This document shows, piece after piece, positions 1-64,000 of a stretch of 64,000 nt of DNA. A model generated the notes under the pieces. That model made no database searches. It saw only the letters and a program-made list of their open reading frames with translations, and had not been told where the DNA came from. How positions within the stretch are numbered: position 1 is the first letter of the stretch; each line of letters starts with the position of its first letter. Both the position numbers and the translations under genes were made by a program. This stretch comes from Arthrobacter sp. P2b (GTDB lineage: Bacteria > Actinomycetota > Actinomycetes > Actinomycetales > Micrococcaceae), in NCBI RefSeq assembly GCF_900168295.1, contig NZ_FVZL01000001.1, forward strand, positions 124,001 to 188,000, given 5' to 3'.

Positions 1-1
1 G

Positions 2-1387
2 CTGGCCAGTACCGTCCTGCTCCCGGTCCTCGGTGGGCTGGGTGACCGGGTCGGCCCACGGATGGTCTTCCTGGTTGCGCTGGCTGGCTTTGTTGTGGCG
101 TCGTTCGCTTGTGGCTTCGCGCACGACATGACGCAGCTGGTCGTCGCCCGGGTCTTCCAGGGCATGAGCGCCGCCGGACTCCAGCTGATGTCGCAGACAA
201 TCGTCGCCGAGGTGGCAACACCAAGGCAACGCCCGCAATACCTGTCACTGATCGGGGCCGCCTTTCCGGTGGCGATCCTGATCGGGCCGCTCCTCGGAGG
301 CCTGATCACAGACTACTGGGGGTGGCCCTGGGTCTTTTGGATCAACGTCCCGGTGGGGCTGGCCGCGCTTCTCCTGGCAGTCATTGCCGTTCCGCACATC
401 GAACCGGCGGGCAAGAAACGGTTCGACGGCGTTGGTGCACTTTTGCTCACAGCTGTCCTTGTGGCGGTGGTACTGGCAGTTGCGTGGTTCAGTTCAGCGA
501 ACTCCTCGGCGTGGATCGCCGTCGGTGCCGGCGCAGCGGCGCTGGCGGGCCTGATCGCCGTCGAGCGTGGCCAGTGCAACCCCATCATTCCGGTTGGCTT
601 GTTCCGCAACCGCACCTTCAGTGCAGGCGTGGGACTCTCAGCAGTCATGGGTGCCGGACTCATCTCAGCTACGGCGTACCTCCCAACGTATTTCCAGATG
701 GCATATGGCGTGAGTGCCACCATCTCAGGGCTGGTCCCCATCGCAACCGTGCTTGGAATGTTGGTGGGCAACCTGGTGACGGGTTGGCTCGCTTCAAGGA
801 CAGGCCGCTACCGTGGCTTTCCGATCGTCGGAACGGTGATGGGAGCGCTCGGACTCGGAGCCATGTCCGTGCTCCCGCAAGGTGCGCCGCTGTGGGTCCC
901 GGCGTTGATCATGGCGTTCGTCGGCCTCGGCACGGGAGCGTTCATGAGCCTGGCCATTGCAATCGTTCAAAGTGCTGCACCACGCAGTGAACTCGGCACC
1001 GCAACAGCAACCGCCGGGCTGAGCGGCCAGATTGGATCCACCATCGGCTCGGCCGTAGTGGGCGGAGTAGTGGGGTTCGGCGTCGCGTCGCTCCTGCCGA
1101 CCGGGCTCGATTCCCACACCCTCACCCCGGCCCTGGTCCACGCCGCAGATCCCGCATTGCAGGCAGAAATCGCCTCCATTTACCACGACGTGTTCTCTCC
1201 TGTTTTCCTTTCCCTGGCGGGCGTCTACATCCTGGGCTTCATTGCCGCGCTGCTGCTGCCCGATGGACGCCTTTCCGATGAACCCGCCCCGGCAGGGGAA
1301 CCTGCCGACCTGGACGACTCAGCCGATCTGGACGACCCTGCCGACCTGGACGACCCTGCCGATCTGGCACTGGAAGCAAAGGAATGA
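2..1387 (+). CDS. MFS drug-resistance-type transporter (DHA2/EmrB-QacA-like), 5' partial
   Basis: The frame is open from the window edge, so the true start lies upstream. The first visible residues, LGDRVGPRM, match the cytoplasmic MFS motif A (GxLaDrxGxk) after TM2. The rest is a series of hydrophobic segments with GPLLGGLITDYWGWPWVFWINVP, the motif C region typical of 14-TM DHA2 exporters. The likely role is proton-driven efflux at the inner membrane; the substrate cannot be read. The last ~30 residues are an acidic tail with a repeated DLDDPA unit. The stop lies 1 nt before the GTG of the next gene, so the two are probably co-transcribed and translationally linked. Family call is firm, substrate unknown. 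Confidence 0.88.
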   Translation: MASTVLLPVLGGLGDRVGPRMVFLVALAGFVVASFACGFAHDMTQLVVARVFQGMSAAGLQLMSQTIVAEVATPRQRPQYLSLIGAAFPVAILIGPLLGGLITDYWGWPWVFWINVPVGLAALLLAVIAVPHIEPAGKKRFDGVGALLLTAVLVAVVLAVAWFSSANSSAWIAVGAGAAALAGLIAVERGQCNPIIPVGLFRNRTFSAGVGLSAVMGAGLISATAYLPTYFQMAYGVSATISGLVPIATVLGMLVGNLVTGWLASRTGRYRGFPIVGTVMGALGLGAMSVLPQGAPLWVPALIMAFVGLGTGAFMSLAIAIVQSAAPRSELGTATATAGLSGQIGSTIGSAVVGGVVGFGVASLLPTGLDSHTLTPALVHAADPALQAEIASIYHDVFSPVFLSLAGVYILGFIAALLLPDGRLSDEPAPAGEPADLDDSADLDDPADLDDPADLALEAKE

Positions 1388-1388
1388 C

Positions 1389-2420
1389 GTGCCCCACAAC
1401 AACACCGTGAGATGGGGGCTCGCCGGCACGGGAACCATTGCCCGCGAATTCGCGCAGGCCCTTGCTGAAGTCCCCTCTGCCTTCCTCGCTGCTGCAGCCT
1501 CCCGGACCGCCGCGGCCTCGGGGAAGTTCTGTTCCGAGTTCGGCATCCCCAAACAGCACCTGTCGTTCCAGGACCTTGCCCATGACCCCACCATCGACGC
1601 GGTGTACGTTTCAACCCCGGCAGGATTGCATCACGAGCATGCCAGGCTGTTCCTGGAGGCGGGCAAACACGTCCTGGTGGAAAAACCCTTTACGTCCAGC
1701 CACGCCGAAGCCCTCGATCTGTCCCTGGCTGCCAAGCGATCCGGGACGGTGCTGATGGAGGCCATGTGGTCCCGGTTCCTGCCTGCCTTCGTTGAGCTGA
1801 AGCGGCTGGTGGACGACGGTGCAATCGGAGTGGTCCGGAAGGTTGAAGCGTCCTTCGGTTTTCCGATTCCGGAGGCGGGGCCGCGGGCGCGGCCACAGTT
1901 GTACGATCCCGCACTGGGCGGGGGAAGCCTGCTGGAGATGGGTGTTTACCCTGTTCAGCTCTCGCACTGGCTCCTGGGTGATGAACCGGCCGTCGCCGCT
2001 TTTGGCTGCCGCAGCACCAGTGGGGTGGACCTGGACACGACGGCGCTTCTTTCCTTCAGCGGCGGTGCAACCGGATACATCAGCTCATCAATGTCCACGG
2101 TGCTTCCCAATAACGCACGGATACTGGGCACTGAAGGCATCATCCAACTGCCGGCCCCGCACCATTGTCCCAACGGTCTCACCGTTTCACGCTACAACCC
2201 CTCGGGGCCGGGACTCCAGCAGTCCCACACCATTGACGCGCCCATTGTTGGCGGCGGACTCAGGTACGAAATTCTCGAGTTCCAAGGGCTCATGGAAGCC
2301 GGCACCCCCGAGAGCTCCGTGATGCCCCTGGGCGACTCCCTGGCCATCATGCGCACACTGGACCTCATAAGGCGCCAGATTCACAACCGTTTTCAGGAAG
2401 ATCTTCACTGTGAAAGTTAA
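1389..2420 (+). CDS. Gfo/Idh/MocA-family NAD(P)-dependent oxidoreductase
   Basis: A 343-residue protein with an N-terminal Rossmann fold (WGLAGTGTIAREF) and the family signature LVEKPFTSS, whose Lys is the usual catalytic residue. The C-terminal half is the alpha/beta substrate domain. I chose GTG at 1389 because AAAGGA lies about 6 nt upstream and the Rossmann motif starts nine residues later; the longer open frame would run deep into the MFS gene. Family members oxidise or reduce sugars, inositols or glycosides in the cytosol. Its neighbours are a transporter and a glycosidase, so a role in modifying an imported or released sugar is inferred. Substrate not determined. Confidence 0.88.
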   Translation: MPHNNTVRWGLAGTGTIAREFAQALAEVPSAFLAAAASRTAAASGKFCSEFGIPKQHLSFQDLAHDPTIDAVYVSTPAGLHHEHARLFLEAGKHVLVEKPFTSSHAEALDLSLAAKRSGTVLMEAMWSRFLPAFVELKRLVDDGAIGVVRKVEASFGFPIPEAGPRARPQLYDPALGGGSLLEMGVYPVQLSHWLLGDEPAVAAFGCRSTSGVDLDTTALLSFSGGATGYISSSMSTVLPNNARILGTEGIIQLPAPHHCPNGLTVSRYNPSGPGLQQSHTIDAPIVGGGLRYEILEFQGLMEAGTPESSVMPLGDSLAIMRTLDLIRRQIHNRFQEDLHCES

Positions 2421-2501
2421 GGTACAGCCTGAGCGGATCTTGGCAACCATGACCCGGGACACGATTTAAACCCGCTACACAAGTATTAAGGACTGATCAC
2501 C

Positions 2502-4139
2502 ATGCCACACCAGAACCTCCCGCGACTAGAGCGCACGGGCGGCCACACCCGTCTCATTGTTGAGGAAAAGCCATTTCTCTGCATTGGGGGTGAACTGCAT
2601 AATTCGAGCGCGTCAGACCGGAGCTACATGTTGCCTATCTGGGACAAGCTGGCAAAAGCAGGGGTCAACACCGTGATCGCTCCTGTGTCCTGGGAACAAA
2701 TAGAACCGGTGGAGGGACAACTCGACTTTTCAATCGTGGACGGTTTGGTGGAAGACGCCCGGTCCGCCGGCGTCCGTCTGGTAATGATCTGGTTCGGGGC
2801 GTTCAAGAACGCCTTCTCCACCTACGCCCCCGGGTGGGTTCGCGCTGATCGTGACCGTTTTCCGCGCGCGGACAGGGGCGCTAAACCGCTGAAGACCCCC
2901 TTCTCCTATCCCGGATCAATGCCGCGGCCAAGCTTGTCCGTCTTCTCTCGCGATCTTCTTGAAGCGGACCGAACTGCCTACACGGCCCTGTTGAGGCATG
3001 TGGCCCTGATCGATCCGGACCACACAGTCATCATGGTTCAGGTTGAGAACGAAGTGGGGCTGTTGGGCGCAGGAAGAGACCATAGCGCGCTGGCCGAGGC
3101 CGCGTGGAATGCACCGCTCCCCGAGCAACTGATGACTGCGGTCTCCGAAGCTCCGGATTCCTTTGACCTTGAGCTGGTGCAGGCCCTCGGCGCAAATCCG
3201 GACCGCAGCAGGAGCTGGGCGGACCGTTTCGGCGATGACAACCCCATTGCTGAAGAGACCTTTATGGCGTGGGGATTTGCATCCTTTGTGGGAGGTCTGG
3301 CGGCTGCCGGAAAAGAAGTATTGCCCCTCCCCGCATACGCAAATGCCTGGATCGGCCCCCAACGTGGTCAGGACTTGCCCGGCCAGTACCCTAGCGGCGG
3401 ACCAACGGCCCGGATGGTCCCCGTGTGGCGGGCCGCGGCGCCGGCCATCGACTTCCTGGCCCCGGATATTTATGTTCCCAACTCGGCAGAAGTCATGCGG
3501 CAATACGCCACCGATTCCAATCCCTTGTTCATCCCTGAAGCGCGGTTTCGCGCTGGAGATGCCTTTCTGGCAATTGGCGGCTTTGGAGGCCTCGGCTACA
3601 ACGTCTTCGGTGTGGAAGAAGGCAGGGAAGGCAACCAATTCAGCACCGCCTGCTCCATCATTACGTCCCTTACTCCTGAGATAGTTGATGCCCAGCGCGA
3701 CGGCCGGATTTTTGGTTTCGCCCTAGACCCGGACGAGGAATCCATCCGGACCGACCTGGTGGATACCGGCATCACTGTTCGCAATTCCAGGAAGCTCCTC
3801 GAAGATATGCTCCTGGACGCGGGTGTGCGGGTCCCACCCGCGCCCGAACTCCTGGAGGAAACGGTTGCCGCCACCCATGGCCCCACCCCAGGAGACGCCC
3901 GTCCCTTCGGGATGGTCCTGGCCATCAGTCCCACCGAGTTCATCGTGGTGGGCCAAGGAGCGCAGGTGGACTTCCACAAGCTTGGTTGTGACGTTGAGCT
4001 TGATTCAGTGAGGGAGTTGGTGATGACCGACGCCGGGCTACAGGAAGGACGATTCCTCAACGGGGACGAACGCCTTGAAATCCTTTCCGACAAGCACATC
4101 AGGGCCGTGAAGGTCCGTCTCCTAATTACCACGAGCTAA
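2502..4139 (+). CDS. DUF5597/GH35-like beta-galactosidase-type glycoside hydrolase
   Basis: A 545-residue cytosolic protein without a signal peptide. An (alpha/beta)8-barrel hydrolase of clan GH-A is indicated by GGELHNSSAS at residues 29-38, by VQVENEVG at 179-186 (E184 fits the acid/base) and by LFIPEARF at 342-349 (E346 fits the nucleophile). The C-terminal part resembles the DUF5597 domain found with GH35-like enzymes. The ATG is preceded by a spaced AAGGA. It follows the oxidoreductase by 81 nt on the same strand, so the trio MFS, oxidoreductase and hydrolase may form one sugar operon. Beta-galactosidase activity is a family assumption; another beta-glycoside is equally possible. Confidence 0.8.
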   Translation: MPHQNLPRLERTGGHTRLIVEEKPFLCIGGELHNSSASDRSYMLPIWDKLAKAGVNTVIAPVSWEQIEPVEGQLDFSIVDGLVEDARSAGVRLVMIWFGAFKNAFSTYAPGWVRADRDRFPRADRGAKPLKTPFSYPGSMPRPSLSVFSRDLLEADRTAYTALLRHVALIDPDHTVIMVQVENEVGLLGAGRDHSALAEAAWNAPLPEQLMTAVSEAPDSFDLELVQALGANPDRSRSWADRFGDDNPIAEETFMAWGFASFVGGLAAAGKEVLPLPAYANAWIGPQRGQDLPGQYPSGGPTARMVPVWRAAAPAIDFLAPDIYVPNSAEVMRQYATDSNPLFIPEARFRAGDAFLAIGGFGGLGYNVFGVEEGREGNQFSTACSIITSLTPEIVDAQRDGRIFGFALDPDEESIRTDLVDTGITVRNSRKLLEDMLLDAGVRVPPAPELLEETVAATHGPTPGDARPFGMVLAISPTEFIVVGQGAQVDFHKLGCDVELDSVRELVMTDAGLQEGRFLNGDERLEILSDKHIRAVKVRLLITTS

Positions 4140-4687
4140 TAACCACCAGCTCACAACCGAGTAGCGGTGTCCCGCAGACTCCTGATCGACAGGCCTAGAT
4201 TCCAAACTGCCCGTGGCAGCAGCACTGCCGCACGGCGTTTGGCTCCCACGAGCCTTTCAGGCTCGAATCCTGTCTGATGCGCAGGAGGGAACGGCGAGTG
4301 AATCAGCGGTCGACGGCGGCGGGATCGACGGCGGTGGCGTCGCCCTCGATCCGGACACCTCGAATGACCTCTTCACCGGGGACGCAGCCGCAGGAGAGCT
4401 GCGTGCAGCCGAGGTCCTTTGCGGTGGGCGCCGGCACCGGCATCTCGTATGAGCCCGGCGCACCGCTGGCCACCAACCTCAGCAGCTTCCTGCTGTATTC
4501 GCTGGTGACGTCGACGGCTGATGCGAATAATTGCTCTAGTGCAGGGTTCCACGGCAGCCCGGCACGTCGCACCGTTTACGTTCCCGAATGGTCAAGAACC
4601 GGATAGGCACTTGAAAACAGGATCCTAAGCATGCTTATTATGTTTGTAGCCGAATGCGAACGGCTGCCAACCAGAGGAGGAAACACC
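4140..4687 (+). other. Intergenic stretch without a convincing gene
   Basis: About 550 bases between the glycosidase and the CsbD gene. A minus-strand frame at 4303-4572 (89 codons from GTG, two CxC-like cysteine pairs) is open but has no clear ribosome binding site and no family I recognise. A T-arm-like sequence at about 4257-4272 is not followed or preceded by a full tRNA cloverleaf. The CsbD promoter must lie in the last 100 bases, but I see no clear -35/-10 pair. Confidence 0.4.
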
Positions 4688-4864
4688 ATGGGATTGGGCG
4701 ACAAGATCGAAAACGCTGCCGAGAAAGCCGGCGGCAAGGGCAAGGAAGCGGCAGGCGCGGCCACGGGCGATGAGAGCCTGCGGACCGAGGGGCAGTCCGA
4801 CCAAGCCAAAGGTGATTTGAAGCAGGCCGGCGAGAAGGTCAAGGACGCTTTCAAGAAGGATTGA
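4688..4864 (+). CDS. CsbD-family stress-response protein
   Basis: A 58-residue, highly charged, helix-forming protein (MGLGDKIENAAEKAGGKGKE...) with the CsbD-like pattern of Gly/Ala/Lys/Glu repeats and the QAKGDLKQAGEKVKDA motif. CsbD proteins are abundant small cytosolic proteins made under general stress; their molecular action is unknown. The ATG at 4688 follows a strong GAGGAGGAAA ribosome site, while an upstream in-frame ATG at 4631 has none. It is a single-gene unit closed by the hairpin just downstream. Confidence 0.93.
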   Translation: MGLGDKIENAAEKAGGKGKEAAGAATGDESLRTEGQSDQAKGDLKQAGEKVKDAFKKD

Positions 4865-4880
4865 CCAAGCTGCAACGAGG

Positions 4881-4910
4881 GGCGCACTCAGCGAACGGGG
4901 TGCGCCTTTT
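4881..4910 (+). terminator. Rho-independent terminator of the CsbD gene
   Basis: GGCGCAC and GTGCGCC form a 7-bp perfect stem around a 12-nt loop, followed at once by TTTT and a T-rich stretch. It lies 17 nt after the CsbD stop. Confidence 0.8.
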
Positions 4911-4988
4911 GTTGTCTCCGCAACGAGCAGAACAGCGATAGCAAATACCGCCGGATAAGAACGGCCAGAAACGCCTACGGGAGCTCGC

Positions 4989-6629
4989 ATGACGGAAGTA
5001 CAGAGGTCGGCGGTAACCGGCCAACTTTTCTGCCGGCGATATCGGCTTCAGGAGCTGGTCGGCCGCGGCGCCGCCGCAGGCGTGTACCGGGCCCTGGATG
5101 AAGCCCTGGGCCGGGAGGTGGCGCTTAAGGTCTTCTCCAAGGAGGGCGGCGAGCCCGAGTTGCTGGCCCGCCAGGACGCCGAAATTCGGATTCTTGCCTC
5201 CCTGATCCATCCGTCCCTGGTGACTTTGTTCGACGCCGGCACCGATCCGGACACGGAGCGGAGCTTCGTGGTGATGGAGTATGTGCCCGCCCCTGACCTC
5301 CGCCGTAATCTGCGGGACGGGCCCATGGACCCCGCCGAAATCGCCACCGTGGGCTCGGATCTGGCAGCTGCCTTGGACTACGTCCACAGCCGCGGCGTGA
5401 TCCATCGGGACCTCAAACCGGGGAACGTGCTTCTCTACAACCCCCGGCCCGGCCAGCCCTATACGCACTGGCGGGCCAAGCTCGCGGATTTCGGAATCGC
5501 CCGGATGATGGAGGAGGACCACCTTACGGGGCCAGGCCGCATGGTCGGCACTGCCGCGTACCTAAGCCCAGAGCAGGCTCTCGGCGAGGCTTTGAACGGT
5601 GCAAGCGACGTCTATTCCCTGGGTCTGGTACTGCTGGAATGCTTCACACGCCAGGTTGAGTTCCCTGGCAACCAGATCGAATCGGGCGTGGCGCGGCTCC
5701 AAAGGAGCCCCGTCATCCCCGACAGTGTTGGCGCAGGCTGGAAGGCCCTGCTAACTGCGATGACTGCCCGGCAACCCGCCGACCGGCCAACCGCGGCAGA
5801 AGCAGCGACCGCACTGCAGCGACTGGCCCTGCAGGACGACACGCACGCCGCCTCCGTGACAGCTGCTGACATCGAACCTACGGAGCGGAATGTCAGGAGT
5901 ACAACGACTCCCGTGCCCCCGCCGTTGCCGCCGCATCCGCCAACCGCTGCTGCCCGGCCGTTGCGCAAACCCGGAAAGCGCGCCCGGGCTGCTCTCGCCG
6001 CGTCCATCGCGGCCGTCCTCCTCGCCGGAGGCACAGCTGCAACCCTGGGCGGTGAGGGCACGGTCCAGTCGGCTTCACCTGCCGGGCCGGCAGTACCGGT
6101 GCAAAACAACCCAGTCGATTTTCACCTTGACCAGCTCGAAACCGCCCTCAAGCCCTCCCCTGCTTTCCAGTCCACACTCAACCGGGTGCGCCAGGCGGTG
6201 ATCAAAGGCGACCTTCAAACTGCCCTCACCCAATTGGACCGGCTGGAAAAGGATGTAAGTGATGAAGCAGTCAGGAACGGGGTGACGTTCGAAAAATACC
6301 GGAGCACCACCGAGGCCATCCGCCTGGTCCGCAACGACCTGCAAACACTCCTCACCGCTTCTGCCGGACCCAGCGCGGACGCAGTCCCCGCAGCCCCCGG
6401 CCCCGCGCCGGTCACAACTGCAGACCCCGTTCCTGTTTCCAATCCCCTACCCGCGCCCGTCATTACCGTGGAAATCCCGGCCGGTGCACAGGCAGGTAAT
6501 ACCCCTCCCGGGGAGCAACAGGACCAAACCACGAACGAAGAACAAACCAACACAGGTGGAGGCCTCGACAACGAAAAGTCCAAGGCCGGCAAGCCCAAAG
6601 ATCACGGGGGCGGCAAAAACAAGGACTAA
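4989..6629 (+). CDS. Membrane-anchored Ser/Thr protein kinase (PknB/Hanks type)
   Basis: A 546-residue kinase. The N-terminal domain (about 17-275) has a Gly-rich loop (VGRGAAAGVYRA, 24-35), the ATP-binding Lys in VALKVF (K47), HRDLKPGN (139-146), DFG (167-169) and GTAAYLSPE. A basic proline-rich linker leads to one TM segment at about 330-352. The remaining ~190 residues are outside: a helical stretch followed by a Pro/Ala/Thr-rich and Lys/Gly-rich tail, with no PASTA repeats. The Gly-rich loop has Ala where the usual second and third Gly-x-Gly positions stand, but all catalytic residues are present. It phosphorylates unknown proteins, probably in response to an external cue. Confidence 0.92.
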   Translation: MTEVQRSAVTGQLFCRRYRLQELVGRGAAAGVYRALDEALGREVALKVFSKEGGEPELLARQDAEIRILASLIHPSLVTLFDAGTDPDTERSFVVMEYVPAPDLRRNLRDGPMDPAEIATVGSDLAAALDYVHSRGVIHRDLKPGNVLLYNPRPGQPYTHWRAKLADFGIARMMEEDHLTGPGRMVGTAAYLSPEQALGEALNGASDVYSLGLVLLECFTRQVEFPGNQIESGVARLQRSPVIPDSVGAGWKALLTAMTARQPADRPTAAEAATALQRLALQDDTHAASVTAADIEPTERNVRSTTTPVPPPLPPHPPTAAARPLRKPGKRARAALAASIAAVLLAGGTAATLGGEGTVQSASPAGPAVPVQNNPVDFHLDQLETALKPSPAFQSTLNRVRQAVIKGDLQTALTQLDRLEKDVSDEAVRNGVTFEKYRSTTEAIRLVRNDLQTLLTASAGPSADAVPAAPGPAPVTTADPVPVSNPLPAPVITVEIPAGAQAGNTPPGEQQDQTTNEEQTNTGGGLDNEKSKAGKPKDHGGGKNKD

Positions 6630-6710
6630 CCCACGCTCGGGTCCCGAGCAGGCGCACCCGGCTCCCCTCGGTAGGTGAAATGCAGGGCAGCCTCCTGTTG
6701 ATGATGTGCT

Positions 6711-7670
6711 TCAGGCACCTGCATATTGAGCAGGGGCATGGGCTTCGACTGCGGCGTTCAGTTCCTCAAGGGTCGGTGGGTTCGCTCCGGGGCGCTGCAC
6801 GGTGATGGCCGCGGCTGCGGCTGCGGTGTGTCCCAGCTGCTCCAGGACAGCTGGGGCGAATCCTTCGGTTCCTCGGGTGAGGAAGCCCAGGATCAGGGCT
6901 GACATGTAGGAGTCCCCGGCGCCGATGGTGTCTGCGACTGTCGTTTTCACCGCAGGGATGCTGATGTTGGCGTCGGCGGATGTGAACTGTGAACCTTCGG
7001 CGCCCCTCGTAATGACGGTCAACCGGGTGCCTAGTCCGAGGATGTGTGCCGCGGTTTCGTCCTGGCTTTTCCGGGGGTACAGCCACTGGGCATCCTCATC
7101 GCTGAGTTTGACCACGTCCGTGAGGGCCACGAGCTCTTCAAAAATCGCTTTCGCTTCCGTGTGGCTGCCCAGCAGGGCGGGCCGGATGTTGGGGTCGTAG
7201 GTGATCATGCAGTGCCGGTGGGCCTGTTCGAGCAGGGCTTTTACCGCGCTGGCGCCTGGGCTAAGGAACGTGGCAATTGATCCCGTGTGCAGGATTTTGG
7301 GGAAGTACGCGGGCGGCGTGGGGGCCAGATCCCAGGAGATATCGAAGTCATATGTGGCGGAGCCGTCCGGTGCGAGGGTCGCTGTTGCAGACGGCGTCCG
7401 GGTGAGGGATTTTGAGCCGGGTAGAAGTGTGACTCCTGCGCTTCGGAGATGGTCTTCGATGGCGGTCCCCCAGGCGTCCGGGGCGATGGCCGTGAGCAGA
7501 CCTGTGGTGACGCCAAGGCGGCCGAGTCCGTAGGCGACGTTGGCCGGCGAGCCGCCCGGGTGTTCCACCTGGCCGTCTGAGGTGGTGACCACGTCGATCA
7601 GCGCTTCGCCTACGACAGTGACGTCAAGCGTCGGGTGAGCGTCGGGCCGGGCTGTTGTGAGGTAATCCAT
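6711..7670 (-). CDS. PfkB-family carbohydrate kinase, probable fructokinase
   Basis: A 319-residue ribokinase-fold enzyme. The first PfkB signature region is GGSPANVAYGLGRLGV near residue 40, and the second is DTIGAGDSYMSALILGF near 245-260, with the catalytic Asp and anion hole. It phosphorylates a ketose or similar sugar with ATP in the cytosol. It lies downstream of a fructose-type ABC importer on the same strand, and the module also has a secreted levanase, so fructokinase is the best inference. Convergent with the kinase gene at its left. Confidence 0.85.
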   Translation of the reverse strand: MDYLTTARPDAHPTLDVTVVGEALIDVVTTSDGQVEHPGGSPANVAYGLGRLGVTTGLLTAIAPDAWGTAIEDHLRSAGVTLLPGSKSLTRTPSATATLAPDGSATYDFDISWDLAPTPPAYFPKILHTGSIATFLSPGASAVKALLEQAHRHCMITYDPNIRPALLGSHTEAKAIFEELVALTDVVKLSDEDAQWLYPRKSQDETAAHILGLGTRLTVITRGAEGSQFTSADANISIPAVKTTVADTIGAGDSYMSALILGFLTRGTEGFAPAVLEQLGHTAAAAAAITVQRPGANPPTLEELNAAVEAHAPAQYAGA

Positions 7671-7773
7671 GGTCTGTCTCTCGTGGGGATCTGATGGGGT
7701 GGGGGCTGTTCAAGCGACGTCAGTCCGCGGACCGGTAACCGGCGCGCGGACCGACGTAAGGGCGGCAGTTGGT

Positions 7774-8568
7774 TTAGGCGCTGGCTGCGCCGGTCATTAT
7801 CGCAACTGCTTCGGTCATGTTGTGGGTTTGTGGCGTGATCGTGGCCGCGCATTTGCCGAGGCGCTGAATGTGGATCCTGTCTGCCACATCGAAGACGTGG
7901 GGCATGTTGTGGCTGATGAGGATGACCGGCAGGCCGCGGTCCCGGAGGTCCCGGACCAGCTGCAGGACCTGGTTGGATTCGCGGACGCCCAGTGCCGCCG
8001 TCGGCTCATCCAGCACGACAACTTTGGAACCGAAAGCCGCGGCGCGGGCAACGGCGACAGCCTGGCGCTGGCCGCCGGACAGGTTCTCCACGGGGACGGT
8101 GACGTCTTGGAGGGTGGAGATGCCGAGCCGGGTGAGCTCGTCCTTGGCTTTGCGGCGCATTCCCTTCGTGTCAAGGACGCGGAAGAGTTTGCCCAGCGGA
8201 CCGGGGAGCCGCTCTTCCCTGCCGAGGAACAGGTTTGATGCCACATCGAGTGCCGGCGACACCGCAAGGTTCTGGTATACGGTCTCGATGCCGTGGGCGC
8301 GGGCGTCCTGCGGCCGTTTGAAATGCACCGGCTGTCCTGAGACGAAGAGTTCGCCGGAATCCGGGACTTCCGCCCCCGTGAGGCATTTGATCAGGGTTGA
8401 TTTGCCCGCACCGTTGTCGCCGATGACTGCCAGGACTTCGCCCGGGTACAGGTCGAGGCTGACGCCGTCCAGGCCGACGACGCGTCCGAACGTTTTGACG
8501 AGGTTCCTGGCCTTCAGGATGGGCTCGCGGGTGACGGTGTGGGTGGCTGCTGATTCTGTCATGGTCAT
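7774..8568 (-). CDS. frcA: Sugar ABC importer ATPase, single-domain FrcA type
   Basis: A 264-residue ATPase with Walker A GDNGAGKST, signature NLSGGQRQAVAVARA and Walker B VVVLDEPTAAL. It has only one nucleotide-binding domain, unlike the double RbsA/MglA proteins elsewhere in the window, and so matches the FrcA type. ATG at 8568 is chosen because GAAAGG lies 7 nt upstream; its ATGA overlaps the permease stop, showing coupling. It powers import of a monosaccharide, inferred to be fructose from the kinase, levanase and shared operators around it. The symbol rests on context. Confidence 0.85.
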   Translation of the reverse strand: MTMTESAATHTVTREPILKARNLVKTFGRVVGLDGVSLDLYPGEVLAVIGDNGAGKSTLIKCLTGAEVPDSGELFVSGQPVHFKRPQDARAHGIETVYQNLAVSPALDVASNLFLGREERLPGPLGKLFRVLDTKGMRRKAKDELTRLGISTLQDVTVPVENLSGGQRQAVAVARAAAFGSKVVVLDEPTAALGVRESNQVLQLVRDLRDRGLPVILISHNMPHVFDVADRIHIQRLGKCAATITPQTHNMTEAVAIMTGAASA

Positions 8569-9611
8569 GACTTGACCTTTCGGATCCACTGGTCGATGGA
8601 CACAGCGAGGATGATCAGGACGCCCACCGCGAGGGTCTGGTACAGAACGTCCAGGCCGGCGAGGGAGAGTCCGTTGCGGAAGACGCCGACGATCAGGGCG
8701 CCGAGGAGGGTTCCCCAGACGGAGCCGCGGCCGCCGAAGAGGCTGGTTCCGCCGATCACGACGGCGGTGATGGAGTCCAGGTTCAGGTCCACACCGGCGT
8801 TGGGGCTGGCTGCGTTGGTACGGCCGATCTGGATCCAGGCGCCGATGGCCAGGACGGCGCCGGCGGCGAGGTAGACGCTCATGAGGACTTTGTTCACGGC
8901 GATGCCGGCCAGGCGGGCGGCTTCCTTGTCATCGCCCACGGCGTAGACGTGCCGGCCCCAGGCGGTTTTGCCCAGGATGAATGCGATGGCCACGTAGAGC
9001 AGAAGCATCACGACGACGCCTGTTGAGATGCGCACCGGCCCTACGGGGAAGGTGCTGCCGGTCCAGGTCAGCAGGTCCGGCATGGCCGAGCCGCGCACGG
9101 TGGCCCCGTTGGAGTAGAGCAGTGTCAGGGCGATGAAGATGTTCAGCGTGCCCAGGGTAACGATGAAGGGTGGGAGCCGGAACCTGGTGACCAGGAATCC
9201 GTTCAGGGCTCCTGTCGCGAGTCCGACCACCAGGCCTGCGAGCAGGGCAACAGGGGCGGGCAGTCCGTTGTTGACGGCGAGCTGCGCCACGACCATGGAG
9301 GAGAGGATCATGACGGCGCCGACGGACAGGTCGATGCCGGCCGTGAGGATGATGAGTGTCTGGGCGATGGCCAGGGTGCCGACGACGGAGACCTGCTGGG
9401 TAATCAGTGAGAGGTTTTCGACCCGCAGGAATCTGTCATTGAGCAGGCCGAACACGACCACCGCGATCAGAAGGACAAGGGCGGGGCTGACGGCGGGGTA
9501 ACGGTGGAGGATGTTGCGGATGCGGCTGAGCGGTGTCTGGCGGTCAAGGAATTCCTCCGCCAGGTCGGCATGCCCGGCGCTGGGCGGGCCGGCGGTCTGT
9601 TGCTGGGTCAC
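8565..9611 (-). CDS. frcC: Sugar ABC importer permease, FrcC/RbsC type
   Basis: A 348-residue membrane protein with 8-10 hydrophobic segments and the family motifs LTAGIDLSVGAVMILSSM and AITAVVIGGTSLFGGRGSVWGT, which are diagnostic for CUT2 permeases. Translation starts at GTG with AGGA about 7 nt upstream. It ends in an ATGA overlap with the ATPase gene. It forms the membrane channel for the sugar delivered by the binding protein encoded just upstream. Fructose as substrate is inferred from the module. Confidence 0.86.
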   Translation of the reverse strand: MTQQQTAGPPSAGHADLAEEFLDRQTPLSRIRNILHRYPAVSPALVLLIAVVVFGLLNDRFLRVENLSLITQQVSVVGTLAIAQTLIILTAGIDLSVGAVMILSSMVVAQLAVNNGLPAPVALLAGLVVGLATGALNGFLVTRFRLPPFIVTLGTLNIFIALTLLYSNGATVRGSAMPDLLTWTGSTFPVGPVRISTGVVVMLLLYVAIAFILGKTAWGRHVYAVGDDKEAARLAGIAVNKVLMSVYLAAGAVLAIGAWIQIGRTNAASPNAGVDLNLDSITAVVIGGTSLFGGRGSVWGTLLGALIVGVFRNGLSLAGLDVLYQTLAVGVLIILAVSIDQWIRKVKS

Positions 9612-9669
9612 GGTTGGTCCTGATCTTTGGTGATGGTTGCTGGCGCGTAGCTAACGCGGAAGTGGAGCG

Positions 9670-9703
9670 CCGGGGAGGCCGGCGCGGAGCACGGCCTCCC
9701 CGG
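9670..9703 (-). promoter_or_regulatory. Intercistronic hairpin between binding-protein and permease genes
   Basis: CCGGGGAGGCCG and CGGCCTCCCCGG form a perfect 12-bp stem with a 10-nt loop. It lies 14 nt after the binding-protein stop and has no T run, so it probably protects the upstream mRNA or terminates only part of the transcripts. Confidence 0.65.
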
Positions 9704-9716
9704 ACGGATAGCGGGG

Positions 9717-10835
9717 TTACTTACCCCAGCAGATCTCGGAAGCTTCGGTGGTGGTGATGCTCTTGATGCCGTCGGCCGGCTTGTCAGTGACGAGCTCGAC
9801 GCCGGTGTTGTAGAAGTCCAGGCCTTCGGAGTTCGCGGGCTTGTTCCCGGTCTTGGCCAGGTCCACGATCGCCTTGACGCCGAGTTCGGCCATCTTCACG
9901 GGGTACTGCTGTGCCGTGGCACCGATAACGCCGGACTTGACGTTGTTCACGCCGGTGCAGCCGCCGTCGATCGAAACGACAAGCACGTCTTTGTCCTTGC
10001 CGGCCGACTTCAAGGCCTCGAATGCTCCCGCCGCCGCAGGTTCGTTGATGGTGTAGATGACGTTGATGTCGGGATTGCTCGACAGGAGGGTTTCCATGGC
10101 CGTCCGGCCGCCGTCTTCGGCACCCTGGGAGGCCTGGTTGCCGACGATTTCGTATTCCCCGCCCTTGCCGCCGGTGTACTTTCCGGTCTTGGCCTCATCA
10201 CCGTTCTTCTTGGGATCGGCAGTGTCGATGCCGAGACCGGTCAGGAAGCCCTGGTCGCGGTTGTAGTCCACGGAGACGACCTTGTCATCGAAGAGATCGA
10301 CGAGGGCGATGGTGGCCTTCTTGCCGTCCAGCTGTGCTGCCGTCCACTTGCCGATCAGCTCGCCGGCGGCGAAGTTGTCGGTGGCGAACGTGATGTCTGC
10401 GGCGTCGGCGGGGTCCGGCGGGGTGTCCAATGCGATAACGAACAGGCCGGCGTCCCGGGCTTTCTGCAGCGCGTCCACCACAGAGGGGCCGTTGGGCGTG
10501 ATGAGGATGCCCTTGTCACCCTTGGAGATGGCGTTTTCGATTGCCTGGATCTGCGTATCTTCGTCGCCGTCAGCCTTGCCGGCGGCCAGTTTGAGGTCTA
10601 CACCGTCAGCCTCTGCGGCTTTCTTCGCTCCGTCCTGCATTGAAACAAAGAACGGGTTCGTCGTGGTCTTGACGATCAGGGAGACGCCGACTTTTTCGCC
10701 TGACGTGCCTTCGCTGGCACCCGGCGCGGTGGAACTTCCTCCGCAAGCCGACAGGCTAAGCGTTCCTAAGGTCAGGGCCGCTCCTGCCGCAAAGATGCGG
10801 GTGGCGGTTGCAAGGTGGGACTTGGAACTCAACAT
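9717..10835 (-). CDS. frcB: Sugar-binding lipoprotein of the fructose-type ABC importer
   Basis: A 372-residue periplasmic-binding-protein-like lipoprotein. The N terminus has a signal peptide ending in LSLSACGGS, with Cys as the lipidated residue, then a linker and the RbsB-type fold (VGVSLIVKTTTNPFFVSMQ). I chose ATG at 10835 because AGGAG sits 6 nt upstream; the longer open frame adds residues that are not signal-like. It captures the sugar outside the membrane. It is first in the minus-strand operon with permease, ATPase and kinase, and a LacI operator covers its promoter region. Confidence 0.88.
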   Translation of the reverse strand: MLSSKSHLATATRIFAAGAALTLGTLSLSACGGSSTAPGASEGTSGEKVGVSLIVKTTTNPFFVSMQDGAKKAAEADGVDLKLAAGKADGDEDTQIQAIENAISKGDKGILITPNGPSVVDALQKARDAGLFVIALDTPPDPADAADITFATDNFAAGELIGKWTAAQLDGKKATIALVDLFDDKVVSVDYNRDQGFLTGLGIDTADPKKNGDEAKTGKYTGGKGGEYEIVGNQASQGAEDGGRTAMETLLSSNPDINVIYTINEPAAAGAFEALKSAGKDKDVLVVSIDGGCTGVNNVKSGVIGATAQQYPVKMAELGVKAIVDLAKTGNKPANSEGLDFYNTGVELVTDKPADGIKSITTTEASEICWGK

Positions 10836-10869
10836 TGAATCTCCTGGTGTTTGAGGCCTGCATGGCCTC

Positions 10870-10881
10870 GACAACGATGTC
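10870..10881. promoter_or_regulatory. LacI-1 operator upstream of the binding-protein gene
   Basis: GACAACGATGTC is a near-perfect palindrome, one base from the perfect GACAACGTTGTC at 12551. It lies about 8 nt beyond the proposed -10 of the minus-strand promoter, so a bound repressor would cover the start of transcription. Confidence 0.7.
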
Positions 10882-10888
10882 ATAGACG

Positions 10889-10917
10889 AGGTAATCAGGA
10901 TCACACGCTAGAGTCAA
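10889..10917 (-). promoter_or_regulatory. Proposed promoter of the fructose importer operon
   Basis: On the minus strand TTGACT (10917-10912) is followed after 17 nt by TTACCT (10894-10889). The -35 is good and the -10 weak. The operator at 10870 falls at the expected start point. Confidence 0.45.
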
Positions 10918-10946
10918 TAGCAAAAGAACGAGAAGGAGCGACTTTC

Positions 10947-11999
10947 TTGACAACGATGTCCGATCGTTACCAGCCACCTCTGTCCCCAACCCGGCCCACG
11001 ATGCGTCACGTGGCAGCACTCGCTGGTGTCGGAATCAAAACCGTTTCACGGGTGATCAACGACGAGGCCGGAGTATCCGAGGCCACCCGGCAAAAGGTGC
11101 TCGATGCCATCGCGCAGCTCAACTACCAGCTGGACGTCACAGCCGGCAGCCTCCGCCGGGCAGGTAGAAGGACCCTCTCGGTTGGCCTCCTGCTGCCCAG
11201 CGTCTCCAACCCATTCAGCGGCGAGATACACCGTGCCATGGAGGATGCCCTTGGCGCCCGGGGAATAGCCGTTTTCGCCGCCAGCCTCGACGACGACCCT
11301 AAACGGGAGCAGGCAATCATCGCAGCTTTCCTGGGCAGGCGGGTGGACGGCCTTGTCCTGACACCGATCGCCAAAAACCAGGCATATATGATCCCGGAGC
11401 ACTCTAGAAACCTGCCAATGGTCTTTATTGACCGGGAGCCGGTAGGGGTTGAGGCTGATGCTGTGGTCACTGACAACGCAGTGGGTGCTGGCAAAGCGGC
11501 CGCACATCTGCTGGCGCACGGACACACCAAATTGGCCTACCTGGGCGACCGCACAGACATCCAAACCGCGCGGGAGCGCCGGCGGGGCTTCCTCGAGGAG
11601 ATCGGCAACGCAGGCCTTCCCACCTCCGCACTACCGGTCATCGACAATCTCCATGATGAGGAAGCAGCGAGGCGGGCAGCCCTTGAACTGTTGACTTCCG
11701 AGGATCCTCCGACCGCAATCTTCTCCAGCCAGAACCTCGTCACCTTCGGAACGATGCGCGCACTGAAGGAACTGGACGTCCACAAGCGTGTGGCACTTGT
11801 TGGGTTTGACGACTTCACACTTGCCGACATGATGGACCCCGGGGTTACTGTCATCGCTCAACACCCGGAGCGGATCGGCGTCAAGTCGGCCGAACGGCTT
11901 CTGGCCAGGATCGATGGCGACGATCAACCTCCGCAGACGTACATTGTCCCCTCCGAGCTCATCCAAAGAGGCTCCGGCGAAATCCGCCCGTCGGCGTAA
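10947..11999 (+). CDS. LacI-family repressor of the levan/fructose module (LacI-1)
   Basis: A 350-residue regulator. The helix-turn-helix is MRHVAALAGVGIKTVSRVIND, followed by the hinge region and an RbsB-like effector domain (LLPSVSNPFSGEI... VGFDDF). TTG at 10947 is preferred because AGAAGGAG ends 8 nt before it; ATG at 10956 would leave a 17-nt gap. It is divergent from the importer operon and upstream of the levanase, and three GACAACGWTGTC sites lie beside these genes, one of them over its own start codon. It probably represses all three units until a fructose-related effector binds. Effector identity is inferred. Confidence 0.9.
   Translation: MTTMSDRYQPPLSPTRPTMRHVAALAGVGIKTVSRVINDEAGVSEATRQKVLDAIAQLNYQLDVTAGSLRRAGRRTLSVGLLLPSVSNPFSGEIHRAMEDALGARGIAVFAASLDDDPKREQAIIAAFLGRRVDGLVLTPIAKNQAYMIPEHSRNLPMVFIDREPVGVEADAVVTDNAVGAGKAAAHLLAHGHTKLAYLGDRTDIQTARERRRGFLEEIGNAGLPTSALPVIDNLHDEEAARRAALELLTSEDPPTAIFSSQNLVTFGTMRALKELDVHKRVALVGFDDFTLADMMDPGVTVIAQHPERIGVKSAERLLARIDGDDQPPQTYIVPSELIQRGSGEIRPSA
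10949..10960. promoter_or_regulatory. LacI-1 operator overlapping the repressor's own start codon
   Basis: A second GACAACGATGTC, identical to the site at 10870 and spaced 79 nt from it (about 7.5 helical turns). It overlaps the TTG/ATG start region of the regulator gene and suggests self-repression or a loop between the two sites. Confidence 0.6.
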
Positions 12000-12049
12000 C
12001 CCTCAAAGAAAAACTGCACCTCTGCAAAAACGAACTGAAGAGAGAGATC

Positions 12050-12343
12050 ATGACTAAAACCTTGTATGCCGAGTTCACCGTCAAAGCCGGCAGTGAGGCC
12101 CGCGTTGCCGAAATGATGGCCGAACTGACGCAGCACGTCCGCAACGAACCAGGCAACGAACTGTTTCTCCCCTACACCCGCGAAGAGAATCCCCGCGAAT
12201 ACTTCGTCTTCGAGGTCTACCGGGATGAAGCCGCGTTCCAGGAACACATCACCGCCGACTACGGAGCCAGGTTCAACGAGGAACTGGCCCGTCACATCGA
12301 AGGTGACGCCTCGGAGCTGACCTGGCTCAAACCGGTCGTATAG
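12050..12343 (+). CDS. Antibiotic-biosynthesis-monooxygenase (ABM) fold protein
   Basis: A 97-residue protein with the ferredoxin-like ABM pattern: an N-terminal strand (TKTLYAEFTVKAGSEARVAEMMAEL), NEPGNELFLPYTREENPREYFVFEVYRDEAAFQEH and a C-terminal His-containing helix. Relatives include YgiN quinol monooxygenase and LsrG, an isomerase for a phosphorylated sugar signal. It sits 50 nt after LacI-1 with AGAGAGA before the ATG. Its place in a sugar operon, and a second ABM gene in another sugar module of this window, point to a role in sugar metabolism, but the reaction is unknown. Confidence 0.82.
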   Translation: MTKTLYAEFTVKAGSEARVAEMMAELTQHVRNEPGNELFLPYTREENPREYFVFEVYRDEAAFQEHITADYGARFNEELARHIEGDASELTWLKPVV

Positions 12344-12368
12344 CCAAGCTAAAACAGCGACAGTAGAG

Positions 12369-12404
12369 TGGGCGCCCCAGGGGTTTTACCTCTAGGGCAG
12401 CCCA
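12369..12404. promoter_or_regulatory. Imperfect hairpin after the ABM gene
   Basis: TGGGCGCCCCAGGGGT pairs with ACCTCTAGGGCAGCCCA (one bulge, one mismatch, one wobble) around a TTT loop. No T run follows. It may end the regulator-ABM transcript before the levanase promoter. Confidence 0.45.
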
Positions 12405-12506
12405 TTCGTACACACCTCAGCCCCCGTCCTCCGGACGCGGGGCCAGTCGTCGTCCCCGCGCCCGGCACCGAAATCAGACTCAAGAAAAACGGCCACCAAA
12501 GGACCG

Positions 12507-12536
12507 TTGACTTGTCCGCTGGACATCTTTTAGAGT
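12507..12536 (+). promoter_or_regulatory. Proposed promoter of the levanase gene
   Basis: TTGACT at 12507-12512 and TAGAGT at 12531-12536 are separated by 18 nt. The perfect palindrome at 12551 lies just past the expected start point. Confidence 0.5.
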
Positions 12537-12550
12537 CCATCGCATTGGCT

Positions 12551-12562
12551 GACAACGTTGTC
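12551..12562. promoter_or_regulatory. LacI-1 operator in front of the levanase gene
   Basis: GACAACGTTGTC is a perfect 12-bp palindrome. It is the strongest of three related sites and links the secreted levanase to the fructose import operon and LacI-1. Confidence 0.78.
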
Positions 12563-12581
12563 TACCGGCTAGACACGCGCA

Positions 12582-15224
12582 ATGAAGGGCGACACAAGCA
12601 ACATGAAACAATCCACAATGCGGAGCACGCGCAGCGTCTCTGCACTGACACTGGCCAGCCTCTCGCTCGCCGCAGCACTGGCCGGCGCGATGCCCGCGGC
12701 CGCCGCCGAACTCGGGGATGAGCAGCACCGGCCGGCCATCCACTACACGCCGGAAAAGAACTGGATGAACGACCCCAACGGGCTCGTCTTCCACAAGGGC
12801 GTTTACCACCTGTACTACCAGCACAACCCCTCCGGGAACACGTGGGGGAACATGTCCTGGGGCCACGCCACGTCCAAGGACCTCGTCCATTGGGAAGAGC
12901 AGCCGCTGGCCATCTCCACCGATGCCCAGGAAGATGTCTTCTCCGGCAGCGTCGTCGTGGACAAAAACAACACGTCCGGGCTGGGCACCGCGGAAAACCC
13001 GCCCCTGATCGCGATCTACACCAGTGCCTACAAGGAGCCGTCCCCGCACCGCGGCCTGCAGGCCCAGTCCCTGGCCTACAGCCTGGACGACGGCCAGACA
13101 TGGACCAAGTACGACGGCAATCCTGTCCTGAACCGGAACTCAGCCAACTTCCGCGACCCGAAGGTCTTCTGGTACGACAACCCGGCCGGCGGAGGCTACT
13201 GGGTCATGACCGCGGTGGAATCGCAGGAGCACAAGGTTGTCCTCTACAAGTCGGACAACCTCAAGGATTGGACGGCACTGAGCGACTTCGGGCCCGCCAA
13301 CGCCACCGGCGGGCAGTGGGAATGCCCCGACCTGTTCCCCTTGGCTGTTGACGGTGACCCGAACAACGTCAAATGGGTCATGATCGTCAGCATCAACCCC
13401 GGCGGCGTCGCTGGGGGCTCTGCCGTCCAGTACTTCGTGGGCAACTTCGACGGCACCACGTTCACCTCAGAAACCACCGAACCGGCCACTGCCCCACCGG
13501 CCGGAACAGTCCTGGCCGGATTCAACGACGGAACCTACAACGGCTGGACGGTGAACAACGAACCGGGCAACTGGAAGAATGGTCCCTTCGGTGAGGCCCC
13601 AGCGCCCGGTTCCCTGCCCGGTCAGAGCCCAGTGACCGGATTCGGCGGCAGCGGCCTGATCAACTCCTTTAATGATGGGGACTGGCCCCTCGGTTCCATG
13701 CAGTCACCCACATTCACCGTGACCGACGACTACTTGAACTTCCTCGTGGGCGGAGGCAAACACCCCCACGTCTCGGACAAGCTGGACAATAACCCGCCCG
13801 AAGGAGAGCTCAAGTTTGAAGGCTTCGAGGTTCCCGACGGAACTACGCTGGCCAATGCCGGCTGGACCGGCACCGGAGACCTGACCCCCAATTTCCAGCC
13901 AGCCACCAGCGGCGGGGACTACTACATTGGCGCCAAACGGATCAACACATTCGAATCCGGTACGGTACCCGGTGATGACCGCCAAGGTACCCTGACCTCC
14001 CCCGAGTTCCCCATCATCAAAGATTTCATGAGCATGTTGGTCGGAGGCGGCAACCGCTCCGCCGACTCCGGACAGACCCTCGCAGTCGAACTGCTCATTA
14101 ATGGCAATGTGGTCCGCTCCCTGGCCGGCGACAACGGCGGGTTGCTGAACTGGAAAGGCTGGGACGTCTCCGAATTCGCGGGGCAAAACGCCCAGCTGCG
14201 TATCGTTGACCAAGCCACCGGCGGGTGGGGACACCTGACCCTTGACCACGTCATGCTCACTGACACTGCCGCTGTTCCCAGGTCCGATGAAGAAACGGTG
14301 AACCTGGTAGTCAACGGACAGGTGGTCCGTACGACCACCGGCAACGACAGTGAATCCTTGGACTGGACATCATGGGATGTCAAGGAATTCGTTGGCCAGC
14401 AGGCACACATCAAGGTCGTCGATAACAACAGGTTCGGCTGGGGGCACATCCTCGCGGATGAATTTACAGCAAGCCCCACGCCAGCTGCCTCTCGGCTGGA
14501 GTCCTATGACTGGCTGGATTACGGACGGGACTACTACGCCACCGTATCCTTCGCCAACATGCCCGACGACAAGCGGGTAATGCTGGGCTGGATGAGCAAC
14601 TGGGACTACGCCAACAACACCCCAACCAACCCCTGGCGCAGCGCCATGGCCCTCCCCCGTGAAGTGAAACTCACGCAAACCCCTGACGGTCCGCGCCTCA
14701 CCCAAAGCGCCGTAAAGCAAGTGGAAAACCTGGGAGGGAAAGTCAGCTATAACGACAAGAAGGGCGGCCCGATTTCAGCAGGAACGCACCCGCTGCCGGC
14801 ACAGTCGGCAGGCCAGGTCCAGCAGGTGGACATTACCTTCGCCCCCGGCACCGCAACAAAATCCGGCATCACAGTCCTCGGCGACGGACAGTCGTCCACC
14901 GTCATTGGCTACGATGCCACGACCGGCAAGATGTTTGTTGACCGCACAAAATCCGGCAACACCACATTCCACCCGGCCTTCGCTTCCATCGAGGACGCCC
15001 CCGTCACGCTGGACAAGAACGGGAACGTCACCATGCGTATCTACCTCGACCGCTCCTCCGTGGAGGTGTTCGCCCAGAACGGCCTGAAGACCATCACCGA
15101 CCAGGTATTCCCCAACCCGGGCGCCGACAAGATGGCCCTCTTCGCCGAAGGCGGTACCGCCCAGCTCAAATCACTCACCGTGACACCGCTGGAAAAGGCA
15201 ATGTTCCTCCCCGAAAAGAAATAA
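12582..15224 (+). CDS. Secreted GH32 levanase / fructan beta-fructosidase with inserted repeat region
   Basis: An 880-residue exported enzyme. A signal peptide of about 42 residues ends in PAAAAEL. The GH32 five-bladed propeller has WMNDPNG (61-67, nucleophile D64), FRDP (190-193) and WECPD (246-250, acid/base E247). The second half of the catalytic part resumes near 640 (YDWLDYGRDYYATVSF), and the C-terminal beta-sandwich ends the protein. Residues ~301-637 are a large insertion with related VGGG-containing and VNGxVVR...WDVxEFxGQ units. It has no LPXTG anchor, so it is probably released. Two starts, 12582 and 12603, are possible, neither with a good ribosome site. It releases fructose for the neighbouring importer. 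Confidence 0.9.
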   Translation: MKGDTSNMKQSTMRSTRSVSALTLASLSLAAALAGAMPAAAAELGDEQHRPAIHYTPEKNWMNDPNGLVFHKGVYHLYYQHNPSGNTWGNMSWGHATSKDLVHWEEQPLAISTDAQEDVFSGSVVVDKNNTSGLGTAENPPLIAIYTSAYKEPSPHRGLQAQSLAYSLDDGQTWTKYDGNPVLNRNSANFRDPKVFWYDNPAGGGYWVMTAVESQEHKVVLYKSDNLKDWTALSDFGPANATGGQWECPDLFPLAVDGDPNNVKWVMIVSINPGGVAGGSAVQYFVGNFDGTTFTSETTEPATAPPAGTVLAGFNDGTYNGWTVNNEPGNWKNGPFGEAPAPGSLPGQSPVTGFGGSGLINSFNDGDWPLGSMQSPTFTVTDDYLNFLVGGGKHPHVSDKLDNNPPEGELKFEGFEVPDGTTLANAGWTGTGDLTPNFQPATSGGDYYIGAKRINTFESGTVPGDDRQGTLTSPEFPIIKDFMSMLVGGGNRSADSGQTLAVELLINGNVVRSLAGDNGGLLNWKGWDVSEFAGQNAQLRIVDQATGGWGHLTLDHVMLTDTAAVPRSDEETVNLVVNGQVVRTTTGNDSESLDWTSWDVKEFVGQQAHIKVVDNNRFGWGHILADEFTASPTPAASRLESYDWLDYGRDYYATVSFANMPDDKRVMLGWMSNWDYANNTPTNPWRSAMALPREVKLTQTPDGPRLTQSAVKQVENLGGKVSYNDKKGGPISAGTHPLPAQSAGQVQQVDITFAPGTATKSGITVLGDGQSSTVIGYDATTGKMFVDRTKSGNTTFHPAFASIEDAPVTLDKNGNVTMRIYLDRSSVEVFAQNGLKTITDQVFPNPGADKMALFAEGGTAQLKSLTVTPLEKAMFLPEKK

Positions 15225-15260
15225 CACGCCCCACGCTAGGACCAGCTCACCTGCGAGCTG

Positions 15261-15311
15261 GAGCTGAAGGGACTGGGTTCGGTAATACACCGGGCCCAGT
15301 CCCTTCAGCTC
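15261..15311. terminator. Strong bidirectional hairpin between levanase and metH
   Basis: GAGCTGAAGGGACTGGG and CCCAGTCCCTTCAGCTC form a perfect 17-bp stem with a 17-nt loop, in the gap between two convergent genes. There is no T run on the plus side. Confidence 0.75.
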
Positions 15312-15367
15312 TTCACGTGTAACAGACCCTCCTGACAGTGTCTGTTCCAGCAGGCGGAAGTACCACC

Positions 15368-18300
15368 TCACACCTTGAAGTACTTCGCCTCCGGGTGGTG
15401 GAACACGAACGCGTCGGTGGACTGCTCGGGATGCAGCATCAGCTCATCGCTCAAAACAACGCCCATCCGCTCGGGCTTCAGCAGCTCCGTCACCTTGCGG
15501 CGGTCCTCCATGTCCGGGCACGCGGGGTAGCCGAGCGAGAACCGGGCACCGCGGTAGTCGAGCTTGAAATATCCTGCCGTGTCCTTCGGCTCCTCCGCCG
15601 CGAAGCCCAGCTCCTTGCGGATCCGAGCATGCCAGAACTCCGCCAGCGCCTCGGTGAGCTGCATGACCAGGCCGTTGAGCTCGTAGTAGTCGCGGTATTG
15701 GTTTGCGGCGAACATCTTGGACGTGAACTCCTCGATCTTCGAGCCGGCGGTGACCAGCTGGACCGGCAGCACGTCAATCTGCCCCGACTCACGCGACTTC
15801 ACGAAGTCGGCCAGGCACAGGTGCCGGTCGCGGCGCTGGCGCGGGAAGTCGAAGCGCAGCCGGTCGGTGCCGATCGGACCACCTGAACCACCATCAGGGG
15901 CGAGCAGGCCCGCGGTGCCGAGGACGCCGTCGTGATCCTCCCCGTGGTGCAGCACCACCACCTGTTCCCCCTCGGAGACCACCGGGAAGTAGCCGTAGGC
16001 GACGGACGCGTCAAGCATTCCCTCGGCGAGGATCCGGTCCAGCCAGTAGCGCAGGCGCGGCCGGCCCTCGCGTTCCACCAGTTCCTCATAGGAGGCGCCG
16101 TCCTCACCGCGGCCGGGCTTGAGCCCCCACTGCCCCATGAACGTGGCGCGTTCGTCGAGCAAGGCCGCGTAATCGTGGAGTGCCACGCCGCGGACAATGC
16201 GTGTGCCCCAGAACGGCGGCGCAGGCACGGGGTTGTCGGAGGCAACGTCGGACCGGCCCGGCATTGCCTCCGGCTCGGTCACCGTAAACTTCGCGCCGCC
16301 CTTGTGGATGCGCTTCTTCAGCGGCGGCAGGCCGACGTCGTCCGGTGACTCGCCGCGGGCGACGCGCACGAGCGGTTCCATGAGGGCAAGGCCCTCGAAG
16401 GCGTCCTTGGCGTACCGGACCACGCCGTCAAACTGCTCCGCCAGGTCCTGCTCCACGTAGGCGCGGGTCAGGGCAGCGCCGCCGAGGATGATGGGCCACT
16501 TCTTCGCCAGGCCGCGGGACTGCAGCTCGGCAAGGTTCTCCTTCATCACCACGGTTGACTTCACCAGCAGCCCGGACATGCCGATCACGTCGGCGTTGTG
16601 CTCCTCCGCCGCGGCCATGATCTCGGCGATGCCCTGCTTGATGCCGATATTGATGACGTTGTAGCCGTTGTTGGTGAGGATGATGTCCACCAGGTTCTTG
16701 CCGATGTCGTGCACGTCGCCGCGCACCGTGGCGATCACCATGGTGCCCTTGCCCGAGGAATCGGATTTCTCCATGTGCGGCTCGAGCAGCGCGACGGCGT
16801 TCTTCATCACCTCGGCGGACTGCAGCACGAACGGCAGCTGCATTTCGCCGGCGCCGAAGCGCTCGCCCACCACCTTCATGCCCTCAAGCAGGTGGTCGTT
16901 GATGATGCCGAGCGGGGTCAGGCCCTCGCTGCGTGCCAGGTCGAGGTCCTCCTCGAGGCCCTTGCCTTCGCCGTCGATGATGCGCCGTTCCAGGCGCTGG
17001 CCGGTGGGCAGCGCCGCGAGTTCGGCGGCGCGCTGGTCCTTGAGCGCTGCGGTGTCGACGCCGGCGAACATGTCCAGCATGACGGCCAGCGGGTCATAGG
17101 TGGTGTTGCCGTCGGCGTCGTATTCGCGGCGGTCCCAGACGAGGTCCAGCGCCACCTTGCGCTGCTCTTCCGGCAGGGAGGCGAGCGGCACGATCTTGGC
17201 GGCGTCAATGATGCCGCTGGTCAGACCCGCCTGCGCGGCCTCGTGCAGGAACACCGAGTTCAGGACGACGCGCGCTGCCGGGTTCAGTCCGAAGGACACG
17301 TTGGAGACGCCGAGCGTGGTGTTGATGCCGGGGTACTTCGCGGTGATCTGGCGGATGGCCTCGATGGTTTCGATGCCGTCCCGGCGGGTTTCTTCCTGGC
17401 CGGTGGCGATGGGGAAGGTCAGGGCGTCGACGATGATGTCCTCGACGCGCATCCCCCATTCGCCCACCAGGGCATCGACGAGGCGGGAGGCGATGGCCAC
17501 CTTGCCTTCGGTGGTTCGGGCCTGGCCCTGTTCGTCGATGGTCAGGGCGATCACGGCGGTGCCGTGTTCCTTCACGAGCGGCATGATGCGCGCGAAGCGG
17601 CTGTTGGGGCCGTCGCCGTCCTCGTAGTTGACGGAGTTGACCACCGGGCGGCCGCCAATGAGTTCGAGCCCTGCCTGCAGCACGGGCGGTTCAGTGGAGT
17701 CGATGACGAGCGGGAGGGTGGAGGCCGACGCGAAACGCGAGACGATCTCCTTGATGTCCGCGACGCCGTCGCGCCCCACGTAGTCGATGCAGACGTCCAG
17801 CAGGTGCGCGCCGACGCGGACCTGCTCGCGGGCGATGTCCACGCAGTCGTCCCAGCGCTCTTCGAGCATCGCCTGGCGGAACGCCTTCGACCCGTTGGCG
17901 TTGGTGCGCTCACCGATGGCGAGGTAGGCGGAATCCTGGTCGAACGGCACGTGGTGGTAGAGGGACGCGATGCCGGCTTCACGCTCGGTGGGGGTGCGGG
18001 CGGCGCCGTTGCTGGCTTTCGTCTCCGTGGTGACCGGGGCTGCGGTGCGGAAGGGCGCAAGGCGTTCGACGACGGCGGCCATGTGCTCCGGCGTCGTACC
18101 GCAGCAGCCGCCCACCAGGCCCAGGCCGAATTCGCGCACGAACTGCTCGTGGGCGGTGGCGAGTTCGGTGGGTGAGAGTGGGTAGTGCGCGCCGTTGGGG
18201 CCGAGGACCGGCAGGCCGGCGTTGGGCATGCAGGCGATGGCCACGGAGGACTGCTTGGAGAGGTGGCGGAGGTGCTCGCTCATCTCGTCCGGGCCGGTGG

Positions 18301-19021
18301 CGCAGTTCAGGCCGATGGCGTCGACGCCGAGCGGCTCCAGTGCGGTGAGTGCAGCGCCGATTTCGGAGCCCATGAGCATGGTTCCGGTGGTTTCGACCGT
18401 TACCTCGACGAAGATGGGGAGCCGGATGCCGCGTGTCACGATGGCCTGCTTGCAGCCGTTGACGGCGGCTTTGGTCTGCAGGAGATCCTGGCTGGTTTCG
18501 ATGAGGAAGGCGTCCGCTCCCCCGTCGATGAGGCCCTCGGCCTGCAGGGCGAAGGTCTGTTTGAGGTAGTCGTACGTGGTGTGGCCAAGGCTGGGGAGCT
18601 TGGTGCCCGGGCCCATGGAGCCGAGGACCCAGCGCATCCGGCCGTCTGTTTTTTCTGCCGCTTCTGCGCGTTCCCGGGCGATCTCGGCGCCCTTGCGGGC
18701 GAGCTCTTCGATGCGGTCGTCGATGCCGTAGTCGGAGAGGTTGGACCAGTTGGCCCCGAAGGTGTTGGTCTCGACCGCGTCGATGCCTGTGGCGAAGTAG
18801 GCATCGTGGATGTCGGCGAGGACATCCGGGCGGGTGTCATTGAGGATCTCATTGCAGCCTTCGAGGCCCTGGAAGTCTTCCTCGAGAGACAGGTCCCGGC
18901 CCTGCAGCATGGTGCCCATCGCGCCGTCAGCAATGACGACGCGGTGATTCACTGCGTCCAGCAGCTCCTGCGATCGGACAGGGCGGGGCACGGACTCAAT
19001 ATCAAGCGCAAAACGAGGCAT
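15368..19021 (-). CDS. metH: Cobalamin-dependent methionine synthase
   Basis: A 1217-residue protein, close to the usual ~1230. Domains in order: homocysteine-binding barrel with zinc ligands C240 (NCATGP) and C306/C307 (GGCCGTTP); pterin-binding barrel with DVCIDYVGRDG and VIDSTEPPVLQ; B12 cap and Rossmann domain with DVHDIGKN, where H771 is the lower cobalt ligand; and the C-terminal activation domain (RPRLRYWLDRI, RFSLGYPACPD). It transfers the methyl group of 5-methyltetrahydrofolate to homocysteine in the cytosol. It stands alone; I see no cobalamin riboswitch in the 430 nt upstream. Long open frames on the opposite strand are high-GC shadows. Confidence 0.97.
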   Translation of the reverse strand: MPRFALDIESVPRPVRSQELLDAVNHRVVIADGAMGTMLQGRDLSLEEDFQGLEGCNEILNDTRPDVLADIHDAYFATGIDAVETNTFGANWSNLSDYGIDDRIEELARKGAEIARERAEAAEKTDGRMRWVLGSMGPGTKLPSLGHTTYDYLKQTFALQAEGLIDGGADAFLIETSQDLLQTKAAVNGCKQAIVTRGIRLPIFVEVTVETTGTMLMGSEIGAALTALEPLGVDAIGLNCATGPDEMSEHLRHLSKQSSVAIACMPNAGLPVLGPNGAHYPLSPTELATAHEQFVREFGLGLVGGCCGTTPEHMAAVVERLAPFRTAAPVTTETKASNGAARTPTEREAGIASLYHHVPFDQDSAYLAIGERTNANGSKAFRQAMLEERWDDCVDIAREQVRVGAHLLDVCIDYVGRDGVADIKEIVSRFASASTLPLVIDSTEPPVLQAGLELIGGRPVVNSVNYEDGDGPNSRFARIMPLVKEHGTAVIALTIDEQGQARTTEGKVAIASRLVDALVGEWGMRVEDIIVDALTFPIATGQEETRRDGIETIEAIRQITAKYPGINTTLGVSNVSFGLNPAARVVLNSVFLHEAAQAGLTSGIIDAAKIVPLASLPEEQRKVALDLVWDRREYDADGNTTYDPLAVMLDMFAGVDTAALKDQRAAELAALPTGQRLERRIIDGEGKGLEEDLDLARSEGLTPLGIINDHLLEGMKVVGERFGAGEMQLPFVLQSAEVMKNAVALLEPHMEKSDSSGKGTMVIATVRGDVHDIGKNLVDIILTNNGYNVINIGIKQGIAEIMAAAEEHNADVIGMSGLLVKSTVVMKENLAELQSRGLAKKWPIILGGAALTRAYVEQDLAEQFDGVVRYAKDAFEGLALMEPLVRVARGESPDDVGLPPLKKRIHKGGAKFTVTEPEAMPGRSDVASDNPVPAPPFWGTRIVRGVALHDYAALLDERATFMGQWGLKPGRGEDGASYEELVEREGRPRLRYWLDRILAEGMLDASVAYGYFPVVSEGEQVVVLHHGEDHDGVLGTAGLLAPDGGSGGPIGTDRLRFDFPRQRRDRHLCLADFVKSRESGQIDVLPVQLVTAGSKIEEFTSKMFAANQYRDYYELNGLVMQLTEALAEFWHARIRKELGFAAEEPKDTAGYFKLDYRGARFSLGYPACPDMEDRRKVTELLKPERMGVVLSDELMLHPEQSTDAFVFHHPEAKYFKV

Positions 19022-19457
19022 CTAAACAGGTTACGGTCGACACGCCGAAACATTGCTTCGTATGTCCGTGTACTACGACGGAGGCGGCGGGTTAGTGAGG
19101 TGGGTGAGCTGTCCGAGATCCTCACGGCACGAACAGAAGAATGCATCTGGCGCGTCGGTAAGCGTGTGTCTGGTCAATTTCCCGGCAGTGCCGGCGTCCG
19201 TCCCTGATCTTCCACACACTCTTGCGTCCACCTCCGGCCGCTACCGAATCCGTCTTCACGGCATCATCAGCGAGTCACTCCTCACCGAACTCCTGCCCCG
19301 CGAGCGCGGACTAGGGGGCATTTCCTTGCGTTACCGCGGTCGGTAAATGCCTAACTAGCACAGGCCCTCTCCGAAGCCAGAAATTCTCATTAGGCCTGGA
19401 GAGGCGCCAGTACTGTCTAGTCAGCCTAGTCAGCGGACTACAAGGTCGGTGAAAAAC
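19022..19457. other. Gene-free stretch between metH and the ATPase-TIR gene
   Basis: The metH promoter should lie here on the minus strand but no clear motif is seen. CCTCTCC (19366) and GGAGAGG (19398) can pair across a 25-nt loop. CTAGTCAGC is repeated in tandem at 19417-19434, just beyond the 3' end of the ATPase-TIR gene. A plus-strand open frame at 19053-19346 lacks a ribosome site; I do not call it. Confidence 0.5.
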
Positions 19458-21047
19458 TTAGACTGAGGCCGACACCTCGGACCGCAGCGGGGGCAGAGTC
19501 GCAAGTTTTTCCTGCAGCAGGTCTGCTACTTCTTCGATGCTTCTGTGGGCGAGGTCAATATGGCCAGTCGAAGCCGGTAGACCGATGATGGCTGGTCGCG
19601 TCGGTCCCACGATGAGGGGGAGGAGATAGTCCCCTGTGCGCTTGTGGGCGGCGTTCTTCCCAATTTCGAATTCAAAAGCAGGCCAGTCGCTTTCGGGATA
19701 ATCATCCGAAAGACACACCACCATGAACTGAGCGTCTTCACTGTAGACGCGTCCGAGTTCGACGCGCAGATCCTTGCCCCAGAGGATCGCCTGCGAGTCA
19801 AAGTCGTAAAACACCTCCATGCCTCGTTCCTTCAAGGTGTCAACGAGCTTCTTCACCGTGGCGCGGTCACTTCCGGCGAATGAGACGGCCACGTCGTACT
19901 CATAACCAAGACGCCGGATGTTAACCTGCGAACGAACCCTCGAAAAATCAAGGTGGTCGAGGTAAAACCTGAAGACGGGGTCGTCAATAGTGAGCGTGCC
20001 GTTTTCGAAGATGAGAATGTCCGAGAGCTCATGTTCTCGAATGACTTCGGGCAGTGCTTTCATCGCGCGATAGAAGCTGTTCCTGAGACCATCCTTAGCG
20101 CTAGCTTCAGCACTTCCGACAACGTTGTGATACAACTCGTCCTGCGAAATCTGTTGCTTGCCGCTGCGTGCTACAAAGTGAACAATTTCGTAGTAGGTGT
20201 CATAAACCGAGCGGGCTTGACGTCGCCCACGAGCCAGACTGACGATCTTCGTAAGATAACGGCCATCATACTGTTTGACCACCGCGTTCCTGATGAGTGG
20301 TAGCTCGACTCGGACATCAACCAGCGTTTCGCCTGTCCAAAACACATCCGCTTCGACACAGGCGATTCGACATATGGCTTGAAAAATGGACGGCGAACCT
20401 TGTGCCGCCGCTACCGCGGTGCTCCTACTCTCGTCGTCCAGCCGAATATTCAAAGCTGCTTCGCCCTTCTTAAGCAGCTTCTCCATAAACTCGGTCGACT
20501 GAGACTCCAAGTGCCACGTGTCGTTGCGAATCGCCAGTTCGGGGTCAAGACCAAGAATTTCTTCGCTGGTTTTTGCAATCCCGATCATAAAAAATCGGAT
20601 TCCAACCTCATGCCAAAGCTTGAGAAATTTGGCCAACTCCGTTCGTGCACCTAAGGAAAGATGATGAACATCGTCGATCATTACCAGGTCATAAAGTTTG
20701 AGCCAGGGCAAGATCTCTTCCGTAGTTGGTGCAACCCGGAACTCCTGTCCGAGTACTTCCAGGATGCTCGTACTTTCAGCGTAGTTACGGCCTGAAAAGG
20801 CGTGTACCTTATTCTCGTCTAGGTCAAGCGATTTCAAAGTGCTATTGGCAACCGTGGACTTGCCGCTGCCGGAAGGGCCAACTAGGGTGACGTGCTTGCC
20901 CCTAGTAAACAAGGAGCCTTTGAGTTGCTGAGCCTCGGCGGGAGGAACGTAGGTCAGAGCAGGCAAACCCGCTTCGTTGAATACTTCGTCGAGTTTGTGT
21001 TTCAAATCTTCCCCCAAGGAAATTTTTCTAATCATCCGTTTCGACAC
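19458..21047 (-). CDS. P-loop ATPase with C-terminal TIR domain, candidate antiphage effector
   Basis: A 529-residue protein. The ATPase part has Walker A GPSGSGKS (57-64) and a Walker B-like LVMIDDVHHL (121-130), similar to TniB/ORC-like AAA ATPases. A helical, winged-helix-like middle ends in LTIDDPVFRFYLDHL. From about 382 comes a TIR domain: YDVAVSFAGSDR, then LSDDYPESDWPAFEFE, where E459 is four residues after W455 as in NAD-cleaving TIRs. Known ATPase-TIR proteins sense phage and kill or stall the cell by consuming NAD; that role is inferred here. Base composition is visibly lower in GC than the flanks. Start GTG 21047 or ATG 21035 is uncertain. Confidence 0.85.
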   Translation of the reverse strand: MSKRMIRKISLGEDLKHKLDEVFNEAGLPALTYVPPAEAQQLKGSLFTRGKHVTLVGPSGSGKSTVANSTLKSLDLDENKVHAFSGRNYAESTSILEVLGQEFRVAPTTEEILPWLKLYDLVMIDDVHHLSLGARTELAKFLKLWHEVGIRFFMIGIAKTSEEILGLDPELAIRNDTWHLESQSTEFMEKLLKKGEAALNIRLDDESRSTAVAAAQGSPSIFQAICRIACVEADVFWTGETLVDVRVELPLIRNAVVKQYDGRYLTKIVSLARGRRQARSVYDTYYEIVHFVARSGKQQISQDELYHNVVGSAEASAKDGLRNSFYRAMKALPEVIREHELSDILIFENGTLTIDDPVFRFYLDHLDFSRVRSQVNIRRLGYEYDVAVSFAGSDRATVKKLVDTLKERGMEVFYDFDSQAILWGKDLRVELGRVYSEDAQFMVVCLSDDYPESDWPAFEFEIGKNAAHKRTGDYLLPLIVGPTRPAIIGLPASTGHIDLAHRSIEEVADLLQEKLATLPPLRSEVSASV

Positions 21048-21233
21048 CCAGCTTCATCACCGGAGCGCATGTGGATTTACATTACAGGGCTTGGGGGAGG
21101 AACTCTGTGATCATCCGCAGCTCACCCTGCTTTGTACATCGCTCCACTGCCTAGCCCGCGCCTCCGGAACTTGGCCTGCCTCCAGGTGAAATCCCTGACT
21201 GTTTCACCCCTGTCCACGGCACCCAGAATGCCC

Positions 21234-23273
21234 CTAGAGGTCCTCCGCAACAGGAGCCGCGAACTGCGCCTCGTACAACCGCGCGTAAGCCCCGCCGGCA
21301 GCTAACAAGGAAGCGTGCGTCCCCTGCTCCACGATCTGGCCGGCCTCCATCACCAGGATGAGGTCGGCGTCGCGGATCGTGGACAGGCGGTGGGCGATCA
21401 CAAAGGAAGTCCGGTCGGACCGCAGGGCACTCATGGCCTTCTGCACCAGCACCTCCGTCCGCGTATCCACTGAAGAAGTCGCCTCGTCCAGGATTAACAC
21501 TGAAGGCCGCGCCAGGAACGCCCGGGCAATCGTCAGCAGCTGCTTCTCCCCTGCGGACACATTGGACCCCTCGTCCTCCAGCAGGGTGTCGTACCCGTCC
21601 GGCAGTGACCGCACGAACCGGTCCACATACGTCGCCCGGGCGGCCTCCAAAATTTCCGCTTCGGTAGCCCCGGGCCGCCCGTACGCGATGTTGTCCCGGA
21701 TGGTCCCCGCGAACAGCCACGTGTCCTGCAGCACCATCCCCATCCGCGAGCGCAGCTCGCGCCGCGGCACCGAGGTGACGTCCACGCCGTCGAGCGTTAT
21801 CCGCCCCGCATCGATCTCGTAGAACCGCATCATCAGGTTCACCAGCGTGGTCTTCCCCGCCCCGGTGGGCCCCACAATCGCCACCGTCTGCCCCGGCTCC
21901 GCCACCAGGGACAGCGAGGAGATCAGCGGTTGGTCCGGCGAGTACGAGAACGAGACATCCGAGAACACCAGCCGCCCCCGCCCAAACACCGGCCCAGCAG
22001 ACGGCGCGGGCTCAACAGATTCCTCCTCCTCGTCCAGCAAAGAGAACACCCGCTCCGCCGACGCCACCCCGGACTGCAGCACATTCGCCATGGACCCCAG
22101 CTGCGCCAGCGGCATGGTGAACTGCCGCGAGTACTGGATGAACGCCTGCACATCGCCCAACTGCATCGCCCCGGACGCCACCTGCAGCCCGCCCACCACG
22201 GCGATCCCCACATACACCAGGTTCCCGATGAACGTCATGGCCGGCATGATCAGCCCGGAAATGAACTGGGCACCAAAACTGGCCTCATACAGCTCCGCGT
22301 TCTTCTGCCGGAACCGCTCCCCCACCTCCTGCTGCCGGCCGAACACCTTCACGAGCGCATGCCCGGTGTACGTCTCCTCGATCTGCCCGTTCAGCTCCCC
22401 CGTGTGCTTCCACTGCGCCACGAACAGCTTCTGCGAGCGCTTGGCGATCAGCGCCGTCAGCCCCAGCGTCAGCGGAATGGTCACCAGCGCGATCAGTGCC
22501 AGCGTGGGCGACAGGATCACCATCATCACCAGCACGCCCACCACGGTCAGCACCGACGTGACCGCCTGGCTGATGGTCTGCTGCAGGCTCTGCGAAATGT
22601 TGTCCACGTCGTTGGTGACCCGGCTGAGCAGCTCGCCGCGCTGGATCGAGTCGAAATACCGCAGCGGCAGCCGGTTGATCTTCGCCTCAATTCGCTCCCG
22701 CAGCCCGAACACCGTCCGCTGCACCACCCCGTTCAGCACATACGCCTGCACCCACATAAACGCCGACGACAGCACATACAGCACCAGCGCCCACGTCAGC
22801 ACACTGCCCAGCGCGGCGAAGTCGATCCCCTGCCCCGGCACCAGGTCCATGGCACTGAGCATGTCGGCGCGCTGCCCCTCCCCGGACGCCCGCAGCTGCG
22901 CAATCACCTGCTCCTTGCTCACCCCCGCCTGCAGCTCCCGCGACACCACGCCGGCGAAGATCAGGTTGGTGCCCTCCCCCAGCAGCCGCGGCCCGATCAC
23001 GGACAGCGCCACCCCGGCCACCGCCGTCGCGAACACCAGCAGCAGCCACGCCCGCTCCGGCCGCAGCGTCCCCATCAGCCGCTTGGCCGACGGCCAGAAG
23101 TTCATCGCCTTCTCCGCCGGGACGTTCATCCCCGCGAACGGCCCGCCCCGCCCCGGTCCGCCTGCCGGGCGGGGGATGCGTACGACGTCGGCGCTTGCCG
23201 TTTTGGCTCCGGGTGCGGTTCCGGAGCTGGTACCGGAAGACGCGGACGACGGCGGCCGGTGCGGCGCGCTCAT
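21234..23273 (-). CDS. ABC exporter half-transporter, second subunit (TM domain plus ATPase)
   Basis: A 679-residue protein. A ~60-residue Pro/Ser/Gly-rich N-terminal tail precedes six TM segments and an ATPase with Walker [12 protein letters not shown], signature [10 protein letters not shown] and Walker [13 protein letters not shown] with the catalytic Glu present. The start at 23273 overlaps the upstream gene's stop as ATGA; the open frame continues further upstream but only as a shadow of that gene. Together with its neighbour it forms a heterodimeric exporter of the BmrCD/TmrAB kind for drugs or lipids. The signature has Ala-Gly-Glu instead of Gly-Gly-Gln. Confidence 0.9.
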
Positions 23274-25015
23274 ACCGTCTCCTCCGCTGCCAGCTGGGAG
23301 GAGACGATCTCGCGGTACGTCTCCGACGTTTCCAGCAGCTCGCGGTGCGTTCCGCGCCCCACGATCCTGCCGTCGTCGAGCACTAAGATCTGGTCCGCAT
23401 CCACGATGCTGGAGACGCGCTGGGCGATGATCACCAGCGTGGCGCCGGCGGTGCTGCGCTTGAGGGCCTGCCGGAGCCGGGCGTCGGTGCCGGTGTCCAG
23501 GGAGGAGAACGAGTCGTCGAAGATGTACAGCTCGGGCCGCTTCACCAGTGCCCGGGCGATGGCCAGCCGCTGCCGCTGCCCACCGGAAACGTTGGTGCCG
23601 CCCTGGCTGATGGGCGCGTCCAGCCCCTCCTCCGTGCGCTCCACGAAGTCGCGGGCCTGGGCGATCTCCAGCGCGGCCCACAGCTCGTCCTCGGTGGCGT
23701 CCGGCTTGCCGTAGAGCAGGTTGCTGCGGACGGTGCCGCTGAACAGGTAGGGCCGCTGCGGGACCAGGCCGATGTGCCCCCAGAGCAGGTCCGGGTGCAG
23801 CTCGCGGACGTCCACGCCGTTCATCCGGACCGAGCCTTCCGTGGCGTCGAAGAGCCTCGGCATGAGGTTCACCAGGGTGGTTTTGCCGGCGCCGGTGCTG
23901 CCGATGATCGCCGTCGTCTGCCCTGCTTTGGCGGTGAAGCTGATCCCGGTGAGGACCGGCTGGTCGGCACCTGGGTAGGCGAATCCGACGTCGCGCATTT
24001 CCAGCTCGCCGCGGCGGCCGTCCTTTCCCGCCGTCGTACTGACGGGATGAAGCGGCGGCCGGACGCTCGACTCGGTCCGCAGCACCTCCCCGATCCGGTC
24101 CCCGGACACCGCGGCGCGCGGGATCATCACGGCCATGAACGTGGCCATCATGACGGACATCAGGATCTGCAGCAGGTAGCTCAGGAACGCGATGAGCGTG
24201 CCCACCTGCATGGAGCCGTCCTGGATGCGGAACGACCCGAACCAGATCACGGCCACGGACGAGACGTTCAGGACCAGCATCACCATGGGGAACGCGAGCG
24301 CCATGAGCCGGCCGGCGCGCAGTGCGGTGTCCGTGACGTCCTCGTTGGCGCGGGCGAAACGTTCGGTCTCGATGTCCTCGCGGACGAAGGCGCGCACCAC
24401 GCGGATGCCGGTGAGCTGCTCGCGGAGGACCCGATTCACGGTGTCGATCCGCTTCTGCATCTTGCGGAACAGCGGCACCATCCGGACGGTGATCAGGCCG
24501 ACGGCGATCAGCAGCACCGGGACGGCGACGGCGATCAGCCAGGACAGCTGCGCATCCTGCCTGATGGCCATGATCACGCCGCCGATGCTGAGCATGGGCG
24601 CGGTGACCAGCATGGTGGCGGACATGAGCACCAGCTGCTGGACCTGCTGGACGTCGTTGGTGGACCGTGTGATGAGGCTGGGTGCGCCGAACTTGGTGAC
24701 CTCCTGCTCGGAGAAGTCGCCCACCCTTGTGAAAATGGCGTCCCGGAGGTCACGGCCGACGCCCATCGCCGCCTTCGCCGCGAAGTACACCGCGATCACC
24801 GCGCACACGATCTGCAGCAGGGTGATCCCCAGCATCACGCCGCCCAAGCTGAGGATGTAGCCGACGTTCCCCTTGGCCACGCCCTCGTCGATGATGTCCG
24901 CGTTCAGGGTGGGCAGGTACAGGGACGCGATGGACTGCGCCAGTTGGAAGACCACGACGGCGGCGAGCAGCTGCCGGTGCGGCCGGACGTATTCAACAAG
25001 CAGCTTCCAGAGCAT
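23270..25015 (-). CDS. ABC exporter half-transporter, first subunit (TM domain plus ATPase)
   Basis: A 581-residue half-transporter with six TM segments and an ATPase: Walker [12 protein letters not shown], canonical signature [16 protein letters not shown] and Walker [13 protein letters not shown], in which Asp replaces the catalytic Glu. That pattern fits the degenerate-site subunit of a heterodimeric exporter. ATG at 25015 has CAGGAG about 7 nt upstream. Coupled to the downstream partner by an ATGA overlap. Substrate unknown; multidrug or lipid export is the usual role. Confidence 0.9.
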
Positions 25016-25220
25016 GGGCGGCTCCTGACACAGTGTCCACAAGGTGTGGTGCGAAGGTCAGTTTACGTCCGGCGGCTGAGGTGGGGACGTGCGTGTGGAG
25101 GAGAAGTTGGGCGGGTTCTCGGAGGGCGTATTCAGGTGCGTCATAAGCAAAAGCGCCTTCACCAAATCAGGACATGAATTGGCCGGGGTGCGCTAAGAGC
25201 ACCCCGGCCAATCCCCCAAT

Positions 25221-26312
25221 TTAGGCCTTGTAGCCCGAGGGCGGCGTGAGTACCCCGCGCTCGATGAGTTTCTCGATATTGGCGGCTCGGGTTGAGTCTT
25301 CCCGGGCCAGCCAGTCCTCACCGGGAGGGGCGTCGAGGTACTGGTTCTTCGGGTAGATGGGGGTGTCGTAGATAACCCGGTACTGCTCGGTGCGCAGGTC
25401 CTTATACTGGTTGTACAGGCCATTGGAGACTCGGGCCCGGCGGAGCGCCTCGATGTCGATCGTGGTGCAGACGAACGAGTCACCCGACGTCCAGCCTTGC
25501 TGCTTGGTCAGGATCTGGCCCCGCGGACCGACGATCATGGACTGGCCGCCAAACAGGTCCTGCATGCTCCCGTCGTCACGAACCTCGGGCCCCAGGTTCG
25601 GGGCGACGACATACGCCGAGTTGAACATGGCGTGTGCCCGGTTCTGCAGTTCCCACATGCCGTTCTGCACGGCCGGCTCGATCAGGGTGCCCCGGATAAT
25701 GATCTCGGCGCCGTTCATCGCGAGCCCACGCGGCACCTCGGGGTAGACACCCTCGTGGCAAATGGCGTACCCGATGTTGCCGATCTCGGTCTTCGCCACA
25801 GGGAAAATGGCATCCATTGCATTGCCATTGCCCTTCTTTTCAATCCACTCGTCCCACACGTCGTGCGGGTTCATGTTGCCAAGCATGCCGCCCTCATAGG
25901 CATCACTGGTGGCCTTGTAACGCTTGTAGATAATGTCGCCCTGCGGATCGATGATAAAGGCGACATTGAAGTGGCGGTCCGGGAAATCATCATCCTTGAC
26001 CATGTACAGCTCGGCAGCGATGTAGGTGTTGAGTTCCACGGCCTTCTTGGCCAACTCGTCCGTCTCCGGCCCGGGGATTGTCACAGCAAAGTGGCGCTCC
26101 TTTTCCCGGTTACCCGGGGTGTTAGCGATCATCCCCTGAATAGCCATCTCCGGCAGGACAACCAGCTTGACAGGAGAGCCCTCCCAGGCCCCGACCATGA
26201 CTGCTGTATCGATGAATTCGTTGATGCGCTTGACGTTCGCAACGCCGTCACCGGGATTCTTCACATTGATTGTCCGCGGCGAAACTGCAACGACGACAAA
26301 TGGATCGACCAT
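25221..26312 (-). CDS. Nitrilase-superfamily amidohydrolase (aliphatic amidase/formamidase-like)
   Basis: A 363-residue carbon-nitrogen hydrolase with the catalytic triad visible: E55 in VVLPEMA, K133 in YKRYKAT and C185 in YAICHEGVYPEV. Length and the GAEIIIRGTLIEP region resemble amidase/formamidase more than nitrilase. It would hydrolyse a C-N bond of a small amide in the cytosol. It is the last gene after LacI-2 on the same strand and has its own perfect palindrome upstream, so it belongs to the same regulon as the sugar import and oxidation genes. Its substrate and its place in that pathway are unknown. Confidence 0.85.
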   Translation of the reverse strand: MVDPFVVVAVSPRTINVKNPGDGVANVKRINEFIDTAVMVGAWEGSPVKLVVLPEMAIQGMIANTPGNREKERHFAVTIPGPETDELAKKAVELNTYIAAELYMVKDDDFPDRHFNVAFIIDPQGDIIYKRYKATSDAYEGGMLGNMNPHDVWDEWIEKKGNGNAMDAIFPVAKTEIGNIGYAICHEGVYPEVPRGLAMNGAEIIIRGTLIEPAVQNGMWELQNRAHAMFNSAYVVAPNLGPEVRDDGSMQDLFGGQSMIVGPRGQILTKQQGWTSGDSFVCTTIDIEALRRARVSNGLYNQYKDLRTEQYRVIYDTPIYPKNQYLDAPPGEDWLAREDSTRAANIEKLIERGVLTPPSGYKA

Positions 26313-26343
26313 TGTTTTTCTCTCTTTTCTCTTCTTTGAGTTC

Positions 26344-26363
26344 CTGAGTTAGCGCTAACTCAG
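26344..26363. promoter_or_regulatory. LacI-2 operator in front of the nitrilase gene
   Basis: CTGAGTTAGCGCTAACTCAG is a perfect 20-bp palindrome with the CG centre typical of LacI-family sites, 31 nt upstream of the nitrilase start. Related sites lie at 34981 and 35113 upstream of the operon's first gene. Confidence 0.8.
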
Positions 26364-26491
26364 CCTATTGCGGTGAGGTAGGGAATTGCAAGACCCGAAG
26401 GTCAATGATTTTCAGAAATAGGCCAGGAGCCCTTGGGTCCCAGAGCTGGGAGTTCAGCCCCCGGTTTGGGTGCAGGCAGACGCTGTTGGTA

Positions 26492-27571
26492 TCAGCGCCG
26501 GCTACGCGGCGACGCGGTGGTGTCGCGGAGCATGAGGAGCGGTTCCAGCAGGGGGATGTCCCCCTCCGCCTCCTCTTTGATCATGGCGAGGACGCGGCCT
26601 ACAGCGATGTGGCCGATGGCTTCGAAGTCCAGCTTCACCGTGGTCAGTGCCGGCCGGAAGAAGGGTGCTTCCTTGACGTCGTCGAATCCCACGACGCTGA
26701 CATCGCCCGGTACGTTGCGCCCGGCGTCGTCCATGGCCTTAATCACGCCGAGCGCGAAGGGGTCGTTGGCGGCAAAGACCGCCGTGACATCCTTCCTCGC
26801 GGCGAGTTCACGTCCAACGCGGTATCCCTCAGCGGCCGACCAATCGGTCGTTGCGAGCGGCGTCGGAACGACGCGTCCAGCCGCGCCCAGTTCCGCCGCC
26901 CATCCCTGGACCCGGGCTGATGTTGCCATCCAACCCGGAGGGCCTTGAACATGCCACACCGTTTCGTGCCCGAGGTCCAGCAAGTGGCGCACCACCATCC
27001 GGGCACCCCGCACTTCGTCAACGGAAACGCTTGTGGGGCTCGGGTGCGATCCCTGCTGGAAGGTGACCACGGGGACACCGATGTCGAGGTCCTCAAGCAC
27101 CGTGATCGCATCCAACAGGGGCGCGAGCACGATTACGCCGTCGACCGTGTCCGAATTGATGGATTCGAAGGCTGCCCGGATATCCCGCCGTTCGAGACTG
27201 GCCAACGTGACCAGACGCGTAGCGTAGCCATGTTGCCGGGCTTCCTCCGAAATACCGTACAGGGCCACCGTTGGGCCCAGGACCGACAATTCGAAGCTGA
27301 CAACACCGATCGTCATGGTCCGGTTGCTGGCGAGCGCCGCGGCTGCAGGATTTCGCCGGTACCGGAGTTGCGCAATCGCGTGCTCCACGCGTTGTCGGAT
27401 GTCTGGATCCACATTCGTGGCTCCCCTGACTACCCGTGACACAGTCTGCTGGGACACTCCGGCGAGCCGGGCAACGTCGGACATCCGGGGAGCCTTTGAC
27501 CTGGAGGCCAGCCGCTCCCCGCGCCCATTGGTGTTGCGGGCTTCTGAAGGCGCGGGAGTCGTGGACACCAC
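26492..27571 (-). CDS. LacI-family repressor (LacI-2) of the oxidative sugar operon
   Basis: About 359 residues from GTG 27571, or 330 from ATG 27484, which has AAAGG 8 nt upstream. The helix-turn-helix is MSDVARLAGVSQQTVSRVVRG, then a hinge and an effector domain with TIGVVSFELSVLGPT and SVVGFDDVKEAPFFRP. It is encoded inside the operon it most likely controls, after the small oxidoreductase subunit and before the nitrilase. The palindrome family CTGAGTTAGCGCTAACTCAG on both sides is its proposed target. The open frame extends upstream but overlaps the neighbour and is not protein-like. Confidence 0.88.
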   Translation of the reverse strand: MVSTTPAPSEARNTNGRGERLASRSKAPRMSDVARLAGVSQQTVSRVVRGATNVDPDIRQRVEHAIAQLRYRRNPAAAALASNRTMTIGVVSFELSVLGPTVALYGISEEARQHGYATRLVTLASLERRDIRAAFESINSDTVDGVIVLAPLLDAITVLEDLDIGVPVVTFQQGSHPSPTSVSVDEVRGARMVVRHLLDLGHETVWHVQGPPGWMATSARVQGWAAELGAAGRVVPTPLATTDWSAAEGYRVGRELAARKDVTAVFAANDPFALGVIKAMDDAGRNVPGDVSVVGFDDVKEAPFFRPALTTVKLDFEAIGHIAVGRVLAMIKEEAEGDIPLLEPLLMLRDTTASPRSRR

Positions 27572-27633
27572 TCCATTATCCCCGGCTACCCTCGAGGAGC
27601 CCCGGAACGCGCCGCCGGTCGGCGCGCCAGCTG

Positions 27634-28347
27634 TCACGGACGCCGGTACCGCAGGACTTCGGGATGCTGGTCGTACGGCCACTCGGCCCCCTCCACCATG
27701 TACTTGCGGGTGGTGTAGCTGCCGTCCATTGTTGAGGCCAGCGACGGAGGTCCGTCGAAGCCGATGACACCCCAACCGACGCGGTTCTCGTTCCCTCCAT
27801 ACACCGGGTCGCCGTAAAACCCCTGGCGGGTGTTGAGCACCAGCAGCGGGAAAAACTCCAGGAAGTCCTCGTTGACCGGCTGGTTTCCTGCCGGCGCGCC
27901 GCCAAGACCAACCTCGGAGTGCTCCAGCGAGAAAGCGTGTGGCTTCGCCGCGCCCGACAGTGTCTCGAGCACCGCGTCCTGGTCCTCTTCCGTAAGTCCG
28001 AGGAACTCGACGTCGGCACGCTCTTTCGCCAGCCGGTCCAACTCCAGGACGCCCTCGCGGTAAAACTCCCGGCGCTGCTTGATGCGCTCCTGCCATGCGG
28101 CCTCGTCGCGGCCCTCCATCCGGAGGAACCCGTTGCCGTCCGCTGCCGGGAAGATGAACTGCGTTCCCGCAAGCATCCGGTCAATGAAGCGGACCACCTT
28201 GGCCTCACGTGCACCCGGGTGGTGGTCGGTGGGGATAATCCGGGCCGACGCCGCTTCGATGGTGTTCCACTCGTGCTCGGTGAAGAAGACCGGGCCGTCA
28301 ACGTCCCGTGTTGAGATGGGCACCGTAGCCCATTCCGCCTGTCCCAT
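27634..28347 (-). CDS. Gluconate 2-dehydrogenase subunit 3-like small subunit
   Basis: A 237-residue protein with the subunit-3 family start FFTEHEWNTIEAASARIIPTDHHPGAREAKVVRFIDRML and a C-terminal NTRQGFYGDPVYGGN segment. Proteins of this family partner GMC flavin oxidoreductases and help in their folding or export. The large partner is encoded directly upstream. Unlike gluconate dehydrogenase or glucoside-3-dehydrogenase small subunits, no Tat or Sec signal is visible, so the complex is probably cytosolic. AAAGGA precedes the ATG. Confidence 0.87.
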   Translation of the reverse strand: MGQAEWATVPISTRDVDGPVFFTEHEWNTIEAASARIIPTDHHPGAREAKVVRFIDRMLAGTQFIFPAADGNGFLRMEGRDEAAWQERIKQRREFYREGVLELDRLAKERADVEFLGLTEEDQDAVLETLSGAAKPHAFSLEHSEVGLGGAPAGNQPVNEDFLEFFPLLVLNTRQGFYGDPVYGGNENRVGWGVIGFDGPPSLASTMDGSYTTRKYMVEGAEWPYDQHPEVLRYRRP

Positions 28348-28385
28348 ATGACATCTGTCCTTTCGTGTCCTGTGTTAAGTGCGAG

Positions 28386-30038
28386 TCAGTTTTCGGACCA
28401 GCCATGGCGGTCCACCTGAAGAATGCGGTCGGAGCACCGCCAGGCATTCGCCATGATCGTCAGGGCCGGATTGATACCGGTCGCTGTCGGGAAGAAGCTC
28501 GCGTCGAAGACGTAGAGGTTTGGTACTTCGTGCGAGCGGCACCAGCGGTCCACGACGGACGTCGCAGGATCATTGCCCATGCGGGCGGTGCCCAGTTCGT
28601 GCGAGGTGTTGCCGGTGATCCGCTCCATGTTGACCGGAATGACCTTCTTCGCCCCTGCAGCCTCCAGGATTTCCCCGTTCTTGGCGACCTGCCAGCGTTC
28701 CTGCGCAAAGTCATTGGAGTGGGGCGTATGGGTAATACGGGCGACCGGCAGACCCCAGGCGTCCTTGACGTTCGGGTCAAGGTCGACCCGGTTGTCCTCC
28801 ACCGGCAGGTCATGCAGGAGGACACCGATCTTCATGCTGTGGTTGAAAAACTCGCGGTCGGAGTCCTTTGCCGCCTGGCCCCACGTAGGCCGGCCGGGGT
28901 AACTCCAGTTCACCGGGTGTCCGATCATGGACGGGAAGATCAGTGATCCCAGGATGTGGCCCCGGCTCTCATCCGTCTCGTAGAAGTCGAACGAACACAA
29001 GCTCATGTAGTGGCCCGCCCACCCGTAGAGCGGGTCGCTGACTTCACGGTCGAACAGGCCCACGGAGAATGAGTACTGATGGAAGGTTGCGTTCTTGCCC
29101 ACCATGCCGCTGCCGTTGCCAAGGCCGTCCGGGAAGAGCCCTGACTTTGACATGAGCAGCAGGCGCGGAGTCTCGATGCCGCCGCCGCAGACGATCACGG
29201 CTTTGGCGTGCTGGACGAACTCGTCGCCGTCCTCGTCCTGGTAGCGGACACCGGTGGCGCGGCCGTCCTTGCCGACGAGAATCTCGCTGACATAGCAGTC
29301 GGATCGGAGGTCGTAGCGCCCAGTCGCAACGGCGTCCGGGATGAAGCTGATCAGCGTGGATGACTTGCCGCTTCCCGGGTCCGGGTACTGCTGCCAGAAA
29401 CCGTTCTCACTGAATGGCTGGCGCCCCCGGTAGGGTTCGGTCACCATGCCCTGCGGCATGGGGAACGTACCATGCCCGAGCTTGGACATCGCGGTGGCGA
29501 AGGTCCGCCCGATCTGGCTCAGCGGTGACGGCTTGGTGGGGTAGCCGCGGCTGCGCCACGCTTCCCATTTGTTCGCCCCGGCAAGACCCGACGTGCCGAA
29601 CTCCCACTCAACGCGTGTGTAGTACGGCTCCAGTTCGTCATAGGAGATGGGCCAGTCGACAAGGCTTGCTCCCGGAACATCGCCGTGCAGGCTGCGCAGC
29701 TTGAAATCGCTCTCGGCCATGCGCGGGACCATGCCACCCCAGTGGGTGGTGCCTCCGCCGACGACTTGCGGCGTGGCTGAGAAGTTGGTGATTTCGGCTT
29801 CTACTTTGTCGTTTGGGCGGTAGGTCCGCGGTTTGATCTTCGGATCCTGCCAGATGAAATTCCGGTTGAGGAACTTGAGTTCGTCCCCCGAGGCGTGCTC
29901 GGGCTTCAGCCAGGGCCCACGCTCGAGGCCCACCACCTTCAGTCCGGCCTCCGACAGCACCTTTGCCGCGGTTGCCCCGCCGGCGCCTGCGCCGACGATG
30001 ACGACGTCCACCGCCTCAGGCTGCTTCTTCCTGGTCAT
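28386..30038 (-). CDS. GMC-family FAD-dependent oxidoreductase, large subunit
   Basis: A 550-residue flavoprotein. FAD-binding Rossmann motif VDVVIVGAGAGGATAAKVL at 10-28, a GGGTTHWGGM loop near 105, and the C-terminal catalytic region with HELGTARMG and FPTATGINPALTIMANAWR, where His and Asn match the active-site pair. The family oxidises sugar or sugar-acid hydroxyls; relatives with a separate small subunit include gluconate 2-dehydrogenase and glucoside 3-dehydrogenase. It is co-transcribed with the small subunit, a reductase and a sugar importer. No cytochrome subunit is encoded nearby, so the electron acceptor is unknown. Confidence 0.9.
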   Translation of the reverse strand: MTRKKQPEAVDVVIVGAGAGGATAAKVLSEAGLKVVGLERGPWLKPEHASGDELKFLNRNFIWQDPKIKPRTYRPNDKVEAEITNFSATPQVVGGGTTHWGGMVPRMAESDFKLRSLHGDVPGASLVDWPISYDELEPYYTRVEWEFGTSGLAGANKWEAWRSRGYPTKPSPLSQIGRTFATAMSKLGHGTFPMPQGMVTEPYRGRQPFSENGFWQQYPDPGSGKSSTLISFIPDAVATGRYDLRSDCYVSEILVGKDGRATGVRYQDEDGDEFVQHAKAVIVCGGGIETPRLLLMSKSGLFPDGLGNGSGMVGKNATFHQYSFSVGLFDREVSDPLYGWAGHYMSLCSFDFYETDESRGHILGSLIFPSMIGHPVNWSYPGRPTWGQAAKDSDREFFNHSMKIGVLLHDLPVEDNRVDLDPNVKDAWGLPVARITHTPHSNDFAQERWQVAKNGEILEAAGAKKVIPVNMERITGNTSHELGTARMGNDPATSVVDRWCRSHEVPNLYVFDASFFPTATGINPALTIMANAWRCSDRILQVDRHGWSEN

Positions 30039-30079
30039 TGCTTTGTTTCCTTTCGTAAATTCCTGCTTCGCGCCGGCAG

Positions 30080-31030
30080 TCAGACCGTCACGGCTTCAAT
30101 GCCGTTCCGGCCCTCGCGTGCAAGGGGCAGCAGCTGGTCCCAGAGTTCCTGGGGGATGTCATGGTTGAGCAGGCGGACGGTTTCCTCCACCCGGCTCGGC
30201 TGCGACATTCCAACGATGGTGGACGCCACCCGGTCATCACGGACCGAGAATTGCAGGGCAGCTGCGGCGAGCGGGACGCCGTGCTGGCCACACAGCTCTT
30301 CCATGCGCAGGACCCTGTCGATCGTCGCCTGGTCCACCGGTGCGTAGCAGTAGCGCGGGACCGCGCGCGGTCCCTTGACGAGCATCCCGCCGCCGAACGG
30401 GGCAGCATTGACGAAGGCCACTCCGCGGCGGGCCGCGTCCTCCAGGAGCGGCTCGGCAGTCTGTTCGACGAGGGTGTAGCGGTTGTGGCTGATGACGGCG
30501 TCGAATGCATCGGTCGCCAGGTACTGCAACTCCAGGTCGATCGGGCCCCCGGCGACGCCCAGGTATTGGATAACACCCTGGTCCCGAAGATCGATGAGGG
30601 CTTCCAGCGGGCCTCCCTTGGCCACTCCCTCCTCGAAGGAGATCTTCTCGGGGTCGTGCAGGTAGACGAGATGGAGCTTATCGAGCCCGAGGCGCTTCAG
30701 GCTCTCCTCGACGGACCGGCGGACGCGGTCCCCGGAGAAGTCGGTGCTGCCGGGAAGCGGATCGACCTTCGTGGCGACGACGTATCCCTCAGGGATGCCG
30801 CCGCGCTCGGCGATGGCCCGGCCAATCCGCTCTTCACTTGCACCGCCGCCGTACTCATTCGACGTATCAATGAACGTGAAGGGCCCGTCGAAGACGCGGT
30901 GGATCGTGGCGACGGCGGTGTCTTCGTCGACCTCGTAACCGTACTGGGCGGGAAAGCTGCCGAGCGCACTGGTGCCGACACAAATGTCGGAGACGGTCAG
31001 GCCGGTGCGTCCGAAGGGGTGAATGGACAT
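30080..31030 (-). CDS. Aldo/keto reductase (aldose 1-dehydrogenase-like)
   Basis: A 316-residue TIM-barrel enzyme starting MSIHPFGRTGLTVSDICVGTSALG, with FIDTSNEYGGGASEERIG (catalytic Asp and Tyr), KVDPLPG (Lys) and LVYLHDPE (His). It resembles D-threo-aldose/L-fucose 1-dehydrogenases of the AKR family and uses NAD(P)H in the cytosol. It lies between the GMC large subunit and the permease on the same strand, 42 and 47 nt away, so it is part of the operon. It may oxidise the imported aldose or reduce a keto-sugar made by the GMC enzyme. Confidence 0.88.
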   Translation of the reverse strand: MSIHPFGRTGLTVSDICVGTSALGSFPAQYGYEVDEDTAVATIHRVFDGPFTFIDTSNEYGGGASEERIGRAIAERGGIPEGYVVATKVDPLPGSTDFSGDRVRRSVEESLKRLGLDKLHLVYLHDPEKISFEEGVAKGGPLEALIDLRDQGVIQYLGVAGGPIDLELQYLATDAFDAVISHNRYTLVEQTAEPLLEDAARRGVAFVNAAPFGGGMLVKGPRAVPRYCYAPVDQATIDRVLRMEELCGQHGVPLAAAALQFSVRDDRVASTIVGMSQPSRVEETVRLLNHDIPQELWDQLLPLAREGRNGIEAVTV

Positions 31031-31076
31031 GATTCCTGCTTTCTGAAGCTGAATTGGGATGACGATGGCTACGCGG

Positions 31077-32147
31077 CTATGCGGGCTGGGTGCGCCGGAA
31101 ATGTTTGGCGAAGAATCCGGAGATCCTCTGGACGCCGCCTGCGCTGGAGAGGAAGACGGCGAGGATGATCACTGCGCCTTTGATGACCAGCTGCGGCTCG
31201 GAGGAGATCCCTACGAGGTTCATGATGTTGATGATGGTGGTCAGGATGAACACCCCGATCACGGCGTTCAGGGGATCGCCCTTGCCTCCCATGAGGGATG
31301 CGCCGCCCACCACGACGGCTGCGATGGCGTCGAGTTCGTAGCCTACGCCGATGAGCGAGCTTCCCTGCCGCAGCTGGGCGGCGGCGACCAGGCCTGCGAG
31401 GCCGGCGAGAACGCCGGAGATTGTGTAGGTGATGATCAGGTTCCGCGCCACAGGCAGGCCCGAAAGCCGCGATGCTTCAGGATTGCCGCCAATCGCGTAA
31501 AGCGAGCGACCGAACGTGGTGTACTTGGCCACGAGCGCCGCGATCACGGCCACGATGATGAAGATCAGGACGGGGTTGCGGATGCCGAGGACGCTGCCGC
31601 GGGAGAAGACCTGAATGATCCACTGGTCCTTGATCTCGATCAGGCTTGTTGACTGGATGATGTAGCTGAAGCCCTTGACGGCACTCATCATGGCGAGCGT
31701 CGCGATGAACGGAGGGATGTTCAGCCAAACGACGAGGATGCCGTTGATCAGTCCGGCGGCAGCGCAGCAGGCAAGCACAAACACGACGGACGCGCCGGCG
31801 GGCATCCCGGACTGCAGGGTCAGTGCCGTAAGGACCGTGGACATCGCCAGGATCGAACCTACGGAGAGGTCGATGCCGCCGGTCAGGATGACAAAGTATT
31901 GGCCGATCGCCAGCACGACGACGATCGAGGCGGCCGTGATCACGTTTTCAGCATTGCGGAACGTCAGGAAGTCGTCGGAGACGTAATAGCCCACCGCGAC
32001 GATCGCGAGGAGCACAAGGATCAGGTAGCTCTTCGGCAGGGCACGGAAGGTGCTGCCCCGCAGTCGGGAGCCGATGCTGGCCAATGGCGATGGGGACGGG
32101 GAGGGGGCGCCACTCGTTGGCGGCAGGGACGACAAGGTCCGGGACAT
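31077..32147 (-). CDS. Sugar ABC importer permease, RbsC type (second importer)
   Basis: A 356-residue CUT2 permease with multiple TM segments and the motifs LTGGIDLSVGSILAMSTVL and AIAAVVVGGASLMGGKGDPLNA. A ~30-residue Ser/Pro-rich N-terminal stretch precedes the first TM. AGGAG lies upstream of the ATG. It follows the ATPase gene by 36 nt. It forms the transmembrane path for the sugar used by the oxidoreductases downstream. Substrate not readable. Confidence 0.88.
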   Translation of the reverse strand: MSRTLSSLPPTSGAPSPSPSPLASIGSRLRGSTFRALPKSYLILVLLAIVAVGYYVSDDFLTFRNAENVITAASIVVVLAIGQYFVILTGGIDLSVGSILAMSTVLTALTLQSGMPAGASVVFVLACCAAAGLINGILVVWLNIPPFIATLAMMSAVKGFSYIIQSTSLIEIKDQWIIQVFSRGSVLGIRNPVLIFIIVAVIAALVAKYTTFGRSLYAIGGNPEASRLSGLPVARNLIITYTISGVLAGLAGLVAAAQLRQGSSLIGVGYELDAIAAVVVGGASLMGGKGDPLNAVIGVFILTTIINIMNLVGISSEPQLVIKGAVIILAVFLSSAGGVQRISGFFAKHFRRTQPA

Positions 32148-32183
32148 AGGTGTACTCCTGAATAGAAACTGATTGGGGGGCCG

Positions 32184-33767
32184 TCAGGCGAAGCGCTCAA
32201 GGATGGCGTTGCCGGAGGGGTCGATGTCGTCATGGTCGAGTTCGGCGACGACTTGGCCGCGCGCCATCACGAGGACGCGGTCGCACATCATCGCCTCCGT
32301 GATCTCCGAGCTCGCCACCACGACGGTTCCGCCGGCCTGCGCGAACTCGCGGATGAGCTCGTACATGTCCTCCTTCGCCCCGACGTCCACGCCGCGGGTG
32401 GGTTCGTCGCACACGAGGATGCGTGACTGGCGGACAAGCCAGCGGGCCAGGATGGCCTTCTGCTGGGTTCCCCCGCTCAGCGTCTTGAGCGGCTGATGCA
32501 CTCCGGATACCTTCATGCCGAGCCGGCCCACCATCTCCCCGGCCACGGCACGTTCCCGCCGGGACTGGATCACGCTCAGCCGGCTGAATTGCGGCAAACT
32601 GGCCAGCGTGATGTTGCCGGCAACGCCCATGTCCGGGATGAAGCCCGCTGCCTTGCGGTCCTGCGGCAGCAGCCCGATCCCGCGGCGGATCGCGTCGCGC
32701 GGGGCACGGAAGTCCACCGCTTTCCCGTCGACGCGGATCTCGCCGGAAGTCCGCCTCCGCGCACCAGCGATGAGGCCAGCCAGTTCTGACTGGCCGCTGC
32801 CGATGAGCCCCGAGATGCCGAGCACCTCGCCTTCACGCAGCTCGAACGACACCTTGTCCACGTACCCCTGCTCTGAGAGGTCGCGGGCGGAGAGGATGAT
32901 GCTCTCCTTCGGTCCGGCGCCGAGGCTGGGCGAGCGTTCCCCGCGGAGGGCCGCTTCGGCAATGGACCCTTCGAGGCTCTTCCCGACCATTGCCGTGACC
33001 ACGTCCGCGGGCTTGGAGTTTGCTGTCTTCAAATCCGCAGCGTTTACCCCATCGCGCAGCACTGTCACGGCGTCGCAGAGCGAAAACAGCTCGTCCATGC
33101 GGTGCGAAATGTATAACAGCGTCACGCCTTGTTCGGACAGGGAGCGGAGGACGGTGAACAGCCGTTCAACATCGGGCAGGGGCAACGTGGAGGTGGGTTC
33201 ATCCAGAAGCAGGACCCGGGCGTCCTTGTGCAGGGCCTTGGCCAACTCCACAGCCTGTTGCTCCGCTGTGGAGTAACTTGCCACGGGGCGGCGGACATCG
33301 AGATCGAAACCTACCCGGTCCAGCGCGGTCCGGGCTTCTGCCTGCATACGCTGCCAGTCGACAGAGGCCCCCGCCCGCCGGGGCAACTGTCCCAGGAAGA
33401 TGTTCTCGGCCACCGAGAGGGACGGCACGAGCGAGAGTTCCTGGTAAATTGTGTGGATCCCGGCGCGCTGGGCGTCCATGGGGTCTCGAAAACGCTGAAG
33501 CTCGCCGCCAAGGCGGATGGTCCCGCCGTCCGGGGACTCCGCTCCGGAGAGGATTTTTACGAGCGTCGACTTGCCTGCGCCGTTCTGCCCGGCAAGTGCG
33601 TGAATGGATCCACGGGAGACGCTGAAGCTGACTCCCTTCAACGCCTGGACGCCGGGATAGGACTTGGTGACGCCATCGAGCCGCAGCTCCGAAGCGCCGT
33701 CATGGGTGTCTCGTGCTGTCTCCGCCGCTGCGGTGGAAGGCGAGACCTGGTTATGGGCGAGCATCAT
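32184..33767 (-). CDS. Sugar ABC importer ATPase, double-domain RbsA/MglA type
   Basis: A 527-residue protein with two nucleotide-binding domains. The first has GQNGAGKSTL and LLLDEPTSTL, and its signature region is altered to YSTAEQQAVELAKAL. The second has a degenerate Walker A (ISGLIGSGQSEL) and LSGGTQQKAILARWL with LVCDEPTRGVD. This is the usual asymmetry of RbsA proteins. Two adjacent ATGs (33767, 33764) follow AAGGAG; the second has the better spacing. It lies between binding-protein and permease genes. Confidence 0.9.
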   Translation of the reverse strand: MMLAHNQVSPSTAAAETARDTHDGASELRLDGVTKSYPGVQALKGVSFSVSRGSIHALAGQNGAGKSTLVKILSGAESPDGGTIRLGGELQRFRDPMDAQRAGIHTIYQELSLVPSLSVAENIFLGQLPRRAGASVDWQRMQAEARTALDRVGFDLDVRRPVASYSTAEQQAVELAKALHKDARVLLLDEPTSTLPLPDVERLFTVLRSLSEQGVTLLYISHRMDELFSLCDAVTVLRDGVNAADLKTANSKPADVVTAMVGKSLEGSIAEAALRGERSPSLGAGPKESIILSARDLSEQGYVDKVSFELREGEVLGISGLIGSGQSELAGLIAGARRRTSGEIRVDGKAVDFRAPRDAIRRGIGLLPQDRKAAGFIPDMGVAGNITLASLPQFSRLSVIQSRRERAVAGEMVGRLGMKVSGVHQPLKTLSGGTQQKAILARWLVRQSRILVCDEPTRGVDVGAKEDMYELIREFAQAGGTVVVASSEITEAMMCDRVLVMARGQVVAELDHDDIDPSGNAILERFA

Positions 33768-33827
33768 GCTCCTTATATAGGGCTCTGGGTGGAACTGCCG
33801 GCCACGGGGCAGCGCCGGCCAGGGAGC

Positions 33828-34919
33828 TCAGTCTTTTGCGCGGACATAGGTGTCCGTGGGGACGTAGTAATCCGGCGCCTCGGCGGGCGTGATGACCGTC
33901 GTGTCGATGTAGTTCGTCTTGTCCGGGCACTGGGCCTGGTCGCCATTGAAGGCAGCAAGTGCCATCCGCACTGCGGCGGCTCCCTGGTCCCACGGCTGGT
34001 TGGAGGCATCCGCCTGCAACGGACCCGTCGGGTCGTCCACCATTTCCTTGATCGCCCCCATGCCGCCGTCATAGCTGGCCATGATGATCCCGTCACCCCA
34101 GAGACCGGCCTGTTGCAGGCCCTGAACGATGCCGCCATGCATCACGTCGCTCATGCTGTAGACAACCTTGATGTCCGGGTTGGCGGTGGCCACGTCCCGG
34201 ATCGGGGCGAGCGCTTTGTCGGGCTTCCATTCCCCGTACTTCGTATCGAGCTTTACGGTAGTGACGCCCGGGTGCTTATCCATAACGCGGTTCCACCCCG
34301 CCATGAAACCGTTGAACCGGAGATCGCTCAACACGTCTCCCGGGAAGCCGCCGATACCGACGAGCTTGATCTGGCCGTTGTCGCCGTACTTCTCGAGCGC
34401 CTTCTGGGCAGCGGTTTCGCCGGCAAGTGAGCCGGTGTGCTCCTGGTCCTCGGCAACGTAGCAGAACATGTCCGGGACCAGTGACTTATCCAGGCTTGAG
34501 TTGACGGTGACGACGGGTATGCCCGCATCCTTCAGCGCCTGAACCGAGGGTCCGACGCCGAGCGGGTCGTTCGGGTTCATCACCACGACGTCTACGCCCT
34601 TTGTGATGAGGGTCTGCACGTCAGCGTTCTGCCGGACGGTATCACCATTGGCGTCAAGCAACTCGAGGCGCGCCCCAATCTTCCCCGCCTCAGCCTGGCC
34701 GCCCTCAACGAGGGTCTTCCACCAGTCACTGCCGCTGATGCCGCGCTGGCTCCAGCCGATGACAAGCCCCTTTCCGCTTGCCTTCTCCTCCGCATTGTCC
34801 GCGGTGGCGCCGCCCTTGCACCCGGTCAGCCCAAGCATGGCGACCGTCAGGACGGAGGCGCACAGAGCCGCCTTGCCAAGTCTTTTGTTCCGACGAATTC
34901 CAGTTGTAGTTCTCCGCAT
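33828..34919 (-). CDS. Sugar-binding lipoprotein of the second ABC importer
   Basis: A 363-residue lipoprotein: basic start, hydrophobic stretch and lipobox LGLTGCKGG, then a type-1 periplasmic fold (LVIGWSQRGISGSDWW, DVVVMNPNDPLGVGPSVQAL). ATG at 34919 is chosen because AAGGGAG lies 8 nt upstream; a GTG three codons earlier is less likely. It is the first gene of the ~8.5-kb minus-strand operon running through to LacI-2. It delivers a sugar to the RbsC-type permease. Ligand unknown. Confidence 0.88.
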   Translation of the reverse strand: MRRTTTGIRRNKRLGKAALCASVLTVAMLGLTGCKGGATADNAEEKASGKGLVIGWSQRGISGSDWWKTLVEGGQAEAGKIGARLELLDANGDTVRQNADVQTLITKGVDVVVMNPNDPLGVGPSVQALKDAGIPVVTVNSSLDKSLVPDMFCYVAEDQEHTGSLAGETAAQKALEKYGDNGQIKLVGIGGFPGDVLSDLRFNGFMAGWNRVMDKHPGVTTVKLDTKYGEWKPDKALAPIRDVATANPDIKVVYSMSDVMHGGIVQGLQQAGLWGDGIIMASYDGGMGAIKEMVDDPTGPLQADASNQPWDQGAAAVRMALAAFNGDQAQCPDKTNYIDTTVITPAEAPDYYVPTDTYVRAKD

Positions 34920-34980
34920 GAACAACACTCCCTTGTGTTCGTGATCACCCCACCTTTGGGGCTGTGAGCTAACTTACATG

Positions 34981-35000
34981 CTGAGTTAGCGCACTATCAA
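34981..35000. promoter_or_regulatory. LacI-2 operator-like site, promoter-proximal
   Basis: CTGAGTTAGCGCACTATCAA matches the first 12 bases of the perfect palindrome at 26344 exactly and its second half only loosely. A further half-site-like GCTAAC lies at 34968-34973. It is about 60 nt upstream of the binding-protein start. Confidence 0.6.
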
Positions 35001-35112
35001 GGGTTTTCGGAAAACTTGTTAAAGGTGTGACGACTGGTGTTATTCGCATACAAAGTGGCGGAAACAAAGGGATAAGAGGTCGCCGCTGGCGCCAGCAGCA
35101 TTAGTAAGGGTG

Positions 35113-35132
35113 CTGATTTATCGCTAACTCAG
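35113..35132. promoter_or_regulatory. LacI-2 operator-like site, distal
   Basis: CTGATTTATCGCTAACTCAG matches 17 of 20 bases of the perfect palindrome at 26344, including the whole right half. It lies 132 nt from the site at 34981, a spacing that would allow DNA looping by a LacI tetramer or dimer pair. Confidence 0.6.
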
Positions 35133-35362
35133 CAGCTCGGACGACCACGCCCCTACGGCAAGATCGGCCAGAAGGAATGTAGTCACTACCGACGCTTTCC
35201 ATCGCAGGTCGATGTGTAGCGCTGGCACGGAGCATCCGCGCCTGCCTCCTCGAAGCTCAGCTACCCAACCCACGATTGGGGGAAGATTTCGGGGATGACC
35301 CCTCGACACCGTTACTAAGGCTGCTTAGCATTAAGGCTCGATAAGTTCTCTTTTGCGTACAG

Positions 35363-35397
35363 CCGTCAGGCGGGATTTTTTCCCGAAAGCCTGGCGG
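35363..35397. terminator. Hairpin in the 34920-35606 gap
   Basis: CCGTCAGGC pairs with GCCTGGCGG (one wobble), with an inner GGGA/TCCC pairing around a T-rich loop. It could be the end of a short untranslated RNA or an insulator upstream of the dehydrogenase gene; a T run follows only after 15 nt. Confidence 0.4.
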
Positions 35398-35606
35398 TGT
35401 GACAACCTTTTGGCCTCACGAGCCTTGGGTGGGCTCAGGGGCCACTATCCTTATTCCCCCATTCCCTCGCCAGCTCCAATACGCGTATCGGGTGCAACTC
35501 CCCCCTTTTTCCGGGCCGCAGTCCTGCAGGTCCCTTGCTTTGCTGCGCCCGGAAGGTACCAGTACTGGACTAACGATCGGATGGGATAGAAGAAAAGAGC
35601 GGAAAA

Positions 35607-36755
35607 GTGAAGGCAGTAGTTTACAAAGGACCGAACGACGTCAGCGTTGAGGACGTACCGGATGCCAAAATCGAGCACCCGGCCGACGTGCTGGTGCGAA
35701 TTACCGCTGCGAATATCTGCGGATCAGACCTACACATGTATGAGGGCCGCACCAGCTTCGAACCCGGACGCACCTTTGGACACGAGAACCTGGGTGAAGT
35801 GGTTGAGACCGGCCCGGCTGTCAGCAAAGTAAAGGTGGGCGAACGCGTCGTACTGCCGTTCAACGTCGCCTGTGGATTCTGCAAGAACTGCGACCGGGGC
35901 TTCACCAATTACTGCCTGACCATGCAGCCGGAACCCCAGCTCGCAGGCGCGGCCTACGGTTTCGCGGACATGGGCCCGTACCAAGGCGGACAGGCAGAAT
36001 ACCTGCGGGTGCCGTACGGGGACTTCAACTGCCTGCGCCTGGGCGAGGACTCCGTGGAGAAAGAGCTCGACTATGTCATGGTGGCCGACATCTTCCCCAC
36101 CGGCTGGCACGCCACCGAGCTCGCGGGGGTGTACCCGGGAGACTCCGTGGTCATCTATGGTGCGGGACCAGTAGGCCTTATGGCAGCCTACTCGGCCATT
36201 ATCAAAGGCGCCGGCAAAGTCATGGTCGTAGACCGCCAAAAGGACCGCTTGAAGCTGGCCGAGCAGATCGGCGCCATCCCTGTGGATGATTCCGCCGTGG
36301 ACCCTGTCGAGTTCGTCAAGGACCAGACCATGGGATTCGGGGCCGACCGGGGCTGCGAATGTGTCGGCTACCAGGCACACGACCCGGCCGGAAACGAACA
36401 TCCCAACCAAACCCTGAACCGGCTCGTGGACTCCGTCCGGTTCGTCGGCGGCCTGGGCGTGGTGGGCGTGTTCCTGCCCCAGGATCCTGGCTCCCCCGAT
36501 GAGCTCGAAAAGCAGGGGCAGGTGGCCTTTGACTACGGAAACTACTGGTTCAAGGGACAGACGATGGGATCGGGCCAGTGCCCGGTCAAGAAATACAACC
36601 GGGCCCTGCGCGACCTCATCGCCGGCGGGAAGGCCAGCCCCTCCTTCATCGTCAGCCACGAACTGCCGCTGGACCAGGCCCCCGAGGGCTACAAAAACTT
36701 CGACAGCCGCGAAGACGGCTGGACCAAAGTCGTCCTCCACCCGGCCAAAGTCTGA
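35607..36755 (+). CDS. Zinc-dependent dehydrogenase, glutathione-independent formaldehyde dehydrogenase-like
   Basis: A 382-residue medium-chain dehydrogenase. Catalytic zinc site in ICGSDLHMYEG and FGHENLGEV, structural zinc site CGFCKNCDRGFTNYC, Rossmann motif VVIYGAGPVGLMAAYSA. Its length and the FDYGNYWFKGQTMGSGQCPVKKYNR region resemble FdhA-type formaldehyde dismutase/dehydrogenases, which oxidise formaldehyde with a tightly bound NAD. Starts at GTG after GAGCGGAAAA. It is the first of three plus-strand genes; the second is a diverged paralogue. Whether formaldehyde is the real substrate is not certain. Confidence 0.86.
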   Translation: MKAVVYKGPNDVSVEDVPDAKIEHPADVLVRITAANICGSDLHMYEGRTSFEPGRTFGHENLGEVVETGPAVSKVKVGERVVLPFNVACGFCKNCDRGFTNYCLTMQPEPQLAGAAYGFADMGPYQGGQAEYLRVPYGDFNCLRLGEDSVEKELDYVMVADIFPTGWHATELAGVYPGDSVVIYGAGPVGLMAAYSAIIKGAGKVMVVDRQKDRLKLAEQIGAIPVDDSAVDPVEFVKDQTMGFGADRGCECVGYQAHDPAGNEHPNQTLNRLVDSVRFVGGLGVVGVFLPQDPGSPDELEKQGQVAFDYGNYWFKGQTMGSGQCPVKKYNRALRDLIAGGKASPSFIVSHELPLDQAPEGYKNFDSREDGWTKVVLHPAKV

Positions 36756-36778
36756 CAAACCCAGACAGGAGAATTCTG

Positions 36779-36814
36779 ATGACTGAACAAACTATTTCCC
36801 GGAGGTGGTACTGA
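36779..36814 (+). CDS. Possible 11-codon coupled leader ORF
   Basis: ATG at 36779 has a strong CAGGAG seven bases upstream and encodes MTEQTISRRWY. Its TGA overlaps the ATG of the next gene as TGATG, and its codons CGG-AGG contain that gene's ribosome site. This fits a leader peptide whose translation opens or feeds the downstream start; it could also be a chance or relic reading frame. Confidence 0.45.
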   Translation: MTEQTISRRWY

Positions 36815-37962
36815 TGCGGTCAATGGTGTATCGCGGGCCCTACAAGGTCCGCGTGGAAGAAAAGGACATCCCTAAGATCGAGCATCCTAATGATGCGATC
36901 GTGCGGGTGACGAGGGCTGCGATCTGCGGCTCTGACCTGCACCTTTACCACGGCATGATGCCGGACACCCGGGTGGGAATGACTTTCGGGCACGAATTCA
37001 TCGGCGTGGTGCACGAGGTGGGCTCCTCGGTGCAGAACCTGGCTGTCGGGGACCGGGTGATGGTCCCGTTCAACATCTACTGCGGGTCCTGTTACTTCTG
37101 CGCCCGCGGCCTGTATTCGAACTGCCACAACGTGAACCCGAACGCGACGGCGGTGGGCGGCATCTACGGCTACTCCCACACCTGCGGAGGTTACGACGGC
37201 GGCCAGTCCGAGTACGTGCGGGTACCGTTCGCCGACGTCGGGCCAGGCTTGATCCCGGACTGGATGGACGAAGAGGACGCCGTCCTGCTCACCGATGCCC
37301 TGCCCACCGGCTACTTCGGCGCCCAACTCGGCGACATCGTCCAAGGCGACACGGTGGTGGTGTTCGGCGCCGGGCCAGTGGGCCTGTTCGCCGCCAAGTC
37401 CGCGTGGCTGATGGGCGCAGGCCGGGTGATTGTGGTCGACCACCTGGAGTATCGGCTCGAGAAGGCCCGCACCTTCGCCCACGCTGAAACGTACAACTTC
37501 GCGGAATACGACGACATTGTGGTGCACCTGAAGAAAGCCACTGACTACCTGGGCGCCGACGTCGTGATTGATGCGGTGGGGGCCGAGGCGGACGGCAACT
37601 TCCTGCAGCACGTCACCAGCAGCAAACTGAAACTCCAGGGCGGCTCCCCCATTGCCCTGAACTGGGCCATCGACTCCGTCCGCAAGGGCGGCACCGTGTC
37701 CGTGGTGGGCGCCTACGGCCCGATTTTCAGTGCCGTGAAATTCGGTGACGCCATGAACAAAGGATTGACGCTACGGATGAACCAGTGCCCGGTCAAACGG
37801 CAGTGGCCGCGGCTTTTCGAACACATCCGCAACGGGTACCTCAAGCCCAGCGACATCGTCACCCACCGCATCCCGTTGGAACACATCGCCGAGGGATACC
37901 ACATCTTCTCCGCGAAGCTCGATGAATGCATCAAGCCCCTCGTCATTCCCAGCGCGGCCTGA
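36814..37962 (+). CDS. Second zinc-dependent alcohol/formaldehyde dehydrogenase-like enzyme
   Basis: A 382-residue protein related to the preceding gene: ICGSDLHLYHG and FGHEFIG for the catalytic zinc, structural cysteines in CGSCYFCARGLYSNC, and VVVFGAGPVGLFAAKSA for NAD. ATG at 36814 is chosen for GGAGG 8 nt upstream; a GTG three codons earlier overlaps that site. The pair may have split substrates, for example formaldehyde and another aldehyde or alcohol. Probably one operon with the genes on either side. Confidence 0.87.
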   Translation: MRSMVYRGPYKVRVEEKDIPKIEHPNDAIVRVTRAAICGSDLHLYHGMMPDTRVGMTFGHEFIGVVHEVGSSVQNLAVGDRVMVPFNIYCGSCYFCARGLYSNCHNVNPNATAVGGIYGYSHTCGGYDGGQSEYVRVPFADVGPGLIPDWMDEEDAVLLTDALPTGYFGAQLGDIVQGDTVVVFGAGPVGLFAAKSAWLMGAGRVIVVDHLEYRLEKARTFAHAETYNFAEYDDIVVHLKKATDYLGADVVIDAVGAEADGNFLQHVTSSKLKLQGGSPIALNWAIDSVRKGGTVSVVGAYGPIFSAVKFGDAMNKGLTLRMNQCPVKRQWPRLFEHIRNGYLKPSDIVTHRIPLEHIAEGYHIFSAKLDECIKPLVIPSAA

Positions 37963-37976
37963 AAGGAAAAACCATC

Positions 37977-38570
37977 ATGGCTGAGATACCAACGCCCTAC
38001 ACCGCGGCCAAGCCGGCCCTGAAGGAGTCCGTGGAGGACCTGCGCGCCCGGATCCCGGGCTGGGGTGCGGACCTGGACCCGGCCGACAGGCCCTCCTACC
38101 CTCGCGAACAACCTGGCATCGAAACCGGCGCACATTGGGACTTCCCTGAGCGCCAGCCCGAGAAATGGCCCCGGGAACGGTCCGTCGAACACGCCTTCCT
38201 GACCCCCGTTTTCGGGACCTCCACCCCACCCAAGGGCGCGTCCGGGGCCATCCGGAAGTACGCCTACAAGTACAGCGAGGGCCGGGCAGCGCACTGGCTC
38301 CTGCTCGTCGCCGCAGACCGCGTGGACGCCACGGAACACCACGTGAAGTCCCTGGCGACGCTGCGCCCGGACAACCCCGTGACCGAAACCGGCGTGCTCA
38401 GCGAGTTCTCCAGCCACGGCATAAGCTCACGCTTCGGACAAAAGCGGGCCGACACCAACCACCAGTGGATCGACCCGATCATCGTGGCCGGCCCCTGGGT
38501 GCTGGCGGCTGTAGGGCTCGCAGCGGCCTATAGGACCTTGCGAAAGGAGCGCACAGAGCCTGACAACTGA
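37977..38570 (+). CDS. Conserved protein of unknown function with C-terminal membrane anchor
   Basis: A 197-residue protein starting MAEIPTPYTAAKPALKE after GAAAGGA, 14 nt beyond the dehydrogenase stop. The first two thirds are hydrophilic and proline-rich (SYPREQPGIETGAHWDFPERQPEKWPRERSVEH). A hydrophobic segment, DPIIVAGPWVLAAVGLAAAY near 170-190, followed by RTLRKER, suggests one C-terminal TM helix with a cytosolic or peripheral body. I do not recognise the family. Its operon position suggests work with the two zinc dehydrogenases, perhaps tethering them to the membrane; that is a guess. Confidence 0.72.
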   Translation: MAEIPTPYTAAKPALKESVEDLRARIPGWGADLDPADRPSYPREQPGIETGAHWDFPERQPEKWPRERSVEHAFLTPVFGTSTPPKGASGAIRKYAYKYSEGRAAHWLLLVAADRVDATEHHVKSLATLRPDNPVTETGVLSEFSSHGISSRFGQKRADTNHQWIDPIIVAGPWVLAAVGLAAAYRTLRKERTEPDN

Positions 38571-38587
38571 TCTGCCAGAACGGCGAA

Positions 38588-38622
38588 GGGTGTCACCAGC
38601 AAGGCATTTGCTGGTGACACCC
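38588..38622. terminator. Bidirectional hairpin terminator
   Basis: GGGTGTCACCAGCAA and TTGCTGGTGACACCC form a perfect 15-bp stem with a 5-nt loop, between convergent genes ending at 38570 (+) and 38628 (-). Confidence 0.8.
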
Positions 38623-38627
38623 GCACG

Positions 38628-39269
38628 TCATCCTTGGCCGAGGTTCGTGACCAAGTTGATGGAGACCGCGATCAGGACTGTGCCGAAGAAATACGACAGC
38701 AGAGCGTGAAGAAGAGCTTTGCGTCGGACCTCAGTATTGATGGGCTCGATCTCAGGCCCGGCGTACGACATCCCCACGGTGAAGGCGAAGTAGGCGAAGT
38801 CGCTGTAGGTAGGCTGCTTCTCCTGCTTGACGTCGAACCCGTCGTCGGGGTGATCCAGGAAGTACATGCGGGCGTACTTCAAGGCATAGACGGTGTTGAC
38901 GAGCGCCCAGGCAACTATCGTGCCGAGGACACCCAGGATGACCAATGCCACCGAGGTGGGATCTTCGCTCCGGTCGCTGGACTGGATTAATGCGACCACC
39001 ACGGCCGCGATGCTCGCGAGACAAGCCGTGACGATCGCGTTGTCGGTCACACGGGAGGCGGACTCCTCGCGTGCGAGGCGTTCAGTCCCCGATGGATCCT
39101 TTCGCCAGCAGATCCGCCACACCCATGCCAGAGCGGTGACGCCGGCGGTGCACCACCCGGCCAGGGGGCCAAGGGAAGGTTCTACGGCTACCGCTGCGAC
39201 GGTGCCGGCCACTGCCCCGGCTGCAACGCAGACAAGAGCACGGCGAGCTGACAGGATCCGACCGTTCAT
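38628..39269 (-). CDS. DUF1345 family membrane protein
   Basis: A 213-residue protein with about five hydrophobic segments and the family pattern ALVNTVYALKYARMYF...PTYSDFAYFAFTVGMSYAGPEI near its C-terminal third, typical of DUF1345. Function unknown; an inner-membrane location is clear. ATG at 39269 follows GAGGAG at 5 nt; an upstream GTG-like extension to 39338 has no support. No operon partner. Confidence 0.86.
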   Translation of the reverse strand: MNGRILSARRALVCVAAGAVAGTVAAVAVEPSLGPLAGWCTAGVTALAWVWRICWRKDPSGTERLAREESASRVTDNAIVTACLASIAAVVVALIQSSDRSEDPTSVALVILGVLGTIVAWALVNTVYALKYARMYFLDHPDDGFDVKQEKQPTYSDFAYFAFTVGMSYAGPEIEPINTEVRRKALLHALLSYFFGTVLIAVSINLVTNLGQG

Positions 39270-39395
39270 GGATGCTCCTCGAAGGGACGTTGCGGGCCAT
39301 GCCCTGGCCTCAGCGCTGCTCAAGCCGGCAGGGTTCAATCCTCACATCCGTCCAGTGTGCGCAGCGGTGGACGCGCGCGCAAGGGTTTTTTGTTG

Positions 39396-40475
39396 CTACG
39401 TCTCCTGTGACGTGCGGGGTGTGGCGCGGGTGGAGCTGTTGCGTACAACAAGTGTGGGTGCGATGGGAGTACGGTCTACCTCCTGCCCCTCCATGGCACC
39501 GATAAGCACCTCCATGCTCATCAGCGCCAATGCAGTGAAATCCTGGCGCACGGTGGTCAGGGGCGGCAGGAAATAGTCGGAACCTTCGATGTCGTCGAAG
39601 CCGACAATACTCACGTCGTCCGGGACGCGGACCCCATTTTCGGCAAACGCGCGAATAAGCCCGAGGGCAGTGTGGTCGCTGGCCGCGAAGATCGCCTGGG
39701 GGACCCTGTCTTCGCGGACCAGCTTCAGGCCCGTTTCGTAGGCCCATCGGGGGCTCCAGTCGCCCTCGAGGCAGAGCCCGGGCGAAAGGCCCGCGTCACG
39801 AAGCGCGGCCTCCCAGCCGCGCTTGCGCACCCGTCCGTCGAACCAGTCCATGGAGCCGGCGATGTGGGCGATGTCTGTGTGGCCCAGGTCGATGAGGTGT
39901 TGGGTGGCCAGCCGTGCTCCGAGCTCCTGGTTTTCAGAGTATGTGAACACGTTGGGGGTGGATGATGCACCTGCGGCAATCATCTCCACGGGCACCCGGC
40001 ATGATGCATTCCAGACTGCTGCCGCCATATCCACCACTGGTGCGATGACGATGATTCCACCCACGCCGACGTCATCGAGGGTGTCCAGGGCGGGCTGCAC
40101 AGACTCTGCGTAGGGCTGCTCCACACTGATGACGGTTGTGGCGTAGCCCTTCTTCCGCGCCACGTTCTCAAGGGCCATGAGTGTCCCGACAGGACCGAAC
40201 CGAGGGGAGCCGTCGGACAGTATCCCGATGGAGGTGGACCGGCTGGTGACCAGCGCGGTGGCCGCCCTGTTCCGGCGGTACCCAATGTCCTTGATGACGT
40301 CCAAAACGCGCTGCCGGGTTGCGGCACTGACGTCCGGTGCATCGTTCAGGACCCGTGAGACAGTGCCAAACGAGACTCCGGCGAGTTGGGCGACATCGTT
40401 GATGGTTGGCTTCCGCCGCGGCGGGGCGTCCGAAAGCCGCCCTTTCGCCCCGCGTGGGATTGCAGCGTCTGCCAT
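39396..40475 (-). CDS. LacI-family repressor (LacI-3) of the third sugar module
   Basis: A 359-residue regulator with helix-turn-helix TINDVAQLAGVSFGTVSRVLND and effector domain (SIGILSDGSPRFGPVG, SIVGFDDIEGSDYFLP). ATG at 40475 follows CAGGAGAG. It is divergent from the unknown lead gene and importer operon, and three CGTAAACGTTTACG-like sites lie in the gap, so it likely represses both directions. Effector unknown, presumably the imported sugar or a derivative. Confidence 0.92.
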   Translation of the reverse strand: MADAAIPRGAKGRLSDAPPRRKPTINDVAQLAGVSFGTVSRVLNDAPDVSAATRQRVLDVIKDIGYRRNRAATALVTSRSTSIGILSDGSPRFGPVGTLMALENVARKKGYATTVISVEQPYAESVQPALDTLDDVGVGGIIVIAPVVDMAAAVWNASCRVPVEMIAAGASSTPNVFTYSENQELGARLATQHLIDLGHTDIAHIAGSMDWFDGRVRKRGWEAALRDAGLSPGLCLEGDWSPRWAYETGLKLVREDRVPQAIFAASDHTALGLIRAFAENGVRVPDDVSIVGFDDIEGSDYFLPPLTTVRQDFTALALMSMEVLIGAMEGQEVDRTPIAPTLVVRNSSTRATPRTSQET

Positions 40476-40603
40476 GGTCTCTCCTGTCTCGCGTCGCCAG
40501 TACCGACGCCGGCGCCGGTACGGCGTGCCTGTCAATCCTATGTCGACGCCGGTCCTGCCCATTGCTCCTCCGTCGTGCTGCTGTGAGGTTTGACACTTCA
40601 TTC

Positions 40604-40660
40604 CGTAAACGTTTACGATCGTCTCCGTAAACGTTCACGGTAGCCGCGTTAGCGTTTACG
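40604..40660. promoter_or_regulatory. Three tandem LacI-3 operators
   Basis: CGTAAACGTTTACG at 40604-40617 is a perfect 14-bp palindrome. CCGTAAACGTTCACGG at 40625-40640 and CGTTAGCGTTTACG at 40647-40660 are variants. Centre spacings are about 22 and 21 nt, two helical turns, which puts all three on the same face of the DNA. Confidence 0.8.
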
Positions 40661-40693
40661 GAAGCGAAAACATTCAATGAGGAAGGAGCGGAA

Positions 40694-41176
40694 ATGCCTG
40701 GCACCGTTGCAGATGCACTTGCGCTCGATTCCTGTTTCAGGCTTCGAAATATTCACTGGGGGCAGTGGGCAAATCTGGCATTGCTCCTCACTGATGAAGC
40801 AGTCGATGATCTCGCGGCAGCCGTCCGGGCCTTCGTCACCGCTGGCTCCTCGGCCGTTGTCTGCATCTTCGATGACAACGTCCTTTGGGCCAGCATGGTC
40901 ATCACCGTTGACACGTCGGGTGGAGGCGCATCTGTGTCCACGCTGGACGGCCCGGCTGCCGAAGCTGGCAGTGACATGACTAAAGCGGCAGGCGAAGCAG
41001 TGAGATGGGTGCAAGCCCACTATGGGCCGTGCTCCCTGGGCTTCTTCGTCAATAAAGAGCATGCACAGGCCATCCTGTGCGCTTCGGACAAGGCCGGCGC
41101 TATCCGTTCAGCCTCGGCCGCCGCTGGTCTCGTCCTGTCGCCGATTCCCCCGGCGCTGGCCATAGCCCTCGCCTGA
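40694..41176 (+). CDS. Unknown 160-residue protein, first gene of the third sugar operon
   Basis: The ATG is preceded by AGGAAGGAG. The protein starts MPGTVADALALDSCFRLRNIHWGQ; it has no signal peptide or clear TM helix, but the C-terminal ~30 residues are rich in Ala/Leu/Pro. Moderate hydrophobic strands alternate with helices (SSAVVCIFDDNVLWASMVITVD; MTKAAGEAVRWVQAHYG; SLGFFVNKEHAQAIL), suggesting a small alpha/beta or roadblock-like fold. I do not recognise it. The pattern AIL-CASDKAGAIRSASAAAGLVLSPIPP resembles no enzyme motif I know. Its place under LacI-3, ahead of the binding protein, ties it to uptake or first use of the sugar. Confidence 0.75.
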   Translation: MPGTVADALALDSCFRLRNIHWGQWANLALLLTDEAVDDLAAAVRAFVTAGSSAVVCIFDDNVLWASMVITVDTSGGGASVSTLDGPAAEAGSDMTKAAGEAVRWVQAHYGPCSLGFFVNKEHAQAILCASDKAGAIRSASAAAGLVLSPIPPALAIALA

Positions 41177-41217
41177 TCTACCCCAACCATCCATCCACCT
41201 CAAAGCACTGGAGAACA

Positions 41218-42378
41218 ATGATGATCCGCAGGCTTCCCCTCATGGCCGTGGCAGCAGTCCTGTCACTTTCGGTCGCCTCCTGCAGCAGCTCCACAACGGC
41301 TAGCTCGAACGCTCCTGACGCCGGTATCTCCGAAAAGGCTCAACAAGCCCTCGACAAGATCACGGGACAGGTCCTGAGCAAGGGCCCCAACGGCGAAACG
41401 CCCTCCCCCGCGTCCGTTGCAGACCTGACGCCTGAAGAGATCGAGAAGGTCAAAGGACTCAACGCCACAGCAGCAATTGTGATGCACTACGGCGGCAACG
41501 ACTGGGCCACCGCCCAAGTCAACGGACTCAAGAGCGAATTCGAAAAGCTGGGCATCAAGGTCATCGCCACGACCGATGCGAACTTCAAGCCGGACAAGCA
41601 GGTCTCCGACCTCGAGACCGTGATGACACAGGACCCGGACATCATCGTGTCCATCCCCACGGATCCCGTTGCCACCGCCTCCGCCTACAAGAAGGCCGCT
41701 GCTGCCGGCACGAAGCTCATCTTCATGGACAACGTTCCCCAGGGCTTGACCGCCGGCCAGGACTACGTCTCCGTTGTCTCTGCCGACAACTATGGCAACG
41801 GCGTCGTCTCCGCCCACCAGATGGCCAAAGCGCTCGGCGGCAAGGGAAAGATCGGCCTTGTCTTCCACCAGGCCGACTTTTTTGTGACCAAGCAGCGGCA
41901 CGAAGGCTTCAAGGACACCATCACCAAGGAATACCCGGAGATCCAGATAGTGGAGGAAAAGGGCATCGCCGGCCCGGACTTCGCTGGAGACGCCCAGGCT
42001 GCGGCCAACGCCATGATCAGCAAGTACCCCGATCTCGCCGGCATCTGGGCGGTATGGGACGTCCCGGCAGAAGGTGTCATGGCAGCAGCCCGTGCCTCCG
42101 GCCGGAAGGATTTGAAGATCGCCACAGAGGACCTCGGCAAAAACGTTGCCATCGCCCTGGCCAAGGACGAGCTCGTCGTCGGCCTCGGAGCGCAGGTTCC
42201 CTTCGACCAGGGTGTTACTGAAGCACGGCTGGGCGCAGGCGCCCTGCTCGGTAAGGAAGCGCCGGCCTACGTGGCGTTGAGCGCCCTCCCGGTTGACCAC
42301 TCAAACGTCCTGGAGGCCTGGAAGCAGGTTTACCACGAGGACGCCCCGAAGGACATCCAAGAGTCCTACAAGCAGTAG
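41218..42378 (+). CDS. Sugar-binding lipoprotein of the third ABC importer
   Basis: A 386-residue lipoprotein with signal and lipobox LSVASCSSS, then a ~60-residue helical insert (ISEKAQQALDKITGQV...TPEEIEKVKGLNA) before the periplasmic fold begins at AAIVMHYGGNDW. Tandem ATGs at 41218/41221 follow CTGGAGA. The fold continues with DPDIIVSIPTDPVATASAYKKAA. It precedes an ATPase and permease in the usual CUT2 order and is probably the most abundant product because a hairpin follows its stop. Ligand unknown. Confidence 0.88.
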   Translation: MMIRRLPLMAVAAVLSLSVASCSSSTTASSNAPDAGISEKAQQALDKITGQVLSKGPNGETPSPASVADLTPEEIEKVKGLNATAAIVMHYGGNDWATAQVNGLKSEFEKLGIKVIATTDANFKPDKQVSDLETVMTQDPDIIVSIPTDPVATASAYKKAAAAGTKLIFMDNVPQGLTAGQDYVSVVSADNYGNGVVSAHQMAKALGGKGKIGLVFHQADFFVTKQRHEGFKDTITKEYPEIQIVEEKGIAGPDFAGDAQAAANAMISKYPDLAGIWAVWDVPAEGVMAAARASGRKDLKIATEDLGKNVAIALAKDELVVGLGAQVPFDQGVTEARLGAGALLGKEAPAYVALSALPVDHSNVLEAWKQVYHEDAPKDIQESYKQ

Positions 42379-42388
42379 CCAGACCCGA

Positions 42389-42415
42389 CGGTGCGGGGGC
42401 CCCACCCCCGCACCG
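42389..42415 (+). promoter_or_regulatory. Intercistronic hairpin after the third binding-protein gene
   Basis: CGGTGCGGGGG and CCCCCGCACCG form a perfect 11-bp GC-rich stem with a 5-nt loop, 10 nt after the stop and 17 nt before the ATPase start. No T run follows. Confidence 0.68.
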
Positions 42416-42431
42416 CGCCGAAAGGGCAACA

Positions 42432-43937
42432 ATGAACACCGCAGACAATGTCGTCGAGATGCGCTCGATTTCCAAGGGCTTCAATGGCGTTTCCGTGCTG
42501 AAGGATGTCAGCTTCGACGTCCGCCACGGCGAGGTCCACGCGCTGGCAGGCGGTAACGGTGCCGGGAAGTCCACGCTCATGAAGATCCTCCAGGGCGTCT
42601 ACCAGACAGACGCCGGCGAGATCCTCATCGGAGGCAAACCTGCCTCCATCAACTCGATCCAGGACGCGAAGGCGGCCGGGATCGGCATGGTCTTCCAGGA
42701 ATTCAGCCTCGTGCCGAGCCTGACCGTTGCGCAGAACATCTTCCTCGCCGCTGAACCGCTCGGCCCGGGCGGGCTCATCGACGACCGAACCGCGGTGAAG
42801 CGGGCCAAGGAGGTCTTCGCCGAAATGGAGGTCGACGTCGACGCCCGGGCAGAGGTTTCACGGCTCGGCACCGCTTACTGGCAGCTGACGGAAATCGCCA
42901 AGGCCCTCGCACAGGACGCAACTGTGCTGATTATGGACGAACCGACCGCCAGCCTGGCGCGGCACGAGTCCGAGGCCCTCTTCGAACTGATTGACCGCCT
43001 TAAGCAACGTGGCATCTCCATCATTTACATCTCGCACCGCATGGACGAGGTGTACCGGCTCGCAGATCGCATCACCATCCTCCGCGACGGCCGCCACCTC
43101 CTCACGGAGCCGCTCACTGACGTCACTCCCGAGCAGATCGTGGAAGGGATCGTCGGGAAGAAAATCGAGGGCCAGCTTTCGTACCGTGCCCGTCAGGTGG
43201 CCCAGGACGCGGCACCCCTGCTCGAGGTCCGCGGGCTGAATGCCGGCCACCGGGTCCGGGACGTGTCCTTCGCACTCCGGCCCGGCGAAATCCTCGGCCT
43301 GGCAGGACTCATGGGCAGCGGACGCACCGAGCTAGCGCGGGCACTCTTCGGCATTGACAAGGTGGACAGCGGAGAGGTCCTGCTTCGCGGCAAGAAGGTC
43401 AACCTTGCAACTCCGCAGCAGGCCATCAACGCCGGCGTCGCCCTCATCCCGGAGGACCGCAGGGACCAGGGCCTGGTCCTCGAGCACTCCGTCCAGGACA
43501 ACCTGCTGCTGCCGCTGCTTGGACAGATTCAGCGCGGACCCCTCCTGGACGGCACCAAAGGCAAGGAATTGTCCTCGTCGCTGATCAAGAGGTTCGCAGT
43601 AAAGGTAGCCCACCCCCACCGGCCGGTGCGGCTGCTCTCCGGCGGCAACCAGCAGAAGGTGGTCATCGCCAAGTGGCTGGGCACCGATCCGGACATCCTG
43701 ATCCTGGACGAGCCAACGGCCGGCGTCGACATCGGCACCAAAAGCGAAATTTTGGACATGATCCGTGAGCTGGCCAATGCCGGCAAGGCCGTCATCGTCA
43801 TCTCCTCCGAGTATCCCGAACTACTCGCGGTCAGCGACCGCGTCCTCGTCCTCAAGGACGGCTCCATCATCCGCGACATCCCCCGCAGCGAGATCGCTGA
43901 CGAGGAATATCTCCAACTTGCAGTCCAGGGAGTCTGA
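42432..43937 (+). CDS. Sugar ABC importer ATPase, double-domain RbsA/MglA type (third importer)
   Basis: A 501-residue protein with two nucleotide-binding domains: GGNGAGKSTLM and VLIMDEPTASL in the first, LAGLMGSGRTEL, LLSGGNQQKVVIAKWL and LILDEPTAGVDIGTK in the second. The first signature region is degenerate, as is normal in the family. CGAAAGG lies upstream of the ATG. It energises uptake of the sugar recognised by the preceding binding protein. Confidence 0.92.
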   Translation: MNTADNVVEMRSISKGFNGVSVLKDVSFDVRHGEVHALAGGNGAGKSTLMKILQGVYQTDAGEILIGGKPASINSIQDAKAAGIGMVFQEFSLVPSLTVAQNIFLAAEPLGPGGLIDDRTAVKRAKEVFAEMEVDVDARAEVSRLGTAYWQLTEIAKALAQDATVLIMDEPTASLARHESEALFELIDRLKQRGISIIYISHRMDEVYRLADRITILRDGRHLLTEPLTDVTPEQIVEGIVGKKIEGQLSYRARQVAQDAAPLLEVRGLNAGHRVRDVSFALRPGEILGLAGLMGSGRTELARALFGIDKVDSGEVLLRGKKVNLATPQQAINAGVALIPEDRRDQGLVLEHSVQDNLLLPLLGQIQRGPLLDGTKGKELSSSLIKRFAVKVAHPHRPVRLLSGGNQQKVVIAKWLGTDPDILILDEPTAGVDIGTKSEILDMIRELANAGKAVIVISSEYPELLAVSDRVLVLKDGSIIRDIPRSEIADEEYLQLAVQGV

Positions 43938-43940
43938 ACA

Positions 43941-44930
43941 GTGAGCAAGGCAAACACCATCGCGCCCCGGGACACCACCGCGGCACCCCGTCAATTTGGC
44001 ACCATCCTGAAAGAACTCGACTGGCGCCGCTACGTCATCTACATCGGCTTCGTGGTCGTCTTCCTTTTCTTCGCCGTTCTGCTGCGCGACCAGGGCTTCC
44101 TGTCGCCGAACAACCTGCTGAACATCTTCCGGCAGACTGCCACCATCACCGTCATAGCAGTAGGCATGACATACGTGATCGCATGCGCTGAAATCGACCT
44201 GAGCGTCGGATCCGTAGCCGGCCTCTCCAGTGTCTGCACCGCCATGGCCCTCTCCCAGTGGGGCCTGATCCCCGGCATCCTTGCCGGCCTCGCCGTCGGG
44301 CTCGTGGTCGGATCGGTCAACGGCGCCCTGGTGAGCCTCCTCGGAATCCCCTCCTTCCTGGTGACCCTCGGCATGCTGGGAATAGCCGTTGGCGTTGCCC
44401 AGTGGATTACCGCCTCGGCGCCCCAGCCGATTCTGAACGACACCTTCAACACGCTGTTCGGATCGGGGAACTTCGGTCCAATTCCGGGCCTGGTGGTCTG
44501 GAGCGCCATCTTCGTTGCCATCGGCGCCGTCGTACTGAACCGCACCCGGTTCGGCCGGCAGGTCCTCGCCACAGGCGGCAACCGCAACGCGGCAGAGTTC
44601 ACCGGCATCAACACCAAGCGGATCAAATTCCAGGTGCTCCTCATCTCGGGCATGGTGGCGAGCGTCGCCGGCATGCTGTACGCCGGCCGCCTCGAGTCGG
44701 GCCGATTCCAATGGGGAGCAGGCGACGAACTCTCCGCCATCGCCGCAGTCATTTTGGGTGGAACCAGCCTCTTTGGCGGATTCGGCTCAATCGTCGGAAC
44801 TCTCTTCGGGGCCCTGCTGATTGGCCTGATCAACAACGGACTGATCCTGGCCGGGCTCGACAGCAGCCAGCAGCAGGTGGTCCGCGGCGTCATCATCATT
44901 CTCGCCGTCGCGCTCGCCCGGAAGAAGTAA
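43941..44930 (+). CDS. Sugar ABC importer permease, RbsC type (third importer)
   Basis: A 329-residue CUT2 permease with CAEIDLSVGSVAGLSSV and ELSAIAAVILGGTSLFGGFGSIVGT. GTG start 3 nt after the ATPase stop, with CAGGGAG inside the end of that gene, so translation is coupled. About ten TM segments. It completes the importer of the LacI-3 module. Confidence 0.91.
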   Translation: MSKANTIAPRDTTAAPRQFGTILKELDWRRYVIYIGFVVVFLFFAVLLRDQGFLSPNNLLNIFRQTATITVIAVGMTYVIACAEIDLSVGSVAGLSSVCTAMALSQWGLIPGILAGLAVGLVVGSVNGALVSLLGIPSFLVTLGMLGIAVGVAQWITASAPQPILNDTFNTLFGSGNFGPIPGLVVWSAIFVAIGAVVLNRTRFGRQVLATGGNRNAAEFTGINTKRIKFQVLLISGMVASVAGMLYAGRLESGRFQWGAGDELSAIAAVILGGTSLFGGFGSIVGTLFGALLIGLINNGLILAGLDSSQQQVVRGVIIILAVALARKK

Positions 44931-44992
44931 ACAATGCCGGTGATTCCGGCACGCAACTCGCAGTCCATCCCCGCAGTCGAAAGGCACAAACA

Positions 44993-45808
44993 ATGAAACT
45001 TGGTTACTGTTCCATCACCTGGGGCGGCGTCGTCGGCCACCCCCAAGGCGTGACGAGCGTCAAGGACCTTTTTTACATGACCCACGGATCCATGAGCGAC
45101 GCCGTCCGGGACATCGCATCTGTCGGGTACGAAGGTGTGGAAATGTTCGACGGCAACCTCGCGGAGTATGCCAACAAACCGGAGGAACTCAAAGAGCTCC
45201 TGAGCAGCTCCGGGGTCTCCCTGGCAAGTGTGTATACCGGGGCCAACTTCATTTACGCCGACATCCTGCCCGACGAGATGCACCGGATCCACCGGGCCGC
45301 CGAGCTGGCGGCTAACTTCGGAGCCGAACGGCTCGTCGTCGGCGGTGGGGCACGACGCGCTGCCGGAACCAACGAGGAGGACTACCGCCGCCTCGGTGAA
45401 GCGCTGGACCGCGTCACGGACATCGCAGAAAGCTTTGGGCTGTCGGCAAGCTACCACCCGCATCTCAGCACCATCGTGGAGAGCCCGGACGAGCTGGACA
45501 AGCTCATGCCGCTTACCCGGATAGGCTTCTGCCCGGACACGGCCCATCTTGCAGCCGGCGGAGCAGACCCGGCCGCAGTCATCCGGAAGTATCCCGACAG
45601 GATCCGGCACGTCCACCTCAAAGACTTCCAGCAGACCCCGTTCACCTTCCTCCCGCTGGGCCAGGGCGAACTCGACTTCCCGGACATCATTGCCGCCATC
45701 CGGGAAAGCGGATACGACAGCTGGCTCATGGTCGAACTCGACAACTACGACGGCGATCCCCGCGAAGCTGCCGAAATCAGCAAGAAGTATCTCGAGAAAA
45801 TCCTCTAA
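44993..45808 (+). CDS. Sugar phosphate isomerase/epimerase (xylose-isomerase-like TIM barrel)
   Basis: A 271-residue AP-endonuclease-2-type barrel starting MKLGYCSITWGG. Likely metal ligands lie in YEGVEMFDG, SYHPHLSTI, FCPDTAHL, HVHLKDF and MVELDNYDG. ATG at 44993 follows CGAAAGG; the frame is open further upstream only as a shadow of the permease. Relatives include IolE, hydroxypyruvate isomerase and C-glycoside-cleaving enzymes, so it may epimerise, dehydrate or deglycosylate a keto-sugar. Its partner is the Gfo/Idh/MocA gene downstream. Confidence 0.87.
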   Translation: MKLGYCSITWGGVVGHPQGVTSVKDLFYMTHGSMSDAVRDIASVGYEGVEMFDGNLAEYANKPEELKELLSSSGVSLASVYTGANFIYADILPDEMHRIHRAAELAANFGAERLVVGGGARRAAGTNEEDYRRLGEALDRVTDIAESFGLSASYHPHLSTIVESPDELDKLMPLTRIGFCPDTAHLAAGGADPAAVIRKYPDRIRHVHLKDFQQTPFTFLPLGQGELDFPDIIAAIRESGYDSWLMVELDNYDGDPREAAEISKKYLEKIL

Positions 45809-45876
45809 CCAATTTTGACCATCAGGGAAAGCCAGCCTCGGCGACTCCCGTCTTTTCCGAAAGGAACCTCGTTCAC

Positions 45877-47049
45877 ATGCAGAACCTCAACGTCGGCCTC
45901 ATCGGTGGGGGCTTCATGGGCAAAGCCCATTCCCTCGCTTACGCCGCCATGCCCATGTTCTTCTGGCCAGCACCGGCTCTTCCGGTCCGCAAGGTCATCG
46001 CGGAGGCCAATCCGGAACTGGCCGCCGAAGCGGCCCGTCGCTTCGGCTTCGAAAACTCCACCTCTGACTGGCGCAGCATCATCGAAGATCCGGACATCCA
46101 CGTGGTGGATATTGCAACGCCGAACCATCTCCACGCTGAAATCGCCATAGCTGCCGCCGAAGCGGGCAAGCACATCATCTGCGAAAAACCCCTGGCCCGC
46201 ACGGGCGAAGAATCCAAGGCCATGTATGACGCAGTCAAAGACAAGAACATCGTCCACATGGTCGCCTTCAACTACCGGCGCACGCCTGCAGTTGCGCTGG
46301 CCAAGAAGTACATCGAGGAAGGTGCCATAGGCAAGATCCTCAGCTTCCGCGGGACCTACCTGCAGGACTGGAGCGCCGACCCTAACTCGCCATTGTCCTG
46401 GCGTTTCCAGAAGTCAATCGCGGGTTCCGGCGCCCTTGGCGATATTGCCACGCACGTCTTCGACATGGCCCGCTACCTCGTCGGCGAGTTCAGCGCCGTC
46501 AACGCGGTCCTGTCCACCTGGATTCCCGAGCGGCCCCTCCAGGCGGGCGGGGCCGATGCGCTCGGCACCGTACGGGGCGGAGAGGGCCCGCGGGGCCCGG
46601 TTGATGTCGACGACGAGGTCATGACGATGATCCGGTTCGCCAACGGAGCCGTGGGATCCGTGGAGGCAACACGCAACGCGCACGGAAGGAACAACTACAT
46701 CACCTTCGAAATCCACGGAACCGAAGGCAGCATCGTCTTCAACTACGAACGACGCGATGAGCTGCAGGTCTGCTTCGCTTCCGACCAGGCCGACCGCCGC
46801 GGATTCCGCACCGTTTACACCGGCCCTGCCCATCCCTACGGAGAAGGCCTGTGGCCCATTCCAGCTCTGGGCATTGGCTACGGGGAAACGAAGATCATCG
46901 AAGCGTACGACTTCTTCAAGGCCATTGCAGAAGGCGGCAGCGTGAGCCCCAACTTCGCCGATGGTTACCAGGTGGCCCTCATCGACGACGCAATTGTCGA
47001 ATCCGCTGCAAAAGAATCATGGGTGGAAGTTCCGCAGATCACCGACTAA
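45877..47049 (+). CDS. Gfo/Idh/MocA-family oxidoreductase of the third sugar module
   Basis: A 390-residue protein: Rossmann motif NVGLIGGGFMGKAHSLAYA, signature IICEKPLAR with the catalytic Lys, then a C-terminal domain with GDIATHVFDMARYLVG, where Asp/His fit the active site. AAAGGAA precedes the ATG. The pairing with an isomerase/epimerase resembles IolG/IolE-like and 3-keto-sugar pathways. It probably oxidises the imported sugar, inositol or glycoside with NAD(P). Exact substrate unknown. Confidence 0.9.
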   Translation: MQNLNVGLIGGGFMGKAHSLAYAAMPMFFWPAPALPVRKVIAEANPELAAEAARRFGFENSTSDWRSIIEDPDIHVVDIATPNHLHAEIAIAAAEAGKHIICEKPLARTGEESKAMYDAVKDKNIVHMVAFNYRRTPAVALAKKYIEEGAIGKILSFRGTYLQDWSADPNSPLSWRFQKSIAGSGALGDIATHVFDMARYLVGEFSAVNAVLSTWIPERPLQAGGADALGTVRGGEGPRGPVDVDDEVMTMIRFANGAVGSVEATRNAHGRNNYITFEIHGTEGSIVFNYERRDELQVCFASDQADRRGFRTVYTGPAHPYGEGLWPIPALGIGYGETKIIEAYDFFKAIAEGGSVSPNFADGYQVALIDDAIVESAAKESWVEVPQITD

Positions 47050-47054
47050 CCCCA

Positions 47055-47093
47055 TTTCCGGGAGGGACGGCGAAAAGCCGTCCCTCCCGGAAA
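47055..47093 (+). promoter_or_regulatory. Strong hairpin between the oxidoreductase and ABM genes
   Basis: TTTCCGGGAGGGACGGC and GCCGTCCCTCCCGGAAA form a perfect 17-bp stem with a 5-nt loop, 5 nt after the stop. It lacks a T run, so it may limit rather than end transcription into the ABM gene. Confidence 0.72.
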
Positions 47094-47123
47094 CCCAGGA
47101 CGACCATAAGCAAGGAAGGCAAG

Positions 47124-47447
47124 ATGCCACAGCCCCTCCCGATCCGCCAGGAGACTGCAGAAGTCTGGCTCATGCCGGTTTTCATCGCCAAAGCAGGGCA
47201 CGAAGCCGACCTCCAGGAAGCCCTCCACGCTCTTCAGACGCTAAGCCGGAAAGACCAAGGATGCCTGGAATACACCGTTTTCTCTGACGAACATCAGCCC
47301 GGTACCTTCGTTCTCTTCGAAGGCTGGGCGCGTGACGAGGACCTCGCAGCGCATAACGAAGAAGACCATGTCAAGGCGTTTGTGAAGGAAGCGGAACCGC
47401 TCTTGGCAGTACCGTTTTCCGTCACTCCCATCACGCCCCTCACCTAA
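47124..47447 (+). CDS. ABM-fold monooxygenase-like protein of the third sugar module
   Basis: A 107-residue protein with AEVWLMPVFIAKAGHEADLQEALHALQTLSRKDQGCLEYTVFSDEHQPGTFVLFEGWARDEDLAAHNEEDH spread over the usual ABM strands and helices (quoted in family order, not as an exact run of residues), with a conserved His late in the fold. AAGGAAGGCAAG precedes the ATG. It is the distal gene of the LacI-3 operon. As with the ABM gene in the fructose module, its task may be breakdown or isomerisation of a reactive sugar product. Confidence 0.83.
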   Translation: MPQPLPIRQETAEVWLMPVFIAKAGHEADLQEALHALQTLSRKDQGCLEYTVFSDEHQPGTFVLFEGWARDEDLAAHNEEDHVKAFVKEAEPLLAVPFSVTPITPLT

Positions 47448-47462
47448 TTCCGTTCCCTGGCG

Positions 47463-48788
47463 TCACCCCGACAGCACGGCGATTCCGTCGATCTCCACCT
47501 TCATTCCGGGCCCCAGTCCGGCGGAGACGGTGGTGCGGGCGGGATAGGGCTTGTCGAAGAACTCCCCGTACACCTCGTTCATGCCGGGGAACTCCCCGTT
47601 TCGCTGTATGAGTACGTTGCCGAGTGCAGTGGCGGGTGTCAGCGATCCTTTCGCGGCGGGCAGCCGGTCACCGTCGAGGGCAAGAGCGAGTGCAGTCTCG
47701 CCTGCCATCACGGCGGTGGCGGCATAGCCGGGATCACCGGGGCCCGCAGCAACCGCCTGGTATCGGTGTCCGTCCTCGGTGCGGGCGGTCACCTGGGAGT
47801 GGAACCAGCCCGCGCGCTGCATGCTTGTGGTCGGACCCGCACCCGGTGCCGGAAGAGAGCGGTCAAGCACCCTTCGGGTCGGCGGGAACGCCATCGCGCC
47901 TGTGAATGCCCGGAGCCCGAGTGCCATCGCCCTGGCGATGACCGCTCCCGCCGGTCCCCGGGCCACCCCCATCACCTCGCCGTACTGAAGGGAGCGGCCG
48001 TAGGCCCAGCCCTGCAAGGCGTTGCTACGGCGCACTATCCGGGTGTTGAACGGGGCCATGATGAAGGGCGCGGTCCAGGTGCCGTCATCGGAATGGCGCA
48101 CAGGGCCGGAGTCAGGGGGCTGTTGTGTCGTCGGTTCCCGTGTGCGGTCCGGGCTCAGAGCGTAGGGGTCCGCAGCTAATGATCGCAGGGCAGGGCTCAA
48201 TCGCATTGCGTCGAGCTGCCCGCGCATCGATTCGAGCGTTCCTCCGCTGATGCCAGCCTTGGCCGTAGCAACGAGTTGGACTTCGACCAGACCGCCAGCG
48301 CCATCGGCTTCTGCCGCCTGATGAAGCATCAGTACAGCGAGGTCAGACGGCACGGAGTCGTAGCCGCAGGAGTGCACGATCCGGGCCCCACTCGTCCTGG
48401 CCAAAGCGTCGTAACAATCGATCGCCTCGCGGACGAAGGACACCTCACCGGTGAGGTCGGCGTAGTGCGTACCGGCCCGCGCGCAGGCGTCGACGACGGG
48501 TAGTCCGTGTTTCGCATATGGACCGACGGTAGTGAAGAGTACGCGTGTGTTCGCGGCCAGGGCGGCGATAGAGTCCGCGTCCTCCGAGTCGGCTTCGATG
48601 AGGGCCCATGCCTGAGCCGCGACCGGCAACTGCGACCGAACCGTCGCGAGTCTGGACATCGACCGGCCCGCGAGACCGACTCGCATACCGGCCGGCGCAT
48701 GCTCCGCGACGTAGGCGGCGATCAGTCGGCCAACGAAACCCGTCGCTCCGTAAAGAACGAGGTCATGTTCCCGAGATGAGGTGTCCAT
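47463..48788 (-). CDS. Saccharopine-dehydrogenase-like oxidoreductase with a RidA-like C-terminal tail
   Basis: A 441-residue protein. Residues 1-396 match the saccharopine dehydrogenase NADP-binding/trans-acting enoyl reductase family: VLYGATGFVGRLIAAYVAEH at 12-31, YADLTGEVSFVREAID, HSCGYDSVPSDLAV. The family's usual end, TPATALGNVLIQR, is followed not by a short tail but by about 45 residues (FPGMNEVYGEFF..PYPARTTV..GPGMKVEIDGIAVL) that match the last third of RidA/YjgF proteins, including the substrate-binding Arg. This looks like fusion with a truncated ridA by deletion. Reductase activity may survive; the RidA piece alone cannot form its trimer. Confidence 0.82.
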   Translation of the reverse strand: MDTSSREHDLVLYGATGFVGRLIAAYVAEHAPAGMRVGLAGRSMSRLATVRSQLPVAAQAWALIEADSEDADSIAALAANTRVLFTTVGPYAKHGLPVVDACARAGTHYADLTGEVSFVREAIDCYDALARTSGARIVHSCGYDSVPSDLAVLMLHQAAEADGAGGLVEVQLVATAKAGISGGTLESMRGQLDAMRLSPALRSLAADPYALSPDRTREPTTQQPPDSGPVRHSDDGTWTAPFIMAPFNTRIVRRSNALQGWAYGRSLQYGEVMGVARGPAGAVIARAMALGLRAFTGAMAFPPTRRVLDRSLPAPGAGPTTSMQRAGWFHSQVTARTEDGHRYQAVAAGPGDPGYAATAVMAGETALALALDGDRLPAAKGSLTPATALGNVLIQRNGEFPGMNEVYGEFFDKPYPARTTVSAGLGPGMKVEIDGIAVLSG

Positions 48789-48947
48789 AACTGCAGCCTT
48801 TCACAGCGGCAACTCCAAGCTAATACACGGCTCCTTGTTTTGAGTCGACGTCACCTTGAAGGTCATAGTGTAGGAATCCCTAGGATTCTTTATTTCCCGT
48901 GGATAGTCTGGGGCAGGACACCACCCTAGACGAGCGTCAGTGAGAAT

Positions 48948-49763
48948 GTGATCGAAGCAGTTGCTGCGGTAATCGGCCGGAACAATGTCACCATAACCGG
49001 CCGGGATGATGGGCCTGTAATGATGTTTGCCCACGGTTTTGGCTGTGATCAGGCTATGTGGCGGAAGCTGCTGCCCTACTTCGTTGATGATTACCGGCTG
49101 GTGCTCTTTGATCATGTTGGTGCGGGAAACTCCGACATCAGCGCCTATGACTGGGAGAAGTACGGGTCCTTGGACGGGTACGCGTCGGACCTGCTCGAGA
49201 TCTGCGCTGCCCTCGAACTTGAGGACGTCATCCTGGTGGGCCACAGCGTCAGCACAATGATCGCCGTGATCGCCGCAGTGCGGGACCCCAACCGTTTCTC
49301 CCACCTTGTCCTGCTTGCTCCTTCGCCCCGTCATACGGATGACCCGTACGACGGGTACGTGGGCGGGTTTTCCCGGGAAGACATCGAGGGCCTGCTGGCA
49401 TCCCTGGACAGCAACTATTTCGCCTGGGCAGCGGCCCTGGCGCCCATGGTCATGGGCAATCCGCAGGAGCCGGAATTAGCGGAGGACCTGCGTGCCAGCT
49501 TCTGCCGGACAAATCCCGCCATCGCACGCCACTTCGCCGAGGTAACCTTCTTTTCCGACACCCGCCCACAACTGAAAAAGTTGCGCACCAACTGCCTGAT
49601 TTTGCAGTGCTCCGACGATCGCCTTGCCCCGCCGGAAGTGGGCGCCTACCTGCACAAGAATCTGGGACACAGCACCCTGATGCAGCTTCAGGCCACCGGA
49701 CACTGCCCCCACGTCAGTGCTCCGGAGGAAACGGCCCGGGCGATTCTGCACTACCTCTCGTGA
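48948..49763 (+). CDS. Alpha/beta hydrolase, RsbQ-like
   Basis: A 271-residue hydrolase with the RsbQ-type start RNNVTITG..GPVMMFAHGFGCDQAMWR, nucleophile elbow VGHSVSTM (S100), an Asp in CSDDRLAPPE and His in ATGHCPHVSAPEET. RsbQ acts with RsbP in general-stress signalling of Bacillus and resembles strigolactone receptors; no RsbP or sigma-B gene lies nearby. GTG start with weak ribosome site. A GAATCC-CTA-GGATTC inverted repeat at 48874-48888 lies in the divergent promoter region shared with the dehydrogenase gene. Confidence 0.85.
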   Translation: MIEAVAAVIGRNNVTITGRDDGPVMMFAHGFGCDQAMWRKLLPYFVDDYRLVLFDHVGAGNSDISAYDWEKYGSLDGYASDLLEICAALELEDVILVGHSVSTMIAVIAAVRDPNRFSHLVLLAPSPRHTDDPYDGYVGGFSREDIEGLLASLDSNYFAWAAALAPMVMGNPQEPELAEDLRASFCRTNPAIARHFAEVTFFSDTRPQLKKLRTNCLILQCSDDRLAPPEVGAYLHKNLGHSTLMQLQATGHCPHVSAPEETARAILHYLS

Positions 49764-50041
49764 CAGGCGCCGCACGCCCCCACCCTGGCTAAACTGCCAT
49801 GCGGTAAGCAACCGTCTAGCGAGGGCACACCAATCGGACGAGCTTTCGTGTTCGTCTTGACTTCTTTCTGAGACAGGCCCAGAACAGCGACTGCTTGAAG
49901 CATCCGAGATGCCCTCCGTTACCTTTCCAGCAGGTGGCGTCGGCGGGTGGCGGGACTAAAAGCGCCTCTGTGTCGATACAGTAGGAAGCTCAGTCTGTGG
50001 CCGCATCCAGCAGGGCTTTGATGAGGAGCTGATACCTCCCG
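49764..50041 (+). other. Stretch without a gene ahead of the broken ATPase
   Basis: No open frame with a ribosome site. It may contain further, unrecognisable parts of the degenerate ATPase gene that follows. Confidence 0.4.
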
Positions 50042-50486
50042 CATCGTACAGCGAGCTCTTCAGCCAGGGAGGCATCGGCATCTCCCCCAAACCTCATCCA
50101 AGAGGCCGCCGAAGCCACAGAGGGGGTATCCCTTCCTGATCCAACTGGTCGGCTACTACCTCTGGCTCGAAGCCGACAAGGCAGGATGGAAACTCGACCA
50201 GACCAACGTCCACCGTGGAATCACTGCGGCCCAACGACGGAACACGTTGGTGATCGTCGAATCAGCACTGTCAGACATCTCGGACAGAGACCGCGACTTC
50301 CTTGACGCGATGGCCGGCCAGGACGGGCCCTCTGCCGCCGGTCAGATCGGCGCAATCCTCAAAGCCAAGCCCAACGTCGTATCCAAGTACCGGAATAGGC
50401 TCATCGCTGCGGGCCTGATCGAGTCCGCAGGCTACGGCAAAGTCGACTTCGCAATCCCCGGACTCCGCCAATACCTCCGCGAGTAG
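50042..50486 (+). pseudogene. Remnant of an AAA-type ATPase gene (C-terminal part only)
   Basis: From about 50124 one frame reads GYPFLIQLVGYYLW, then a winged-helix tail (DRDFLDAMAGQDGPS...VVSKYRNRLIAAGLIES...FAIPGLRQYLRE) to a TAG at 50486. This is the usual C terminus of a ~400-residue ORC-like ATPase. The upstream piece NLIQEAAEAT fits the same family but is in another frame, broken at the GGGGG run near 50122, and an earlier shift is likely at the AAA near 50090. The Walker A half is absent. An apparent 79-codon gene from 50247 is only this tail. Confidence 0.72.
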
Positions 50487-50502
50487 CTTGACAGAATCTT
50501 TA

Positions 50503-51609
50503 TTATCGGCTCTGTGTCAGGCGTGGGGAGGGCGAAAATCGGCCGGGCTCCACGTACCGTTTATCGGACATCCCCGGTTCTGATGAGGAGCCTCTGACGA
50601 CCAGTTTCGGGTCGAGCTTTACGTGTCGGGGTTCGGTGCGTGATTCCGCTATGCGTTCCATCAAGAGGTCGACGGCGGCTTCACCTGTTGTAGCGCCGTA
50701 CTGATCGACTGTGGTTAGGGACACTAGCGGGTGACCTGCGAGTTCAATGTTGTCGTATCCAACGATTGAAACGTCGCGTGCGGTGAGCCCACGTTCGGCG
50801 GCGGCACGAAGTGCTCCGATAGCGAGAGTGTCGTTTCCGGCGAAGATGGCGGTGGGGGGCTCTTGGTCGTCGAGGAGAAGCCGCGCCGTGTCGTAAGCGG
50901 ATGCTTCTGAGGCATCTGCGTAGAGGACATGGGGGTGCAGGCCGTGCTTGAGCATCTGCGTTTCGTAGGTTTCCTGTCGGATGGCGTGCGGTGGCCTCGA
51001 TCCGGGCAGGTCCGCTGTCGGCTTGACGGTGAGGTGGGCAATTCGCTTGTGGCCCAGCTCGAGCAAGTGGCCCATCGCAAGCATGACCCCTGCTGCGTCA
51101 TCGTTCGTGACGGTGTCGTAGTTCTGCGGCTCGTCGTGCCGGCCGATGAGGACAATGGGGACGTACTCCGCGAGCCGGTCGAGTGTTGTCCGGCTGACGT
51201 CAAGGGAGATGGCTATGATGCCGTCCACTTCCCGGTCCACGAGTGATTCCAGTACGTGCTGATCTCCTTCCCCGGCAAGGGCTGGTGCGATGATCAGCTG
51301 GTAGCCGCTGCCGGTGAGCCTTCGCGCTGCCCCATTCGTAACCTGCGTGAAGAAGTCGTTGCCGATTTGGGGAATCTCGGAACTGATGGCAATTGTGAAC
51401 GTCTGCCCGCGCAAACTCCGCGCGCCGGTTCTGGGCCGATAGCCGAGCGCCTCAATCGACTGCTGTACGCGCTGCTGCATCGTGGGACTGACGCCATAGG
51501 CCTTGCGGATCACCTTCGATACGGCGCCCTGTGACACGCCTGCGTGGTTGGCGACGTCCGCCAGGGAGGGGCGCTTCTTCCGACCGGTCGGCGAGCTGGG
51601 TTGCGCCAT
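50503..51609 (-). CDS. LacI-family repressor (LacI-4) of the rhamnoside/glucoside module
   Basis: A 368-residue regulator with helix-turn-helix SLADVANHAGVSQGAVSKVIRK and an effector domain (IAISSEIPQIGNDFFTQV, SIVGYDNIELAGHPL). ATG at 51609 follows GGAGGGAG. It is divergent from the CUT1 binding-protein gene. A 30-bp perfect palindrome at 51692 and a half site at 51663-51676 lie between them. It probably represses the importer and the two cytosolic glycosidases. Effector unknown. Confidence 0.92.
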   Translation of the reverse strand: MAQPSSPTGRKKRPSLADVANHAGVSQGAVSKVIRKAYGVSPTMQQRVQQSIEALGYRPRTGARSLRGQTFTIAISSEIPQIGNDFFTQVTNGAARRLTGSGYQLIIAPALAGEGDQHVLESLVDREVDGIIAISLDVSRTTLDRLAEYVPIVLIGRHDEPQNYDTVTNDDAAGVMLAMGHLLELGHKRIAHLTVKPTADLPGSRPPHAIRQETYETQMLKHGLHPHVLYADASEASAYDTARLLLDDQEPPTAIFAGNDTLAIGALRAAAERGLTARDVSIVGYDNIELAGHPLVSLTTVDQYGATTGEAAVDLLMERIAESRTEPRHVKLDPKLVVRGSSSEPGMSDKRYVEPGRFSPSPRLTQSR

Positions 51610-51691
51610 CGTGTCTCCCTCCGTTGTGGATCGGTACTTCATAAAGTCTAACGGGCGCCGCGTCAATCGATTCACGGAAGCTGGACCCGAG

Positions 51692-51721
51692 TGTCAATTG
51701 ATTTACGTAAATCAATTGACA
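51692..51721. promoter_or_regulatory. LacI-4 operator, 30-bp perfect palindrome
   Basis: TGTCAATTGATTTAC is followed immediately by its exact reverse complement, centred on ACGT at 51705-51708. A half-site variant, TCAATCGATTCACG, lies at 51663-51676. Both are between LacI-4 and the importer genes. Confidence 0.85.
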
Positions 51722-51842
51722 TCGAGATGCGGCGGGGCTTAGCGTTGTCCTACGTCACATCGGAAATCCATTTCACTTGACCGCGTGACTTGCGCCTGAA
51801 CGCCCGGTTCACGCGTACCTCTGAAGTCCAATGGAGCATTTC

Positions 51843-53114
51843 ATGCGTAAAGCAATTGCAGCACTGCCTGTCGTGGTACTGACGGCCCTGGGCCTCGGCC
51901 TTGCCGGCTGCTCGGCCGGCCCCCAGTCAAATTCCGGCGGCGCAAATGGTGGCACGGTACTCAAGATGTCGGGTTGGGCCGACGACGATGTCGCTGCCGC
52001 GCTGATCAAGAAATTTGAAGAAGACAATCCCGGCGTCACCATCGACTACACCGGACTCCCCTGGCCGGGAATCACTACGCAGATCAACACGGAGCTCGTC
52101 TCCGGCACTGCTTCGGACATTGTTGTTGTGTTCCCGGGCAACGGTGGTCCGATCGCTGCGCAAACCCTGGCCAAGGGCAACTATCTCGCAGACTTGAGCT
52201 CGTCCGAATGGGTATCCAAGTACAACGACGCGAACAAGGCCGTCATGGGCGCCGACGGGAAAATCCTGATGGGCGCCAATGCCTCCACCATCATTCCCGC
52301 GATCTACAACTCGCAGGCCCTGAAGGCACTCGGTGCCACCGCACCATCGACTTTCAGCGAAGTACTTGCACTGTGCGGTACCGCGAAGGCCCAGGGCAAA
52401 GTGGCATATGGCCTCTCTGCCGTCGCTGGCGGAAACTACCCCTACCTGCCGTATGCCCTGTCGGCATCCCTTGTTTATGGGCCCACTCCCGACTTCGTGG
52501 AACAGCAGACCGAAGGAAAAGCCACTTTCGCTGGGTCCAAGTGGACCACCGTCCTAGACAAGTATCGCCAAATGGTGGATGCCGGATGCTTCACCAAGGA
52601 CGCGACCGGAACCAGCCTGGATGTTGCGCAGGAACAGGTCGCGAAGGGCGACGCAATCGGCATGGTCGCAGTCAGCCCGCAGATCAAGACCATAGAGGGC
52701 AAGGCTCCGGCGGGAACGACGTTCGAGACAGCAGCGTTCCCGGCAACGGACAACAAGTCCGAGACGATTCTTCCCGTCGGGCTCGGCGCAGGCCTCGGAG
52801 TCAACGCGAAGTCGAAGAACATCGATCTCGCAAAGAAATTCGTGGACCTGTACCTGTCTGAAACCGGGATGAAGATCGCACTCGAAACGAGTTCACTCTT
52901 CCCGAGCGCGCCCGTTGAAGGGTACACGCCGCCCGCCAACCTGGCTGGCGTGGCCGAGCATGCACGGAGCGAAAAAACGTTCTCATTCCCGGACCAGACC
53001 TGGCCGAACGCCTCAGTGAACCAGACCTACACCGAGGGACTGCAGGCCTTCATCGGTGGCAACAGTTCGGCTGAAGACCTCCTGAAGCAGATGGACGACG
53101 CCTTCAAGGGCTAG
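51843..53114 (+). CDS. Oligosaccharide-binding lipoprotein (CUT1, extracellular solute-binding family 1)
   Basis: A 423-residue lipoprotein with lipobox LGLAGCSAG and the family-1 fold (LKMSGWADDDVAAALIKKFEEDNPGVTIDY). ATG at 51843 has GGAG 6 nt upstream; an ATG 12 nt earlier contains that site. It binds an oligosaccharide or glycoside for the two permeases downstream. The module's GH78 and GH3 enzymes point to a rhamnose- and glucose-containing glycoside. A hairpin follows its stop. Confidence 0.9.
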   Translation: MRKAIAALPVVVLTALGLGLAGCSAGPQSNSGGANGGTVLKMSGWADDDVAAALIKKFEEDNPGVTIDYTGLPWPGITTQINTELVSGTASDIVVVFPGNGGPIAAQTLAKGNYLADLSSSEWVSKYNDANKAVMGADGKILMGANASTIIPAIYNSQALKALGATAPSTFSEVLALCGTAKAQGKVAYGLSAVAGGNYPYLPYALSASLVYGPTPDFVEQQTEGKATFAGSKWTTVLDKYRQMVDAGCFTKDATGTSLDVAQEQVAKGDAIGMVAVSPQIKTIEGKAPAGTTFETAAFPATDNKSETILPVGLGAGLGVNAKSKNIDLAKKFVDLYLSETGMKIALETSSLFPSAPVEGYTPPANLAGVAEHARSEKTFSFPDQTWPNASVNQTYTEGLQAFIGGNSSAEDLLKQMDDAFKG

Positions 53115-53133
53115 TTCATAGCCACTCACCAGT

Positions 53134-53175
53134 GTCGCGGTGCGCTGACTTCACTCCGAAGCAGCGCGCCGCGAC
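53134..53175 (+). promoter_or_regulatory. Intercistronic hairpin after the CUT1 binding-protein gene
   Basis: GTCGCGGTGCGCTG pairs with CAGCGCGCCGCGAC over 14 bp with one wobble and a 14-nt loop. It separates the binding protein from the permease genes and has no T run. Confidence 0.68.
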
Positions 53176-53211
53176 CCCTTCTCGATGAAGAGCCAGTAAG
53201 GAACCAGCACC

Positions 53212-54135
53212 ATGGCAATAGACACAGCCGTACGCCGGAATGAAGCACCGCCGAGAAAGCGCCGCCGCTACCGTGGCTTCGCCCACTCCGTGTGGTGGTT
53301 CGTGCTCCCCGCGGCAGCACTCTACGTGTTTGCGGTCGTATATCCGAGCGTACGGGGAAGCCTGTTCGCGTTCACCAACTGGGACGGAATCTCTCAGGAT
53401 CCGAAGTGGGTGGGGCTGGATCAGTTCGCCCGCATCTGGTCCGATCCGAACGGTCTGACCAGCGTCAAGAACACCCTGCTGATCGCTTTTGCGGTCACCG
53501 TCGTCCAAAATGTGGCCGGCCTGCTGATCGCCCTCGCGGTGAACTCCCGTATCAAATCCCGCGACGTTCTGCGGGTGCTGATCTTCGCTCCCGTAGTGAT
53601 TACATCCATCGCGGTTGGCTTCCTCTGGCAGAACCTCTTTACGCCGGACGGTGGAATCAACGAAGCGCTCGAGGCTGTGGGGCTCGGCGCGCTGCGCCAG
53701 AACTGGTTGGGCGACCCGGACATTGCTATCTGGTCCATCATGGTCGTCGTCTTCTGGCAGTTCGTGGGTTACTCCATGGTGATCTTCCTCGCCGGACTCC
53801 AAGGCATCCCCGAGGAGATCATCGAAGCTGCAGCCATCGATGGTGCCGGCCCGATCCGCCGGTTCTGGGCCATTGTGCGGCCACTTTTGGCCCCCTCCAT
53901 CACGATCAACGTGATGCTGTCTCTCATCGGCGGCCTGAAGCTCTTTGACCAGGTCTTCATCATGACCCAAGGCGGTCCCGGCGGAGCCACCAACACCATT
54001 TCGACTCTGATCTACTCGAACGCGTTCTCGCTCGGCCGCTTCGGATACGCCGCCGCGCTCGCCGTCGTGCTGTCGATCTTCGTCGCGGTGGCATCCATCA
54101 TCCAGTACCGACTTCTCGCCCTTCAGGAGCGCTGA
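53212..54135 (+). CDS. CUT1 ABC permease, first subunit (UgpA/MalF type)
   Basis: A 307-residue membrane protein with six TM segments and the EAA loop IIEAAAIDGAGPIRRFWAIVRPLL. AAGGAACC precedes the ATG. Its stop lies 1 nt before the ATG of the second permease. The pair forms the channel for an oligosaccharide. No ATPase gene is encoded in the module, so a shared MsiK-type ATPase made elsewhere is needed, as is usual in actinobacteria. Confidence 0.92.
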   Translation: MAIDTAVRRNEAPPRKRRRYRGFAHSVWWFVLPAAALYVFAVVYPSVRGSLFAFTNWDGISQDPKWVGLDQFARIWSDPNGLTSVKNTLLIAFAVTVVQNVAGLLIALAVNSRIKSRDVLRVLIFAPVVITSIAVGFLWQNLFTPDGGINEALEAVGLGALRQNWLGDPDIAIWSIMVVVFWQFVGYSMVIFLAGLQGIPEEIIEAAAIDGAGPIRRFWAIVRPLLAPSITINVMLSLIGGLKLFDQVFIMTQGGPGGATNTISTLIYSNAFSLGRFGYAAALAVVLSIFVAVASIIQYRLLALQER

Positions 54136-54136
54136 C

Positions 54137-54958
54137 ATGAACCGATACACCTGGCGGACAGCAATTCTGGAAGGCTCCATGGTCCTGGTCGGCCTGCTGT
54201 TCCTGTTCCCAATCTACGTACTGGTGATCCTCTCGCTCAAAGCCCCGGGAGACCAGAGCGCCAAGCTCGCACCCCCACTGCAGCCGACGCTCCAGAACTT
54301 CTCCGATGCATGGCAACAGGGAGGTTTGGGCGGCGCCCTGATGAACAGCTTTATCGTGACCGTGGTAACCGTCGCGCTCACAGTGGTCCTCGCCGCAGCG
54401 GCGGCATACCCGCTGTCACGTCTGGGAACACGGTGGTCCAGGTTCACCTATCTCGGCTTCCTCGCCGGATTGCTGCTTCCAGCTCAGCTCGCCCTGCTTC
54501 CGCTCTACCAGACCATCCGCGATCTCGGCCTCCTGGGCACGCTCGCCGGTGTCATCATCGTCAACGTCGGCGGCGGCATGCCATTCTCGATCTTCTTATA
54601 TGCAGGGTTCATGCGGGCACTGCCCGCAGAATACGAAGAAGCAGCCGCTGTCGACGGAGCTCATGCTTTCCGCACGTTCTGGGCCGTGGTGTTCCCCCTC
54701 GTTCAGCCGATCACCGGCACCGTAATCATCTTGACGGCCGTGGCCACGTGGAACGACTTCCTGACGCCGCTGCTGTACCTCTCAGGCTCCGACCAGCAGA
54801 CCATCACGGTCGCCGTCTATGGATTCGTCGGTCAGTACGGCGCTCAGTGGAACCTGATCTTCGCAGGCATCATCATCAGCATCCTGCCCATCCTCATCGC
54901 GTACTTCTTCATGCAGAAGTACATCGTTCAAGGCTTCGCCGGCGGCCTCAAGGGCTGA
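54137..54958 (+). CDS. CUT1 ABC permease, second subunit (UgpE/MalG type)
   Basis: A 273-residue permease with the EAA loop EEAAAVDGAHAFRTFWAVVFPL and C-terminal FFMQKYIVQGFAGGLKG, the usual end of this subunit. It starts 2 nt after the first permease stop and is surely co-translated. Six TM segments. Partner of the subunit encoded upstream. Confidence 0.92.
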   Translation: MNRYTWRTAILEGSMVLVGLLFLFPIYVLVILSLKAPGDQSAKLAPPLQPTLQNFSDAWQQGGLGGALMNSFIVTVVTVALTVVLAAAAAYPLSRLGTRWSRFTYLGFLAGLLLPAQLALLPLYQTIRDLGLLGTLAGVIIVNVGGGMPFSIFLYAGFMRALPAEYEEAAAVDGAHAFRTFWAVVFPLVQPITGTVIILTAVATWNDFLTPLLYLSGSDQQTITVAVYGFVGQYGAQWNLIFAGIIISILPILIAYFFMQKYIVQGFAGGLKG

Positions 54959-55105
54959 TCCGCGCCCGCCCGCACCGGCTCCTGTTCGTTGCGGGCCGCC
55001 CCAAAAGGGGAAATCGGCCGACGGCCGTCCGAGGAATCGGATCAGTCATCGCCACGAGTTCCTCCGCGCCAACCGCCGTGCCCCTTAACACCAGAAAGAC
55101 CCAGA

Positions 55106-57391
55106 ATGACCGACTTGAATGCACGTTTTATTGCCGCGGATGTCGAACCGGACAGTGCGCCGTTGTTCCGCCGCGATTTCGTAGCCGAGGCCGGCCACGG
55201 TGACGTGGTATCAGCGACCCTCTCCCTCAGCGCCTTGGGGGTCTGTGAAGCCTGGATCAACGGTGTGCCTGTCTCCAACGATCTGCTGACTCCCGGCTGG
55301 ACGAGTTACGAGTGGCGGCTGCACTACGTCGATCATGACGTCACCCCCCTCATCAAAGAGCGCTCCACGATCGGTATCGCCGTCGGTAACGGCTGGTACC
55401 GCGGACGTCTGGGATGGATAGAAACGCAGCGCTACGGCGACGAGGTTGCCGCCTGCGCCGTTCTTCGCATCCGCTTCGCCGACGGACACGAACAGGTCAT
55501 CGTGACTGACGAGACCTGGACCGTCGGGCCCAGCGCGATCACGTCGAATGATTTCTACGACGGGCAAAGTATCGACGCGAGACGTCAGGATGACCGGTGG
55601 AAGCACCCGGGTTTCCTCGATCCTTCCTGGGGAAGCGTCCACGCGGTGCCCTACGACGGGCAACTCACTCCTGACCCCGTCGCCCCCGTGCGCCGGGTCG
55701 GTGAACTCAAGCCCAAAGAGGTCTGGCGCAGCCCCTCCGGTTCGGTGCTGGTCGACTTCGGCGAAAACATCGTCGGCTATCTCCGCGTGAACGTACGCGG
55801 GGAGTCCGGGGCCGTTCTCACCGCCCGGCATGCGGAGGTCCTCGACAACGGCGAACTGGCAACCCGCCCGCTCAGAACTGCAGTATCGACCGACCGGTTC
55901 ACGCTCAGCGGCGGGCAGGACACGTTCGAGCCAACCTTCACCTTCCATGGCTTCCGCTACGCCGAATTGATCGGGTGGCCGGGCGACGTCGGTGAGGTGC
56001 AGGACAGCGTGACCGCGGTCGTGATCTCCACAGACCTGCCCCGCACAGGGCACTTCGAATGCTCTGTCCCGGATCTGAACCAGCTGCACGAGAACGTCGT
56101 CCGCGGGATGCGCGGCAACTTCATCGACATACCCACCGACTGCCCCCAGCGTGACGAGAGGCTCGGCTGGACCGGGGACATCTCCGCGTTCGCCCCCACA
56201 GCCGCCTACCTGTTCGACGTCAAGGACTTCCTCGCCGACTGGCTGCAGGACGTTGCCCTCGAGCAATCCCACCACGACGGCATCGTGCCCTACATTGTGC
56301 CGGACATCCTCAAGTACGCTTCCACTCCGCAGGAGGGGGCAGGTGCCAGTGAATCGGCAGCGTTCTGGAGCGACGCAGCTGTCTGGGTTCCCTGGGCACT
56401 TTGGGAGGCATACGGAGATCTCCGCACGCTGGAAGCGGCCTTCCCCTCCATGCTCGCGCACGGGCGCCGCGTCCACTCCCTGCTGTCCCCATCGGGACTC
56501 TGGGACACCGGATTCCAATTCGGGGACTGGCTGGACCCCGACGCGCCGGCAGAGCATCCCGGCGAAGCGAAGGCAGACCCCGGTGTCGTCGCCACCGCGT
56601 GCGCCTTCCGCACCGCCGACCGCATCCGTGCAGCGGCCGAACTGTTGGGCCGCACTTCAGAGGCCGAAGAGTTCGCATCCTACGCGCTGGCTCTGCGCAC
56701 GGCTTTCCAGCGTGAATACGTTCAGGCAGAAAGAATCTACAGCGACTGCACCACCGTCTACTCCCTCGCCATCGTCTTTGGGCTCCTGGACGCCGAACAG
56801 CAGCAATGGGCCGGGGAACGGCTGGCCGAGCTGGTCGAGGCGAGCGGATTCCACATCTCCACCGGCTTCGCCGGCACCCCATTCATCGCCGACGCGCTGA
56901 CCTCCACCGGCCAGACAGCGACCGCCTACCGGCTGCTTCTGCAGCGCGAGTGTCCATCCTGGCTCTACCCCGTCACCATGGGCGCCACGACCATTTGGGA
57001 GCGCTGGGACTCGATGCTCCCTGACGGGAGCATCAACCCCGGCGACATGACGAGCTTCAACCACTACGCACTCGGAGCGGTTGTCGACTGGATGCACCGG
57101 GTAGTCGGCGGCCTGGCGCCCCTTACCCCGGGGTACGGTCGCATCCTCATCGCGCCGCAGATCGCGGAGGGAATCGACTGGGCACGCACCTCCCTGCAGA
57201 CACCGCACGGGTTCGCAGCTGTCGCCTGGAGCCTTACGAACGACGACGTCACCGTCGAGGTAACTGTGCCCGAGGGAACGTCCGCCGTCCTGCGCTGGCC
57301 AGGAAACGAAGACACCGAACTCGCGCCTGGCGGCCATGTCCTCACTTTGCCCACTCCACTGTCACTCAAAGGCTTGACCCGCCAACGATAG
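55106..57391 (+). CDS. Alpha-L-rhamnosidase, GH78
   Basis: A 761-residue cytosolic enzyme without signal peptide. The N-terminal beta domains (ALGVCEAWINGVPVSNDLLTPGWTSY) precede the (alpha/alpha)6 catalytic domain with DCPQRDERLGWTGD at 345-358, where D350 or E351 is the likely general acid. NHYALGAVVDWMHRVVGGL follows, then a C-terminal beta-sandwich. ATG at 55106 is preferred to the open upstream frame; its ribosome site is weak (CCAGAAAGAC). It removes terminal rhamnose from imported glycosides. The neighbouring GH3 enzyme would then release glucose. Confidence 0.9.
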   Translation: MTDLNARFIAADVEPDSAPLFRRDFVAEAGHGDVVSATLSLSALGVCEAWINGVPVSNDLLTPGWTSYEWRLHYVDHDVTPLIKERSTIGIAVGNGWYRGRLGWIETQRYGDEVAACAVLRIRFADGHEQVIVTDETWTVGPSAITSNDFYDGQSIDARRQDDRWKHPGFLDPSWGSVHAVPYDGQLTPDPVAPVRRVGELKPKEVWRSPSGSVLVDFGENIVGYLRVNVRGESGAVLTARHAEVLDNGELATRPLRTAVSTDRFTLSGGQDTFEPTFTFHGFRYAELIGWPGDVGEVQDSVTAVVISTDLPRTGHFECSVPDLNQLHENVVRGMRGNFIDIPTDCPQRDERLGWTGDISAFAPTAAYLFDVKDFLADWLQDVALEQSHHDGIVPYIVPDILKYASTPQEGAGASESAAFWSDAAVWVPWALWEAYGDLRTLEAAFPSMLAHGRRVHSLLSPSGLWDTGFQFGDWLDPDAPAEHPGEAKADPGVVATACAFRTADRIRAAAELLGRTSEAEEFASYALALRTAFQREYVQAERIYSDCTTVYSLAIVFGLLDAEQQQWAGERLAELVEASGFHISTGFAGTPFIADALTSTGQTATAYRLLLQRECPSWLYPVTMGATTIWERWDSMLPDGSINPGDMTSFNHYALGAVVDWMHRVVGGLAPLTPGYGRILIAPQIAEGIDWARTSLQTPHGFAAVAWSLTNDDVTVEVTVPEGTSAVLRWPGNEDTELAPGGHVLTLPTPLSLKGLTRQR

Positions 57392-57396
57392 GAACT

Positions 57397-57430
57397 GTGT
57401 GGGCGGGCCCATTATGGGCCAGCCCCACAC
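57397..57430 (+). promoter_or_regulatory. Hairpin between the GH78 and GH3 genes
   Basis: GTGTGGGCGGGCCCA pairs with TGGGCCAGCCCCACAC (a small internal mismatch) around a 3-nt loop, 6 nt after the GH78 stop. No T run; possibly partial termination or mRNA protection. Confidence 0.6.
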
Positions 57431-57566
57431 GCAACTCCTCACCTCCGGGCCGGAGCCGGCATCTCCAGGCGGCCCCCTCTGGACCACGAGGTCCCTGATC
57501 CGCTCCGGGCTTTCGCGCAAACACGCATGTCCCCTCCCCCATCTCTTCTGAAGGGCGCCCCATTTC

Positions 57567-59897
57567 ATGAAAACAACCCCTGCAACAGCCACAATGGAGC
57601 TCTACAGGGACGCTGCAATGCCCACCCCTGACCGGGTCGAGGATCTCCTGTCACGGATGACACTCGCCGAAAAAGTCGGCCAAATGCTCCAATTGGACGC
57701 CCGTGGCGACGTCGAAGACCTCGTCTGCACCAAGCTCGGCGGATCCTTGCTCCACGCCTCACCAGAGACGATGATCCGAACCAGCGAACTCGTAGCCAGA
57801 ACCCGCCTGCAGATCCCCCTGCTGATGGCGGATGACTGCATTCATGGGCATTCCTTCTGGCCCGGCGCCACGATCTTTCCGACACAGCTCGGCATGGCTT
57901 GCACCTGGGACCCGGACCTGATCGAGCGCGGGGCCCGTGCGGCCGCCACCGAAATAGCCGCAACCGGCCTCCACTGGACGTTCTCCCCGGTCCTGTGCAT
58001 CACCCGGGACCTGCGTTGGGGACGTGTCAACGAGACGTTCGGAGAAGATCCACACCTCATCGGTGAACTTGGGGCTGCCATGATCCGTGGCTACCAGGGG
58101 AAGGGACTCACTGACCGCACCGCCGTGCTCGCCACGGCCAAGCATTTCGCCGGCTACTCCGAAACCCAAGGGGGCAGGGACGCCAGCGAAGCCGACCTGA
58201 GCCGGCGCAAGCTCCGGTCATGGTTCCTGCCACCCTTCGAGAAGGCTGTCCAGGCCGGTTGCAGGACGTTTATGCTCGGCTACCAGGCCATTGACGGAGT
58301 CCCCATCACTGCCAACCGCTGGCTGCTCAACGAGGTCCTCAAGGAGGAATGGGGCTTCGAGGGCACGCTCGTTACTGACTGGGACAATGTCGGCCGCATG
58401 GTCTGGGAGCAAAAGGTGTGCGACACCGACATCGAGGCAGCCGGCGTCGCTGTTGATGCCGGCAATGACCTGATCATGAACACCCCGCAGTTCTTCGACG
58501 CTGCGCAGCAGGCAGTGCAGGACGGGCTGCTCAACGAATCATTGATCGACGACGCGGTCCGCCGCATCCTCACATTGAAGTTCGATCTCGGCCTCTTCGA
58601 GGACCCGCGGCTTCCGGACAAGGACGTCCAACGGGCTGTCATCGGCTGCGAGGAACACACGGCCCTGAACCTGGAGATGGCACGAAAGTCCCTGGTTCTT
58701 TTACGGAACGACGGCACCTTGCCACTGGCCGGCGGTCTGGAACCCGGCTCCGACGGCAGGGCCCGGGACAACGGGCAATCCAAGACCATCGCAGTCATAG
58801 GCCCTAACGCCGATGACCAGCACGCGCAGCTTGGAGATTGGGCCGGCGCGTCCGGGCAGATCAACTGGATGCCTGACGGCCATCCCCGTGAACTGACGAG
58901 AACCGTGCTGGATGGCTTCAGGGATATCGCCCCCGAAAGCTGGACCATCACTCATTCCAGGGGAGCCGACATAGGAGAGCTTCTTCCCGACCCGGCCGGA
59001 GACACCTACCCCGACGGGCAGCCTCGCCCGCCGCTGTTCCACCCCGCAGCAGTCAACGGGGTTATGCAGCTAGACGCCGTTCAGGCTGCCAGGGACGCTG
59101 ACTATGTCGTTGCTGTCGTCGGTGACACCGTAGCCCTCGCCGGTGAGATGAAGTCAACGGCAACCCTTGACCTCCAAGGCGCCCAGAACATCCTGCTGGA
59201 ACAGCTCATCGCCACGGGCAAACCGGTCGTGGTAGTCCTGATTCAGTCCAAGCCATCGACCCTTCCAGAGATCGTCCTAAACGGGGCCGCGGCCATCATT
59301 GAAGCTTTTAACCCGGGCATGCAGGGAGGCCGGGCCCTCGCGGAGCTTGTCCTCGGCCTGATCGAACCCGCCGGCCGGCTGCCCGTCACGTTCGCCCGGC
59401 ACGCCGGACAGTTGCCTGTCTACTACAACCAGCTCCGCGGCCAGCACGGAAACCGCTACGCCGACCTCACCCAGGACCCACTCTTCGCCTTCGGCGAGGG
59501 CCTGAGCTACAGCACCGTGCAATACTCCAATCTCCGTCTCGACTCCGAAACCATCGAACAAGACGGGACCCTGAAGGCCACGATCACGCTCACCAACACA
59601 GGAAACCGCCCCTCAACCGAGACGGTCCAGGCCTATATCAGCGACACCGTGACCAGCGTCACATGGGCTGATCGGGAGCTTAAGGCATTCGTGCAGATCG
59701 CGGTCGGGCCAGGTGAGTCCACTGATGTGGACATCTCACTGCCGGCCACTGAATGCTCCCTGGTCGATGCCGATGCCCGACGCCTCGTCGAGGCGGGAAC
59801 CTTCGAGTTGATGGTCGGGAGCAGCTCACGAGACCGGGACCTGATCCGCACAACGTTCACCATCTCCAGCAACGCCGCGCCACTGTTGCATCAATAG
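57567..59897 (+). CDS. Beta-glucosidase, GH3
   Basis: A 776-residue cytosolic enzyme. GH3 N-terminal barrel (MTLAEKVGQMLQLD), nucleophile D271 in LVTDWDNVG, C-terminal domain with KSLVLLRNDGTLPL and VIGPNADD, and a fibronectin-type-III-like domain at the end (ATITLTNTGNRPSTETVQAYI). No signal peptide. GAAGGGCG lies upstream of the ATG. It cleaves beta-linked glucose (or xylose) from the product of the rhamnosidase. Last cytosolic gene of the LacI-4 module. Confidence 0.92.
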   Translation: MKTTPATATMELYRDAAMPTPDRVEDLLSRMTLAEKVGQMLQLDARGDVEDLVCTKLGGSLLHASPETMIRTSELVARTRLQIPLLMADDCIHGHSFWPGATIFPTQLGMACTWDPDLIERGARAAATEIAATGLHWTFSPVLCITRDLRWGRVNETFGEDPHLIGELGAAMIRGYQGKGLTDRTAVLATAKHFAGYSETQGGRDASEADLSRRKLRSWFLPPFEKAVQAGCRTFMLGYQAIDGVPITANRWLLNEVLKEEWGFEGTLVTDWDNVGRMVWEQKVCDTDIEAAGVAVDAGNDLIMNTPQFFDAAQQAVQDGLLNESLIDDAVRRILTLKFDLGLFEDPRLPDKDVQRAVIGCEEHTALNLEMARKSLVLLRNDGTLPLAGGLEPGSDGRARDNGQSKTIAVIGPNADDQHAQLGDWAGASGQINWMPDGHPRELTRTVLDGFRDIAPESWTITHSRGADIGELLPDPAGDTYPDGQPRPPLFHPAAVNGVMQLDAVQAARDADYVVAVVGDTVALAGEMKSTATLDLQGAQNILLEQLIATGKPVVVVLIQSKPSTLPEIVLNGAAAIIEAFNPGMQGGRALAELVLGLIEPAGRLPVTFARHAGQLPVYYNQLRGQHGNRYADLTQDPLFAFGEGLSYSTVQYSNLRLDSETIEQDGTLKATITLTNTGNRPSTETVQAYISDTVTSVTWADRELKAFVQIAVGPGESTDVDISLPATECSLVDADARRLVEAGTFELMVGSSSRDRDLIRTTFTISSNAAPLLHQ

Positions 59898-60078
59898 CGA
59901 CGGGAATGGAGCTCCCATAGGTCGAACAGGTGGTGAACGGAAGTCCGTCAAAGCGGCCGCATTTTCGACAGCGACCGCAGCTCGCTGCAGATGGCAGACG
60001 GGCTACCGCGAAGGCCTAAATCCGTGGGGGCAACACTGCCCGCCGATTCTCCGTGCACTACTAACGAAAGGATATGCC

Positions 60079-62319
60079 GTGCTACAAAAGCTAAGAGTCG
60101 GCCTCGCCGGAGCGGTAGCCCTGGCACTAACCATGAGTCCGGCCCAGGCGTCGGACGCGCCCCCCACTTCTCAGGTCTCCGTCACGCTGACCGACCTGTC
60201 CACCGGAACCTATCTGGACCGCGGTCCGAAGATCCGGTGGCAGGAGGGCAAGGCACCTGACGGCGACACAATCACGATTGACGCGAACCGCGCCTATCAG
60301 ACGATGGATGGCTTCGGGGCATCCTTCACCGATTCCTCCGCGTGGCTCATCGGAACCAAGCTCGATCATGAGCGTCGCAACAGCGTGATGCGGGATCTGT
60401 TCGACTCCCAACAAGGAATTGGGCTCAGCTTTATTCGCCAACCCATGGGTGCATCCGACTTCTCGGCGGCAGGAAACTGGTCCTATGACGACATGCCTCC
60501 AGGGGAGACAGACCCGGGCCTCGAGAACTTTTCGATTGACCACGACCAGGCCTACACCCTGCCCTTGCTCCGCCAGGCGCTGAAGATCAACCCGGACATT
60601 TCCCTTATGGCCACCCCCTTCAGTCCGCCGGGCTGGATGAAGACCTCGGACTCGATGATCGGCGGCACCCTCAAGCCCGAGTTCCGCGAGGATTTCGCCA
60701 ACTACTTCGTCAAGTTCATCAAGGCGTACGAGGCCAACGGCGTGCCGATCGACTTCATCTCGCTCCAGAACGAACCCACATACCAACCACCGACGTCGCC
60801 GTCTTCACTCGTGACCGTGGAGCAGGCGAACGACCTCATCAAGAACTACGTCGGACCGGCACTGCGCGCCAACGACCTTTCAACGAAAATCCTGACCTAC
60901 GACTTCAACTACGACCTCCCCAGCTATGCCGAGACACCCTTCGCCGACCCGGAGTCCTCCAAGTTCGTGAACGGCACGGCCTGGCACTGCTACGCCGGCG
61001 ACGTGCGGATGCAGACCGTTGTCCACAACGATTACCCGAACAAGACCACTCACATGACCGAGTGCTCCGGCGGCACGTGGGAGGGCACCGACCAGGATGC
61101 CTTCAACGCCACGATGAACCACGTGATCGGCTCCACCCGCAACTGGGCGAAATCGGTCGTCCGATGGAACATGGCCCTGGACGCCGACCGCGGCCCGACC
61201 AATGGCGGTTGTGACATCTGCCGCGGTGTCCTCACAGTAGCCGAGGGCGCCGACGGCGAGTGGGACTACACCAAGAACGTTGACTACTACGCCCTCGGTC
61301 AGGCGAGCAAATTCGTCGAGCCGGGAGCTCAGCGGGTGGCATCTAGCACGCTTGGCGCAGGTAGCGTGCAGGACGTGGCGTTCGTCAACCCCGACGGATC
61401 CTCGGTCCTCGTCACCCACAACTCCGGGCAGGCAGCTCAGACGTTCAAGGTGCAGTCAGGCGACCACTGGTTCGAGTACACGCTCAACCCCGGGGCAGCG
61501 GCCACGTTTACCTGGAAAGGCGATCAGCGCGGCAGCACCGACTCGCAGGCCGTAGGTTCCGTTGACCTTGTCTTCGACCAGAAAGACGGCACGAATCCGG
61601 TAGTCACCTACAGCCCCGATCTGTCGATCTTCGAGGACCAGGTTCGGGTGGGTGACCGGTGGTTCGGGCAAACCGTGCCGACCGGCGGATCAATCGAGCT
61701 AACCCGCGGACAACAACCCCTGCCGCGTGCCGGCTGGACGGCGACGGCAATAGCCACCGAACCGGGCGGGTCACCCGAGAACGCCCTGGACGAAGACCCG
61801 ACCACACGGTGGGCCACCGGCCGGGGGATGCAGCAAGGCGACTGGTTCGACATCGACATGGGATCAACCCAAACCGTCGATCAGATCACCATCGACTCCG
61901 GGACCAGCCTGGGCGACCAAGCGCACGGCTACCAGATCTTTGTGTCGCAAGACGGAACGAACTGGGGCGAACCGATCGTCACCGGAGCCGGGAAGAGTCA
62001 GCAGTCGACGGCGATCTTCCCCGAGACTCAGGCTCGCTACATCCGCGTGATGAACGTCGGTGCCGCGCAGAACTGGTGGTCAATCTATGACGTCAAGGTC
62101 TTTGCGCCGACGGGCCCCGTGGCAGAGCGCGCTGGCGAGGGCGACCTGACGCAGGTGCAGCGCAGAACCGCGACACTCGCGGACGGCACCGAGGTGACCG
62201 CTCTTTACAACGCCGGCACAGCGCCGGTCACCTTCCAAGGCGACTGGGGCCCAACGCCTTACATCTACCGGTTGCCCGCTGGAGGGGTCGGCATCTTCAC
62301 CGAACGCCCTGCAAGCTGA
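60079..62319 (+). CDS. Secreted GH30 glycosidase with F5/8-type C (discoidin-like) domain
   Basis: A 746-residue exported enzyme. A signal peptide ends near SPAQASDA. The GH30 barrel has YQTMDGFGASFTDSSAWL, acid/base E232 in LQNEP and nucleophile E328 in MTECSGG. A beta domain follows, then residues ~555-680 form a discoidin/CBM32-like module (NALDEDPTTRWATGRGMQQGDWFDIDMG...QARYIRVMNVG). GTG start with AAAGGA at 6 nt. The family includes glucosylceramidase, beta-1,6-glucanase and xylanases. It probably cuts a polysaccharide or glycolipid outside the cell and may supply sugars to the neighbouring importer. Confidence 0.9.
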   Translation: MLQKLRVGLAGAVALALTMSPAQASDAPPTSQVSVTLTDLSTGTYLDRGPKIRWQEGKAPDGDTITIDANRAYQTMDGFGASFTDSSAWLIGTKLDHERRNSVMRDLFDSQQGIGLSFIRQPMGASDFSAAGNWSYDDMPPGETDPGLENFSIDHDQAYTLPLLRQALKINPDISLMATPFSPPGWMKTSDSMIGGTLKPEFREDFANYFVKFIKAYEANGVPIDFISLQNEPTYQPPTSPSSLVTVEQANDLIKNYVGPALRANDLSTKILTYDFNYDLPSYAETPFADPESSKFVNGTAWHCYAGDVRMQTVVHNDYPNKTTHMTECSGGTWEGTDQDAFNATMNHVIGSTRNWAKSVVRWNMALDADRGPTNGGCDICRGVLTVAEGADGEWDYTKNVDYYALGQASKFVEPGAQRVASSTLGAGSVQDVAFVNPDGSSVLVTHNSGQAAQTFKVQSGDHWFEYTLNPGAAATFTWKGDQRGSTDSQAVGSVDLVFDQKDGTNPVVTYSPDLSIFEDQVRVGDRWFGQTVPTGGSIELTRGQQPLPRAGWTATAIATEPGGSPENALDEDPTTRWATGRGMQQGDWFDIDMGSTQTVDQITIDSGTSLGDQAHGYQIFVSQDGTNWGEPIVTGAGKSQQSTAIFPETQARYIRVMNVGAAQNWWSIYDVKVFAPTGPVAERAGEGDLTQVQRRTATLADGTEVTALYNAGTAPVTFQGDWGPTPYIYRLPAGGVGIFTERPAS

Positions 62320-62326
62320 CATGTTC

Positions 62327-62359
62327 GGCGGCACCCAGGCCACCACCCCGGGTGCCGCC
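62327..62359 (+). terminator. Terminator-like hairpin after the GH30 gene
   Basis: GGCGGCACCC and GGGTGCCGCC form a perfect 10-bp stem with a 13-nt loop, 7 nt after the stop. No T run follows. Confidence 0.6.
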
Positions 62360-62567
62360 CGCATGCGGCAGACAAGAAGGGGCAAGGCCAGCTCGTCGCC
62401 GCGGCTCCGCCCTTGACTCGCCAAGCTCAGCGCAAGTATTAGCGAGCAGGTTCCATATTCCGAAAATGCCGGCACATAGGTCTGCAGTACGCGGTTATGC
62501 CCCTGCCTATATACGCTGCACGTTGCTCTCTTTCTTTTGGAACTCAGACAAAAAGGAACTAGCCATC

Positions 62568-62840
62568 ATGTCTCGGAAAACGCGGGAGTACCCACAGCAA
62601 AGCCAAAGTAGAGCGACATCGCCCGGACCGGACTTGGACGCTCCTTCACCTGGCATGCTGGAGGTAAACGTCCAAGAGGCCAGGGAAGTAGACGAAGCCC
62701 TCCAGAATGCGATTTCCCAAGTCACGGAAGCGGCCGTACGCCACCAAACAGGCGTGTTGGTTACCCGCGTCGGCCCAGGCCGCTACATAGTGCGGGCACA
62801 CCCTGCTGTTCCATATGGACTGACGCGGCAGCAGAATTAG
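62568..62840 (+). CDS. Small conserved protein of unknown function
   Basis: A 90-residue protein starting MSRKTREYPQQSQSR after AAAAGGA. The N-terminal half is polar and disordered; the C-terminal half, EVDEALQNAISQVTEAAVRHQTGVLVTRVGPGRYIVRAHPAVPYG (given to show pattern, spread over residues ~37-84), looks like a helix plus two beta strands. No enzyme motif or TM segment. Convergent with the aldehyde dehydrogenase. I do not recognise the function. Confidence 0.7.
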   Translation: MSRKTREYPQQSQSRATSPGPDLDAPSPGMLEVNVQEAREVDEALQNAISQVTEAAVRHQTGVLVTRVGPGRYIVRAHPAVPYGLTRQQN

Positions 62841-62869
62841 TAAGTCCGCTATTCGTCATTGATGTCCCG

Positions 62870-62913
62870 ACGCATCGGGGGCGGCCCCTGCCTGGGGGCC
62901 GCCCTCGATGCGT
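62870..62913. terminator. Bidirectional hairpin terminator
   Basis: ACGCATCGGGGGCGGCCCC pairs with GGGGCCGCCCTCGATGCGT over 19 bp with one wobble and a short loop, between convergent genes ending at 62840 (+) and 62917 (-). Confidence 0.78.
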
Positions 62914-62916
62914 ACA

Positions 62917-64000
62917 TCAGCCGCGGCTTGGAATGCCGATCGACTTCAGCTCCATGTATTCGCGGAATCCCTCTTCGCCGTTCCTGCGGCCGATGCCGCT
63001 TTGGCCGTAGCCGCCCAGGGGTGTTGACACGTCGAAATAGGCGCCGCCGTTGACGGAGATGTTTCCGGCCCGGAGGCGGCGTGCGACTTCGAGCGCGCGG
63101 TCGTCAGAGGCGCTGCTCACCTCGCCGGCAAGACCATAAATGGTGGAGTTGGCAATCTCGACGGCTTCGTCCTCGGTGTCGTACCCTATGACGCACAGCA
63201 CCGGGCCGAAGATTTCCTCCTGGGCAACGGCAGAGTAGGGGTCGACGTCGACCAGGACGGTTGGCTCCACGTAGTACCCGGACCGGCCCTCGATGGGGTG
63301 ACCGCCGGTCAAGATGCGGGCGCCCGAGGCGACACCGGATTCGATGGCGGCAAGGATCGCGTCGCGCTGCTTGGCGCTGGCCTGTGGGCCCTGGATGACC
63401 GAGGTATCCCACACGTCACCGACGGGGACGTTTTCGAAGACGCCCTTGAGGATGGGCAACGCCTCCTCGTAGCGGTTCCGGGGGATCAACAGCCGGGTCG
63501 AATAGGTGCAACCTTGCCCGGCGTGCGCACAGACCACAGCAGCGCCCGGCAGTACCTTGGTGAAGTCTGCGTCGTCCAGCACGATGTGGGCTGATTTGCC
63601 GCCGAGTTCGAGGAAGGTCTTCTTGATCGTCGGGGCCCCAGACGCCAGGACCCGGCGGCCGGTCGAGGTTGAGCCCGTGAAGGTCACCATGTCAATGCGC
63701 GGATCGGAGGTGAGCATTTCGGTCACCGCGACGGTGTTCGTGGTGACGACATTGAAGATGCCAGCCGGAATGTCGGTCCGCTCGGCCACGAGGCGGCCAA
63801 GCTCAAGGCCACTCCAGGGAGTGAGAGAGGCCGGCTTCAGGATGACGGCGTTGCCCGCGGCCAGGGCCGGAATGGACTCTGAAACGTTGAGATACAGCGG
63901 GTAGTTCCAAGGGGTGATTGCGGCGACAACACCCATGGGTTCGTAGCGGATCCGGCGGCGGGAGACCGCGCCGCGGGAGGTGGTGGGTGACCACTCCTCT
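62917..64000 (-). CDS. Aldehyde dehydrogenase (NAD(P)-dependent), 5' partial
   Basis: The frame is open to the right window edge and lacks its N-terminal ~120 residues. Visible ALDH motifs: VVAAITPWNYPLYLN, FTGSTSTGRRVL, catalytic Glu in FLELGGKSAHIVLDDAD and catalytic Cys in AGQGCTYSTRLLIPRN, then EEIFGPVLCVIGYD. It oxidises an aldehyde to an acid in the cytosol. Its operon lies outside the window. An ATG at 63936 is internal to the protein and not a start. Confidence 0.93.
   Translation of the reverse strand, partial: EEWSPTTSRGAVSRRRIRYEPMGVVAAITPWNYPLYLNVSESIPALAAGNAVILKPASLTPWSGLELGRLVAERTDIPAGIFNVVTTNTVAVTEMLTSDPRIDMVTFTGSTSTGRRVLASGAPTIKKTFLELGGKSAHIVLDDADFTKVLPGAAVVCAHAGQGCTYSTRLLIPRNRYEEALPILKGVFENVPVGDVWDTSVIQGPQASAKQRDAILAAIESGVASGARILTGGHPIEGRSGYYVEPTVLVDVDPYSAVAQEEIFGPVLCVIGYDTEDEAVEIANSTIYGLAGEVSSASDDRALEVARRLRAGNISVNGGAYFDVSTPLGGYGQSGIGRRNGEEGFREYMELKSIGIPSRG

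Follow-up and report, generated by a model that had tools for sequence, protein, structure and literature searches.

How did one reading frame in the 64,000-nucleotide stretch of DNA from a soil Arthrobacter analysed here (the window) come to begin as a saccharopine-dehydrogenase-like protein and to end as RidA, and does its product gain anything from the foreign end? The frame (47463..48788, minus strand) is open throughout, with no internal stop, and encodes 441 amino acids. Residues 1-396 (47601..48788, minus strand) correspond to residues 1-396 of a 410-residue family protein that has lost its last 14 residues, and residues 397-441 (47463..47600, minus strand) derive from ridA and are followed by ridA's own stop codon. 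The Pfam profile Sacchrp_dh_NADP (PF03435) matches residues 11-135 with 34.9 bits against a cut-off of 25.1. The profile of RidA (Ribonuc_L-PSP, PF01042) matches residues 392-438, where a complete domain of 121 profile positions is absent and only positions 71-120 are represented. On the whole chimera this second profile passes narrowly (29.6 bits, cut-off 27.3), on the last 53 residues alone it scores 34.7 bits (E 2e-8), and TIGR00004 stays below its threshold (30.6 against 106.25). The dehydrogenase/RidA chimera is real and was correctly spotted in the earlier note.

The closest comparisons for the tail are ridA of Pseudarthrobacter sp. NamB4, with 90.6% DNA identity over 47453-47611, and a ridA remnant of genome G205, with 89% over 47462-47616, both far beyond chance. 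Compared with the 127-residue NamB4 RidA, 3 of the 45 tail residues differ (397, 440 and 441), and the base differences are 8 silent and 4 replacement changes. What the chimera shares with the RidA/Rid imine deaminases (PF01042, TIGR00004) is the last third, with the VEID strand and R418, which aligns with R104 of NamB4 RidA, a conserved arginine invariant in 12 alignment rows; the N-terminal two thirds are missing. Both the profile positions and the NamB4 match bear out the earlier description of the tail as about 45 residues from the last third of RidA including its arginine. Likewise, the piece amounts to about one third of the fold and not to a complete RidA, as expected from the earlier view that it would be insufficient alone.

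The dehydrogenase part is 88-93% identical at the DNA level to 20 near loci of Arthrobacter and Pseudarthrobacter (L002-L020 and L026), and the similarity to these loci stops at 47601/47602. The near-relative proteins have 410 residues (one has 416). Their family-typical end is TPATALGNVLIQR followed by LRAAGHTYQVTKLA or close variants, and the chimera lacks 14 residues of it. The earlier note had taken the family-typical end to be retained, which does not hold, and its picture of two fused 3' parts needs correcting too, since the dehydrogenase contributes the first 396 of 410 residues, nearly the whole gene. The C-terminal helix-strand end L-x2-A-G-x-T, conserved in an alignment of 23 sequences, is replaced by RidA sequence. 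The chimera shares the NADP-binding domain and the overall fold with the saccharopine-dehydrogenase-like oxidoreductases (PF03435), the nearest solved folds of its core being carboxyspermidine dehydrogenase (8h4z and 8deb) and the saccharopine-type Wolinella structure 4ina in the PDB, but it lacks the 14 conserved residues at their end, among them those of the predicted terminal strand, and adds a foreign tail of 45 residues.

We searched 198 genomes of the genus and obtained 25 matches, the own genome included. In 19 other genomes the dehydrogenase is full-length (residues 1-396), and in none of them does it run on into RidA; this count leaves out G192 (distant, 43%), G180, G125 and G081 (broken or partial) and G144 (ridA alone). 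In the family, 65 out of 385 genomes gave a match, of which the own genome alone extends to residue 441; matches in G343, G367 and G300 extend to residues 417-428 across a TGA, past their own stop. The genus and family samples overlap, and up to 8 and up to 4 candidates were scored per genome, respectively. Among plasmids, none of the best 20 of 95 matching records extends past residue 420 of the chimera, and our literature search found nothing on a fusion of RidA with saccharopine dehydrogenase. As judged from these matches the chimera appears unique within the genomes searched. The earlier note had raised the possibility that relatives carry the fused form widely, as an established domain architecture, and we rejected this on the genus and family counts. 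The genomes that were searched also hold other dehydrogenases in disrepair: G130 has two copies (L011 and L026), each 440 bases from a contig start and one with an in-frame TAA, and the gene is also broken in G180 and G125. A record labelled Vibrio cholerae strain 35D (L039) carries an Arthrobacter-type dehydrogenase with 80% identity, and its organism name is probably wrong.

The second parent is scarce. Only 1 out of 206 genus genomes (G144) has a close intact ridA, whose protein is identical to that of NamB4, and three more have a relative at 58-63%. A mobile element as carrier of the ridA piece was considered and not favoured: the piece was matched in 7 out of 395 family genomes, the own genome included, and in six plasmid records covering at most 55% of the query. 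In NamB4 and at locus L050, ridA comes after a sugar-aldolase gene, as named from the translations. The remnant in G205 (L146:6957-7111) is another 3' piece of the same ridA, cut at a different point and placed in an unrelated neighbourhood, so that breakage of this ridA has happened at least twice within the genus. In the own genome we found no second intact dehydrogenase and, at a threshold of 1e-30, no intact ridA of the tail's subfamily; three other PF01042 genes are present.

We then considered what surrounds the chimera in the window. On its left lies a levoglucosan dehydrogenase cluster with an ABC transporter (39400-47447, the transporter being read from the open reading frames), which is matched in many members of the genus. 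It includes the levoglucosan dehydrogenase gene (45877..47049, plus strand; NCBIfam NF052479, 750.5 bits, cut-off 650), and its last gene before the ridA fragment encodes an ABM domain (47124..47447, plus strand; PF03992). The cluster ends within about 20 bases of the ridA piece, and for the majority of the strongest matches its similarity to relatives breaks off at about 47440-47451; the last ridA-similar bases past the stop codon (47453..47462, minus strand), which belong to the NamB4 match, adjoin this end. On the right lies an alpha/beta hydrolase gene (48948..49763, plus strand). In the spacer between dehydrogenase and hydrolase, the upstream flank of the former extends to about 48837 and that of the latter begins at about 48841, so that the similarities of relatives end and start on separate flanks and mark a second joint at approximately 48837..48845. 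About 250 bases beyond the hydrolase, a third joint at about 50039 opens the 3' remnant of an AAA ATPase gene (50039..50502, plus strand) that is whole, as a 346-residue reading frame, in G016. A 79-residue reading frame inside this stump (50247-50486) could pass for a small gene. The dehydrogenase-hydrolase pair (47601-49785) is thus flanked by two gene stumps, the 3' fragments of ridA and of the ATPase gene, and three joints fall within 2.5 kb.

In relatives the same two genes are arranged differently. The hydrolase is adjacent to the 3' side of the dehydrogenase and convergent with it in 14 out of 20 relative places (two of these are truncated by the end of a contig); in the remaining six there is no hydrolase within 1.5 kb of the dehydrogenase. 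Among the places compared, the divergent arrangement occurs only in the own genome. A further neighbour in several relatives is metH (15368..19021, minus strand; TIGR02082), which in the window lies about 28 kb off. Out of 13 twenty-kb loci, four (L159, L162, L163 and L169) have the metH block no more than about 65 bp from the dehydrogenase block, on the side away from the hydrolase, and a fifth has it 1.9 kb from the dehydrogenase. One contig of G099 (C12) carries hydrolase, dehydrogenase and metH, in that order, at 72.9-78.8 kb, followed by the levoglucosan cluster at 92.4-100.4 kb. This arrangement is likely the older order, a reading based on one contig of one genome, with metH adjacent in just 4 of the 13 loci. 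The window keeps the order of metH followed by the levoglucosan cluster, on whose far side the dehydrogenase and then the hydrolase now stand, with their orientations unchanged. The pair is permuted, its old outer ends being joined inside and its old inner ends now facing outward. Such a permutation would result from a tandem duplication followed by trimming deletions, or from a circular intermediate, but not from a plain deletion.

Both parents can be named, the joins are sharp, the gene order is altered and the fusion is absent from the other genomes searched. Taken together, we consider that the chimera is most probably a non-adaptive scar of rearrangement, left at the edge of a relocated and permuted block. 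The order of events and the mechanism, as we infer them, would be as follows. The dehydrogenase-hydrolase pair, which sits beside metH in several relatives, would have come to stand about 28 kb from it, beyond the levoglucosan cluster. Its order would have changed from a convergent hydrolase-dehydrogenase to a divergent dehydrogenase-hydrolase arrangement, through tandem duplication and deletions or through a circular intermediate that was opened elsewhere. At one end, the block would have been cut within the final dehydrogenase codons and fused there, in frame, with the 3' fragment of ridA, and the other end would have come to lie near the 3' fragment of the ATPase gene. The encoded product is a dehydrogenase without its terminal beta-strand, followed by a 45-residue tail that is predicted to be unstructured and ends at ridA's stop.

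A simpler origin, and in corrected form the one favoured in the earlier note, is a deletion between two neighbours on the same strand, with the dehydrogenase upstream and ridA downstream, that removed the end of the first gene and the start of the second. The parts are indeed on the same strand and in frame, ridA's stop and a few downstream bases are retained, and the hexamer CAGCGA (47601..47606, minus strand) is found at the join in part of the sequences of each parent, a pattern that deletions between short repeats leave. However, the two genes were not found side by side: a search with NamB4 RidA detected no RidA-like gene in any of 30 relative loci of 4.4-20 kb (several sharing a genome) that carry either the dehydrogenase or the levoglucosan cluster. 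The search found two out of two known ridA loci and one out of three further Rid loci that the own genome has; since two of the three divergent controls were missed, it excludes close RidA only and is blind to divergent Rid genes. Moreover, the usual downstream neighbour of the dehydrogenase is the hydrolase, the window has three joints rather than one, and the gene order shows relocation and permutation. A deletion between neighbours is for these reasons an improbable origin, even if a short-lived intermediate with dehydrogenase and ridA adjacent is possible.

The bases at the join leave two placements. The L160 dehydrogenase equals the chimera, except for one base, up to CAGCGA, and NamB4 ridA also has CAGCGA at the join, after which the chimera is one base shorter than the ridA of NamB4 and G205. 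The join may thus lie at the hexamer, with one base lost, or one codon further, with one substitution. The hexamer is present in only 5 out of 12 dehydrogenase rows and 1 out of 3 ridA rows among those compared, too few to demonstrate joining by microhomology. Either placement gives an in-frame outcome, for which the chance is about 1 in 3. The kept frame, needing one base less or one substitution relative to the two ridA relatives, could be a hint of selection.

In a further reading the fusion would be functional, the RidA tail replacing the lost terminal strand or tethering the dehydrogenase to a RidA trimer. In addition to the kept frame, the small number of residues that separate the tail from NamB4 RidA and the excess of silent base differences would agree with a functional tail, and MAFFT sets the tail's GMKVEIDGIA over GHTYQVTKLA of the relatives; the silent changes can, however, predate the fusion and stem from the time when the sequence was part of a whole ridA. 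Structure prediction, which the earlier note had proposed for the tail, argues against it. The AlphaFold model of the chimera has a mean pLDDT of 77.9, but the tail scores 30-42 without secondary structure, and all but one of residues 398-441 are below 50. The model of an intact relative of 410 residues (L155) has a mean of 88.3, and its last strand, at residues 403-409 within a block averaging 91, has no counterpart in the chimera model. The chimera's alignment had 33 rows, which stop at or close to residue 396, and that of the relative had 23; part of the gap in pLDDT may come from this difference, and we therefore draw only on the tail and the lost strand: as a monomer, the chimera is predicted to have an unstructured tail and to have lost the terminal beta-strand of the dehydrogenase.

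What is described of RidA points in the same direction. RidA is trimeric, its ligand cleft lying between two subunits, and according to PMC4960622 S80, S92 and K136 of the plant enzyme matter for the trimer; counted from the conserved arginine, their equivalents would fall in the part that is missing here. The role of this active-site arginine in the Rid family is described in PMC4433059 and PMC4960622. Since the residues that hold the trimer would lie in the missing part, although the arginine itself is kept, RidA activity of the tail is not expected, and the tail should be unable to build a RidA barrel or the cleft of the trimer. Among the Rid fusions described in PMC4433059 are tandem 3x-RidA proteins and rarer two- and four-domain forms; these likewise carry Rid sequence in a longer protein, but as tandem Rid domains, whereas here a 3' fragment alone is joined to an unrelated enzyme. 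Given also that the fusion occurs in one genome only among the genus and family genomes searched, we regard a functional fusion as very unlikely; the tail would then be without function and the dehydrogenase would at best work as a truncated enzyme. The dehydrogenase part itself gives no sign of decay or relaxed constraint: its mean dN/dS to 19 relatives is 0.18, compared with 0.22 for 148 pairs in which the relatives are set against each other (pairs with a dS of 0.15 or less being excluded), and its private changes are 12 silent and 7 replacement. Such values would be seen if the enzyme is still of use, or if the fusion is too young for decay to have set in.

That the assembler joined two unrelated loci is scarcely credible, for although the genome is a draft of 47 contigs, the join lies inside a contig of 1.03 Mb, the dehydrogenase has one match only in the own assembly, and the missing 5' part of ridA and 3' end of the dehydrogenase gave weak matches only (E of 0.027 or more and of 0.045 or more, respectively) in an assembly rated 99.99% complete, so that a swap would need two missing pieces. 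A simple frameshift, which the earlier note had suggested resequencing might reveal, was rejected on the same grounds, as neither the dehydrogenase 3' end nor the ridA 5' part was found elsewhere in the assembly.

For annotation, the fragment is a warning: it passes the Pfam cut-off, and naming the reading frame RidA or a two-domain enzyme from the Pfam match alone misleads. No new system is indicated, and the locus is of interest as an instance of a rearrangement creating or damaging a gene. If the in-frame tail were a useful graft, either as a replacement edge strand or by docking on the cell's other RidA proteins, which we think most doubtful, a new two-part protein would have been made in one rearrangement. 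The locus offers a clean example of the birth of a chimeric gene in a bacterium, in which both parents, three joints and the likely older order can still be read.
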